Assembly (NCBI GenBank): GCA_003281225.1
Contig: QCCP01000014.1
Coordinates: forward strand, 1 to 45,350
Reading direction: 5' to 3'
Source: Prochlorococcus sp. AG-347-L20
GTDB lineage: Bacteria > Cyanobacteriota > Cyanobacteriia > PCC-6307 > Cyanobiaceae
Length of the DNA: 45,350 bases
The position numbers and the translations under genes were made by a program. Within the stretch, counting starts at the first letter, position 1. The number at the start of each line of letters is the position of its first letter. Below are positions 1 to 45,350 of this stretch, one piece after another. A model generated the notes under the pieces. It was not told where the DNA came from, made no database searches, and saw nothing but the letters and a program-made list of their open reading frames with translations.

Positions 1-438
1 TAGACCAATCTCTAAATCTTTAAGACCGTTCAATGGATCAAACAAAAGCTTCTTATCAAATAAAAAAGCAATTGAATTTATCGAAAAGTCTCTAGAACAT
101 AAATCTCCTTCTATGGAAGATGAAACTTGATTAGCAATATCAATATAAATATTATTAAGAATAATTCTTACTACTTCTCTTTTTTTATCTAAAATTATAA
201 ATTTTGATCCAATATTATCTGCAATTTTTTTACCAATTTCAATTGCATTTAAAGGTACCACAATGTCAACATCTAACTTTTCAGTTTTTCTTCCCAAAAT
301 AATATCTCTTATATAACCACCAACCAAATATGATCCTTTAGGTAAAAAACCTAAGATTAAATCCAAATTATGAAATTTTATACTTGTTTCTAATTCATCA
401 ATTATTAGTGTATGATCAGTGTGAAAGCTATTTTTCAT
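1..438 (-). CDS. CCA tRNA nucleotidyltransferase / poly(A) polymerase family, N-terminal part
   Basis: The first 146 codons of a minus-strand gene that runs off the left edge. It shows the class II nucleotidyltransferase head domain: a LVGGYIRD motif near residue 40, then a carboxylate pair in LDVDIVVP near residue 57, and a conserved SRDFSINSIAF stretch near residue 122. Enzymes of this family add CCA to tRNA 3' ends or add poly(A). The start ATG is only 10 bp from the divergent ycf34 start, so the two genes share a tiny promoter region. Which activity it has cannot be told without the missing C-terminal part. Confidence 0.85.
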   Translation of the reverse strand, partial: MKNSFHTDHTLIIDELETSIKFHNLDLILGFLPKGSYLVGGYIRDIILGRKTEKLDVDIVVPLNAIEIGKKIADNIGSKFIILDKKREVVRIILNNIYIDIANQVSSSIEGDLCSRDFSINSIAFLFDKKLLFDPLNGLKDLEIGL

Positions 439-448
439 ATTATTTATT

Positions 449-700
449 ATGTGCATTTGCATCAACTGTAAATGGGTTGATAGATGTATCACATATCATG
501 ATGTTGAGAATAATCATGGTGTTGATCATATTTGTGATCTACCTGATTTTAAAGCAAAAAAACCATTCATTCATGTCAATATAGTTAAAGACAATAATGG
601 TGATTATAAAACTGATTGGGATGTTCAATCTTGTGAAAGTTTTGAAAATGAATTTGGTAAATGGTCTAAGTTTAATCCAGGTATGGAATTACCTGTTTAA
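449..700 (+). CDS. ycf34: Ycf34 family protein
   Basis: An 83-residue protein conserved in cyanobacteria and some algal plastids. It opens with a cysteine cluster (MCICINCKWVDRC, Cys2, Cys4, Cys7 and Cys13), followed by YHDVENNHGV and a C-terminal FEPNPVI-like tail (FNPGMELPV). Ycf34 from a model cyanobacterium has been linked to an iron-sulfur cluster and to photosynthetic electron transport; the cysteines here fit that. Transcription probably continues into tsaB, which starts 10 bp downstream. Confidence 0.85.
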   Translation: MCICINCKWVDRCITYHDVENNHGVDHICDLPDFKAKKPFIHVNIVKDNNGDYKTDWDVQSCESFENEFGKWSKFNPGMELPV

Positions 701-709
701 AGGTAATAG

Positions 710-1363
710 ATGACAAATAAACTCAATCACGGAGAAAATTACTCTACATTAGTGATTCATAGCACAGATAATTCTTTTTGCTTTGGGTATAGAAAAAACA
801 ATGACCTAGAATCTGATGAATTATTTATCAAGAAATTTGATAATGACCTTTGCAACAACTTAATAAATGATCTGAACAAATTTATTTCCAAAGAAAATTT
901 ACAAAAAATAAATAAGTTATCTGTCAGCATAGGGCCAGCAAATTTTAATGCTTCACGACTAATTGTAGTTTTAGCAAGAACTATCTCACAACAAATAAAT
1001 TGCCCTCTAGACAGTTTTAGTTCATTTGAAATAATGGCAAAAAGAATTGCATCAAAAAATAATATCTTAAAAAACAAAAAATCATTCTGGATTTTCAAAA
1101 ATTTAAAACGTAAGGGTTTTATTGCAGGTAAATATGAAATTTGTGGTAACGAAAAAAACTCCTCGGATCTAATCATTCGAGAAACAATTTTACCAAAAGT
1201 TGTCAAAAAACTTGATAGTAAAGAACTTTCTTTTGAAGCTACTTATGATGATAAAAAAGATTTGAAAGAACTATTAGATTTATCAAATAAAAATTTATTA
1301 AATTCAAATATAGATTCCTGGAGAAAAGTTTTGCCTCTTTACCCTATTTCTCCAATTAACTAA
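710..1363 (+). CDS. tsaB: TsaB-like subunit of the tRNA t6A synthesis complex
   Basis: 217 residues. The segment SVSIGPANFNASRLIVVLA (about residues 72-90) is the family's GPGSFTGLR-type ASKHA motif in diverged form, followed by a Q-I-N-C-P-L-D-S-F-S-S strand. TsaB partners TsaD, TsaE and TsaC to place threonylcarbamoyl on A37 of ANN-decoding tRNAs. The protein is slightly short and the glycine loop is degraded (GPANFNASR), usual for TsaB, which is a scaffold rather than the catalyst. The start has an AAGG ribosome site 8 bp upstream. It converges with plsC, 4 bp away. Confidence 0.75.
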   Translation: MTNKLNHGENYSTLVIHSTDNSFCFGYRKNNDLESDELFIKKFDNDLCNNLINDLNKFISKENLQKINKLSVSIGPANFNASRLIVVLARTISQQINCPLDSFSSFEIMAKRIASKNNILKNKKSFWIFKNLKRKGFIAGKYEICGNEKNSSDLIIRETILPKVVKKLDSKELSFEATYDDKKDLKELLDLSNKNLLNSNIDSWRKVLPLYPISPIN

Positions 1364-1367
1364 ATAT

Positions 1368-1988
1368 TCATCCAATCAAATTATTAATTTTTTCTTGAAG
1401 GTGCATTGTTACAGAATTCAGATCATGTCTTGATGAACTTTGTGGAGGTTGAACAGGTTTCCCCACTTTAATAACTATTTTTGAAAAAAAAGGAATACAG
1501 TATTTAAACTTTATTAGTCTATGTGAATTAACTATTGCAACAGGCAATAATAATTTTTGATTTTTAAAGGCTAATAATGCTGCACCTTGTTTGGGCTTAT
1601 TCACTCGACCATTTTTTTGACGAGTGCCATCAATAAAAATTCCAATACAATTATCATCTGATAATTTCTTACATGCTGTTTTAATTGTGTTTTTATCAGC
1701 AATTCCTCTTTTTACAGGATATGCTCCACAAGCCTTGATAATAACGCCGAGGAAAGGGATTCTAAAAAGCTCTGCCTTAGCCATAAAAGATATATTACGT
1801 CCAAGGGCATGTCCTAACAAAGGAGGGTCCAGTAAAGAACCATGATTAGAAACCATGATAAAGGAATCTTTTTGCGGAATATTGTCTCTACCTATTAAAT
1901 GACCTTTAAATACAAATTTATAAATAGGAAATACAAAAAGCTTGCTTACTAATTCATAGATTAATTTTTGAATAGTATGATTTTTCAT
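1368..1988 (-). CDS. plsC: 1-acyl-sn-glycerol-3-phosphate acyltransferase
   Basis: 206 residues. The acyltransferase block I NHxxxxD is present as NHGSLLD at residues 48-54, and block III appears as FIDGTR at 118-123, where the usual FPEGTR has Ile for Pro and Asp for Glu. The enzyme makes phosphatidic acid from lysophosphatidic acid at the membrane. It is the last gene of the minus-strand run rpaB-plsX-fabH-fabD-plsC, starting 5 bp after fabD, so the acyl-phosphate and acyl-ACP makers are next to an enzyme that uses their products. Confidence 0.88.
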   Translation of the reverse strand: MKNHTIQKLIYELVSKLFVFPIYKFVFKGHLIGRDNIPQKDSFIMVSNHGSLLDPPLLGHALGRNISFMAKAELFRIPFLGVIIKACGAYPVKRGIADKNTIKTACKKLSDDNCIGIFIDGTRQKNGRVNKPKQGAALLAFKNQKLLLPVAIVNSHRLIKFKYCIPFFSKIVIKVGKPVQPPQSSSRHDLNSVTMHLQEKINNLIG

Positions 1989-1993
1989 ACAAA

Positions 1994-2890
1994 TTAATAA
2001 GATATTTGATCAGAAGATGAAACTTGAGAAATTTTTACATCTTTAAGATGTCTTTTTCCTAAACCACTTAATACATTAGAGGGGCCAATTTCGACAATAT
2101 GAAGATCACTATCTTTTGCCATTAAATCCATAGTTTCTCGCCACCTCACTCCATTACACATTTGCTTTTCTAATCTAATTTTAAGCTCGTTTGGATCACT
2201 ACAAAGTGAAGGTTCATAATTACTTATTACAGGGAAAGAGGGATTGTTAAATTTAATCTTTTTTAAATATTCACAAAATTTTGATGAAGGTTCATTCATA
2301 AATGGCGAATGAAATGCTCCTGAAACATTTAATTTTAAGAATCTTTTACAAGCAATTTCTTTCGATAAATTATCTAAGGCTTCAGTAGATCCTGATAAGA
2401 CAACTTGGAAAGAGCTATTATCATTAGCAACGACAATATCATCAATTTTTTGCACTAATAAATCAAGTTGATTTCTATCAAAACCAATTACTGCTGCCAT
2501 AGATCCTTTCCCAGCATTAACCATTAATTGAGACCTTTCTTTTATAAGAAAAACACAATCTTCGAATGAAAAAACATCCGCACAATATAATGCAGTTATT
2601 TCTCCCAGACTGTGCCCAGCAACATAAGTTGGTTTAAAACCATTTCCTTTTAAGGCATCTAATAAAATTGATTCAACCAAAAAAAGACATATTTGTGTAT
2701 TTCTTGTATTATTCAAATCACTAAGAGGATTTGTTGGATCAGAATTTAATTCGCAAATTTCAAATAAGTTTCTCTCAAATATCTCAGAAGCATAACTAAA
2801 CCTCTCTTTTGTAGAGGGCAAATTTTCAATTTGTTTTGCCATTCCAATTTTTTGCGAACCCTGTCCAGGGAATACCCATGCAACTGTCAT
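1994..2890 (-). CDS. fabD: Malonyl-CoA:ACP transacylase
   Basis: 298 residues, normal for FabD. GQGSQ at residues 9-13 forms the oxyanion-hole loop, the nucleophile elbow GHSLGE holds Ser94, and SGAFHSPFM near residue 200 supplies the catalytic histidine. It loads malonate onto acyl carrier protein for fatty-acid elongation. It starts 17 bp downstream of the fabH stop in the same orientation. Confidence 0.95.
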   Translation of the reverse strand: MTVAWVFPGQGSQKIGMAKQIENLPSTKERFSYASEIFERNLFEICELNSDPTNPLSDLNNTRNTQICLFLVESILLDALKGNGFKPTYVAGHSLGEITALYCADVFSFEDCVFLIKERSQLMVNAGKGSMAAVIGFDRNQLDLLVQKIDDIVVANDNSSFQVVLSGSTEALDNLSKEIACKRFLKLNVSGAFHSPFMNEPSSKFCEYLKKIKFNNPSFPVISNYEPSLCSDPNELKIRLEKQMCNGVRWRETMDLMAKDSDLHIVEIGPSNVLSGLGKRHLKDVKISQVSSSDQISY

Positions 2891-2907
2891 AATTTCCTAT
2901 TTTGTTT

Positions 2908-3915
2908 TTAACCCCATTTAATTAGGGCTGCACCCCAACTTAACCCAGCACCGAACCCACTTGTGGCAATAATATCATTTTGTTTAATTCTATAATCTCT
3001 TACAGCCTCATCCATCATTAGTGGAATTGTTGCTGCTGACGTATTGCCATATTTTTCTAAGTTACTAAGAATCTTTTCTCTGGAAATTTTTAACCTTTCT
3101 CCTACAGAATCCAATATTCTTTGATTAGCTTGATGCAGCAAGAGCCAATCAACTTGATCAGAATTATATTCCATTTTTTTCAACAACTTTTCAAGAATTA
3201 GGGGAACTTCTTTAACTGCGAATTTATAAACTTCCTGACCATTCATCTGAATTGGAGAAAAACCTCCACTTAAAAAGTCAATTTCATCAACTATTGAATC
3301 CTTATTGTTTTTTGATGGAAGATTAAGAAAAGAACCCCTTTCCCCATCAGTTCTCATATCAAAACCTATAAAATTATCAAATTCATTTGTGGCTTCAATT
3401 GCTAATGCACCGGCACCATCTCCAAAGAGAATACAACTTCTTCTATCGTTCCAATCAACAAAACTTGATAATTGATCTGCTCCAATAACAATAGCCCTTT
3501 TAAAACTACCCCCTTTTAAAAATTGTGAGGCTGTTATTAAAGCAAATAAAAAACCACTACAAGCTGCAGTTAAATCGAAAGCTACAGCATTAGCTGCCCC
3601 TAATTTAGCTTGAATGGATGGGGCTGATCCAAATAAATCATGCGGAGTAGAAGTAGCTAAAACAATCAAATCAATCGTTTTAATATCCCAATTAGCCATT
3701 TCTACAGCAGTTAGAGCAGCCTTATAACCCATCTCAGTAACATTATCTTCTACGCTAGAGATTCTTCTCTCAGAAATGCCAGTTCTAGATTGTATCCATT
3801 CATTGCTTGTATCAACCTTTTGACTAATTTTTTGATTGGTTAGGATTTGATCAGGTACATAACTTCCGCTTCCCTTGAATGACACTCCAATCTGATTAAA
3901 ATTTATTCCTTCCAA
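2908..3915 (-). CDS. fabH: 3-oxoacyl-ACP synthase III (KASIII)
   Basis: 335 residues. The Cys-His-Asn triad is visible: Cys119 in TAACSGF, His in LLHQANQRI near residue 261 and Asn in YGNTSAATIP near residue 291. The C-terminal GFGAGLSWGAALIKW is typical. FabH condenses acetyl-CoA with malonyl-ACP to start fatty-acid synthesis, using the product of the neighbouring fabD. A gap of about 50 bp separates it from plsX upstream. Confidence 0.95.
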   Translation of the reverse strand: MEGINFNQIGVSFKGSGSYVPDQILTNQKISQKVDTSNEWIQSRTGISERRISSVEDNVTEMGYKAALTAVEMANWDIKTIDLIVLATSTPHDLFGSAPSIQAKLGAANAVAFDLTAACSGFLFALITASQFLKGGSFKRAIVIGADQLSSFVDWNDRRSCILFGDGAGALAIEATNEFDNFIGFDMRTDGERGSFLNLPSKNNKDSIVDEIDFLSGGFSPIQMNGQEVYKFAVKEVPLILEKLLKKMEYNSDQVDWLLLHQANQRILDSVGERLKISREKILSNLEKYGNTSAATIPLMMDEAVRDYRIKQNDIIATSGFGAGLSWGAALIKWG

Positions 3916-3968
3916 AAGAGTTATTTAGTTACTTCTATTAGTCAAACATAAATTTGACTCAATATGTT

Positions 3969-5375
3969 TTATGAATTTAAAACTTGAAGCTTTTGCAGTT
4001 TATTTAAATTGTCCATAACACCATGATTCACTGCAGAGTGCGCCAAGCGAAGAGCACTAACTACTGATAAAGATTTGCTACTTCCATGACCAATAACGCA
4101 AATACCATTCACCCCAAGTAATAAAGCTCCTCCATGTTCGGCATGATCTAACCTTTTCTTAATTCTAAGTAGATTACTTTTTAAAAAAGCTGAACCAACT
4201 TTCCCCCGCCTTCCACGTGGCAGCTCAGATCTCAAAATATCTAATAAAACTCCTCCCACAGATTCAAGAAATTTCAATAATATATTTCCAGTAAATCCAT
4301 CACAGACTACTACGTCGAAACTACCTGATAGTACATCTCGTCCTTCACAATTACCTCCAAAATCAAAACTTTTTTCAGAAGATAATAATTCAAATGTTTT
4401 TAAAGATAAATCATTACCTTTACATTCTTCTTCTCCAATATTTAAAAGGCCAATTCGTGGTTTTTGTACTTGTAGTACATCTTTTGCATAAATATTACCT
4501 AGAAGAGCAAATTGATGCAGATAAGATGGCTTACAATCAGTATTTGCACCGACATCTAAAACTAATACCGGGCGAGTTTGATCCCTTGTCGGAAATAATG
4601 CTCCTATAGCTGGTCTCTCAATCCCTTTCAATCTCCCGATTCTAAATATGGCAGAGGCCATCATGGCGCCTGAATTACCCGCTGAGTAGACAGCTTCAGC
4701 TTTATTATTTCTCACTAAATCCATTGCAACGTTTATACTTGCATTTTTCCTTTTTCTAACTGAGGTAGCTTCTTCATTCATCCCAATAGGCTCTCCACTA
4801 TCAATTAATTCAATACGATTATTATCTATTTCATTTTCTAATAATTCTGCTAAACCAGTTTTTTCTGCTGCATCTTTAACTTTTTCAATTTTGCCGACAA
4901 ACTTTATATTTATTGGAAATCTACTTATTGCTTCTAGGCAACCCTCAAGAATTGGACTAGGAGCATAATCTCCACCCATCCCATCAACTGCGATCCAAAT
5001 TCTTTTAGATTGAGATTCCTCCACCTTATCTAAAATATTATCGTTATTTTGTAATCTTTTTAATGGATCAAAAACTAATGGCTGTAATGTATTTTTAGCT
5101 ATTGAACTAGCATTTGAAACTACACTACTAGCAGTATTAACAACAGATTCAGCACTTGAAACTACATTACCTGCAACATTACCTGCAACATTACTAGCTG
5201 TGGTTACTACTGATCCAGCACCAGAAACCATATTACCCGCAACATTACTAGCCGTTGCTGCAGAACTAGCAGCAGTACCAACTATAGAAGTCACAGCCGA
5301 ATTTCTTTTGTACCAAATTACTAATCTTCTAATAGCTCTGGGCTTGTTAATTTTTTGCGCTGTTTCTTTACCCAT
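3969..5375 (-). CDS. plsX: Phosphate acyltransferase PlsX with a long N-terminal amphipathic extension
   Basis: 468 residues; the enzyme proper begins near residue 127 (WIAVDGMGGDYAP) and runs through SAGNSGAMMA, DVGANTDCKP and DGFTGNILLK, all family motifs. PlsX makes acyl-phosphate from acyl-ACP for phospholipid synthesis. The first ~125 residues are extra compared with typical bacterial PlsX: a basic start (RAIRRLVIWYKR) then about 70 residues of Ala/Ser/Val/Asn/Gly repeats such as ASNVAGN and SSAESVVNTAS. There is no signal-peptide cleavage logic. The gene abuts rpaB with no spacer (its ATG directly follows the rpaB stop), so the two are surely co-transcribed. Confidence 0.93.
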   Translation of the reverse strand: MGKETAQKINKPRAIRRLVIWYKRNSAVTSIVGTAASSAATASNVAGNMVSGAGSVVTTASNVAGNVAGNVVSSAESVVNTASSVVSNASSIAKNTLQPLVFDPLKRLQNNDNILDKVEESQSKRIWIAVDGMGGDYAPSPILEGCLEAISRFPINIKFVGKIEKVKDAAEKTGLAELLENEIDNNRIELIDSGEPIGMNEEATSVRKRKNASINVAMDLVRNNKAEAVYSAGNSGAMMASAIFRIGRLKGIERPAIGALFPTRDQTRPVLVLDVGANTDCKPSYLHQFALLGNIYAKDVLQVQKPRIGLLNIGEEECKGNDLSLKTFELLSSEKSFDFGGNCEGRDVLSGSFDVVVCDGFTGNILLKFLESVGGVLLDILRSELPRGRRGKVGSAFLKSNLLRIKKRLDHAEHGGALLLGVNGICVIGHGSSKSLSVVSALRLAHSAVNHGVMDNLNKLQKLQVLNS

Positions 5376-6122
5376 TTATTTACCATCAAAGGGAGCAATA
5401 TCGACAATCCGTTGAAAAAGATATCCTGTACCCCTTGCTGTCAATATCAATTCTGGATTTGCTGGATCAGCCTCAAGTTTGGATCTTAATCTTGATATGT
5501 GAACATCGACAACTCTTGTATCTACATGTCTCTCGGGAGTATATCCCCAAACTTCTTTCAAAATCTCTCCTCTACTAAATGGCTCCCCTGACCTACTAAC
5601 CAAAAGCTCTAAGAGACTAAATTCCATACCTGTTAATCTAATTCTCTCATCACTTTTAAAAACTTGTCTTCGATTTGTATCAATTTTTATATCTGTAACC
5701 AAAATTAATCCTGAATTAGGCATTCCAGGAATTTGCTCTTTGTCGATTCTTCTAAGAACGCACCTAATTCTAGCTTCTAACTCCTTTGGGCTAAATGGTT
5801 TTACTACGTAATCATCAGCCCCTAATTCTAAACCTGTTATCCTATCTGCAACATCTCCTAATGCAGTTAACATAACAATTGGCACATCAGAATCTTTCCT
5901 TAACTCTTGACAAACTCCATAACCATCTAGTTTTGGCATCATGACGTCAAGTACTACTAAATCAGGTTCATAATCTTTAAATAACTTTAGTGCTTCTTTG
6001 CCATCACTTGCAGTTACAACTTTGTAGCCAATCATGGAAAGACGTGTCTCCAGAATTCTTCTAATACTTGCCTCGTCATCTGCGACAAGTATAGTTTCTT
6101 TAGTTTGACTAGATAGAGCCAT
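5376..6122 (-). CDS. rpaB: OmpR-family response regulator RpaB
   Basis: 248 residues. Receiver domain with acidic pair DDE near residue 15, phosphoacceptor Asp59 in VVLDVMMP and Lys in VVKPFSP near 109; the C-terminal winged helix contains RFTG-type elements and EVWGY, VDVHISRLRSKLE. The close match to cyanobacterial RpaB, an essential light- and redox-stress regulator working with histidine kinase NblS, supports the name. It heads the lipid-synthesis run plsX-fabH-fabD-plsC on the same strand. The ~107 bp gap to divergent radA should hold its promoter. Confidence 0.88.
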   Translation of the reverse strand: MALSSQTKETILVADDEASIRRILETRLSMIGYKVVTASDGKEALKLFKDYEPDLVVLDVMMPKLDGYGVCQELRKDSDVPIVMLTALGDVADRITGLELGADDYVVKPFSPKELEARIRCVLRRIDKEQIPGMPNSGLILVTDIKIDTNRRQVFKSDERIRLTGMEFSLLELLVSRSGEPFSRGEILKEVWGYTPERHVDTRVVDVHISRLRSKLEADPANPELILTARGTGYLFQRIVDIAPFDGK

Positions 6123-6229
6123 TTGTTTCTATTAGCTAATCAGTAAGAGAATTTATTATTAACCTAATCTAACTTGTAGAGGGGCAATATCCCAAATATT
6201 CTAGTTCCATTACTTCATTCAGAGACTAA

Positions 6230-7591
6230 ATGTCTAGCAAATTATCTACTTTTATTTGTCAGAATTGCGGATCTGAAACTTCTCAATACTTTGGTAGATG
6301 CCTAAATTGCAACTCATGGAATTCCATTGTTGAAGAAATAAAAAGTAAGAGATCTAAATATCAAGAAATTAAAAATATAAAAAATAATAAAAAATCTATA
6401 CCATTTAAAGAGATTTCATCAAAAAAAATATCAAGATTTACAAGTGGTTTTAGAGAATTTGATCGAGTGCTTGGAGGTGGAATAGTACCTGGATCTGTTG
6501 TTTTACTAGGAGGAGAACCAGGTATAGGTAAAAGCACAATAGTTCTTCAATCAGCAGGAAAAATATCTCTTAATGAGAAAGTTTTATATATAACTGCAGA
6601 AGAATCTTTAGAACAGGTAAAAATTAGATGGGAAAGATTAAATCAAAATAGTATTGATTTACAAATTTTTGCAGAAACGAATTTATCCCTAATTATTGAA
6701 GAGATCAAACGTGTAAATCCAAGTTTCGCAATTATTGATAGTATTCAAGCCATCCATAATCATGAAATGCAGAGTTCTCCAGGATCGGTTTCTCAAGTTA
6801 GAGAATGTTCATCTGAATTGCAAAATCTTGCCAAAGAAAATAATATTGCTCTTTTAATAATTGGTCATGTAACCAAAGATGGTGCTTTAGCTGGCCCTAA
6901 AACTCTAGAGCATTTAGTTGATACAGTAATAAACTTTGAAGGAGATAATATTTCCTCACATAGATTACTAAGAAGTATAAAAAATCGATTTGGATCGACC
7001 TTCGAGATTGGAATTTTTGAAATGCTTGAAGAGGGTTTACGAGAGATAAAAAACCCAAGTTCAATTTTTACAAATAAAGAAAACATCTCTGGTGTAACAA
7101 CTACTATTACAAATGAAGGCACTCGTCCATTAGCAGTTGATATACAAGCACTGGTAAATAAAACTTTTTACAGTAACCCAAGACGTACTACAACTGGAAT
7201 AAGCATCAATAGATTGCATCAAATTCTAGCTGTTATTGAAAAACACGTAGGGATAAAATTATCTGAATTTGATTGTTATATAGCTACTGGTGGGGGTTTT
7301 GAGATTAATGATCCATCATCTGATTTAGGTGTAGCAATATCAATTTTATCAAGTTTGAAAAATATTCCTCCTTTGGCAAATAGCTCATTTATTGGGGAAT
7401 TGGGTTTGAGCGGTCAGGTTAGAAAATCGAATAATCTTCGGACAAAAATAGAAGAAGCTGTAAGACTAGGGATCAAAAATATCGTAGTGCCAAAACTAGA
7501 GGAGGAACTAAATAATAATTTTCAAAATTTAATAAATATTAAAGAGATATCCAATATTAAAGAAGCAGTTGATTATTCTTTAACAAAATAA
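6230..7591 (+). CDS. radA: DNA repair protein RadA (Sms)
   Basis: 453 residues, normal length. It has an N-terminal zinc finger CxxC-x10-CxxC (Cys10 to Cys27), a RecA-like ATPase with Walker A GGEPGIGKST near residue 94, the RadA signature KNRFG near 251, and a C-terminal Lon-protease-like domain (ATGGGFEINDPSSDLGVAISILS). RadA is a helicase that drives branch migration of recombination intermediates and takes part in repair. It converges with ycf3 with a 5 bp gap. Confidence 0.95.
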   Translation: MSSKLSTFICQNCGSETSQYFGRCLNCNSWNSIVEEIKSKRSKYQEIKNIKNNKKSIPFKEISSKKISRFTSGFREFDRVLGGGIVPGSVVLLGGEPGIGKSTIVLQSAGKISLNEKVLYITAEESLEQVKIRWERLNQNSIDLQIFAETNLSLIIEEIKRVNPSFAIIDSIQAIHNHEMQSSPGSVSQVRECSSELQNLAKENNIALLIIGHVTKDGALAGPKTLEHLVDTVINFEGDNISSHRLLRSIKNRFGSTFEIGIFEMLEEGLREIKNPSSIFTNKENISGVTTTITNEGTRPLAVDIQALVNKTFYSNPRRTTTGISINRLHQILAVIEKHVGIKLSEFDCYIATGGGFEINDPSSDLGVAISILSSLKNIPPLANSSFIGELGLSGQVRKSNNLRTKIEEAVRLGIKNIVVPKLEEELNNNFQNLINIKEISNIKEAVDYSLTK

Positions 7592-7596
7592 AAAAA

Positions 7597-8118
7597 TTAA
7601 AGGTACATATCAATTGAGCTTCTGCCTGAGTTTTTCAACCAATTCTCAATATCTAGATAGCCACCCGGATAAAGTCTTACTGCTTTAGACCAGACTTCAG
7701 CAGCTTTATCAAACCAAATATCTCTCTGATCTAAGTCACCATTTTGCTCGGCATATCTTCCCCTTTTTTCATAAATTAAACCTATATTTTTCAAGCATGA
7801 TGGCTGTTTGGGATTTTCTACTAATGCTTTTTCATAAGTTTCAATAGACAAATCCTCTTCACCGTTACTCATATATATAATTGCCATATTTTTTAAAGTC
7901 TCACCCCTATCAATTTTATTTTCTTCAAGAAGTAAGCTCTCTTTGTAATACTCTAATGCTTCCGAATAATCCCCATTATTTTGTGCAGCTAATCCATCTC
8001 TATAGTAAATATACGCCTTTTTTTCTTTCTCAGCGATAGGCATTATTTTTACAATAGATTCAGCAATTACAGTAAAAGCTTTATCAATAAAATTGTCTCT
8101 GTTTTGATTACTAGGCAC
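7597..8118 (-). CDS. ycf3: Photosystem I assembly protein Ycf3
   Basis: 173 residues with the Ycf3 start ([23 protein letters not shown]) and three TPR units: [46 protein letters not shown] and [18 protein letters not shown]. Ycf3 is a thylakoid-associated chaperone for photosystem I assembly. The C-terminal [17 protein letters not shown] also matches the family. It stands alone on the minus strand between convergent radA and divergent Cu-ATPase. Confidence 0.95.
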
Positions 8119-8239
8119 TTCTCAAAATCTAATAAAATTAATATAGTAATTTAAAAAATAACTATTTAAAAAGTCTATTACATTTATTATTATAGTTAAA
8201 TATAAAGTCAAGCATTAAATTGCTTCTATCGTGCAAAAT

Positions 8240-10534
8240 ATGGAGAGCATTCAATTAAGCGTTACCGGAATGAAGTGCGGAGGTTGTGTTAGTACTGTTG
8301 AAAAAATATTGAATAATTCTGATGGTATTGAAAATGTTTCTGTTAACTTGCTTACTGAAAGTGCTTATTTTGAAATTACCCAGAAACATATAGAAATAGA
8401 TTCAGTACTAGAAAATCTAAAAGAGAATGGTTTCCCATCAAAGATTTACATAAATGATTTTTCAAAAAAAATAAATAAAGCAGAATTAGAAAAAAAAAAG
8501 AAGTGGAATAATCAATGGAAAAAACTAACTTTTGCCCTATTACTTTTATTTTTTTCAGGATTAGGTCATCTGGCAGAAGGAAGATATATAAATTTTCCAA
8601 TATTAGGTAATATATTTTTTCACGCTTCATTAGCAACTTTAGCTCTATTATTTCCTGGCAGGGGAATAATTATTAATGGATTTAAATCATTTATTAAAAA
8701 CCATCCTGATATGGATTCTTTAGTAGCTCTTGGAGTAATTAGCGCATATACAACAAGTCTTCTATCCTTAATATTTCCTGCCACTGGTTTTCCTTGTTTT
8801 TTTAATGAGCCAGTTATGCTGCTAGGCTTCATACTGATTGGGCGTTACTTAGAAGAAAGAGCAAGATATCAAACTGGTTCATCCATTGGAGAATTATTAG
8901 ATCTTCAACCTGAAATGGCAAATATCTACACAGAAGACAATCAACTAAAGTCAATAAGAGTAAATACTTTAAGACCTAATCATGAGATTCAAGTTTTAGC
9001 AGGAGACAGAGTACCTGCTGACTGCATTGTTACCCGAGGTAATTCATACGTTGATGTTTCACATATTACTGGAGAATCCAAACCTATAGAAGTAAAAGAA
9101 GGCGAAAACCTATCTAGTGGGTCTTTAAATCTTAATTCAACTCTTAGGCTTAAAGTACAAAAGGTCGGAGGAGATTCTTCTCTTGCAAAACTAGTTAATC
9201 TTATTGAGTCTGTAAATGCTAGAAAACCTCGCATTCAAAGCATTGCTGATGAAATTGCAGGTAAATTTACTTACTTTGTACTTATTTTTGCTATTTTAAC
9301 CTTCTTCTTTTGGTGGAAGGGGGCAAGAAACATATGGCCTGATTTATTAATTCAAAATCATGCATTAATTACTCACTCAAGCCATACACTTCATAGTTCG
9401 CTTGGTAGTAATGCTGAGAATTTCCTGAGTTTAGCAATTCAATTGTCAATTGCCGTTTTAGTGATAGCTTGTCCTTGTGCATTAGGTTTAGCCACCCCAA
9501 CTGTAATCACTGTCGCATCAGGAAAAGCGGCAAAAAAAGGGGTTTTATTTAAAGGCGGAGATAAAATAGAGATGGCTTCAAAAATTAATCAAATTATTTT
9601 TGACAAGACAGGTACTTTAACAAAAGGTAAGCCTTTCATTGTTGATTACAAAAATAATGATGATCATTCATTTTTATTAAAAATAGCAGCCAGTTTAGAG
9701 AAAGAAAGCAGACATCCAATCGCAGATGCACTAATTCAAGAGGCAAAAAAGCAAAATTTAAGTTTATTTCCAATAAAAAAAATTTTTACTCATTCAGGTA
9801 GAGGAATTTCTGGAGAACTTGAGTCAATTGATGGACTTATTAATATTGGAAATATTGAATGGCTACTAAGCAAAGGAATAATTATCGATAGTAATGCAAA
9901 AAAAATCATGGAAAATGAAGAAACAAAAACGAACACTATCATTGGAGTAAGTATCAAAGATAAGTTATTAGGCTTTATTTTGCTCGGAGATTTACTCAGA
10001 GATGATTCAATTAAAACAGTTCAAAATTTGAGAGAAAACAAATTTAAAATTAATATTTTAAGTGGCGATAGGAAACAAACAGTTTTAGCTTTAGCAAAAA
10101 AAATTGGTTGTAAAGAAACAGAAGTAAAATGGGATCTTCTTCCTGAAATGAAGCTAAAGACTATAGAAAATTTAAAAATTAATAATAAAGTGGCAATGAT
10201 TGGTGATGGTATTAATGATGTCCCAGCCTTAGCATCCTCAGACTTAGGAATTGCGGTAGGATCAGGGACTCAAATAGCCAAGGCAAATGCAGATGTAGTA
10301 TTAATGGGAGATCAACTAAATGGATTACCCTACGCATTAAATCTTGCAAAAAAAACTATAAAAAAAATAAAGCAAAATCTAACATGGGCTTTTGGTTACA
10401 ACTTACTAGCTATACCTTTGGCAGCGGGCATTTTATTCCCTAAATACGGTATTCTTCTTACTCCCTCAATAGCAGCATTATTGATGGCTATTAGCTCTAT
10501 TACAGTTGTAATTAATGCTTTATCTTTGGATTAA
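8240..10534 (+). CDS. Cu(I)-type P1B ATPase
   Basis: 764 residues from ATG 8240; a GTG at 8231 is an alternative start. An N-terminal heavy-metal domain has GMKCGGC (Cys13, Cys16). Then come the membrane CPC motif (about 411-413), the phosphorylation site DKTGT at about 455, SRHPIADAL for ATP binding and GDGINDVPAL near 655. The last helices carry FGYN and MAISS, the Cu(I)-specific pair of P1B-1 pumps. Cyanobacteria use two such pumps, CtaA and PacS, to feed copper to plastocyanin and the oxidase; which one this is cannot be decided. A loop before the CPC helix is unusually histidine-rich. tmk follows with no spacer. Confidence 0.92.
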   Translation: MESIQLSVTGMKCGGCVSTVEKILNNSDGIENVSVNLLTESAYFEITQKHIEIDSVLENLKENGFPSKIYINDFSKKINKAELEKKKKWNNQWKKLTFALLLLFFSGLGHLAEGRYINFPILGNIFFHASLATLALLFPGRGIIINGFKSFIKNHPDMDSLVALGVISAYTTSLLSLIFPATGFPCFFNEPVMLLGFILIGRYLEERARYQTGSSIGELLDLQPEMANIYTEDNQLKSIRVNTLRPNHEIQVLAGDRVPADCIVTRGNSYVDVSHITGESKPIEVKEGENLSSGSLNLNSTLRLKVQKVGGDSSLAKLVNLIESVNARKPRIQSIADEIAGKFTYFVLIFAILTFFFWWKGARNIWPDLLIQNHALITHSSHTLHSSLGSNAENFLSLAIQLSIAVLVIACPCALGLATPTVITVASGKAAKKGVLFKGGDKIEMASKINQIIFDKTGTLTKGKPFIVDYKNNDDHSFLLKIAASLEKESRHPIADALIQEAKKQNLSLFPIKKIFTHSGRGISGELESIDGLINIGNIEWLLSKGIIIDSNAKKIMENEETKTNTIIGVSIKDKLLGFILLGDLLRDDSIKTVQNLRENKFKINILSGDRKQTVLALAKKIGCKETEVKWDLLPEMKLKTIENLKINNKVAMIGDGINDVPALASSDLGIAVGSGTQIAKANADVVLMGDQLNGLPYALNLAKKTIKKIKQNLTWAFGYNLLAIPLAAGILFPKYGILLTPSIAALLMAISSITVVINALSLD

Positions 10535-11173
10535 ATGAAGGGGAAATTTATCGTTATTGAGGGTATTGATGGATGTGGTAAAACTACCCAAATAGATGAA
10601 CTATCTAAATGGCTTCCTAATAGTGGTCTAATAAAGAAAGGGTCTAAATTAATAACAACTCGAGAGCCTGGAGGTAGTCTGTTAGGAAAAAAACTTAGAG
10701 GACTGATTCTTGATAATAATGAAAATAACAAGCCTTCATCTCTTGCAGAATTATTGCTTTATTCAGCGGATAGAGCTGAACACGTTTCCAAAATTATTTC
10801 ACCTGCTTTAAATAACAATGATTGGGTAATAAGTGATAGATTTTCCGATTCCACACTGGCTTATCAAGGTTATGGAAGAAATATAAATTTAGAAATAATT
10901 ACAAATATTGAATCTATTGTGTGTCAAGGAGCAACTCCAGATCTCACTTTCTTCTTAGAAATTTCTCCAGAAGAGAGCATATTCCGAAGAAAAAATGAAA
11001 TTCCAGATAGAATAGAATCAGAAGGTATTAGATTTTTAGAAAAAGTAAATGAAGGCTTTAAAATAATTGCCAAACAAAAAAACTGGAAAGTAATATCTGC
11101 TTCGCAAAATATTAAAACTATTTCTAATCAAATTAAAGAGACTTTGCTAAACAATTTTTCTAATAACAAATGA
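10535..11173 (+). CDS. tmk: Thymidylate kinase
   Basis: 212 residues. P-loop GIDGCGKTT at 10-18, TREPGG near 46 for dTMP binding, and [15 protein letters not shown] near 98 are diagnostic. It phosphorylates dTMP to dTDP. The ATG follows directly on the ATPase stop, and the end overlaps holB by 4 bp, so three genes form one operon. Confidence 0.95.
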
Positions 11174-12132
11174 TTGAGGTTAAAAAAAATAATTTTTTCT
11201 TGAATGAAGAAGTTAATACCTGTCTTAAGAACATAATTAAAAACAAATCATTGGCTAATGGTTATATATTTTATGGTGCTGAAGGATTAGGAAAAAAGCA
11301 AACTGCCCTAAAATTTATAAAAGAAATTTTTAAACAGTATTCACCAAGCGAAAATGTTCAAGAGAAAATTAAAAACAATAACCATCCAGATTTTTTAATT
11401 ATTGAACCTGATTATGCTTTGACAACAAAAAGTTCAGGAAGTTTCGATCTTGAAAAAAAAATAAAAAGTGGATCTGAGATTATAAAAATTACTCAAATAC
11501 GTAATATCAAAACTTTTCTTAGTCAAAAATCAATAAACTCAGAAAAAAAAATTGTTTTGATTATTGATGCACACCTATTAAACGAGGCAGCCTCAAATTG
11601 CCTTTTAAAAACCTTAGAAGAACCTAATAATGGTGTTTTTATTTTACTAACATCTAAATTAAACCTTCTCTTAGATACGATCATCTCAAGATGTCAAATC
11701 GTCAGATTTCGATCTTTTTCTAGTAAACAAATAAAGTCAATTTTGAAAGAATATTTAGATACTTATAAATTCAAGATAAATCCAAAATTAAAATTTGAAG
11801 ATTTAATAAACTCTTCAAATGGATCTCCAAATCAATTATTGAAAAATATTGAAATTTGTAATGATTTTTCAGATGAAATTATAAGTAAATTGGATTCTCC
11901 AATTAAAAATAGTCTGGAAATATTAGAAATATCTAAATCAATATCTGAAAAATTAGAAATTTCTCAACAGATTTGTTTAGTAAATTTAATTCAAAGAATT
12001 TGGTGGAGAAAAACAAAAAATATCGGTTTAGTTAAAAAACTTGAAAATTTAAAAGACCTTTTAAGAAAAAACATACAACCTAGGTTGTCATGGGAAATAG
12101 CTTTTTTAAAAATTTCAATGGAAGATATATAA
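11170..12132 (+). CDS. holB: DNA polymerase III delta' subunit
   Basis: 320 residues. An AAA+ clamp-loader fold: [11 protein letters not shown] as the P-loop, [26 protein letters not shown] as the Walker B to sensor region, and ISRCQIVRF as the SRC motif. The zinc-binding module of enterobacterial delta' is absent; only an unstructured [11 protein letters not shown] stretch lies there. It overlaps tmk by 4 bp (ATGA), a common tmk-holB pairing. It converges with rpaA, 2 bp apart. Confidence 0.88.
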
Positions 12133-12134
12133 GG

Positions 12135-12917
12135 TTAATCTAATGCAGAATTTATTAAGTCAGGATTTCTTGCTTTAATGAACTCTTGCCTAGCAGTTTC
12201 CACTTGAGAACCAATAGGTAACTCCAGACAATATCCAGCACCGTATACAGTTTTTATATAAATAGGTTTGCGTGGATCTGGTTCAAGTTTAGTACGTAAG
12301 TGTCTAATATGAACTCTTATTGTCTCAATATCATCATCAGGTTCATATCCCCATACTTCTTTGAGAATTAATGCTGGAGATACAGTTTGACCATGTCTCT
12401 GCAAAAGACAATGAAGAAGTTCAAATTCAAGATGGGTTAACCTAACAGGAGATTCAAACCATATAGCTTCAAATCTTTCCGGAACAAGAGTCAAAGGGCC
12501 ATAATTTAATATTTCTTGCTGGTTACTAGAGTTTAATTGAGCTCTGTTGGTTCTTCTTAATAAAGCTTTTATGCGTACATGTAATTCTTCTAAATCGAAT
12601 GGTTTAGTAATGTAATCATCTGCTCCAGAATTAAACCCAGTAACTTTATCTTTAAGGCCTCCTAACGCAGTTATCATCAAAATTGGTATATTTGATGTTC
12701 TTTCATCTCTTCTTAGTCGCTGGCATAAAGTTAAACCATCAACACTTGGTAGCATTAAATCCAAAAGTATTAAATCTGGTGAATATTGAAGAGCTAATGC
12801 TTGTCCTTTAATTCCATCTTCAGCTTTTTGGACATCGAAACCAGAATGTTCTAAATGCCTAGCAACTAAATCACGCATATCACGATCATCTTCAATTAGA
12901 AGGATTGAAATTTTCAT
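12135..12917 (-). CDS. rpaA: OmpR-family response regulator RpaA
   Basis: 260 residues. Receiver domain with EDD at 9-11, Asp53 in LLLDLMLP, and the conserved Lys in [12 protein letters not shown]-terminal winged helix with [26 protein letters not shown]. The phrase [14 protein letters not shown] and [20 protein letters not shown] match cyanobacterial RpaA, the clock-output regulator phosphorylated by SasA. The closest alternative is another OmpR-type paralogue. It sits at the edge of the mobile island, whose first 400 bp form its upstream region. Confidence 0.75.
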
Positions 12918-13318
12918 ATTTATGAACTATTAAATTAAAATTAAGTTTTTGTAATATGATTCTCTCAAGAATTTATAAAGATTGCTGAATTAATGTAAAC
13001 AATTTTATCAATTACATTTATCAAATTACTTTGTTATAGCAATGGATTAGAGAGAAATTACAGATTTTTAAAAAGTTGAAATTTTAGAATTTCTTTCGAT
13101 TCTATTTACTTTTTCTTAATAATCAAAGGATTATTAGAAACAAATAATTGTTCAAATTGAAAGAATGTCTAATTCAGATTGTAAATATAAGGTTTAGAAA
13201 ATTAAATTAAATGGAGATTTTCAGTTTTCAAAAAGGAATTAACTAAGTTTAAAATTTTTCATTTATCCAAATGTTTAAACTCATAATTTTGTCTATATTA
13301 AAAAAAATTAAAGTATCC
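12918..13318. other. Gene-free upstream region of rpaA
   Basis: About 400 bp with no convincing gene. It must contain the rpaA promoter and marks the left edge of the island. Two perfect but AT-only inverted repeats occur (13085-13104 and near 13118-13137). Neither is followed by a T run that would make a clear terminator, and I assign them no role. Confidence 0.5.
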
Positions 13319-13678
13319 ATGAAAAAGAATTCTATTATCTATTCTGATTTATCAAAAAAACAACTAGAAATTCTTAAAGAACTTTACATTCAAAAAAAAG
13401 TTGAATCGATGAGTCATCAAGAACTTAAACAATATGTATTAGAAATTATTTCTCATCAAATAAACGATACTATTGACAAAGAAGAGGAGATGGAAGCATG
13501 GAGAGAAATGTCAGATTTTTTTGGAGAACAATTTGAAATAAATATCTTAGAAATACAAACAAAATACATAGACCATAAAAACGTAATTGAAACAGAAATA
13601 GATTCTCAGAAGCAAAGAATAGAATTACTTGAAAGGAATAATTTGGATCAAGAGAAAAAGGATATGTGGGATGACTAG
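13319..13678 (+). CDS. Small acidic picocyanobacterial protein of unknown function
   Basis: 119 residues from ATG 13319; the same frame is open upstream to 13271, but the shorter start fits the charged soluble sequence better because the extra residues are just a hydrophobic run. The sequence is helical and acidic, with MSHQELKQYVLEII, NDTIDKEEEMEAWREMSDFFGEQFE, and a C-terminal coiled-coil-like EIDSQKQRIELLERN. It resembles short hypothetical proteins common in Prochlorococcus and Synechococcus. No catalytic motif is visible. It lies left of the first tRNA remnant, so it may be core or belong to an older insertion. Confidence 0.6.
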   Translation: MKKNSIIYSDLSKKQLEILKELYIQKKVESMSHQELKQYVLEIISHQINDTIDKEEEMEAWREMSDFFGEQFEINILEIQTKYIDHKNVIETEIDSQKQRIELLERNNLDQEKKDMWDD

Positions 13679-13949
13679 AATTTTCTGAATGATGCAGTAA
13701 TTCAAACGATATAAACAAAATCTGTCTTAATTTTTAAAAAATGAATATAAATCAAAGAGCATGTTTTTCAATTTTGACGAGAGTTTTGAATCCGTTCTAA
13801 TTACTGTTATTAAAAAACAATTTTTTTATTTATAATTAGTTAACATATCTAATATATAATTATACTAAATGTTCTATATACTGTTCTAAAAATTATAGCA
13901 AACATACTTGATTATATCTCTGGCTAGCCACTATTTGACAAAAAAGACA

Positions 13950-13985
13950 AAAATAAAGAAAAGTCACCTTTTTTATGGTGACTTT
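13950..13985 (-). terminator. Rho-independent terminator beside the leftmost tRNA remnant
   Basis: On the minus strand an 8-bp stem AAGTCACC/GGTGACTT with a short A/T loop is followed by a T-rich tract. It stands downstream of the tRNA remnant in the sense a tRNA-Asn transcript would have, as at the other att copies. Confidence 0.7.
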
Positions 13986-14007
13986 GGATAACTTTTTAGA
14001 ATTTATA

Positions 14008-14026
14008 AACTCCCCGGGCGGGATTC
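14008..14026 (-). repeat. tRNA-Asn 3'-end remnant (att-like copy 1)
   Basis: Nineteen bases, AACTCCCCGGGCGGGATTC on the plus strand, are identical to the 3' end of the tRNA-Asn gene at 24047-24065 and then diverge. This is the longest remnant of the four and the most distal from the intact tRNA. Confidence 0.9.
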
Positions 14027-14231
14027 AAATAATGGGGAAGAAGTTTTTCATAGATTGATCTGATAAGGTATTTGTTTATAAATAAGGAGAAAACAAGAAA
14101 ACATTCAAGTTTTTATTACTTAGTGGAGTTAATTTTAGATCGAAAATATCAAGACATTTCTTCTTATGAACTATAATCTTTAAAATTTTACTTAATTTTT
14201 ATTAATTAATTTCATAAAGAGGATCAATTAA

Positions 14232-15062
14232 ATGGTAATAACACCATTAAATAAGAAAAAACTGGAAAATTTTTTTAATCGAGACGCACAAAATCTACTT
14301 AAATATTTTTTATTTAAAGCAATCTTTTCTCAACCGGAATTAGTCAATAATCAGTCCGAGATTCCTATTCAAGTCCCAAAAGAACATATAGAACAATGGT
14401 TAGTCCAATGTTTAGGAGCAGATCCTGTTGGTTCTGGAAGTTATCCTGTAGATATTATCAATCTCAATAAAAAATATGGCGCAGATGCAAAAATGCTCTC
14501 CTGGAATGGCAAGAAAGGTTCTTTATCGGGAGAAACCTCATTAGCACAAAAATTTAAGGATGCAGGTAATGACCTAGATGATGCCTTTAGGAATAGACAA
14601 TTTGATGGGATTGTTAATGATTGGTCTAAATTATTAAAAAATAAATTATTGCATGTTAAAAATGACTACAAAGGATTAGACGAAATTTATTATTTTTTTG
14701 TTATTCGTCAAAATAATATTTTTCATGTATGTGGAATGGAGGTTGACATAAACAAAATAGATTATATTTGTGTTGACAGAACCTCTTCGGCATCTATATG
14801 GATCAAAAATCTTATAGATTCAAATTATGGAGAGTCAAAAATATATAAAGCAAAAAAAAGGATGGAATTAAGACTCTATCCTTATAAATGGATAGAAAAT
14901 AATTTAGTAATTAGTTTTGATAACTCAACTTTAAATATTGAAAATAAAGAATTGATCGGTATGGATATTAATGAATTATATTCACATTCATTTTATAATT
15001 TTATAAATTTGTTCAAAACAATTATTGGAGACCCAAAGTTAGATACTTTTAAAAATAAGTAA
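14232..15062 (+). CDS. Candidate restriction endonuclease or R-M accessory protein (unrecognised family)
   Basis: 276 residues with a good AAGAGG ribosome site. I do not recognise the family. A possible PD-(D/E)XK core is visible: Pro72-Val73-Asp74, followed 11 residues later by Asp85-Ala86-Lys87 (GADAKML). The segment GADPVGSGSYPVD before it resembles the glycine-rich approach to such cores. It heads a plus-strand run with a second nuclease-like gene and a glycosylase, opposite a cytosine methyltransferase. It may be the restriction enzyme or a helper; the motif alone is weak. Confidence 0.5.
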   Translation: MVITPLNKKKLENFFNRDAQNLLKYFLFKAIFSQPELVNNQSEIPIQVPKEHIEQWLVQCLGADPVGSGSYPVDIINLNKKYGADAKMLSWNGKKGSLSGETSLAQKFKDAGNDLDDAFRNRQFDGIVNDWSKLLKNKLLHVKNDYKGLDEIYYFFVIRQNNIFHVCGMEVDINKIDYICVDRTSSASIWIKNLIDSNYGESKIYKAKKRMELRLYPYKWIENNLVISFDNSTLNIENKELIGMDINELYSHSFYNFINLFKTIIGDPKLDTFKNK

Positions 15063-15103
15063 AAAGACTTTGCTTAAAAGTCATTAAATTATTCTTAACT
15101 AAA

Positions 15104-15847
15104 GTGACCATTCTCAACACTAAAGATGGTTATAATTTTTTTATACCCACTATTCACAAGAAGAAATTTAACCCCACTCAAATAGAAAAAAAATATGTAA
15201 ATCATACGCTTGAATTTGCATATGCTATGACTTTTGGTAAGAGTGGAGAACATAGAAAATATCGCTCGGGAGGATCGCATCTAAGAAAAAACGGGGAAAT
15301 ATTCTGCGACACTTTTCAAGGAAAGTTAGCAGAATTTTTTGTATACAAGGAACTTACCAGAATGGGTATAAACTGCCCAAAACCCTGTATTGAGAAATGG
15401 GGACTTGGTACATGGGATGACGATGACTTTTCCATTAACAATAATTTAATTAATGTAAAATCAGTGGCATTCTTCTCTAATTTGCTTTTATTGGAAACAA
15501 AAGATTGGGACATATCAGGTAAATATATTCCTAATAGTAAATATTACGATTATTTTGTTGTTGTTAGAATCAAACCAGAACTTAAAAAAGAATTTAGTAG
15601 TCAGAGAATGCTGAATTCAAGTGATATTAGTTTTAAAAAAATAAAATCAATATTTGAAAAGCAGACATTTTTTGCTGATATACCTGGGTATATTACTTAT
15701 TCATTTTTGAAAGAAAAAATTCAAGAGAAACAAATATTGCCTAAAGGTGCAATACTTAACGCACGTACAAAGATGGATGCAGAAAACTATTATATTTTAA
15801 GTAAGGATTTTATAAATGTTAATAACATTAAGAATTTTCTAAATTAA
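15104..15847 (+). CDS. Candidate type II restriction endonuclease (PD-(D/E)XK-like)
   Basis: 247 residues from a GTG start at 15104 with no clear ribosome site; the next Met is at residue 42. A plausible nuclease core runs from Glu77 in QGKLAEFFVYKEL, through the acidic WDDDDFSI (Asp105-108), to NVKSVAF with Lys119, giving an E...D-x10-VK pattern of the PD-(D/E)XK fold. The glycosylase gene follows with no spacer and the methyltransferase is convergent, the normal layout of a type II system. The recognition sequence cannot be deduced. Confidence 0.55.
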   Translation: MTILNTKDGYNFFIPTIHKKKFNPTQIEKKYVNHTLEFAYAMTFGKSGEHRKYRSGGSHLRKNGEIFCDTFQGKLAEFFVYKELTRMGINCPKPCIEKWGLGTWDDDDFSINNNLINVKSVAFFSNLLLLETKDWDISGKYIPNSKYYDYFVVVRIKPELKKEFSSQRMLNSSDISFKKIKSIFEKQTFFADIPGYITYSFLKEKIQEKQILPKGAILNARTKMDAENYYILSKDFINVNNIKNFLN

Positions 15848-16459
15848 ATGTGCTTAAAGTCAAAAAATATTATTCAAAATCTTCAACGTCAAGATAAGAC
15901 TTTTAGTTTAATAGTTAAGCAAATAGGATATATAAATTTAGAAAAAAAAGAACTTAACTTTGAAGAATTAATAAAAATTATAATTAATCAACAACTTTCA
16001 AACCATGTATCACGAATAATTTTTCAACGTTTAAGGGACAAAATTAATAACTCCGAGCCAATCTCACCTTTATCAATAATTGATTTTGATAATAAAAAAC
16101 TCAGGGACTTAGGTATTTCTCATTCAAAGATTTCTTTTATGAAAGAGACTGCTAAATATTTTATGGATTATCCTTACATAATAAAAAAATGGGAAACCAT
16201 GAATGATGAAGATGCAAAAATTAAAATTCAAGAATTAAAGGGGTTTGGTCCTTGGTCTGCAAATATTATTCTATTATTTTATATGGGTAGAAATAATGTA
16301 TTTCCATATAATGATTCAACTTTACAAAAAGCATATTTTAAAATTTATGGTGAAAGATTATTATCAAATCTCTCTCAAATTGATTGGGCAAGACCTTATA
16401 GAAGTATAGTTGCGAGATATCTTTGGAAGTGGGTAGATAATGGTGCGAAAAAAATCTAA
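15848..16459 (+). CDS. HhH-GPD DNA glycosylase (AlkA-like)
   Basis: 203 residues; the ATG follows the preceding stop directly. The helix-hairpin-helix LKGFGPWSANIILLF (130-144) leads to the catalytic Asp156 in VFPYNDSTL, the standard HhH-GPD arrangement of 3-methyladenine glycosylase II. No C-terminal iron-sulfur cysteines exist, so it is AlkA-like rather than Nth/MutY-like. Location within a 5-methylcytosine R-M cluster suggests it may repair damage linked to methylation, such as T:G mismatches from deaminated 5-methylcytosine; that substrate is inference. Plain alkylation repair is the alternative. Confidence 0.8.
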   Translation: MCLKSKNIIQNLQRQDKTFSLIVKQIGYINLEKKELNFEELIKIIINQQLSNHVSRIIFQRLRDKINNSEPISPLSIIDFDNKKLRDLGISHSKISFMKETAKYFMDYPYIIKKWETMNDEDAKIKIQELKGFGPWSANIILLFYMGRNNVFPYNDSTLQKAYFKIYGERLLSNLSQIDWARPYRSIVARYLWKWVDNGAKKI

Positions 16460-16502
16460 TTATTTATATAAATCTTATACACTCGTGAAATTAAATTCAG
16501 TC

Positions 16503-17510
16503 TTAAGATCCATTTTTTCTTAAATAATTATAAATAATTGATGAGAATTTTCTAAAAATATCTACTGTTACTGAGTTACCTGCTTGTTTATATAGTTGCG
16601 TATTTGGTACGTCTCTGGGTAACTTGAAAGTTCTTGGGAATCCTTGAAGGTTAAAGCATTCTCTAGGTGTAATTTTTCTAATACCATAATCATCCTTAAT
16701 TAAAGGAACATTATGACCCCCTGTCCCCATATTTGCTGTCAAAGTTGGACATACTCCACTTTTGTTTTCTCTTACATAAACTCGTCTCCACTGATAAAAA
16801 GTATTCTTTTTAGTAATAGATCCTATTAAATCATCATAATTATATTTATCTTTCCTGTAGTAATACTTTTCATCTACAGCATTACTTTCTAAAAAATCAG
16901 AAATAGGTTTAAGTTTAATCTTTTTTTCAGTAGGAAATAGTTTACTTAAATATGTTGATTTATGTTTTGAAGAATCAAAACAAATATCTTTGTCCTCCAG
17001 AAAACAAAAAATAAAAGTTCTTTCTCTGTTTTGTGGAACACAAGTATATTCACAAGTATTCATAATTTTTGAAAGAACACAATATCCAGTATTTTCTAAA
17101 CTTTCTTGAATTATCCTAAATGTTTTTTTCTTATCATGAGTATAAATATTTTTAACATTTTCTAGTAAAAGAACTTGTGGTTTTTTGGGTAACTCATTTA
17201 TTAATCTTATAATTTGAAAAAAGACATCGCCTCTTTTATCTACAAATCCTTTTTGATAACCTGCAACAGAAAATGCCTGACAAGGAAAACCCCCAACAAG
17301 TACGTCAACTGCTTCTAAATCTTTTCCTTGTAATTGATTAATGTCTATTTCATAAAATGGGTGAGAGAAATTTTTTCTATAAGTTTTAGAAGCATATCTA
17401 TCAATATCTGTTCCCCATACAATTTTAAATTTTTCTTTATCAGAGAAACCAAGTTCGATTCCACCTACTCCTGAAAATAATCCTCCTACCTTATAAACCT
17501 TATTTTCCAT
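16503..17510 (-). CDS. DNA (cytosine-5) methyltransferase
   Basis: 335 residues from ATG 17510; a TTG two codons upstream is less likely. Motif I LFSGVGGIELGF, catalytic PCQ at 76-78 (GGFPCQAFSVAG), ENV at 117-119, QNRERTF near 162, and C-terminal motifs RKITPRECFNLQGFP and YKQAGNSVTV are all present. The region between about 190 and 285 is the variable target-recognition domain. It should protect host DNA from the nuclease encoded opposite. All conserved motifs are intact, so it is probably active. It converges with the glycosylase gene, 43 bp away. Confidence 0.95.
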   Translation of the reverse strand: MENKVYKVGGLFSGVGGIELGFSDKEKFKIVWGTDIDRYASKTYRKNFSHPFYEIDINQLQGKDLEAVDVLVGGFPCQAFSVAGYQKGFVDKRGDVFFQIIRLINELPKKPQVLLLENVKNIYTHDKKKTFRIIQESLENTGYCVLSKIMNTCEYTCVPQNRERTFIFCFLEDKDICFDSSKHKSTYLSKLFPTEKKIKLKPISDFLESNAVDEKYYYRKDKYNYDDLIGSITKKNTFYQWRRVYVRENKSGVCPTLTANMGTGGHNVPLIKDDYGIRKITPRECFNLQGFPRTFKLPRDVPNTQLYKQAGNSVTVDIFRKFSSIIYNYLRKNGS

Positions 17511-17631
17511 ATTCAACTATATTAAAAATAACATTAAAAATACTCTAGATATTTTATGAGAAATGTTTCAAATCTTTAATGATATTTTTAAATTTTATAA
17601 TCTAATTTTCTTCAGATCTCAATCAGAGTAT

Positions 17632-17665
17632 TAAAAAAGACCTCAAGTGACATAACCTGAAGTCT
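17632..17665 (-). terminator. Rho-independent terminator at att copy 2
   Basis: Minus-strand stem AGACTTCAGG pairs with CACTTGAGGTCT (one G-T wobble and small imperfections) and is followed by TTTTTT. It lies 15 bp from the tRNA remnant and resembles the sequence of the terminator at copy 3. Confidence 0.75.
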
Positions 17666-17680
17666 GAAGATCATTAAATT

Positions 17681-17694
17681 GAACTCCCCGGGCG
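17681..17694 (-). repeat. tRNA-Asn 3'-end remnant (att-like copy 2)
   Basis: GAACTCCCCGGGCG matches 24046-24059 exactly, then diverges into GAAAGTCGGG, which is shared with copy 4. Here the junction also forms a perfect inverted repeat: CTCCCCG (17684-17690) and CGGGGAG (17700-17706) around a 9-nt spacer. Confidence 0.9.
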
Positions 17695-17712
17695 AAAGTC
17701 GGGGAGACCTCT

Positions 17713-17742
17713 CCTGATAATCCCTGAAAGAACCTGATATAA
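17713..17742. repeat. Three 10-bp-spaced CCTGA repeats
   Basis: CCTGA recurs at 17713, 17723 and 17733, exactly one helical turn apart, beginning 32 bp from the start of the att copy. The same block sits at the same offset in unit D. It looks like a protein-binding array for recombination, but no binding data exist. Confidence 0.65.
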
Positions 17743-17764
17743 GAAATCAAAGAAAAAGATATAT

Positions 17765-17786
17765 TTCACGACCATTTCACGACCAT
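17765..17786. promoter_or_regulatory. Left iterons of unit B (two TTCACGACCAT units)
   Basis: Two head-to-tail 11-bp units at 17765-17775 and 17776-17786. The second overlaps the first two bases of the alpA ATG (17785-17787). Probable recombinase or AlpA binding sites that can also control alpA. Confidence 0.8.
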
Positions 17787-17967
17787 GACTAATTCAGAAA
17801 ATAGACCTTTTTTAACAATAAAAGAGGTTTCAAAATTAATTGGACTATCTGTATCAACGATCAATCGCTTGGTCAAAAAAGGAGACTTTCCCTCAAAAGT
17901 AAAAATATCGCCAAGAAGAATGGTTTTTATGAAAAAGGAAATACAAGAATGGATAAATTCAAGATGA
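17785..17967 (+). CDS. AlpA-like excisionase / MerR-type DNA-binding protein (unit B copy)
   Basis: 60 residues: FLTIKEVSKLIGLSVSTINRLVKKGDFP is the AlpA winged-helix DNA-binding motif, followed by ISPRRMVFMKKEIQEWINSR. AlpA proteins act as transcription factors or recombination directionality factors for integrated elements. The first 18 residues are identical to the unit D copy. No ribosome site is visible; the start codon overlaps an iteron, so a bound protein would block this gene. As no integrase is nearby, it may steer an integrase encoded elsewhere. Confidence 0.88.
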   Translation: MTNSENRPFLTIKEVSKLIGLSVSTINRLVKKGDFPSKVKISPRRMVFMKKEIQEWINSR

Positions 17968-18033
17968 GAATAAATATAAAAGAAGGTATTATTTAAAAAA
18001 ATTATATTTAATAATCATTTCTCCATATTTGCA

Positions 18034-18324
18034 ATGTCTTCATTAAGATTTTTACTTATTCTTATTTTTTCTTTTTCCTTATCATCAAATGCGACTCCAA
18101 CCATCAGAGAGCAGTATTCAGATGATTATTTAAAGTTAGTTGAATTAATCTTTGATAATCATAATGTAGACATAATGAATAGGGATTTTTATGAAGGTTA
18201 TAGTATGAATTTTGAAGACAAATGCAATGCTGAAGTTAAATTAAAGACTTACTCATCTTTGTTAAATATTTTCAAAATAAATATATGTACCAATCAAAGT
18301 ACAATTATTTCAGAAAGAGTGTAA
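18034..18324 (+). CDS. Small exported protein, cross-unit paralogue family (unit B)
   Basis: 96 residues. A typical signal peptide (SLRFLLILIFSFSLSSNA, cut predicted near residue 20) is followed by about 75 residues with two cysteines, in FEDKCNAEVKLK and FKINICTN. It resembles the first gene of unit C: both share VELI/IELI, N-x-VDI-x-NR, C-x-AEV-x-LK-x-YS and F-x-(I/V)-N-(I/V)-C. The two cysteines could pair in the periplasm. Function unknown; no toxin or enzyme motif seen. Confidence 0.6.
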   Translation: MSSLRFLLILIFSFSLSSNATPTIREQYSDDYLKLVELIFDNHNVDIMNRDFYEGYSMNFEDKCNAEVKLKTYSSLLNIFKINICTNQSTIISERV

Positions 18325-18336
18325 AAAACAATTCTT

Positions 18337-18726
18337 TCAAAACTTTTTAATCTTTTCATTAACAAAATCCCTAATAAATAATCTTGTCGCCATTTTGACA
18401 ATTTGATCTTCAATAGGATCAAATCTGATCTTTTCGAAAAATTTATACAATTTTGTCATTGTATATTTCTTTGCAATCATAATTTCAGAATATGAATTTG
18501 CAGAAAATATACTTTTTTTATTATTCTTGTCTTTCATTTCATGAATTTTTAAAAAGTCCAATTCCATTGGGAAAAAATACATATGTACAGTACTATCTAT
18601 CTCCTGAAGAATTCTAAAAACTTCTTGAATCTTGAAAGAATCCTCGACGAAAAAAGATTCATGAAATATATCACTATCAACTTTTCCATGATGAATAATT
18701 AACTTTATAAATTCTCTTTCATTCAC
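18337..18726 (-). CDS. Hypothetical protein of unit B
   Basis: 129 residues from a GTG at 18726 (a TTG one codon upstream is also possible). It is soluble and highly charged, with helices such as FKIQEVFRILQEID, IMIAKKYTMTKLYKFFEKIRF and VKMATRLFIRDFVNEKIKK. I recognise no family. It is convergent with the exported-protein gene 12 bp away. The reading frame is long for this small region and has no obvious competing frame, but its start signal is weak. Confidence 0.45.
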   Translation of the reverse strand: MNEREFIKLIIHHGKVDSDIFHESFFVEDSFKIQEVFRILQEIDSTVHMYFFPMELDFLKIHEMKDKNNKKSIFSANSYSEIMIAKKYTMTKLYKFFEKIRFDPIEDQIVKMATRLFIRDFVNEKIKKF

Positions 18727-18805
18727 CAAATAAACAAGTGTCAGTAATACTAGAATAATAGTTTAAAGAAAATAGTTTATTAATTTACAATCTTATCAAG
18801 ACAAT

Positions 18806-18849
18806 TTCACGACCATTTGAAAACTATTTCAAGACCATTTCACGACCAT
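18806..18849. repeat. Right iteron array of unit B (four 11-bp slots)
   Basis: Slots at 18806 (TTCACGACCAT), 18817 (degenerate TTGAAAACTAT), 18828 (TTCAAGACCAT, one change) and 18839 (TTCACGACCAT). The order iteron, degenerate slot, iteron, iteron is the same as in units C and D. Confidence 0.85.
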
Positions 18850-18877
18850 CAAAAGTAATTTGATTCCAATAAGGCAA

Positions 18878-18911
18878 TAAAAAAGACCTCAAGTGAATTA
18901 ACTTGAAGTCT
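18878..18911 (-). terminator. Rho-independent terminator at att copy 3
   Basis: Minus-strand stem AGACTTCAAGT...ACTTGAGGTCT with a short loop, followed by TTTTTT. It is nearly the same sequence as the terminator at copy 2, and similar to that of the real tRNA gene. Confidence 0.75.
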
Positions 18912-18926
18912 GAAGAACCCGTAATT

Positions 18927-18943
18927 GAACTCCCCGGGCGGGA
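18927..18943 (-). repeat. tRNA-Asn 3'-end remnant (att-like copy 3)
   Basis: GAACTCCCCGGGCGGGA matches 24046-24062 exactly (17 bp), then continues CTTAATT instead of the T-loop sequence. Confidence 0.9.
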
Positions 18944-18961
18944 CTTAATTAATAAATCAAA

Positions 18962-19001
18962 TGCCTTGTTATGCCTACATGTGCCTAGTTATGCCGAGAA
19001 C
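18962..19001. repeat. Four 10-bp-spaced TGCC(T) repeats
   Basis: TGCCT at 18962, 18972 and 18982 and TGCCG at 18992, exactly 10 bp apart, beginning 35 bp from the start of att copy 3. They take the place of the CCTGA array of units B and D. Confidence 0.65.
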
Positions 19002-19011
19002 GAATTGATGC

Positions 19012-19033
19012 ATAGCGAACATATAGCGAACAA
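19012..19033. promoter_or_regulatory. Left iterons of unit C (two ATAGCGAACAT units)
   Basis: ATAGCGAACAT at 19012-19022 and ATAGCGAACAA at 19023-19033, tandem, 85 bp from the start of the att copy and 33 bp before the first cargo start codon. They could control the exported-protein operon. Confidence 0.8.
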
Positions 19034-19066
19034 ATTAATATTGTTATAAAGGTAAATTGAGGAATA

Positions 19067-19354
19067 ATGAAAAAAATTTATTTTTTAAGCTCTCTCTTTT
19101 TATTTTTAATTCCTTCGGTACATTCAACCCCAGAAGTTATAACCGAATATGATGAAAAATATTCAGAGGTTATTGAATTAATCATGGAAAAAAACAAAGT
19201 TGATATAGAAAATAGAGGTTTATATCAATTTTCTTTTTTAAAATTTAAAAACAATTGTGAAGCTGAAGTACAGTTAAAGCACTATTCTCCATTAATAGAA
19301 GTTTTTCAAGTTAATGTTTGCAAAAAGACTTCAATCGTATCAAAAGCAGAATAA
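19067..19354 (+). CDS. Small exported protein, cross-unit paralogue family (unit C)
   Basis: 95 residues with a GAGGA ribosome site. The signal peptide (KKIYFLSSLFLFLIPSVHS) is followed by a short mature part with two cysteines, in FKNNCEAEVQLK and FQVNVCKK. It is homologous to the unit B protein at 18034-18324 over the whole mature part. It is the first gene of a three-gene cluster; the next gene's ATG overlaps its stop by one base. The role is unknown; export with paired cysteines points to a periplasmic or surface location. Confidence 0.6.
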   Translation: MKKIYFLSSLFLFLIPSVHSTPEVITEYDEKYSEVIELIMEKNKVDIENRGLYQFSFLKFKNNCEAEVQLKHYSPLIEVFQVNVCKKTSIVSKAE

Positions 19355-19893
19355 TGAAAATATTCCTTACCAAGTTCATGAAATCTACAAAAATAGTAAA
19401 AAAATTATTTTTGGGATTTACTATTTTTTTTACTACACATAATATTCAAAGTATTGCATGTGAATATATAGGGAGCTCAAATCAATGGAGAGCATCCCCA
19501 GGGGGGTTCTGGTTCAAAGTAGTTCCTTCATATAAAGATTCATCAAGTATTCCATTTAATAAATGTACTCTCACTTCTTCTAAAGAAAAATATGATCCTG
19601 GAGGATTTAATTATCTAACTAATTGGGTAATACAACCACACACCGATAGATGGAAATATTATGAGTGCGGCAAACATAAAATTGTTTTCATAGTTAATTA
19701 TGTTTATGATGGATGGTCTATTGCAGATACAACTGGTGCATATCATCAAATAAGAAATTTTTCGAAGAAAGAAGAGAAATTTCATTGCTCTTATGAAAAA
19801 TACAAAGATTCCTATAGGACTACAAACTTTAGAGGTTCAAAGCTAATTCTTGTTGAAAGAACTAATTACAGTCCAATAAAATTTGATTTTTGA
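19354..19893 (+). CDS. Exported cysteine-containing protein (unit C)
   Basis: 179 residues from ATG 19354 (TAATG overlap with the previous stop); ATG 19378 is an alternative that gives a cleaner signal peptide. Hydrophobic segment KLFLGFTIFFTTHNIQSIA precedes a mature part with four cysteines (ACEYIG, FNKCTLTS, YECGKHK, FHCSYE) that could form two disulfides, and many aromatic residues (WRASPGGFWFKV, WKYYEC, YDGWSIADTTGAYH). The WSI-D-T-GAYH stretch looks ordered and structured. I do not recognise the family. Confidence 0.6.
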   Translation: MKIFLTKFMKSTKIVKKLFLGFTIFFTTHNIQSIACEYIGSSNQWRASPGGFWFKVVPSYKDSSSIPFNKCTLTSSKEKYDPGGFNYLTNWVIQPHTDRWKYYECGKHKIVFIVNYVYDGWSIADTTGAYHQIRNFSKKEEKFHCSYEKYKDSYRTTNFRGSKLILVERTNYSPIKFDF

Positions 19894-19903
19894 ATGGAAA
19901 TTA

Positions 19904-20437
19904 ATGAATAAGAATTTATTGATTTTATTTTTTGCAAACTTTATCTTTTTAAATCCAATAAATTCTAATATGCTTTCGGGTTATTTATTAAGTAGTAATA
20001 ATGATCCCGTACCATTAAAACAGGTTGAAAAAGAAAATTATATTAAAGAACAAAAAATTCTAGAAGAAAAAAGAAAACAAGCAGAAGAACGAAAAATTAA
20101 AGAAATAAACTCTATCATTAAAGGCAAATGGGAAGGTAGAATTCAAAAATGGGATATTGAATCAAGTTTTATTTTCACTATTCGAGAAGACAGGGTTTAT
20201 CTTCAAAAATTTGGGAAAACAGATGACTGGATAAAGTTTTTTGGTCCAGAGATAGTTAGCTTTAAATGGTATAAAGATGAAGGACAGCTAGTTTATAAAG
20301 GATATGAGGCTCGAGGAAAATTAAGTACTTGCAAAATAAATTTTAATTTTGAATATACAATGATAGCTTCTAGAAAAGTCTGGCTCATGACTATTAACTG
20401 TGGTAAAAAAAATTATTATTTATTTAAAAAAGCTTAG
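19904..20437 (+). CDS. Exported protein with coiled coil and beta domain (unit C)
   Basis: 177 residues from ATG 19904. A signal peptide (NLLILFFANFIFLNPINS) is followed by a charged helix rich in Lys/Glu (about residues 42-70, EKENYIKEQKILEEKRKQAEE), then an apparently all-beta part: GKWEGRIQKWDIESSFIFTI, YLQKFGKTDDW and LVYKGYEARGKL, ending KNYYLFKKA. This GxWxG...-type start is typical of small lipocalin-like or 'avidin/lipocalin' barrels, but I cannot assign it. Two cysteines (TCKINF, INCGKK) may pair. It is the third gene of the cluster. Confidence 0.55.
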   Translation: MNKNLLILFFANFIFLNPINSNMLSGYLLSSNNDPVPLKQVEKENYIKEQKILEEKRKQAEERKIKEINSIIKGKWEGRIQKWDIESSFIFTIREDRVYLQKFGKTDDWIKFFGPEIVSFKWYKDEGQLVYKGYEARGKLSTCKINFNFEYTMIASRKVWLMTINCGKKNYYLFKKA

Positions 20438-20497
20438 GGTTTAGACAAGGTTATTATTAATATATAAATTAATTATGCATCGATTAATTATAAAAAT

Positions 20498-20541
20498 ATA
20501 GCGAACATTTATTTCCTGGATAGCGAACATTTAGCGAACAT
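20498..20541. repeat. Right iteron array of unit C (four 11-bp slots)
   Basis: Slots at 20498 (ATAGCGAACAT), 20509 (unrelated TTATTTCCTGG), 20520 (ATAGCGAACAT) and 20531 (TTAGCGAACAT). The spacing and order match units B and D exactly, with a different word. Confidence 0.85.
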
Positions 20542-20610
20542 TTTTGAAAATCAGAAGTAAATTTAAGCCGCTATGATTTCGTTAATTTTTCCATTTACTT
20601 TTATTTCCAA

Positions 20611-20634
20611 TAAAAAAGAGACCTTTTAGGTCTC
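20611..20634 (-). terminator. Rho-independent terminator at att copy 4
   Basis: Minus-strand perfect stem GAGACC/GGTCTC with a 5-nt loop, followed by TTTTTT, 24 bp from the tRNA remnant. Confidence 0.75.
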
Positions 20635-20658
20635 CATAAGTCTTTTTAGGAAGTTAAG

Positions 20659-20672
20659 GAACTCCCCGGGCG
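20659..20672 (-). repeat. tRNA-Asn 3'-end remnant (att-like copy 4)
   Basis: GAACTCCCCGGGCG, identical to 24046-24059, then GAAAGTCGGG... shared with copy 2, which shows the two units have the same left end. Confidence 0.9.
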
Positions 20673-20690
20673 AAAGTCGGGTTGATATTT

Positions 20691-20720
20691 CGTGATAGTG
20701 CCTGACTGAACCTGACATAA
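20691..20720. repeat. 10-bp-spaced CCTGA-type repeats of unit D
   Basis: CGTGA at 20691, CCTGA at 20701 and CCTGA at 20711, 32 bp from the start of the att copy, the same offset as in unit B. One unit differs by one base. Confidence 0.6.
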
Positions 20721-20742
20721 GAAATCGAAGAAAAAGATATAT

Positions 20743-20764
20743 TTCACGACCATTTCACGACCAT
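20743..20764. promoter_or_regulatory. Left iterons of unit D (two TTCACGACCAT units)
   Basis: Tandem units at 20743-20753 and 20754-20764. The second overlaps the alpA ATG at 20763, exactly as in unit B. Confidence 0.8.
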
Positions 20765-20969
20765 GACTAATTCAGAAAATAGACCTTTTTTAACAATTAA
20801 AGAGGTTTCAAAATTACTTGGACTCTCAGTATCAACAATCAATCGCTTGGTAAAAAATGGAAAATTTCCTCTTAAAAGACATATATCTCCACGGAGAATA
20901 GTTTTTATTAAGAGCGAAATTAACGAATGGATAAAAAAGCAAGAAAATAATATTTTTAAAAAGTACTAA
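20763..20969 (+). CDS. AlpA-like excisionase / MerR-type DNA-binding protein (unit D copy)
   Basis: 68 residues with the same motif as the unit B protein: FLTIKEVSKLLGLSVSTINRLVKNGKFP, then ISPRRIVFIKSEINEWIKK plus an 8-residue basic tail. Differences from the unit B copy cluster in the wing and C-terminus (KRHISPRR against KVKISPRR), while the recognition helix is unchanged, which fits the same iteron word in both units. It converges with the nuclease-helicase, 8 bp away. Confidence 0.88.
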   Translation: MTNSENRPFLTIKEVSKLLGLSVSTINRLVKNGKFPLKRHISPRRIVFIKSEINEWIKKQENNIFKKY

Positions 20970-20977
20970 AGGAAATT

Positions 20978-23872
20978 TTATTCAAACTCGAAATGTAACT
21001 TGTTCAAAAGTTTTATTTGTTCTTCATTAAGTTCATTCGCTTTGAATTTTTCTCTTTGTTCATCGCACCATGGACCTAGATACTTACTCCAAAAAGGATT
21101 TGTATGTCCTTCTCTTTCATAGAATTTCCTTAGTGATTCATAACCCTCACTCCAAATTATAAAATCTTCCTTACCCCAATCAAAATTTAATGATTCTAGA
21201 AATTGAATCTTTTCTTTATCTAATAATTTTCTTTTTTTATTTAATCTTTGGGTAAGACACCAATTACCCAGTGGTGTTCCTGTAGGAATAATTGAATGTC
21301 CTTCTTTATCAAAAATCTTTTTCAATTCAAGAAAATTATCTTTCCACTTTTGCTCATGTAGATCCCATGGGAATTTAATAGAATTTAATAGTTCTATCTG
21401 ATCTTCCAGTAAGAATTTATCTTTATATTTTTGCCTTTGTGTCAAACACCAATTACCAAGTGGTGTTCCTGTAGGAATGCACGAATCTCCCACCTCTTCA
21501 AAATACTCTTTTAATTGGAGAAAATTATCATTCCATCTCTTATCGTGAAGATTCCAAGGAAATTCAATACTATTCAAAAGTTCTACTTGTTTTGGAGTTA
21601 ATAATTTTGAATTAAACTTATTTCTTTGAGTTCCACACCAATTACCCAGTGAACTACCCATTGGTATATCTGTATCACCATCCTTTTCGTAAATCTTTTT
21701 TAATTGGAGAAATTTATCATTCCATCTCTTATCGTGTTTATTCCAAGTAAATTCAATACTATTCAAAAGTTCTACTTGTTTTGGAGTTAATAATTTTGAA
21801 TTAAACTTATTTCTTTGAGTTGCACACCAGTTGGCAAGTGTACTTTCTGGTGAGACATCTGAATTACCCTCCTTTTCATATATATTTTTTAGATTCCCAA
21901 ATTTTTCAAACCAATCCTCAGATGAATTATTAACTAATAAAGTTTTAATAGATTGAGAAAATTTATGAGAAATTTTTTCTGGTATATCAAAAATAAATTT
22001 TTCCAATGTAGTATTCTCAAAATTAATTTTATCTTTACTCCCTTTGGAAATTCTCAATTGATCTATACATTCCATTAAATAATCATCTTGGGATTTCAAA
22101 GCAATTACAACTTGCCAAACCTTTTCAAAATTACTCAAAATTAATTCTTGATCTAAAGACTGATCCTTTGAGATATATAAAGGTATTATTATTATCCCTT
22201 TTCTTTTTTGTTCACTTTTTCGAATTGCTCGTCCTACCGCTTGAATAATATCTGTTTGACTATACTTTGGATTTATAAATGCTATTCCATTTAATGAGGG
22301 GACATCCACTCCTTCAGATAAGCATCTAGCATTAGAAAGAATTCTTCTTTCATTGAGTTCAAGAATATTCAATTGGTGTAATTTCCTATTTCTCTCTGTC
22401 GCTCTCATAGACCCAGAAATATAATCACAGTAGATTTCACCTGCCGGCATCTCCGAATGTCTTATGTGTTTAAAAGTCTGTTTAAAACTATTAGAAAAAT
22501 TTTTAGCGTTTTTAATTTTATTATGAAAAGTTATTATCCTTTTTAGGTCATACTTTTTAATTGCTTTAATTAAAGCGATTTGAGAGGCGACAGTTTCCGC
22601 ATCCAATATTGTTTGATCATCAACTTTTATTAAATCTCTACTAACTATTTGCTTTTTAATCATCTCATCATCTACACCAATTACTAAAACTTCATAATCA
22701 GATAAGAGATTTTGAGAAATTGCATCGGAAAATTTGAGTTCATAAAGAACCTCTCCAAAGACTGAATGATCATCCATAGATACAACTTCAAAATCCATTT
22801 CATGAGATTTGTTTTTGATATTTTTTGAAAGAATTCTTGGTGTTGCTGTAAAAAATAATCTTTTTGTTGCCTTTATTTTCTTCTCATCCAGTACAGACCC
22901 AAAAGCATCAGAAACCTTTCCAGCACATCTATGTGCTTCATCTGCAATCACTAAATCAAAATCATTCGTATCATGAAATTCCTGTGCTCCAATTATTAAA
23001 GATGCTGACTGATAAGTCGCAAAAACTACTTTAGATCCACTTTCATCAAGAAAATTTTTAATTTCTAAAATCTCACTTGTAACTGAAACTCCAATTTGTG
23101 AAGTATTTGAAATCCACTGATCGCCTGATTTATCTTTTGCAACTGACTTATCAGAGCATACACAAATCCATTTAAAAGGTTCATTCAATTCAGCATTCCA
23201 CTCCTTTAAAGTTTGTGAAAGCAGACTCAGTGAAGGGACAAGAACTAGGACCTGTTCTGATTTAAGTTTTTCTTTAATCCAAAGAGATGTAAGTGTTTTC
23301 CCAGTTCCACATGCCATCAAGACTTGTCCTCTATCAGCAGTTTCTAATCCTTTAGATACTGCTTGAATTGCTTCAATTTGATGATTTCTTGGTTTCTTCT
23401 TATTTTTTCTCTTCCCTTGGTTTAGATCATCAACAGAATTTGGATAATCTATTTCTGCTTGCCTGAACTGTTCTAGTAAAAAACATACAACCTGCTTTTC
23501 TTGTCGATTTATTACTTGTTGTGCATTCTTTCCAATTCCATCAGTACTAGCGATAAGCAATCTTCCATCAATTTTTGAATCATTAGATTCACTTAAAAAA
23601 CTATCAATTTCAGACTTTTTAATATCATAATCCGGTGAAACACATTTAGATTGAACTGCCCAGGTCTTGCCATTTTTATGAGTAAAAATTAAATCAATTC
23701 CACAATCAGGACCCCATCTCTTTGGATATTCATTCCATAACCAAACATTTTCGACTTGACTCGACCAGGTTGGATCGGTTTTGAGAAACCACTTAACAAA
23801 TTTTTCAAACTGTCTCCCCTTAATCCTTATATCAGGATCTAAAGAGGCATAAAATTCATCAAAAGTTGCCAA
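20978..23872 (-). CDS. Mrr-like nuclease / DEAH helicase with five C-terminal helicase-associated repeats
   Basis: 964 residues from a TTG start; the next Met is at residue 186, inside the helicase, so TTG is favoured. An N-terminal restriction-type nuclease has GID (Asp60) and WAVQSK (Gln74, Lys76), a D...QxK core. A superfamily 2 helicase follows: Walker A GTGKT 189-193, DEAH 311-314, FTATPR 341-346, and motif VI QAVGRAIR 544-551. The C-terminus has five helicase-associated (HA) repeats with tryptophans at 654, 717, 780, 843 and about 909. No methyltransferase partner is nearby. A stand-alone defence or DNA-processing role is likely but unproven. Confidence 0.82.
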   Translation of the reverse strand: MATFDEFYASLDPDIRIKGRQFEKFVKWFLKTDPTWSSQVENVWLWNEYPKRWGPDCGIDLIFTHKNGKTWAVQSKCVSPDYDIKKSEIDSFLSESNDSKIDGRLLIASTDGIGKNAQQVINRQEKQVVCFLLEQFRQAEIDYPNSVDDLNQGKRKNKKKPRNHQIEAIQAVSKGLETADRGQVLMACGTGKTLTSLWIKEKLKSEQVLVLVPSLSLLSQTLKEWNAELNEPFKWICVCSDKSVAKDKSGDQWISNTSQIGVSVTSEILEIKNFLDESGSKVVFATYQSASLIIGAQEFHDTNDFDLVIADEAHRCAGKVSDAFGSVLDEKKIKATKRLFFTATPRILSKNIKNKSHEMDFEVVSMDDHSVFGEVLYELKFSDAISQNLLSDYEVLVIGVDDEMIKKQIVSRDLIKVDDQTILDAETVASQIALIKAIKKYDLKRIITFHNKIKNAKNFSNSFKQTFKHIRHSEMPAGEIYCDYISGSMRATERNRKLHQLNILELNERRILSNARCLSEGVDVPSLNGIAFINPKYSQTDIIQAVGRAIRKSEQKRKGIIIIPLYISKDQSLDQELILSNFEKVWQVVIALKSQDDYLMECIDQLRISKGSKDKINFENTTLEKFIFDIPEKISHKFSQSIKTLLVNNSSEDWFEKFGNLKNIYEKEGNSDVSPESTLANWCATQRNKFNSKLLTPKQVELLNSIEFTWNKHDKRWNDKFLQLKKIYEKDGDTDIPMGSSLGNWCGTQRNKFNSKLLTPKQVELLNSIEFPWNLHDKRWNDNFLQLKEYFEEVGDSCIPTGTPLGNWCLTQRQKYKDKFLLEDQIELLNSIKFPWDLHEQKWKDNFLELKKIFDKEGHSIIPTGTPLGNWCLTQRLNKKRKLLDKEKIQFLESLNFDWGKEDFIIWSEGYESLRKFYEREGHTNPFWSKYLGPWCDEQREKFKANELNEEQIKLLNKLHFEFE
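20981..21913 (-). repeat. Five tandem 63-residue helicase-associated repeats
   Basis: Each unit has the plan W-x(5-7)-L-K..(F/Y)-E..G-(D/N/H)..(I/V)(P/S)..(S/T)-x-L-(G/A)-N-W-C-x-TQR-x-K...LL...Q-(V/I)-(E/Q)-L-L-(N/E)-S-(I/L)-x-F-x-W. The period is 189 bp; the stretches at about 21552-21640 and 21741-21829 are nearly identical, which points to recent duplication or gene conversion inside the array. The last unit is the most diverged (GPWCDEQREK). Confidence 0.85.
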
Positions 23873-23926
23873 GATTATCTTTGATAAATTAATAATGTTA
23901 TTTTGACAGATTTTTCTTATTTTTTC

Positions 23927-23970
23927 TTCACGACCATTTTTAAACTATTTCACGACCATTTCACGACCAT
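23927..23970. repeat. Right iteron array of unit D (four 11-bp slots)
   Basis: TTCACGACCAT at 23927, degenerate TTTTAAACTAT at 23938, then TTCACGACCAT at 23949 and 23960. It begins 55 bp upstream of the nuclease-helicase start codon and may overlap that gene's promoter. Confidence 0.85.
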
Positions 23971-23997
23971 TAAAAATTGAAAATATAATTTTGGACA

Positions 23998-24022
23998 TAA
24001 AAAAAGACTTCAATTGAAGTCT
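23998..24022 (-). terminator. Rho-independent terminator of tRNA-Asn
   Basis: Perfect 18-bp palindrome AGACTTCAATTGAAGTCT followed on the minus strand by a T run. It ends the tRNA-Asn transcript and is similar to the terminators at att copies 2 and 3. Confidence 0.8.
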
Positions 24023-24048
24023 CCTGAAGTTTTTACTTAGAAATTGAA

Positions 24049-24120
<72 letters not shown>

Positions 24121-24130
24121 ATATAAAATG

Positions 24131-24160
24131 AATTTAGCTCTTTAAAGTACCTTATGACAA
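24131..24160 (-). promoter_or_regulatory. Possible sigma-70-type promoter of tRNA-Asn
   Basis: On the minus strand TTGTCA and TAAATT are separated by 18 bp and lie just upstream of the tRNA 5' end (24120). Judged by eye only. Confidence 0.35.
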
Positions 24161-24169
24161 GTACAAGAG

Positions 24170-24844
24170 TTAATTATATTGAAATTTTGATGGTTCTTGC
24201 CAGCTAGATAAAAAACCATTTTTCAACTCCGCAACTGCATCAGCATAAGTTAATTCTTCATAACGATGAGTAATCCACAAAGCCGATAAAGGTTTTTTAT
24301 GGTCACTTGTAAGATTTTTAATAGTTTTTAAAACTTTTAATTGGCTAGTTTGATCAAGTAACGCTGTAGGCTCATCTAAGAGAATAAAATTTCTATTACT
24401 AATTAGAGCGCTTGCAATAGTTAAGCGTTGTTTTTGTCCACCGCTCAAAGTATGAACTGGCCTTTTTTCAAAACCAGTCATTCCTACTTGATCAAGCACA
24501 TATTCAATTTTTTTATTAATTTCATTTTGACTTATATTCTGATTAATATTAATCAGAAGTTCACTCCTACAATTTGGCATCAATATTTGATGATCAGGGT
24601 TTTGAAACACCATGCCAATATTTGCATTAGAATGAACAACACCGTTTTGGGGTTTGATTATTCCATTAATTAATTTTAAAAGAGTACTTTTTCCGCTCCC
24701 GTTTTTACCTACAACCATCCAAAATCCATGTTTTTTTATTGATAAATTACATTTAAAAATTAAATTTTCTTTTTCTCCAGGATATGAAAAAGAAACATCT
24801 TTGAAGTTAATATGAGGTATTTCGTTTTCAAGGGAATCTCGCAT
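24170..24844 (-). CDS. CbiO-like ABC transporter ATPase
   Basis: 224 residues from ATG 24844; a TTG at 24856 overlapping the upstream stop is the alternative. Walker A GKNGSGKST, Q-loop FQNPDHQILM, signature LSGGQKQR, Walker B FILLDEPT and switch His in WITHRYEE are all present. FQNPDHQ is typical of CbiO/EcfA ATPases of cobalt, nickel or vitamin ECF transporters and of related plastid NAP proteins. No membrane subunit gene is beside it; its partner is a small conserved gene just upstream. The substrate is unknown. Confidence 0.8.
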   Translation of the reverse strand: MRDSLENEIPHINFKDVSFSYPGEKENLIFKCNLSIKKHGFWMVVGKNGSGKSTLLKLINGIIKPQNGVVHSNANIGMVFQNPDHQILMPNCRSELLININQNISQNEINKKIEYVLDQVGMTGFEKRPVHTLSGGQKQRLTIASALISNRNFILLDEPTALLDQTSQLKVLKTIKNLTSDHKKPLSALWITHRYEELTYADAVAELKNGFLSSWQEPSKFQYN

Positions 24845-24852
24845 TAATTCTA

Positions 24853-25131
24853 TCAATCTATGTTGAGAGAAAATCCTGGTCTTTTAGCTCCTCCTGCTAC
24901 TGAAGATTTTTCATATATCTGAACAGAAATGATTTCTTTGGTTCTTACAGCAATTAATTTATCTTGCACTTTGTCACACCTTAATTCGATCAAGTTTGAT
25001 GATTCTAAAGTTTCATTCATAGAACTTTTTATTTCATCATAAATTCCTTTAACATCATCAAATTCTTTCTTCTGAATTGATAATGGAAAAGGTGAATATC
25101 TCAGACTTAGTTCCAACGAATACATAATCAT
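24853..25131 (-). CDS. Conserved small cyanobacterial protein
   Basis: 92 residues (ATG 25131, or 25125 two codons later). SLELSLRYSPFPLSIQKKE at the start and SSVAGGAKRPGFSLNID at the end look strongly conserved in kind; the middle is EIKSSMNETLESSNLIELRCDKVQDKLIAVR. No domain recognised. It sits directly upstream of the CbiO-like ATPase and is surely co-transcribed with it, suggesting a linked task. Confidence 0.65.
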   Translation of the reverse strand: MIMYSLELSLRYSPFPLSIQKKEFDDVKGIYDEIKSSMNETLESSNLIELRCDKVQDKLIAVRTKEIISVQIYEKSSVAGGAKRPGFSLNID

Positions 25132-25276
25132 AATACAAACTACTTCTTATATTACTAAATATTTTTCAGCAGGAAGTTATTTAAATTAAATTCTTTTGAG
25201 AAAATTATATAAAAGATCTTTAAATACAATTATTATGAATGAAGGAGATTTTATTTTCAATTTAAAAAATAATTTC

Positions 25277-26245
25277 ATGGAAATAGCAAATGATATAACT
25301 TCTCTAGTTGGAAATACCCCATTAGTTAAATTAAATCGAATCAGAAAGTATTTTGATTGTTATCCAGAAATAATAGCCAAACTAGAAAGTTTCAATCCAT
25401 CAGCGTCTGTTAAAGATCGGATCGCTTATTCAATGTTATGTAAAGCTGAAGAAGAAGGATTGATAACACCAGATAAAACAACGTTAATTGAAGCAACTAG
25501 TGGAAATACTGGCATCGCATTAGCAATGGTTGCCGCAGCAAAAGGCTATAAATTGATATTAACTATGCCAGATACGATGAGTATTGAGAGAAGGGCAATG
25601 TTGAGAGCATATGGAGCTGAATTACAGCTAACCCCTGGGAAAGACGGAATGAAAGGAGCTTTAGATTTAGCTAATGAGTTGTCTTCAACCATTGCAAATA
25701 GCTATCAATTTAATCAGTTTGAAAACTTTGCTAATCCAGATATTCATGAAAGAACGACAGCTCAAGAAATATGGTCCCAATCCAATAACAATTTAGATGG
25801 ACTAGTTACAGGAGTAGGCACAGGAGGAACAATTACTGGTTGTGCACGTTTTTTGAAAAAAGTTAATCCAAATTGCAAAATTTATGCCGTAGAGCCCAAA
25901 AAAAGTGCTGTGATTTCCGGAGAAAAAGCAGGATCTCATTCGATTCAAGGAATTGGCGCGGGTTTCGTACCAAAAGTTCTTAATACAAAATTAATTGATG
26001 AAATTATAAAAATAGATGACGATGAAGCATTTTATTATGGGCGTTTATTAGCTAGATTGGAAGGCCTTTTATCTGGCATCAGCAGCGGTGCGGCTTTAGC
26101 AGCAACTATAAAAATCGGCAAAAGAAAAGAACTAATGAATAAAAGATTGATAGTTATTCTTCCAAGTTTTGGAGAAAGATATTTATCAACAGCAATGTTT
26201 GAATCTAATACTTCAATTCAAGCCAGAAAAGATGGTTATCTTTAA
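25277..26245 (+). CDS. cysK: Cysteine synthase (O-acetylserine sulfhydrylase)
   Basis: 322 residues from ATG 25277. The frame is open further left to 25196, but the enzyme begins as usual at IANDITSLVGNTPLVKLNR. PLP-binding Lys46 in SASVKDR, the substrate loop EATSGNTGIA, the phosphate-binding GTGGTITG near 181, and SGISSGAA near the end are diagnostic. It makes cysteine from O-acetylserine and sulfide. The dnaJ-like gene follows 16 bp downstream. Confidence 0.93.
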   Translation: MEIANDITSLVGNTPLVKLNRIRKYFDCYPEIIAKLESFNPSASVKDRIAYSMLCKAEEEGLITPDKTTLIEATSGNTGIALAMVAAAKGYKLILTMPDTMSIERRAMLRAYGAELQLTPGKDGMKGALDLANELSSTIANSYQFNQFENFANPDIHERTTAQEIWSQSNNNLDGLVTGVGTGGTITGCARFLKKVNPNCKIYAVEPKKSAVISGEKAGSHSIQGIGAGFVPKVLNTKLIDEIIKIDDDEAFYYGRLLARLEGLLSGISSGAALAATIKIGKRKELMNKRLIVILPSFGERYLSTAMFESNTSIQARKDGYL

Positions 26246-26261
26246 TACATAATTTATAAAA

Positions 26262-26939
26262 ATGGAAAAAAATTTATATGAAGAATTAGGTCTCAAACAA
26301 AATGCAACCAGAAGTGAAATTAAATCTTCATATCGCACTTTAGTTAAGCAACATCATCCAGATGCAGGCGGCAAGAAAGAACGATTTCTTGCAATACAAA
26401 ATGCCTGGGAAACCCTAAATGATCCTATCAAAAAGAAAAAATACGATAGTAGTTTTTCCTTTTCCAGCTCATCATTTGATTCATTAAATGAAAATTGGGA
26501 AGAGAAATTTAATTCAAAAAAACATAATTCTTCAATGAAGGACAAAGAAGTTGAAACATGGATTAAAGAAATTTATAGTCCAATAAATAGATTAATTAGT
26601 CAAATCATTAAACCTTTGAATAACGAAATAAAAGAACTATCTGCGGATCCATATGATGACGAACTAATGGAAAATTTTTGCAGTTATATTATTCATTCAC
26701 AAAAGAAAATAGAAAAAGTTGAAAAAATTTATAACAAACAAATAGTACCAAAGTCTATTTCAGCTTTAGGACTCGATCTTTATCATTGTTTTTCACAAGT
26801 TAAAGATGCGCTATCAGAATTTGATAGATATACACAAGGATACGTAGATAATTACTTATTTGATGGCAAAGAAATGATCAAAGAAGCAAAAAGAATACAA
26901 TCAAAGATGTCTATAGAGAAAAAAAATAAAAACTTTTAG
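26262..26939 (+). CDS. J-domain protein
   Basis: 225 residues. An N-terminal J domain (LYEELGLKQNATRSEIKSSYR, then HPD at 32-34, and AWETLNDPIKKKKYD) stimulates a DnaK partner. There is no Gly/Phe region, zinc finger or DnaJ C-terminal domain, so it is a specialised type III J protein. After a Ser-rich linker (SFSFSSSSFDSLNE) a helical C-terminal part follows, of unknown specificity. Confidence 0.85.
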   Translation: MEKNLYEELGLKQNATRSEIKSSYRTLVKQHHPDAGGKKERFLAIQNAWETLNDPIKKKKYDSSFSFSSSSFDSLNENWEEKFNSKKHNSSMKDKEVETWIKEIYSPINRLISQIIKPLNNEIKELSADPYDDELMENFCSYIIHSQKKIEKVEKIYNKQIVPKSISALGLDLYHCFSQVKDALSEFDRYTQGYVDNYLFDGKEMIKEAKRIQSKMSIEKKNKNF

Positions 26940-26950
26940 ATATAAAAATT

Positions 26951-27187
26951 TTATTGAGCATATTCTTTAAGTTGATCTAATTTCAACCAAACATCTGGAA
27001 CAGGTCTGCGCCATCGAACCTGAGCATATTCGTCTTTGACTGAAAGAACCTCTCCAGGACCTTCAAAGACATAATTAGGTAGATCATCATCACTGGCTAG
27101 CGCTTCGATACTTTTTATATAATTTTCTCTATCGACAAAAACTAAGCTTCCTTTCTTAAGAGGTTTGTTTGGAATAGAATCTGTCAT
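26951..27187 (-). CDS. ndhO: NAD(P)H-quinone oxidoreductase subunit O
   Basis: 78 residues matching NdhO: KGSLVFVDRENYIKSIEALASDD, PNYVFEGPGEVL, YAQVRWRRPVPDVWLKLDQLKEY. NdhO is a small cytoplasm-facing subunit of the cyanobacterial NDH-1 complex in thylakoid membranes, used in cyclic electron flow and respiration. It is a single gene, convergent with the J protein and divergent from the SulA-like gene. Confidence 0.93.
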   Translation of the reverse strand: MTDSIPNKPLKKGSLVFVDRENYIKSIEALASDDDLPNYVFEGPGEVLSVKDEYAQVRWRRPVPDVWLKLDQLKEYAQ

Positions 27188-27323
27188 AATAAATTCAAGG
27201 AAGTTATTTGGAATCCATTATACAAAAACTTGTTTGAAAACTATTGAAAAAAATTTATACCGGAATAATAATTACAAACTTCTAAAAAATTTAATAGCCT
27301 AAAATGATAAACATCTTTAAGAT

Positions 27324-28250
27324 ATGCGTCTTTTACTACTTGGCTGCACTGGATTTGTTGGTAAAGAATTAGTACCAACACTACTCAATGAAAATCACGA
27401 AATATACATTGTAAGTAGAAAACCCATTAGTAAATTAAAGCTTGATTTAGATTTCAATAAGTTTAAATTTTTTCAAATAGATTTATCAAAAGAAAAAAAC
27501 TGGAATAACGAAAATCTTCTAAATGTTTTAAGAGAGACAGATGGAATTATTAACTTGATGGGAGAACCCATAGCAGAAAAAAAATGGACTTCTGAACAAA
27601 AACAGGAGATTGAAAATAGTCGTATTAACACCACGAAATATATGATGAAGACCCTTAAAAATTTAAAAATAAACCCAAAAGTCATTATAAATGGATCAGC
27701 TATAGGTTATTACGGTACAAGTTTGTCTAGTGAATTCACTGAAAATAGTTCTGGAGGAAAAGACTTCTTATCTAATCTTTGCAAAAGATGGGAAGCGGTC
27801 GCCACTGAAAAACCATTTTTCTCAAGGTTAGTTATTTTTAGAATTGGAATTGTTCTAGAGAAAGACGGAGGAGCATTAGGGAAAATGCTCCCTATATTTA
27901 AAGTTGGATTAGGTGGACCCATAGGAGATGGTAAGCAATGGATGAGTTGGATTCATAGAACTGATTTATGTGCATTAATTATTCAAGCATTAGTTGATAA
28001 AAAGTATTCGGGAGTATTTAATGCTGTTGCACCAAATCCAGTATTAATGAGAGAATTTTCTAAGACTTTAGGCAAATGTCTGAATAGACCTAATTTACTT
28101 CCAGTGCCTGGAGCGGTTTTAAAAATATTGTTAGGAGATGGAGCGAAAGTTGTTTTAGAAGGACAAAAAGTAATTAGCAGTAAAATCAAAAATTATAATT
28201 TTAAATATCCTCTTCTTGAGAAAGCAATTTACGCCTCCACCAAGAATTAA
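27324..28250 (+). CDS. TIGR01777-type epimerase (SulA/YfcH-like)
   Basis: 308 residues. NAD(P)-binding GCTGFVGKEL at the start, GSAIGYYG (Ser/Tyr of the SDR site), RIGIVLEKDGGALGKMLPIFKVGLGGPIGDGKQWMSWIHRTDL and a C-terminal DUF1731-type tail (LPVPGAVLKILLGDGAKVVLEGQKV) are typical. Cyanobacterial members are often called cell-division inhibitor SulA, and a plastid homologue affects division; the chemistry is unknown. Its last 50 bp overlap the convergent gene at 28201. Confidence 0.85.
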   Translation: MRLLLLGCTGFVGKELVPTLLNENHEIYIVSRKPISKLKLDLDFNKFKFFQIDLSKEKNWNNENLLNVLRETDGIINLMGEPIAEKKWTSEQKQEIENSRINTTKYMMKTLKNLKINPKVIINGSAIGYYGTSLSSEFTENSSGGKDFLSNLCKRWEAVATEKPFFSRLVIFRIGIVLEKDGGALGKMLPIFKVGLGGPIGDGKQWMSWIHRTDLCALIIQALVDKKYSGVFNAVAPNPVLMREFSKTLGKCLNRPNLLPVPGAVLKILLGDGAKVVLEGQKVISSKIKNYNFKYPLLEKAIYASTKN

Positions 28251-28470
28251 TACCATTTACTAAAGCACCAATAATAAGAATTGTTATCAATGGAACTACA
28301 AGAGGATTCCAAACTATCTGAATAAAATTAATAAAAATAAATATCCCATTAAATTGCATGATGATTGCAAAAATAAAAAATATTGCAAAAAAAATGACTG
28401 TAAATAAATTTATTAATAACAAATTATCGATAATTTGTTTTAACTTATTTTGATTATTCTCCTTAATCAT
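28201..28470 (-). CDS. Small two-helix membrane protein
   Basis: 89 residues with two hydrophobic segments: LLINLFTVIFFAIFFIFAIIM (about 18-38) and VWNPLVVPLITILIIGALVNGI (about 53-74), ending SWWRRKLLSQEEDI. The C-terminal 16 codons overlap the opposite-strand epimerase gene. It overlaps the LpxB-related gene upstream by 8 bp, supporting translational coupling. No family recognised. Confidence 0.7.
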   Translation of the reverse strand: MIKENNQNKLKQIIDNLLLINLFTVIFFAIFFIFAIIMQFNGIFIFINFIQIVWNPLVVPLITILIIGALVNGINSWWRRKLLSQEEDI

Positions 28471-29665
28471 TTTTTATAACAATATTCATATCATCCACCA
28501 TTTTAAGACAAGCTTTGTTTTCACCCAGTCTTTTTTTAGCATTTTCATGACATGAGATCATAAACTTCTTATTTAGCTGTATAAGGTATATTATTTTTAT
28601 GATCAAATTAATTGTCTGATTGATTTTATCATTTTTGTCTTTATAATTACAGGCACAAAAAACATATTTTCCAAGCAAACGTCTTTGCGCTTCTGCAAAA
28701 GTTTTTGTAAATTGTGGACCTTTACCTTCAATCTGAATAACCGGTTTTCCTAATCCAATCGCTTGCTCTGCTGCTGTTCCTGCCATGCTAATACAGCATC
28801 TACTTTTCAATAATATTTTGTCAAAATTATTCCAATATATATTCACTTCTAAAAATTTATATTGGAATTTCATGAGATTATTATCTTTTATATTTTCTAT
28901 TTTTAACCATCCTCTTTTTTGAAATATCTCCTTTATTTTTGATGAAGATAGAGCATTAACTATTGCAAAATTAAACTGAATTTTTTGAAAATATCTTAAA
29001 TCTGACAATGCCTCTAATACCTCTAAAATCAAAACAAAATTATCTAAAATCTCAGGGAATCTACTTCCTGGAAATAATCCAATACTAAATTCATCTTCAT
29101 TTAATTCTTTGTTTCTAGGAAAAAACTTATCCATAAATGGGTTACCTAAAAAAGACACTTTCTTTTTTAATTGCAATGTTAAATCATTAGCTGTAAGGGA
29201 ATCTCTCGAATATATTTTTTTTGCTTTTTGTGAGAGCAAGAAAAATTTAGAAGGCCATGGTAATTTCAACTTCCCTTCATAATGACTGGAATACGCAACT
29301 AGATATGTAAAAAAATCTTTCTTACAAACCCATGCAAAAAAAACTGGCACAATATCTCCAACTACAAAAAAATAATCATATTTTTTTTTTATTTTAAAAG
29401 TTAAATATAATCTTTTTAGAAGATAAAATATTTCTCCTCCTAATATCTCAGTAAGTCTCCCCTTAAAAGAATTATAACCTATTCCTCCAGTTCTAAATTC
29501 CTTAGTTTTACCGATAATCTTAATTTTTTCTTTTTCGTAATGGTTTCCTATACCAACAATTGGCAAAGCATGAACAGAATAACCACTTTTTACGAATTGT
29601 TTAGCTATTAGACTGCCAGATAGATCTTCTCCATGCCCATTACTTAAAATTAAAATCTTAAACAA
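28463..29665 (-). CDS. Lipid-A-disaccharide-synthase-related protein (TIGR03492-like)
   Basis: 400 residues from a TTG start directly after the TPR gene. ILSNGHGEDLSG at the start, GGIGYNSFKGR, VGDIVPVFFAW, FLGNPFMD and a C-terminal MAGTAAEQAIGLGKPVIQIEGKGPQFT fit a GT-B glycosyltransferase related to LpxB. Cyanobacteria with this protein generally lack standard heptose lipid A chemistry, so the sugar and lipid substrates are uncertain. Confidence 0.75.
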   Translation of the reverse strand: MFKILILSNGHGEDLSGSLIAKQFVKSGYSVHALPIVGIGNHYEKEKIKIIGKTKEFRTGGIGYNSFKGRLTEILGGEIFYLLKRLYLTFKIKKKYDYFFVVGDIVPVFFAWVCKKDFFTYLVAYSSHYEGKLKLPWPSKFFLLSQKAKKIYSRDSLTANDLTLQLKKKVSFLGNPFMDKFFPRNKELNEDEFSIGLFPGSRFPEILDNFVLILEVLEALSDLRYFQKIQFNFAIVNALSSSKIKEIFQKRGWLKIENIKDNNLMKFQYKFLEVNIYWNNFDKILLKSRCCISMAGTAAEQAIGLGKPVIQIEGKGPQFTKTFAEAQRRLLGKYVFCACNYKDKNDKINQTINLIIKIIYLIQLNKKFMISCHENAKKRLGENKACLKMVDDMNIVIKND

Positions 29666-29666
29666 T

Positions 29667-30095
29667 TTAAAATTCCAACCATTTTTTTACTTTGGTTAAC
29701 TCAGGCCAATCTGGATATCTACTTAATCCGTCTTCAACAGATTCTTTCAACTCACTTTTCACATCAGGCATCATCATAGACATTTTTTTTATTAACTCAA
29801 TATGATCCCTAACACCTTTATTATTGGTAGCCAAAAGAGCTAAAGACAAATTCATTCTTGCTTGTGGATCTTGCTGATTTAATCGAACAGCTTGTCTGGC
29901 AGCTGACAAAGCTTCTTCATTATTTTTCAAAAGTAATTGAAGCCATGATAAACAAGTCCAAGCAGCAAAATGATTTGGAATTTGCTGTATAATTTTTTGA
30001 AAATCTTGAACTATTGGAATTAAATCTTGCCCTGCTTTATATCTTGATAAAGCTGAATTAAAATTCTCTTCGATGAGATTAATTTCATTATTCAT
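29667..30095 (-). CDS. TPR-repeat protein
   Basis: 142 residues with two to three TPR-like helix pairs: LSRYKAGQDLIPIVQDFQKIIQQIPNHFAAWTCLSWLQLLLKNNEEALSAARQAVRLN and PQARMNLSLALLATN. It ends DGLSRYPDWPELTKVKKWLEF. It probably acts as a protein-binding adaptor. It sits between the iron-sulfur assembly gene and the LpxB-related gene on the same strand. Confidence 0.75.
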   Translation of the reverse strand: MNNEINLIEENFNSALSRYKAGQDLIPIVQDFQKIIQQIPNHFAAWTCLSWLQLLLKNNEEALSAARQAVRLNQQDPQARMNLSLALLATNNKGVRDHIELIKKMSMMMPDVKSELKESVEDGLSRYPDWPELTKVKKWLEF

Positions 30096-30101
30096 TATTT
30101 A

Positions 30102-30494
30102 TTAAACTGCAAAAGAGCTTCCACAACCGCAAGTTTGAGAGGCATTGGGATTTACAAAATTAAAGCCACCTCCAATTAACTCTTTACTAAAATCTAACTG
30201 CATTCCATAAATATACAAAAGACTTTTAGGATCACAAACAACTTTAAAGCTTTGATCAGCTTTTAATGAATAATCATAAACTTTATCATCGGGCTTTATT
30301 TCATCAGTTCCTATAAAATCCATCGTATAACTCATCCCACTACAACCGCCAGATCTTACTCCTACCCTTAGTGCTTTTTTATCACTTTGGCCCTTCAATA
30401 AATTTGAAATTTGTTCTATAGCATCATTCGTAATTAAGATACCTTTGCCATCATCAGAATTTTTAATTTCCTGTTTAACTTCTACATTTTCCAT
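30102..30494 (-). CDS. Iron-sulfur cluster assembly protein, IscA/SufA/HesB type
   Basis: 130 residues from ATG 30494 (the frame is open to 30554, but this start fits the family). The three cluster cysteines are present: SGGCSGMSY, then the C-terminal CGCGSSF. A-type carriers receive and pass Fe-S clusters to targets, here probably including photosystem and nitrogen-assimilation proteins. The first 20 residues (VEVKQEIKNSDDGKG) are a charged extension. Confidence 0.9.
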   Translation of the reverse strand: MENVEVKQEIKNSDDGKGILITNDAIEQISNLLKGQSDKKALRVGVRSGGCSGMSYTMDFIGTDEIKPDDKVYDYSLKADQSFKVVCDPKSLLYIYGMQLDFSKELIGGGFNFVNPNASQTCGCGSSFAV

Positions 30495-30593
30495 AAACAA
30501 AGGATTTCTACTATTTATAATATAAAAACTTAATCGATAGGATGCACATAACAAACGTTATCCAAACTTGATTTGTTATAATTTTAAGAAAAA

Positions 30594-32048
30594 GTGAAAA
30601 TTGCAATAGTTGGTTCTGGATTAGCTGGTCTTACAGCAGCAGTCAATTTAGTTGATGAAGGCCACGAAGTAGAAATTTACGAGAGCAGGTCATTTTGGGG
30701 AGGTAAAGTAGGAAGTTGGGAAGATAAGGATGGCAACCACATAGAAATGGGTTTACATGTATTTTTTTACAATTATGCAAATCTTTTTAAATTAATGAAA
30801 AAAGTGGGAGCTCTAGACAATTTACTTCCGAAAGATCATACTCATCTATTTATCAATAATGGTGGTAATTTAAAATCGTTAGACTTCAGATTCCCTTTAG
30901 GTGCTCCATTTAACGGACTTAAAGCTTTTTTTACCACCGAACAACTTACCTGGGTAGATAAGTTCAGAAATGCCTTAGCTTTAGGGACAAGTCCAATCGT
31001 TAGAGGATTGATAGACTATGAAGGTGCAATGAAAATAATTAGAGATCTAGATAGAATTAGTTTTAAAGAATGGTTTTTAAACCATGGTGGAAGTGAAAAA
31101 AGTTTAGAAAGAATGTGGGATCCTATCGCATATGCATTAGGTTTTATTAATTGCAAAGATATTTCAGCAAGATGCATGCTAACTATATTCATGATGTTTG
31201 CTTCAAAAACAGAAGCCTCAAAACTTAATCTTTTAAAAGGTTCCCCACATAAGTGGTTAACGCAACCTATCGTCGACTACATCACAAACAAAGGAGCAAA
31301 AATACATCTTAACCATAAGGTAGAAGAAATCATTTATGAAAAGGAATCTTCCTCTTATTCAGTAAATCAATTAAAAATATCTTCTCCTGAAGGAATGAAG
31401 GCAGTGTTTGCAGATAAATTTCTAGCTGCCTGTGATGTTCCTGGAATAAAAAAAATAATTCCAAAAGAATGGTATCAATTTAAAGAATTTGAAGGTTTAA
31501 AAAAACTTAGAGCTGTAGCTGTTGCCACAATCCAATTAAGATATGACGGTTGGGTTACTGAATTACAAAAAGATAATACTGGAAACGAACCAATTGGACT
31601 AGATAACCTTCTTTATTCTGCTGATGCCTCTTTCAGTTGTTTTGCTGATTTAGCACTAGCAAGTCCAGCAGACTATAGAAAAAAAGATATGGGATCTCTT
31701 CTCCAATGTGTTTTAACTCCTGGCGATAGATGGATGGGAAGATCCACAGAAAGAATTACAAAAGAAATTGATAAAGAGGTTCGCCGTCTATTCCCATCCT
31801 CAAAAAACCTTAAATTGCTTTGGAGTAACGTGGTACAAATTCCACAATCACTCTACAGAGAAGCTCCCGGTATGGAACCTTTCAGACCCGATCAAAAAAC
31901 ATCTATATCTAATTTCTTCATGGCTGGTAGTTATACAAAACAAGATTATATAGACTCTATGGAGGGAGCTACAATGAGTGGTCATTTAGCTGCCGCCGCA
32001 ATTTTAGAGAAGAAGGCCGAATTAGCAAAAAATCTTGCAGTGAGTTAA
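30594..32048 (+). CDS. crtQ: Zeta-carotene desaturase
   Basis: 484 residues from a GTG start. FAD-binding [12 protein letters not shown] at 6-17, [26 protein letters not shown], and C-terminal [21 protein letters not shown] are hallmarks of CrtQ/Zds. It turns zeta-carotene into lycopene in the membrane, on the route to beta-carotene and zeaxanthin. A SRPBCC gene follows within 4 bp. It is divergent from the iron-sulfur assembly gene. Confidence 0.9.
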
Positions 32049-32051
32049 TTA

Positions 32052-32522
32052 ATGGGTACTTGGCTAAAACATGACGTAATAACAGTTGTTAATGCGCCTC
32101 TTGAAAATGTATGGGACACATGGAGCGATTTAGACTCAATGTCACTTTGGATGAGCTGGATTGAATCTGTAAAAACAGTTGATGAAGAAACTAATACTTT
32201 ACCAGATTTAACAGAATGGACTTTAGCTGCAAATGGCTTTAGGTTTAAATGGAAAGCTCAAATTACAGAAAGGGTTGAAAAAAGCAAACTTAAATGGAAA
32301 TCAATAGGAGGGTTACCAACTGAGGGATCAGTAGTTTTTGAAAGTAAAACTGATCAAATCACAACGGTAAATTTAGCAATAACTTATGAACTACCAAAAA
32401 TGATTGCTCGGTTTATGGAAGAAAATATTTTAGGCAAAATGGTTACAAACGAATTACAGACCAATATTGATAGGTTCAAAGATTTAGTTGAAAAGAACTA
32501 TACAAAAAATTTTTCTAATTAA
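32052..32522 (+). CDS. SRPBCC-family protein (cyclase/dehydrase-like)
   Basis: 156 residues: VVNAPLENVWDTWSDLDSMSLWMSWIESVK opens a START-like hydrophobic pocket fold, then FRFKWKAQITERVEKSKLKWKSIGGLPTEGSV. It is co-transcribed with crtQ, so a lipophilic ligand such as a carotenoid or quinone is plausible, but nothing proves it. It overlaps convergent hemD by 8 bp. Confidence 0.8.
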   Translation: MGTWLKHDVITVVNAPLENVWDTWSDLDSMSLWMSWIESVKTVDEETNTLPDLTEWTLAANGFRFKWKAQITERVEKSKLKWKSIGGLPTEGSVVFESKTDQITTVNLAITYELPKMIARFMEENILGKMVTNELQTNIDRFKDLVEKNYTKNFSN

Positions 32523-33327
32523 AAATATTAATTGCTACATCTAGTAGTCCTTCAAAAGTATATTTTTGTGCCTGACTATCAACTCTTCCAAAAATCTTGT
32601 TACATATTTTTGTTGTCTGAGGTCCAATAGTTAATAACTTAATTTGATCAAAATATTCTAACCATTGTTTACCAAGTTTTTTTTCTAGTAAAAAAGCAGC
32701 ATTTACTACGGTTTTACCGCTTGAGAAAATAATCGCATCGACTTTTCGATTAGAAATAATGTCAATTGTTTCTTCCGGAATTGATTCAGGACATCTAGTT
32801 TCATATGCAGCAACCTCATATACACGAGAACCAGCCTTTCTAAATTGATCTGCAATTAAATCCCTACCACCTGTTTGAACTCTTGGTACAAAAACTCGAA
32901 GTCCATAACCAGATACTGGGAAATTATCAATTAAACTTTCAGCAACAAATTCTGGAGGTATGAAATCAGCCTTAATCCCAAAATCATCAAGAGTTTTTGA
33001 GGTTTTTTCTCCGACTACGGCGATTTTTGTTTTTTTAGAACATTCTCTTAATGAACTATTAAAGTATCTAAGTCTTTTATCCACAAATTTGATCCCATTA
33101 CTACTGGAAAAAATAATCCAATGAAAATCATTTATTTGATTTAATGCTTCATCAAGAGGATTCAAATCATCAGGATCATCAATACTTATTGCTGGTAAAT
33201 CAAATACATTAGCGCCCTTGCTTATGAATATCTTTTTTATATCCAATATCCCTTCTTTTGATCGAGTAATAATTATATTTCTTTGATCAAGGGGTAGATC
33301 AACTTTTGGCATCCTTGTACTAAACAT
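32515..33327 (-). CDS. hemD: Uroporphyrinogen-III synthase
   Basis: 270 residues. NIIITRSKEG, DLPAISIDDPDD, WIIFSSSNGIKF, VGEKTSKTL, and IIFSSGKTVVNAAF fit HemD, which is otherwise poorly conserved. It closes the linear tetrapyrrole into uroporphyrinogen III for haem and chlorophyll. It overlaps the upstream rbfA by 8 bp; M6 (33312) is another possible start. Confidence 0.88.
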   Translation of the reverse strand: MFSTRMPKVDLPLDQRNIIITRSKEGILDIKKIFISKGANVFDLPAISIDDPDDLNPLDEALNQINDFHWIIFSSSNGIKFVDKRLRYFNSSLRECSKKTKIAVVGEKTSKTLDDFGIKADFIPPEFVAESLIDNFPVSGYGLRVFVPRVQTGGRDLIADQFRKAGSRVYEVAAYETRCPESIPEETIDIISNRKVDAIIFSSGKTVVNAAFLLEKKLGKQWLEYFDQIKLLTIGPQTTKICNKIFGRVDSQAQKYTFEGLLDVAINIFN

Positions 33328-33691
33328 TATGATTTTGATTTTTATTTTTTAATTCATCGAGAAGTTTCAAGACTGATAATCCTTTATCAAGAACAACATC
33401 GTCTTTAAAAATTATCTCTGGAACTCTTCTCATCTCAATTCTTTTTCCTAAACTATGCCTTATAGAGCTTTTAGCAGTATTCAAGTTTGATACAATTTCT
33501 TTCCTCACTTTCTTTTGAGCAGTTGAAGTTATATAAATTTTACAGTGTTGCAAATCACCTGATAAATCAATCTTAGAAATATTGACGAAATGATCTCTAA
33601 TAAGATCATTTTCTAAATCATTCTGCAAAATAAGGGTTATTTCTTTCTTCAAAAGAGAAGAAACTTTTGCAAGACGGTAATTATTTGGCAT
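33320..33691 (-). CDS. rbfA: Ribosome-binding factor A
   Basis: 123 residues. RLAKVSSLLKKEITLILQ, LSGDLQHCKIYITS, IRHSLGKRIEMRRVPEIIFKDD are the RbfA pattern. It helps 30S maturation, important in the cold. The stop of the Ycf33/DUF751 gene and the ATG of rbfA share one base, so the three genes are one unit with hemD. Confidence 0.92.
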   Translation of the reverse strand: MPNNYRLAKVSSLLKKEITLILQNDLENDLIRDHFVNISKIDLSGDLQHCKIYITSTAQKKVRKEIVSNLNTAKSSIRHSLGKRIEMRRVPEIIFKDDVVLDKGLSVLKLLDELKNKNQNHNV

Positions 33692-33900
33692 TATGGTTGT
33701 AAATTTATTGGGTTTGTCATCGCTTGCAAGACAAAATAAACAGTTATGAAAGCACTTAAGACAGAAGATATCAAACCCACTATTGTGAGTGGATTTGATC
33801 TATTCTTGAATAAAGGTTCAAGCAAAGCAACAAGTCCCCCAACAATGATAGATATCAAATACTTTGGATATCTCGCAACATTAGAGAAAAATTCGCCCAT
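33691..33900 (-). CDS. Ycf33/DUF751-like small membrane protein
   Basis: 69 residues from ATG 33900, with GGAG 4 bp before it; the frame extends to a GTG at 33909. It starts MGEFFSNVARYPKYLISIIVGG and has a second hydrophobic helix LTIVGLISSVLSAFITVYFVLQAM. The family occurs in cyanobacteria and some plastids, with no settled function. It heads the run rbfA-hemD. Confidence 0.75.
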   Translation of the reverse strand: MGEFFSNVARYPKYLISIIVGGLVALLEPLFKNRSNPLTIVGLISSVLSAFITVYFVLQAMTNPINLQP

Positions 33901-33954
33901 AAGCTCCACAAATAGATTACTTTTTTAGCTAAATTTTAACAAACATTAAACAGC

Positions 33955-34680
33955 ATGATTACATTATATCAATTTAGGCATAGTGCTTTTTGTTTAAAAA
34001 CAAGAATGGCTCTTCATGCAAAAAAACTACAATATCGAGTTGAAGAAGTAACACCTGGAATAGGCCAATTTGAAATCTTTAAATTATCAGGTCAAAAACA
34101 AGTACCTGTAATAGTCGATACTAATGATCAAGTTATTAATGACTCTTCAACTATTTGCGAATATCTAGATAAAAAAAATGAAAACAATCCACTTTTTCCG
34201 GAGGATCCAATATTATTTGCACAATGCAAACTAATTGAAGACTGGGCAGATACTACAATGGCTACAACTTGTAGAAAAGCTTTAATAAAATCTGCAATAG
34301 AAAATCCACAGTTAAGAACTGCATTACTTCCAGATGAAATACCTTCTTCAGTTAAAAGTATTGTTGATAAATTACCTTTTAAAAATCTTAGTAAAATTTC
34401 TAATGTAGTTTTGTCTTCTAAAGATAATTTAGATCTCCAAAAATTACTGGAAGCTTTATCAAAATCCTTGATCAACAAGAAATATTTAGTTGGAGATAGT
34501 TTATCAATTGCAGATATTTCAATTGCTGCTCAATTATCCCTTATTAAATTTCCAAAGTCTGCAGGACCAATTCTTTCAGGAGAGGGGAGCCAAGAATACA
34601 TAAACAACCCTTATTTAGAAAATCTTTTCATTTGGAGGAACAACTTAGAAGAATATCTTTTTAGTGCTAACTCTCAATAA
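33955..34680 (+). CDS. Glutathione S-transferase family protein
   Basis: 241 residues. A thioredoxin-fold N domain (LYQFRHSAFCLKTRMALHAKKL, then QKQVPVIVDTNDQVINDSSTICEYLD with the cis-Pro VP and Ser-Ser for glutathione) and an all-helical C domain with YLVGDSLSIADISIAAQL. The substrate is unknown. It converges with the lumenal gene, overlapping by 14 bp. Confidence 0.87.
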   Translation: MITLYQFRHSAFCLKTRMALHAKKLQYRVEEVTPGIGQFEIFKLSGQKQVPVIVDTNDQVINDSSTICEYLDKKNENNPLFPEDPILFAQCKLIEDWADTTMATTCRKALIKSAIENPQLRTALLPDEIPSSVKSIVDKLPFKNLSKISNVVLSSKDNLDLQKLLEALSKSLINKKYLVGDSLSIADISIAAQLSLIKFPKSAGPILSGEGSQEYINNPYLENLFIWRNNLEEYLFSANSQ

Positions 34681-35374
34681 ATTCAAACTTCAATTTATAT
34701 TTATTTGTTTTGATAGCATGAATAGAAGGATCACCAACTTTTGAACCATAGGAAGCAACATATTGCACTCCACAAATTGATGGTTTAATTGAATTATCAA
34801 CTTCCAATATTTCTTCGGAACATTTTTGAAATTTACTAATTGTCTCTACCTGATTAATCCTTGAAGCACCTGGCTTATGTGCTGTTTGTATAACTAACTC
34901 GTCTGCGAAAAAAATATCATTATCTTGGATCTGATTTCTCCCTGTAATTCTTGAATCAATATAAAAATCATCTTTTAAATAAGTAATTTGATTATTAATA
35001 GATTGAGGATCATTTACAACCTTGATTAAGGTTTCACCAAATATTGCTTTTCCAATAGATTCAGAATTTTTTGAACGATTACCAACAATTAAATCTGAAT
35101 CATTCTTAAAGAAATTTACTTTATAAATAACTGGCTCTTCTGAATCATTAACTATATCTTGAGAAGTAACAAGCCAATTCCCCTCGAACCATTTAGGATA
35201 AATTAAATCCTTAGAAGTATCCGATAATTTAAAATTTGGCAAATATAATTCTGGCCATTGATTTACACGATTTTCCAAAAACTCTCTTACGTTAGAATCT
35301 AATAGAGCAAAAGAACTTTCTAAAAAAATTCCTTGAAAAATCAAGCAAAGAATTAATCCAAGAAGAATTTTCAT
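34667..35374 (-). CDS. Exported DUF6816-like protein, probably lumenal
   Basis: 235 residues with a signal peptide (KILLGLILCLIFQGIFLESSFALL). The mature part contains REFLENRVNQWPELYLP, LIYPKWFEGNWLVTSQ and VGDPSIHAIKTNKYKLKFE, which I place with a cyanobacterial and plastid family of unknown role (DUF6816). The start lies one base from the divergent start of the CRR7-like gene. Confidence 0.65.
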   Translation of the reverse strand: MKILLGLILCLIFQGIFLESSFALLDSNVREFLENRVNQWPELYLPNFKLSDTSKDLIYPKWFEGNWLVTSQDIVNDSEEPVIYKVNFFKNDSDLIVGNRSKNSESIGKAIFGETLIKVVNDPQSINNQITYLKDDFYIDSRITGRNQIQDNDIFFADELVIQTAHKPGASRINQVETISKFQKCSEEILEVDNSIKPSICGVQYVASYGSKVGDPSIHAIKTNKYKLKFEFIES

Positions 35375-35375
35375 T

Positions 35376-35633
35376 ATGTCAAATCCACTAATAAGAGCAT
35401 CAGATCATTATGTATTATTAGAGCCAGATTCAAAGGAAAAAATTGTATCAAAGCAAGAAGCAATTTTATGGTTGAAGAATTGGCTTAGTAAGACAGAAAC
35501 ACAAACAATATATCAGAATATAGAAGATCCTGATCAGGAATTTTTTGAAGAATTATTGGAAAGCACTTATGAATTAGAAATAAAATTAGGATACGTTATC
35601 AAATGGTTTGCAGTAAGAATTGAACCAGATTAA
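35376..35633 (+). CDS. CRR7-like protein
   Basis: 85 residues. DHYVLLEPDSKEKIVS at the start and LESTYELEIKLGYVIKWFAVRIEPD at the end match the chlororespiratory reduction 7 family, needed for the plastid NDH complex in plants. The cyanobacterial role is less clear; ndhO also lies in this window. It overlaps convergent aroK by 4 bp. Confidence 0.6.
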   Translation: MSNPLIRASDHYVLLEPDSKEKIVSKQEAILWLKNWLSKTETQTIYQNIEDPDQEFFEELLESTYELEIKLGYVIKWFAVRIEPD

Positions 35634-36187
35634 CTGATTATTTCTTTATGAATTGCATTAATTATTTTCATAGCAACTTCTTCAATATTTTCTTTTTTTA
35701 CTTGAATTCTTAAATCTGCTTGAGAATATAAATTTTCTCTAGATTGAAAAATTCGCATATATAGATCATTTAGATTCTTTCCCTGAAGAAGTGGCCTATT
35801 TTCAATTTCATTTTTCAATCTTTCAATTGCTATATCTTTGTCAAGATCTATCCAAGCAATTATTCCCTGTCTTAAGATTCCCCAGTTTTCCGATTTAGTA
35901 ACTATTCCTCCCCCAGTTGAGATTACTAATGAAGGAATTTTGATAGTTTCTTTAAGGCAGTTTGCTTCTAATTCGCGGAAATTATCTTCTCCTTCATCCT
36001 TAAAAATTTGATTTATAGATTTTTTTGCCAACTTCTCTATTAATGAATCTAAATCAATGTATTTATACTTCAATAATTCAGCCAGCTTCAAACCAGTTTG
36101 TGACTTACCAGAACCCATCATTCCTATTAAAAATATACTTCTGCCCTTAATAGCATGAACTGTTTTTTCGATAATGGATTTTTCCAT
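35630..36187 (-). CDS. aroK: Shikimate kinase
   Basis: 185 residues. P-loop GMMGSGKSQTG at 22-32, YIDLDSLIE, FRELEA with the shikimate-binding Arg, STGGGIV and RPLLQG (adenine lid) are present. It phosphorylates shikimate for aromatic amino acids and quinones. Divergent from the QueD-like gene, with 50 bp between. Confidence 0.94.
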   Translation of the reverse strand: MEKSIIEKTVHAIKGRSIFLIGMMGSGKSQTGLKLAELLKYKYIDLDSLIEKLAKKSINQIFKDEGEDNFRELEANCLKETIKIPSLVISTGGGIVTKSENWGILRQGIIAWIDLDKDIAIERLKNEIENRPLLQGKNLNDLYMRIFQSRENLYSQADLRIQVKKENIEEVAMKIINAIHKEIIS

Positions 36188-36237
36188 AAAGACAAAAGCG
36201 TATTTAAAACCTTAAGATAGTATTATCGCAGACAGGT

Positions 36238-37164
36238 ATGACTTCTACACAATCCAAACCATCTCATGGAAAAGGACGTGAATGCGTCATAACTCGACGT
36301 GCCTGCTTTAGTTCTAGTCACCGTTATTGGCTTCCTGAAAAAAGTCCAGAAGAAAATTTATCTCTTTTTGGAAAGTGCAGTATTGCACCAGGTCATGGTC
36401 ATAATTATGAACTTATTGTTTCAATGGGTGGAGAACTAGACTCTGATGGAATGGTACTTAATCTCTCTGATGTAAAACACTCCATTAAAGATAAGGTTAC
36501 TGGACAATTAGATTTTCGTTTTTTAAATGATGTCTGGCCTGAATTTAATGTTAATAATCAAGAAGGTATACTTCCCACAACTGAAGCATTAGTAAAGGTC
36601 ATTTGGAGTCGTTTGAAGGATGATTTACCTCTTACAAGTCTAAGACTTTATGAAAACCCAAATTTATGGGCAGATTATTTTGGAAAAAACATGGAAGCAT
36701 TTTTAACAGTACAAACTCATTTTGCAGCCGCTCATAGACTTGCAAAAGAAGAGATATCCTTTGATGAAAATAAAAAAATCTATGGGAAATGTGCCAGAGT
36801 TAATGGACATGGTCATAACTATCTTGTTGATATAACTGTAAAAGGAGACATTGATAAAAGAACAGGAATGGTTTGCGACTTATCTGCCCTCCAAGAGATA
36901 ATTAACGATTTAGTTGTTGAACAACTAGATCATACTTTTCTTAATAAAGACATCGAATTTTTCCATAATTGTGTACCAACTGCTGAAAATATAGCTTTAT
37001 ATATTTCTGATATTCTTAAAAAACCAATACATAATCTTGGTGCAACATTACACAAAATAAGACTCCAGGAGAGTCCAAATAATGCTGCAGAAATTTATGT
37101 TGATCAAAAGTTAACCAATTCATTGAAGTTGAAATTGGAAAATAGTTTAGTCACGCAAACTTGA
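36238..37164 (+). CDS. Tandem two-domain 6-pyruvoyl/6-carboxytetrahydropterin synthase
   Basis: 308 residues, two QueD-like domains. Domain 1 (about 20-140) keeps zinc histidines H28, H53 and H55 and Cys47, but has LDF (Phe93) where the catalytic His is expected. Domain 2 (about 155-290) has H166, H191 and H193, Cys185 and an intact LDH (Asp231-His232). Such enzymes make pterins for queuosine or pterin pigments. The downstream reductase overlaps by 4 bp. The domain pairing suggests an inactive partner and an active one. Confidence 0.85.
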   Translation: MTSTQSKPSHGKGRECVITRRACFSSSHRYWLPEKSPEENLSLFGKCSIAPGHGHNYELIVSMGGELDSDGMVLNLSDVKHSIKDKVTGQLDFRFLNDVWPEFNVNNQEGILPTTEALVKVIWSRLKDDLPLTSLRLYENPNLWADYFGKNMEAFLTVQTHFAAAHRLAKEEISFDENKKIYGKCARVNGHGHNYLVDITVKGDIDKRTGMVCDLSALQEIINDLVVEQLDHTFLNKDIEFFHNCVPTAENIALYISDILKKPIHNLGATLHKIRLQESPNNAAEIYVDQKLTNSLKLKLENSLVTQT

Positions 37165-37811
37165 ATATCCCAAGAGTAATAATTGTTATAGCATCAAGTC
37201 TTGATGGGAGAATTGCATTTCCTGGAGGTGGAGAATCGCATCTTGGAAGCGATGAAGATAAAAAAATATTAAATCAAAACTTATCAATGGTTGATGCCAC
37301 CATTTTTGGTTTAGGTACTTTAATAGCTCATCAATCAACTTACTTAGTTAAAAATCTCACTGATAATGACGAAGTAAATATATCAAAAAGCCAACCAATT
37401 TCTATAGTTGCTTCAAATAGCAAAAAATTTAACAGTAATTGGAAATACTTTCGTCAACCAATTAGAAGATGGCTAATAAGCTCAAGTAAAGTTGATAATT
37501 CGTCGAATAATGAATTCGAGAAAGAACTCTTTTTCGAAGATTCATGGAAAAAAACTTTAATTTCACTTAAAAAACAAGGGATAAATGATTTAGCTCTTTT
37601 AGGAGGGTCAAAACTTATCAATTCATTTATAAGAGAGGATCTAATAACAGATATAAAAATTACAATAATTCCACGAATTATTGGAGGTAGAAATACATGG
37701 ATCCCTCCAGAACAAACAAATGCGATTTTTAATCTCAAAAGGCTATGGGAAATAAAATCAATTAAAAATTTAATGAATAATGAAATTCATGTTCATTACA
37801 AAAAGATTTGA
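37161..37811 (+). CDS. RibD C-terminal-domain reductase
   Basis: 216 residues from a TTG that overlaps the previous TGA. VIASSLDGRIAFPGGGESHLG, the GLGTL turn and LALLGGSKLINSFIREDLITDIKITIIPRIIGG match the dihydrofolate-reductase-like RibD reductase. It lacks the RibD deaminase half. Pterin or riboflavin reduction is likely; coupling to a pterin synthase gene favours a pterin. Confidence 0.8.
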   Translation: MNIPRVIIVIASSLDGRIAFPGGGESHLGSDEDKKILNQNLSMVDATIFGLGTLIAHQSTYLVKNLTDNDEVNISKSQPISIVASNSKKFNSNWKYFRQPIRRWLISSSKVDNSSNNEFEKELFFEDSWKKTLISLKKQGINDLALLGGSKLINSFIREDLITDIKITIIPRIIGGRNTWIPPEQTNAIFNLKRLWEIKSIKNLMNNEIHVHYKKI

Positions 37812-37828
37812 AATAGTTTCAATAACAA

Positions 37829-38983
37829 ATGAACCAAAAAACACATAAAGTTGAAGTCAAATTTTCAATTAAGGAAATCTCCAAGGAGATATGGAATGAA
37901 TTAGCAAATCAAATTAATAATCCCTTTTATGAATGGACTTGGATTAAAAACCTTGAGATATCAAAAAGTGTTTCAAGAGAAACTGGTTGGCAACCTCTAT
38001 ATTTTGTTGCTTATAAAAATGAAGAAATCCTAGGAATTGCCCCACTTTTTTTAAAAAATCATAGCTATGGAGAATTCATTTTTGACCAATCATTTGCAAG
38101 ATTGGCTCAAGAGCTGAATTTAAATTATTACCCTAAATTAATTGGAATGAGTCCTTATAGTCCTGTAAATGGATATCAATTTCTTTATAAAAAAAATAAA
38201 GACAAGAAAGAAATTACAAATTTACTTATAAACCATATCGAAAGCTTTGCGATTACAAACAAAATCCTAAGTTGTAATTTTTTATATATTGATGAAAGCT
38301 GGGGCAACCATCTTAAATCTTTGGGATACTATGTATGGATAAACTCCAGCAGTGAATGGAGGAGTAATGGAGAAAAAACATTTGACGATTTTCTATCTAG
38401 ATTTAACTCTAATCAGAGAAAAAATATAAAAAAAGAAAGGAAATCAATTAATAAACTAGACATTAAAGTAGAAATTTTTAATGAAGATGATATCAGCCAA
38501 GAAATCCTCAAAAAAATGCATAATTTTTATGAACAGCATTGTTCAAGGTGGGGAATTTGGGGAAGTAAATATCTAACATCTACATTTTTCGAAACACTGG
38601 TTGATAATAAAAAAAATCTTTTACTTTTTAGTGCATCAAAACATGATTCAAATGAAATTTTTGCTATGTCGATGTGCGTTAAAAATCAAAACAACTTATG
38701 GGGTAGATATTGGGGTAGTCAAGAGGAAATATCTAATTTACATTTTGAATTATGCTATTACCAGCCAATTGAATGGGCAATAAAAAATAATATCCATTTG
38801 TTTGATCCTGGAGCGGGTGGTAAACATAAAAGACGGAGAGGGTTTTTTGCAAAAAGCACCGTTAGCATGCATAAGTGGTTTGACAAAAACATGGAAAATA
38901 TAATTTATCCTTGGCTAAATGAAGTGAATAAACAAACCGAGATGGAAATTGATTTTGAAAATAAATCTATACCCTTTAAATAA
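37829..38983 (+). CDS. FemAB-like / COG3146 acyltransferase
   Basis: 384 residues. NPFYEWTWIKNLE, GIAPLFLKNHSYGEFIFDQSFARLA, YYPKLIGMSPYSPVNG, and RFNSNQRKNIKKERK followed by FDPGAGGKHKRRRGF are the signature of the COG3146 GNAT-fold family. Members are linked to peptidoglycan-type or other transfers but are not well defined. Separated by 17 bp from the reductase. Confidence 0.85.
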   Translation: MNQKTHKVEVKFSIKEISKEIWNELANQINNPFYEWTWIKNLEISKSVSRETGWQPLYFVAYKNEEILGIAPLFLKNHSYGEFIFDQSFARLAQELNLNYYPKLIGMSPYSPVNGYQFLYKKNKDKKEITNLLINHIESFAITNKILSCNFLYIDESWGNHLKSLGYYVWINSSSEWRSNGEKTFDDFLSRFNSNQRKNIKKERKSINKLDIKVEIFNEDDISQEILKKMHNFYEQHCSRWGIWGSKYLTSTFFETLVDNKKNLLLFSASKHDSNEIFAMSMCVKNQNNLWGRYWGSQEEISNLHFELCYYQPIEWAIKNNIHLFDPGAGGKHKRRRGFFAKSTVSMHKWFDKNMENIIYPWLNEVNKQTEMEIDFENKSIPFK

Positions 38984-39044
38984 AAAATTATTCGGCTTTA
39001 CCAAAGATTATATTAGTAATATAGTTTTTTATTAACTTCTAAGA

Positions 39045-39431
39045 ATGGATTCTAAGAACAGTTTCGATGAAAAAACAATGATTGATAATAACCTATCCAA
39101 TCGATATATAGATTTAGATCCAAACGGTTATTTTATTATCAAAGTAGATTTAGAAGAAAATAAAATAATTTTAGAGCACTTTCTAAATAATATTAATGAT
39201 GACGGATATGCGCTTGACCCAGAAACAAATGAACCAATTAAATGCGACTCTCAAAATAAAAGAGTTAGTAATGAAGTTTTTAAAGGTATTAGTGCGAAAC
39301 AACTTGGAATAATAATCACTGAAGAAAGAAATGACTTAATAACCAGATTCGACCATGCTCTATATCTAGGCCGGGAACTACAAAAAGCAGAAGAATGTTT
39401 ATACAAAAGATTACCATATATCCAAGATTAA
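39045..39431 (+). CDS. DUF4346 protein
   Basis: 128 residues. RYIDLDPNGYFIIKVDLEENKI, DDGYALDPETNEPIKCDS and DHALYLGRELQKAEECL match DUF4346, often found next to dihydropteroate-synthase-like genes in cyanobacteria. No activity known. It precedes petL by 64 bp on the same strand. Confidence 0.75.
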   Translation: MDSKNSFDEKTMIDNNLSNRYIDLDPNGYFIIKVDLEENKIILEHFLNNINDDGYALDPETNEPIKCDSQNKRVSNEVFKGISAKQLGIIITEERNDLITRFDHALYLGRELQKAEECLYKRLPYIQD

Positions 39432-39495
39432 GAAATTAAACGAAAAAATCTAATCTTTGCATCTGATGTTAAATTAAATAAAAATAAAAGAATTA

Positions 39496-39588
39496 ATGAA
39501 CATCATTTTCTATTTTGCATTTATTGGTTTTGGTTTTGGAGCTGCTTTCGCATTAGATAAGCTCTTAAGAGCAGTTAAATTAATTTAA
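39496..39588 (+). CDS. petL: Cytochrome b6f subunit PetL (subunit 6)
   Basis: 30 residues: one transmembrane helix (IIFYFAFIGFGFGAAFAL) and a DKLLRAVKLI tail. The short length, single helix and -(K/R)LI ending agree with PetL, a small subunit at the edge of the thylakoid cytochrome b6f complex. Too small for automated gene finders; it lies in the gap before the convergent rimO, 5 bp away. Confidence 0.7.
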   Translation: MNIIFYFAFIGFGFGAAFALDKLLRAVKLI

Positions 39589-39593
39589 AAAAA

Positions 39594-40958
39594 CTATAAA
39601 ATTTTAATAGTCTCTCCATACAAATCATATTCATCCGCAAAAGAAATATTTGCTTCAACAAATTTACCAATATAATTTTTCAAATCAATTTTATCCTTAA
39701 CAGATAAATTTACTGTTCCGTCAATTTCAGGGGCGAAATTATAGGACCGACCTATTAATTCGTTATTATCTGATATTTTTTCAACCAAAATCTTCATTTT
39801 TGAACCAACATATGACTGATTTTTATCTTTGGAGATATTTTGTTGAACTGAAATAACATTATCTTTTCTTGCCTCTGCAACCTCTCGGGAAACTTTATTT
39901 GGCAAATGAAAAGCTGCAGTTCCTTCCTCAGGAGAAAAAATAAACACTCCAACATGATCAAATTTGTGCCTATCCAAAAATTCGAGAAGATGTTCAAAAT
40001 GTTCTTTTTTTTCTCCCGGGAATCCAATAATGAGACTAGTTCTTAATACAGCAGATGGAATTTCTTCTCTAATTTTCTCCAAAATTGATTCATTCAAAGA
40101 AGCCTGCCAAGGTCTGTTCATGCTCTTCAATACATCTGGATGACTATGCTGAAGTGGTAAATCAAAGTAAGGCACTATATTCTTTGAATCTTTGAAAGCT
40201 CTAATAACTTCATCAGTTAAACCTGTTGGATAAGCATAATGTATCCTTATCCAAGGAATTGGAACTTTAGAAAGCTCATTCAAAAGTTTAGCTAATGATG
40301 GTTTTCCATAAATATCTTGACCATAATTAGTTGTTATTTGACTAATTAATATGATTTCTTGAATACCCTTTTTTGCAAGACTTTTGGCTTCTGAAACTAT
40401 AGATTCTATTGTTCTACTTCTTTGAGGACCTCTCAACTTAGGAATAATACAAAAAGCACAATTATAGTTGCACCCTTCAGCAATGCGAAGATAAGCAACA
40501 AATTTATTTTTATCTACAAAACGAGGCATATCCTCATCTGCAATAAATTCAGGTATTTTTGAAACTTCATTAACGATTTCCCCTTTTTCTACTCTGTCTA
40601 AAACCTGGGCTATCTTTTGATAATCTCCTGTTCCAACCAAACCTTTTATTTCAGGGATTTCTTTGATTAGCTCATCTTTAAAATGCTGAGCCATACAGCC
40701 TGCAACTATTACTTCCTTTCCTTGATTTGTATATTCTAGAATTTTTCTAATAGATTCTTCTCTGGCTGTTTCAATAAAACTGCAAGTATTTACAACAACA
40801 ACATTTGCATCATTTATATTGCTGTCAACTTCATAACCCTCTTTATCTAATAATCCTTGCATATGTTCAGTATCAACAAGATTTTTCTCACAACCAACAT
40901 GACTGAATGCAATTTTAGATAGTTTTTTTTCTTTTACATTGAGACTATTTTGTTTCAC
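39594..40958 (-). CDS. rimO: Ribosomal protein S12 methylthiotransferase
   Basis: 454 residues. The N-terminal cluster uses Cys23, Cys59 and Cys88 ([21 protein letters not shown]); the radical-SAM cluster uses Cys163, Cys167 and Cys170 ([10 protein letters not shown]). A C-terminal TRAM domain follows. [12 protein letters not shown] separates it from MiaB. It adds a methylthio group to Asp of S12. Confidence 0.93.
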
Positions 40959-41063
40959 AACTTGAAAAATAAGAATTAAAAGATTTAAACAGCATTTCGT
41001 ATAGAACTCTCATGCCAAGATAATATTAGGATAGATAATGTAAATAACAAACTTTCTTTTTGT

Positions 41064-41999
41064 ATGGCCCTTAAGACTTTAAACAGAATAAATAAAAAAG
41101 ATTTGAAATGGCCAAAAATCATAATCGCAATTCTTAGCACTATAGGCATAGTTGATACAGGTTCGATTACTTTAAAAAACTGGGGATTATTTACTTCGCT
41201 TTCATGCCCAGGGATAAAAAATGGTTGTGAAACAGTTTTAAGTAGTCCTTGGGGTACGTTATTTAAAAATAATCAAGTTAATATACCTCTCTCATTAGCT
41301 GGATTTATAACATATTTAACAATATTAGTAATCACAATAATACTCTCGCTTAATTTAATTTCCCCAAAAGAAAAACTCAATAAGTTTTTATGGTGGTTAG
41401 TATTTCTAATTTCTTGTGCGTCATCAACATTTAGCTTTTTATTGATAAATATAATGTTTTTTAAGATTCAAGCATATTGCTTTTTTTGTATTCTTTCAGC
41501 AATTTTATCGTTTTCTATCTTTATAATTTCTATGATTGGAGCAAAATTCGAAAGTAGAGAACCTATGATTTTTAGAGGTTTCATTGTAGCCATTAGTGTC
41601 CTGCTGGGGGGCCTAATTTGGTCAACAAACGTTGACCCCTCTAATGCTATTGATGTTGCTAACCCAACTGAAAATGTATCGCCAATAATCACCACTTCAA
41701 GCTCTCCCCAGAAGGTAAAGTTCGCAAAATTTTTAAGTGAAAACAATATTGTTATGTATAGTGCATACTGGTGCCCGCATTGCCACGATCAGAAACAATT
41801 ATTTGGTAAAGAGGCAGTTAAAGAATTAAAAGTAGTTGAGTGTGCTAAAGATGGTAAAGATAATGAGTATGAGTTATGCCAAACGAAAGGAATAAGTGGA
41901 TTTCCTTCTTGGGAAATATATGGAGAAATTATTAGTGGTACTCGTGACTTAAATGAATTAGCAACAAAAACCGACTATCAGGGAGATCTTAATTTTTAA
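41064..41999 (+). CDS. VKOR-thioredoxin fusion
   Basis: 311 residues. A four- or five-helix VKOR domain has Cys48 and Cys55 in the loop, and Cys139-x-x-Cys142 (YCFFC) as the quinone-side active site. A C-terminal thioredoxin domain carries CPHC at 237-240 plus two more cysteines (VECAKDG, ELCQTKG). It passes electrons from periplasmic or lumenal disulfides to quinones, forming disulfides in exported proteins. It converges with nadB, overlapping by 11 bp. Confidence 0.93.
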   Translation: MALKTLNRINKKDLKWPKIIIAILSTIGIVDTGSITLKNWGLFTSLSCPGIKNGCETVLSSPWGTLFKNNQVNIPLSLAGFITYLTILVITIILSLNLISPKEKLNKFLWWLVFLISCASSTFSFLLINIMFFKIQAYCFFCILSAILSFSIFIISMIGAKFESREPMIFRGFIVAISVLLGGLIWSTNVDPSNAIDVANPTENVSPIITTSSSPQKVKFAKFLSENNIVMYSAYWCPHCHDQKQLFGKEAVKELKVVECAKDGKDNEYELCQTKGISGFPSWEIYGEIISGTRDLNELATKTDYQGDLNF

Positions 42000-43656
42000 T
42001 AAATCTTTTTTGAATTTTTTGATCTAACTGTTGTCGAGTATGGCATTCCCAATTTTTATCTTTATCAGGGAAATCATCTCTATAATGCCCTCCTCTACTT
42101 TCCTCTCTAAATAGACAAGCTTTTAATAAAGTTATGGTGGTTATTTGTCTATTCTTTAAATCAAGTAAAAGATTTAATGCTCTTCTATTGCGTTCACTAA
42201 GTTTTATTTTTTGATCAAATTTTATTTTTTCAAGACTTTTTAGTAAATCATTTTTATTTAATTTATTTATATCATTTTGAATGTAATTTAAAAATTTACT
42301 CATATTTACCTTATTTCGAGATACACCTAAATTTAACCAACATAGTTTTCTTAGTTCATCAATTTTTTCAGCTATTATAGAAATTTGATCTTCTTTAGGA
42401 TCTTCAATATCAAACTCTTGAAATGATCTATCAAATTTTTCAAATTTAGAAATGTCATTTAAAACAATTGAAGACATTTTTCTTGCGAAAACAAGACACT
42501 CCATCAGTGAATTACTTGCCAGTCTATTAGCACCATGCACACCTGTAGAAGCAACTTCTCCAACGGCATATAATCCTTTTCTTGTTGAAGATGCATTTAG
42601 ATCAGTTTTAACACCTCCCATCCAGTAATGAGCTGCAGGAGCTACGGGAATAACCTCATTTAAAGGATTAACGCCATAATCCTGACATCGACTTAAGATC
42701 GTGGGGAAGCGCTCTACAATTTTTTCTGGGTCAATATACCGAAGATCTAAGCCAACATGGTCTACATTATTTTCATGCATATTTTTCATAATTGCTCTAC
42801 TTACCTGATCTCTAGTAGCTAGATCACGATATTCAAGATTTTTAACGGGACTTTCACCATTTTTATCAACTAAAATAGCTCCTTCCCCTCTAAGTGCCTC
42901 AGATATTAAGAAGCAAGGTGCACCATAAAATTTTAAAGCTGTTGGATGAAATTGCACGAACTCTAAATCTTCGATAGCAGCTCCTGCTTTCCATGCAAGA
43001 GCAATCCCTTCACCAGAGGATTGAGCAGGATTTGTTGTATTTGTAAATAAGTGCCCACCCCCACCTGTAGCCAAAACAACAGCTCTAGATTTAATCCAAT
43101 ATAAATTTGCTCCATCAAGAACCTGAACTCCTCTACATTCTTTATTTTCAATGAGAAGTTCAGTTACTCTGACACCCCTGCAGTGAAGAATATTTTTTTG
43201 ATTCTCAATATGATCTTCTAGAACTTCAACTAATGCTCGTCCAGTACGATCTTTAACATGTAAGACTCTTCTTCGTGAATGGGCTGCTTCCAAAGTAGTA
43301 GCTAGTTGATCAGAACTTTGATCAAAAATCATCCCTAAATTCTGCAACCTTTCTACACAACCTGGAGCTTCTTTAACTAGCATTTTTACAGCTTGAAAAT
43401 CACATAGTCCATCACCTGCTTTTAAAGTATCCTCAGCATGAAGATCAAATGAATCATCTTGTCTAACAACAGATGCAATTCCTCCTTGAGCCCATCTACT
43501 GGAAGATACCTTACTAGTATTTCTATTTAAAAGAAGCACTTTTAAATTTGCGGGTAATTCAAGACAAGTCATAAGGCCAGCAGCTCCAGCTCCTATAACG
43601 ATTACATCCCAATTATTTATTGGTATCGATTCTTGCGAAAATGGAGGCCTTAACAT
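41989..43656 (-). CDS. nadB: L-aspartate oxidase
   Basis: 555 residues. FAD site VIGAGAAGLMTCLEL, SSRWAQGGIASV, HAEDTLKAGDGLCD, LATGGGGHLFTNTTNP, and the active-site H-x-x-x-R-R-type segment AAHSRRRV are typical. It begins the NAD pathway by oxidising aspartate to iminoaspartate. The start overlaps by one base with the end of the DUF3120 gene upstream, so they are co-transcribed. Confidence 0.94.
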   Translation of the reverse strand: MLRPPFSQESIPINNWDVIVIGAGAAGLMTCLELPANLKVLLLNRNTSKVSSSRWAQGGIASVVRQDDSFDLHAEDTLKAGDGLCDFQAVKMLVKEAPGCVERLQNLGMIFDQSSDQLATTLEAAHSRRRVLHVKDRTGRALVEVLEDHIENQKNILHCRGVRVTELLIENKECRGVQVLDGANLYWIKSRAVVLATGGGGHLFTNTTNPAQSSGEGIALAWKAGAAIEDLEFVQFHPTALKFYGAPCFLISEALRGEGAILVDKNGESPVKNLEYRDLATRDQVSRAIMKNMHENNVDHVGLDLRYIDPEKIVERFPTILSRCQDYGVNPLNEVIPVAPAAHYWMGGVKTDLNASSTRKGLYAVGEVASTGVHGANRLASNSLMECLVFARKMSSIVLNDISKFEKFDRSFQEFDIEDPKEDQISIIAEKIDELRKLCWLNLGVSRNKVNMSKFLNYIQNDINKLNKNDLLKSLEKIKFDQKIKLSERNRRALNLLLDLKNRQITTITLLKACLFREESRGGHYRDDFPDKDKNWECHTRQQLDQKIQKRFIKN

Positions 43657-44423
43657 TAAACCAATCCACTAAAAGTTGGTTGCAGAATTGCTAAAACAAT
43701 AAAAATACCATCAACAATTAATGTCGTTTGAATTACGTAACCAGAAACTAAGCGTGCTTTACCACTAGTAGTATTAATTGTGCCAGAATCTAAAATTTCT
43801 TTTGAAATAAACCAAAGTATAAGAGCAACAAAAACGATAATAGATAATGATTTTATTTGAATAAGACTCTCTGAAGTTTTTTGAAGAATCATGGGTGCAT
43901 TTTCAGAATCTGCTGTAATTACCTGCCTCCATTGATCCATGATTCCGATTAAAAATATTGTAATATCGGTAACTGCGGTTCCAAATAAAGAAGAGATATA
44001 AAAACTTGAACCTATTTTCCAATTAGTACCAAATCCAATTAAAGCTAATGGGAGAACTACAGCTTCAACAGGTATGTGTAGAATAGGAAATGGGCTTAAC
44101 CATCCCCAGAACAAACATCCACCAAGCCAACTACCTGATATACCAAGTAATAATGAACTGACAATAAACCACTTATTTGATCCTTTCTGATTCAAAACAA
44201 TTGCCACTAAGACAATAACAAAAGTAAAACAAAGAGCACTTATTGGTTCTAATCTAACCCAAGGGGCTTGAACAAAAATAGGTAAAATTACAAAAAAAGA
44301 AGACCACAATCTTAAAGATATAGGATTTGATAAAAAACTATTTTCGTATGAATCAACTGTCTTATGGGATTCATAGTTGAATTTATCTTTTACTTCTAAA
44401 TTTTTTGTAATTAATTCTTTCAA
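43656..44423 (-). CDS. DUF3120 membrane protein
   Basis: 255 residues with about six membrane helices. SLRLWSSFFVILPIFVQAPWVRLEP and GISGSWLGGCLFWGWLSPFPILHIPVEA are the family's hallmark. The family is largely cyanobacterial with no known role. It is upstream of nadB, with one-base overlap. Confidence 0.8.
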   Translation of the reverse strand: MKELITKNLEVKDKFNYESHKTVDSYENSFLSNPISLRLWSSFFVILPIFVQAPWVRLEPISALCFTFVIVLVAIVLNQKGSNKWFIVSSLLLGISGSWLGGCLFWGWLSPFPILHIPVEAVVLPLALIGFGTNWKIGSSFYISSLFGTAVTDITIFLIGIMDQWRQVITADSENAPMILQKTSESLIQIKSLSIIVFVALILWFISKEILDSGTINTTSGKARLVSGYVIQTTLIVDGIFIVLAILQPTFSGLV

Positions 44424-44601
44424 TGAAAAAGGTTATTTTAATTAATCTAAATCGAGTTTTAGAAAACTGCGAATGACATATTTTAATAAATAAAAGGCCC
44501 ATAATTTCAAACCTTTATTTAGTTTTTTAAAAGTATTTAATACACTTTGAGTCACATATAAGTTTAGAATAAATGTAAATAAGAGTATTTAGCCTTAAAT
44601 T

Positions 44602-45350
44602 GTGTGGCAAGAAATTAATTACACAGAAGATCCCATTGATCTTTTGGTTCCTAATATTACTTATAAAATAAACCCTGCAGAAATTGAGAGTATTGAAGCT
44701 AATTCTATTGCTGAAGAAATAGGATTTGAATCAGGTGATTCAATTATTAGTATTAATGGGAAAAAACCAAGAGATTTAATTGATTATCAGATTCTGATTA
44801 GTGAAGAAATTTTAGACATATCAGTATTAGATAAAAATCATAAGATTCACAATATAAATATTGAAAAAGATCAAGACGTTAATTTAGGAATAAATTTTAA
44901 AGATGCATTATTTGATTCAATCAAGCAATGCAATAATAGATGTCCATTTTGTTTCATTGATCAACAGCCAAGTGGTAAAAGAAAAAGCCTATATATTAAA
45001 GATGATGATTATAGATTAAGTTTCCTATATGGCTCTTATTTAACTCTTACGAATTTAAAAAAAGAAGACTGGGAAAGAATTGCTTTGCAAAAACTATCCC
45101 CACTTTTTATTTCAGTTCATGCTACTGATCCCGCCACAAGAGAAAAATTATTAAAAAATAAAAAAGCAGGCGTTATACTTGATCAAATTTCGTGGTTTGA
45201 AAAAAACTCTATTCAAATACATGCTCAAATTGTTGTTTGTCCAGATATAAATGATGGGGATATTCTTGAGAAATCAATTTTGGAACTTGCTCAATTCTAC
45301 AAAAAAACCTTTCAAACAGTACTCTCAGTTGCAATAGTTCCTGTAGGACT
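44602..45350 (+). CDS. PDZ / radical-SAM-like DUF512 protein, N-terminal part
   Basis: The first 249 codons from GTG 44602; the gene runs off the right edge. A PDZ-like part (ANSIAEEIGFESGDSIISINGKKP, residues 33-56) precedes a CxxxCxxC cluster at 110-117 (CNNRCPFC) followed by FIDQQP and SVHATDPATREKLL. This matches the cyanobacterial TIGR03279 / DUF512 iron-sulfur family of unknown reaction. The 180-bp gap from the DUF3120 gene should hold both promoters. Confidence 0.82.
   Translation, partial: MWQEINYTEDPIDLLVPNITYKINPAEIESIEANSIAEEIGFESGDSIISINGKKPRDLIDYQILISEEILDISVLDKNHKIHNINIEKDQDVNLGINFKDALFDSIKQCNNRCPFCFIDQQPSGKRKSLYIKDDDYRLSFLYGSYLTLTNLKKEDWERIALQKLSPLFISVHATDPATREKLLKNKKAGVILDQISWFEKNSIQIHAQIVVCPDINDGDILEKSILELAQFYKKTFQTVLSVAIVPVG

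Follow-up and report, generated by a model that had tools for sequence, protein, structure and literature searches.

The window, i.e. the whole stretch of 45,350 nt analysed here, is one contig of the Prochlorococcus sp. AG-347-L20 assembly (genome of 1.65 Mb) and carries a tRNA-Asn gene, beside which five exact copies of the att core CTCCCCGGGCG bound four tandem units that we named A to D (Table 1). Unit B measures 1246 bp, unit C 1732 bp (18930-20661) and unit D 3387 bp; the flank to the left of the outermost core at 14010 resembles, by eye, the outer flank in loci L024, L026 and L030. None of the four units encodes an integrase: the two PF00589 matches of this genome sit on other contigs, no 11-bp arrays are found near them, and the only array-like feature in their surroundings is one 12-bp pair several kb away from the integrase. 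Likewise, scanning eight unit ORFs with Pfam revealed no integrase or transfer genes and no recognisable replication initiator, five of the eight having no match at all.

Table 1. Features of the tRNA-Asn locus, with positions in the window
Feature	Position	Strand	Basis or remark
tRNA-Asn(GTT), integration target	24048..24121	-	ARAGORN; att core derives from its 3' end
att core CTCCCCGGGCG, outermost copy, left edge of unit A	14010..14020	+	exact match
att core copy, left edge of unit B	17684..17694	+	exact match
att core copy, left edge of unit C	18930..18940	+	exact match
att core copy, left edge of unit D	20662..20672	+	exact match
att core within tRNA-Asn 3' end	24049..24059	+	ARAGORN, exact match
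Unit B core-proximal block, TGA at +20/+30/+40, 10-bp phase; proposed AlpA/excisionase sites	17695..17760	+	
Unit B head array, TTCACGACCAT x2	17765..17786	+	word match
Unit B alpA, 60 aa	17785..17967	+	Pfam Phage_AlpA, E 1.5e-12; ATG overlaps second word
Unit B cargo, 96-aa protein, hydrophobic N-terminus by eye	18034..18324	+	
Unit B tail array, word-11 bp-word-word, middle copy with 1 mismatch	18806..18849	+	word match
Unit C core-proximal block, TGCC at +21/+31/+41/+51	18941..19006	+	
Unit C head array, ATAGCGAACAT + ATAGCGAACAA	19012..19033	+	word match
Unit C cargo, 95-aa protein, in alpA slot of B/D	19067..19354	+	
Unit C cargo ORFs, 191 and 184 aa	19318..20437	+	no Pfam match
Unit C tail array, ATAGCGAACAT-11 bp-ATAGCGAACAT-TTAGCGAACAT	20498..20541	+	word match
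Unit D core-proximal TGA block	20673..20738	+	near-identical to block of L066/L068
Unit D head array, TTCACGACCAT x2	20743..20764	+	word match
Unit D alpA, 68 aa	20763..20969	+	Pfam HTH_17 and Phage_AlpA
Unit D cargo, 964-aa Mrr-like nuclease/helicase with HA domains	20978..23872	-	Pfam Mrr_cat_2, ResIII, Helicase_C, HA
Unit D tail array, word-11 bp-word-word	23927..23970	+	word match

Units B, C and D keep both att ends, that is, a core and a matching array of short words at either end, and in the slots where B and D have TTCACGACCAT, unit C has words of the ATAGCGAACAT type. Of their 11 positions, the two words have 7 in common and 4 different (joint pattern NTNNCGANCAT). Allowing up to one mismatch, the window contains 11 matches to TTCACGACCAT (0.43 expected), 10 of which belong to the arrays of B and D with one stray at 41221, and 6 matches to ATAGCGAACAT (0.53 expected), 5 of which lie in unit C with one stray at 13895. 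A reading of this DNA from the sequence only had described the different word of unit C as occupying the same distances as in its neighbours. Besides lying far above chance, the words indeed start equally far from the core in the head arrays (two tandem copies each, beginning 70 bp from the att core in B, 71 bp in C and 70 bp in D), and the tail arrays of all three units repeat the order copy-11 bp-copy-copy (spacings of 22 and 11 bp); the distance from the tail to the next core, however, is 120 bp in C versus 80 bp in B and 78 bp in D. In unit C, the five word copies over both arms agree to within one mismatch. No head word could be recognised in unit A. Upstream of each core, at about 18880-18929 and 20615-20661, a hairpin next to A/T runs can be made out by eye in the stretch that separates the core from the tail array; its sequence is, again by eye, not the same in the two word classes.

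The sequence-only reading had further noted that the core-proximal 10-bp repeats change along with the word, and this is borne out: TGA in B and D becomes TGCC in C. Such phasing is common in these elements, with TG present at +10, +20, +30 and +40 in 19, 34, 40 and 33 of 51 non-redundant blocks, respectively (shuffled maximum 13). Across 37 alpA-bearing units the block difference correlates with the word difference (rho 0.68, for pairs that are not independent), and near-identical TGA blocks accompanied by different words exist as well, e.g. in unit D and the integrase elements L066/L068.

As to gene content, alpA directly follows the head array in units B and D but is missing from unit C. 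Relatives of the 95-aa protein that takes its place there also come after the head in L030 and L031, and this protein is 35% identical over 91 residues to the 96-aa protein of unit B; the small cargo proteins of B and C are thus homologous despite the different words, so that related cargo occurs in what would be different address groups (see below). Defence-like cargo is seen in unit D (the Mrr-like nuclease/helicase) and in unit A (15848-17516, a C5 cytosine methyltransferase and an HhH-GPD protein). At 17785, at 20763 and in many relatives, alpA has its start codon on or directly next to the second word, and no clear ribosome site is visible by eye at these starts. Given this overlap, an integrase seated on the arm could shut off alpA.

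The arrangement recurs throughout the genus. Tandem ATAGCGAACAT arrays occur in 6 of 266 genus genomes, with two arrays in each and all six loci located at tRNA-Asn; tandem TTCACGACCAT arrays occur in 9 of the 266 (those of G437, G518 and G522, genomes with no integrase match, being counted without inspection), and AlpA relatives in 54. At tRNA-Asn, a tandem 11-mer follows 57 of 73 non-tRNA att cores at +60 to +76, a set of cores that is not a random sample since part of the loci were chosen for carrying alpA; dinucleotide shuffling yielded a mean of 0.07 and a maximum of 1 in 200 shuffles. Each of the 57 cores has 0 or 1 mismatch. The count uses 73 of 74 non-tRNA cores, one having been dropped for its short flank; it retains three 2-mismatch cores for their nearby alpA, none of them among the 57, and leaves out two alpA matches of G408 and one of G466. 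When the pitch was scanned from 7 to 15 bp, 11 bp was found in 59 heads, 12 bp in 3 and 9 bp in 1, all other values in none. The 57 heads sort into 13 word clusters, the largest being a continuum of 30 heads that includes TTCACGACCAT, TTCCCGACCAT and TTCGCCACCAT and has alpA in 30/30, as against 0/4 for the ATAGCGAACAT cluster.

The words match within an element. Of 48 units, 27 have at least two sites of the head word in their own tail and 21 have fewer; when five units are set aside because they are so short that the two windows trivially overlap, the count is 22 of 43. For tails of other units it is 55 of 1948. Heads with AAATGCCAC or TGACCCATTTT (L031, L139, L140, L142-L146, L161) have alpA, while a matching tail array is mostly absent. 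The layout is preserved even in cargo-less units of 256-257 bp from two genomes (L029, 12098-12354; L108, 8654-8911), where head and tail arrays are fused and have one word copy in common. In viral contigs we found no ATAGCGAACAT tandem and no integrase; words of the TTCACGACCAT family occur in 5 of these contigs, in stretches that contain no tRNA and no nearby att core except one with 2 mismatches in L092. A search for unit C in phages gave no match.

Relatives at the same tRNA-Asn site do encode a tyrosine integrase. In L024 and L065-L068 the order is core, TG block, two tandem words, alpA and integrase, with alpA directly upstream of the integrase, and elements at tRNA-Ser genes show the same layout, some with a 12-bp pitch. 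At several tRNA genes taken together, 20 of 23 full-length integrases have in their own unit an att core with a tandem pair at +58 to +80, the pitch being 11 bp in 8 and 12 bp in 12; of the three exceptions, L074 shows no clear pair, the unit of the L081 integrase contains none, and L082 has a pair for which no core could be located. The integrases of L083 and L084 have the opposite orientation and point to the tRNA end. Of 14 integrase loci with a tRNA (L081 set aside), all have word copies with at most 2 mismatches no more than 260 bp from the tRNA, and 12 have at least three such copies, compared with 0.02-0.34 for shuffled words. The words TTCCCCACCAT and ATTCCCAACAT are found both in integrase-bearing and in integrase-less units.

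The divergent tyrosine integrase of the relative G374 (439 residues) has matches in 24 of the 266 genomes, its own included. The 7.1-kb element that bears it also has a serine resolvase (L024, 8089-8706). A search of phage integrases returned best-ranked matches of only 25% identity over 92% of the query, and a PDB sequence search gave no match. No unit bearing ATAGCGAACAT or TTCACGACCAT arrays contains an integrase in the 266 genomes, many of which are incomplete; in G413 a TTCACGACCAT unit adjoins an integrase unit, which has another word. The autonomous partners that the sequence-only reading had envisaged for ATAGCGAACAT did not turn up: neither an integrase nor AlpA stands beside these arrays, and the 6 array-bearing genomes of 266 contain no integrase of the G374 superfamily at E<=1e-10.

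Both the word and its pitch are associated with the integrase. Among 18 integrases, word distance falls as similarity rises, with rho -0.35 for the N-terminal domain (13 of 5000), -0.39 for the catalytic domain (27 of 5000) and -0.21 for the core-binding domain (123 of 5000); the partial correlations are -0.16 for the arm domain given the catalytic domain (458 of 5000) and -0.24 for the reverse (186 of 5000). These 18 are the 23 full-length integrases without L074, L081 and L082, which have no word tied to a core in their own unit, and without L079/L080, near-copies of L078. On the integrase tree the pitch changes 3 times versus 6.5-6.6 times in shuffles (1 of 500 as low). Within eight integrases, a set without those of 12-bp pitch, N-terminal and catalytic domain both give -0.74. 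For five close integrases, word distance follows N-terminal domain identity (rho -0.85, 4 of 120 permutations), compared with +0.28 for the core-binding domain, -0.10 for the catalytic domain and -0.14 for AlpA. Judging from these comparisons, the word tracks the entire integrase when distant relatives are included, and the N-terminus is singled out by the five close relatives only; since the catalytic domain correlates equally over the 18 integrases, it is on these five that the N-terminal domain as reader rests, and we infer this role for the remaining integrases.

Within this group, L066 and L068 have a common word and arm domains that are 90% identical, but core-binding domains of only 63% identity; their catalytic domains (92%) and AlpAs (94%), too, are the most alike, and each of their core-binding domains is nearer (about 90%) to that of an integrase with a different word. 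The core-binding domains of both look exchanged with other integrases, a sign of intragenic recombination.

From the conserved geometry and the company the words keep, we consider it probable that the words are arm-type sites, that the TG repeats are excisionase sites and that B, C and D, having no integrase of their own, are addressed to integrases that act in trans. On this view a tyrosine integrase would bind the 11-bp words through its N-terminal domain, one arm offering two of them and the other three, on either side of an att core that derives from the 3' end of tRNA-Asn; an excisionase, either AlpA or a counterpart, would occupy the TG repeats that lie in 10-bp phase between the core and the head array. 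As their sites are present but an integrase is absent, B, C and D would need an outside integrase to move, so that they would be mobile only via an integrase that reads their word, supplied in trans or in cis from a neighbour. One address would be common to B and D. Because it has the other word together with an altered excisionase block, unit C most likely answers to a different integrase/excisionase pair directed at the same chromosomal target, and we infer that it is functionally orthogonal to B and D.

Alternatively, the words could have diverged neutrally, a single integrase tolerating both, so that no cognate protein was swapped. With 7/11 positions common to both words such tolerance is possible, a distinct integrase for either word was not found in the 266 genomes, and neighbours show no avoidance of common words: 1 of 17 adjacent pairs has a common word versus 0.99 expected by chance. 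This count, together with the word that B and D share, gives no support to the earlier suggestion that neighbouring elements at one att site would not cross-react, and active avoidance between neighbours is rejected. On the other hand, neutral drift would hardly keep all five copies of unit C, in both arms, within one mismatch, nor would it be expected to bring the ATAGCGAACAT word with a similar TGCC block back in six genomes. Furthermore, integrases with the most different words are 58-64% identical in the arm domain, as opposed to 90% and 72% for same-word pairs. We therefore regard neutral divergence as unlikely.

A further candidate reader is AlpA itself, in which case the words would be operators or excisionase sites and the swap in unit C would reflect a change of AlpA. 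The contact of the alpA start codon with the second word in many units and the presence of alpA throughout the 30-head cluster speak in its favour. Among 37 units that have a head word and encode an AlpA of 45 residues or more, however, AlpA identity and word distance show only a weak overall relation (rho -0.19): 27 of 666 pairs combine AlpAs of no less than 82% identity with words that differ by 3 or more mismatches (e.g. unit B and L026@7775, 86% and 5 mismatches), while 12 pairs have a common word with AlpAs at most 60% identical. Moreover, the segment STINR is invariant in 8 AlpAs accompanying five different words, and unit C carries its word with no alpA. AlpA as word reader is thus very improbable and was rejected. 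Of the sequence-only proposal that one machinery plan is kept while the cognate protein changes, the integrase part is supported by the trend among the 18 integrases and the AlpA part has to be given up, the pairs above being the outcome that the sequence-only reading had named as refuting for AlpA. Plasmid iterons, too, are short direct repeats one helical turn apart, but an origin of the arrays as iterons of a replication initiator, or as sites of an unrelated regulator, is the least probable explanation and was likewise rejected, as the arrays keep an almost constant distance to the att core at either end, even in the cargo-less units, and occur at several tRNA genes, sorting with the integrase.

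Extending the arm-site reading from this locus to the genus, we tentatively propose a modular address code, which we regard as quite possible though somewhat short of probable. At single tRNA sites in Prochlorococcus, an 11- or 12-bp word with a near-fixed place would divide many integrase-less islands into mobilisation groups, each moved by an integrase whose N-terminal domain reads the word; word and domain would be swapped as a pair without regard to excisionase, cargo or att core, and the groups would move separately in spite of their common chromosomal target. If true, this would explain how tiny islands with no integrase could move, and the word would be a readable label that pairs islands with helpers in a dominant photosynthetic genus of the ocean. 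The natural pairs of N-terminal domain and word, including a shift in pitch from 11 to 12 bp, would also lend themselves to studying the DNA choice of arm domains.

Tycheposons are mobile elements of Prochlorococcus that are transferred in virus particles or vesicles. The units described here are found in the same genus and resemble them in the tRNA-gene target, the cargo units and the tyrosine recombinase of autonomous relatives, the B/C/D locus being bordered by a tRNA gene with the tRNA 3' end repeated. According to the available text of PMC10872708, tycheposons carry cargo, span 4-200 kb, are bordered by one of seven tRNA genes and encode a tyrosine recombinase; B, C and D are below that range, with only 1.2-3.4 kb, and have no recombinase. 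Arm words are not mentioned in that part of the paper, and titles and abstract openings in the literature, a survey in which the original tycheposon paper was not covered, gave no description of arm words for these elements.

With regard to their missing integrase, the units are similar to CIMEs, integrase-less elements with both att ends kept that build up by tandem accretion (PMC5704250, in the portion available to us): B, C and D keep their att ends, have no integrase or transfer genes and stand in tandem at one RNA gene, with B and D retaining alpA, the presumed excisionase gene. Between genomes, their presence or absence differs. Integrase-less islands stacked in tandem at one RNA gene are also known from Dehalococcoides, where 15 ssrA islands have no integration modules; in contrast to our units, they are ascribed to serine recombinases in the accessible text of PMC3146451. 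Neither this text nor that of PMC5704250, as far as available, describes a family of alternative arm words.

The architecture itself resembles that of a lambda-type arm-site system, with repeats in both arms around the core that match within an element. About 110 residues precede the SAM-like domain of the integrase; they match no Pfam arm-binding family, and an AlphaFold model of low confidence (mean pLDDT 40.6) places three strands and a helix at the N-terminus, an order that PMC8138268 gives for arm-binding domains in a large subgroup of integrases. For Apl of phage 186, the excisionase sites are described as spaced by one helical turn (PMC7498355). A close parallel is offered by the attP of ICEMlSymR7A with IntS and RdfS, for which the available part of PMC11963761 reports five arm sites, TGKTGGTATC, and a wHTH excisionase, RdfS, binding with one molecule per 10 bp. 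Five arm repeats over two arms, a 10-bp-phased block on one side and a gene for a wHTH excisionase are common to both systems; as far as that source goes, our elements differ in that the arm word varies among elements with one att core and is repeated with a pitch of 11 or 12 bp.
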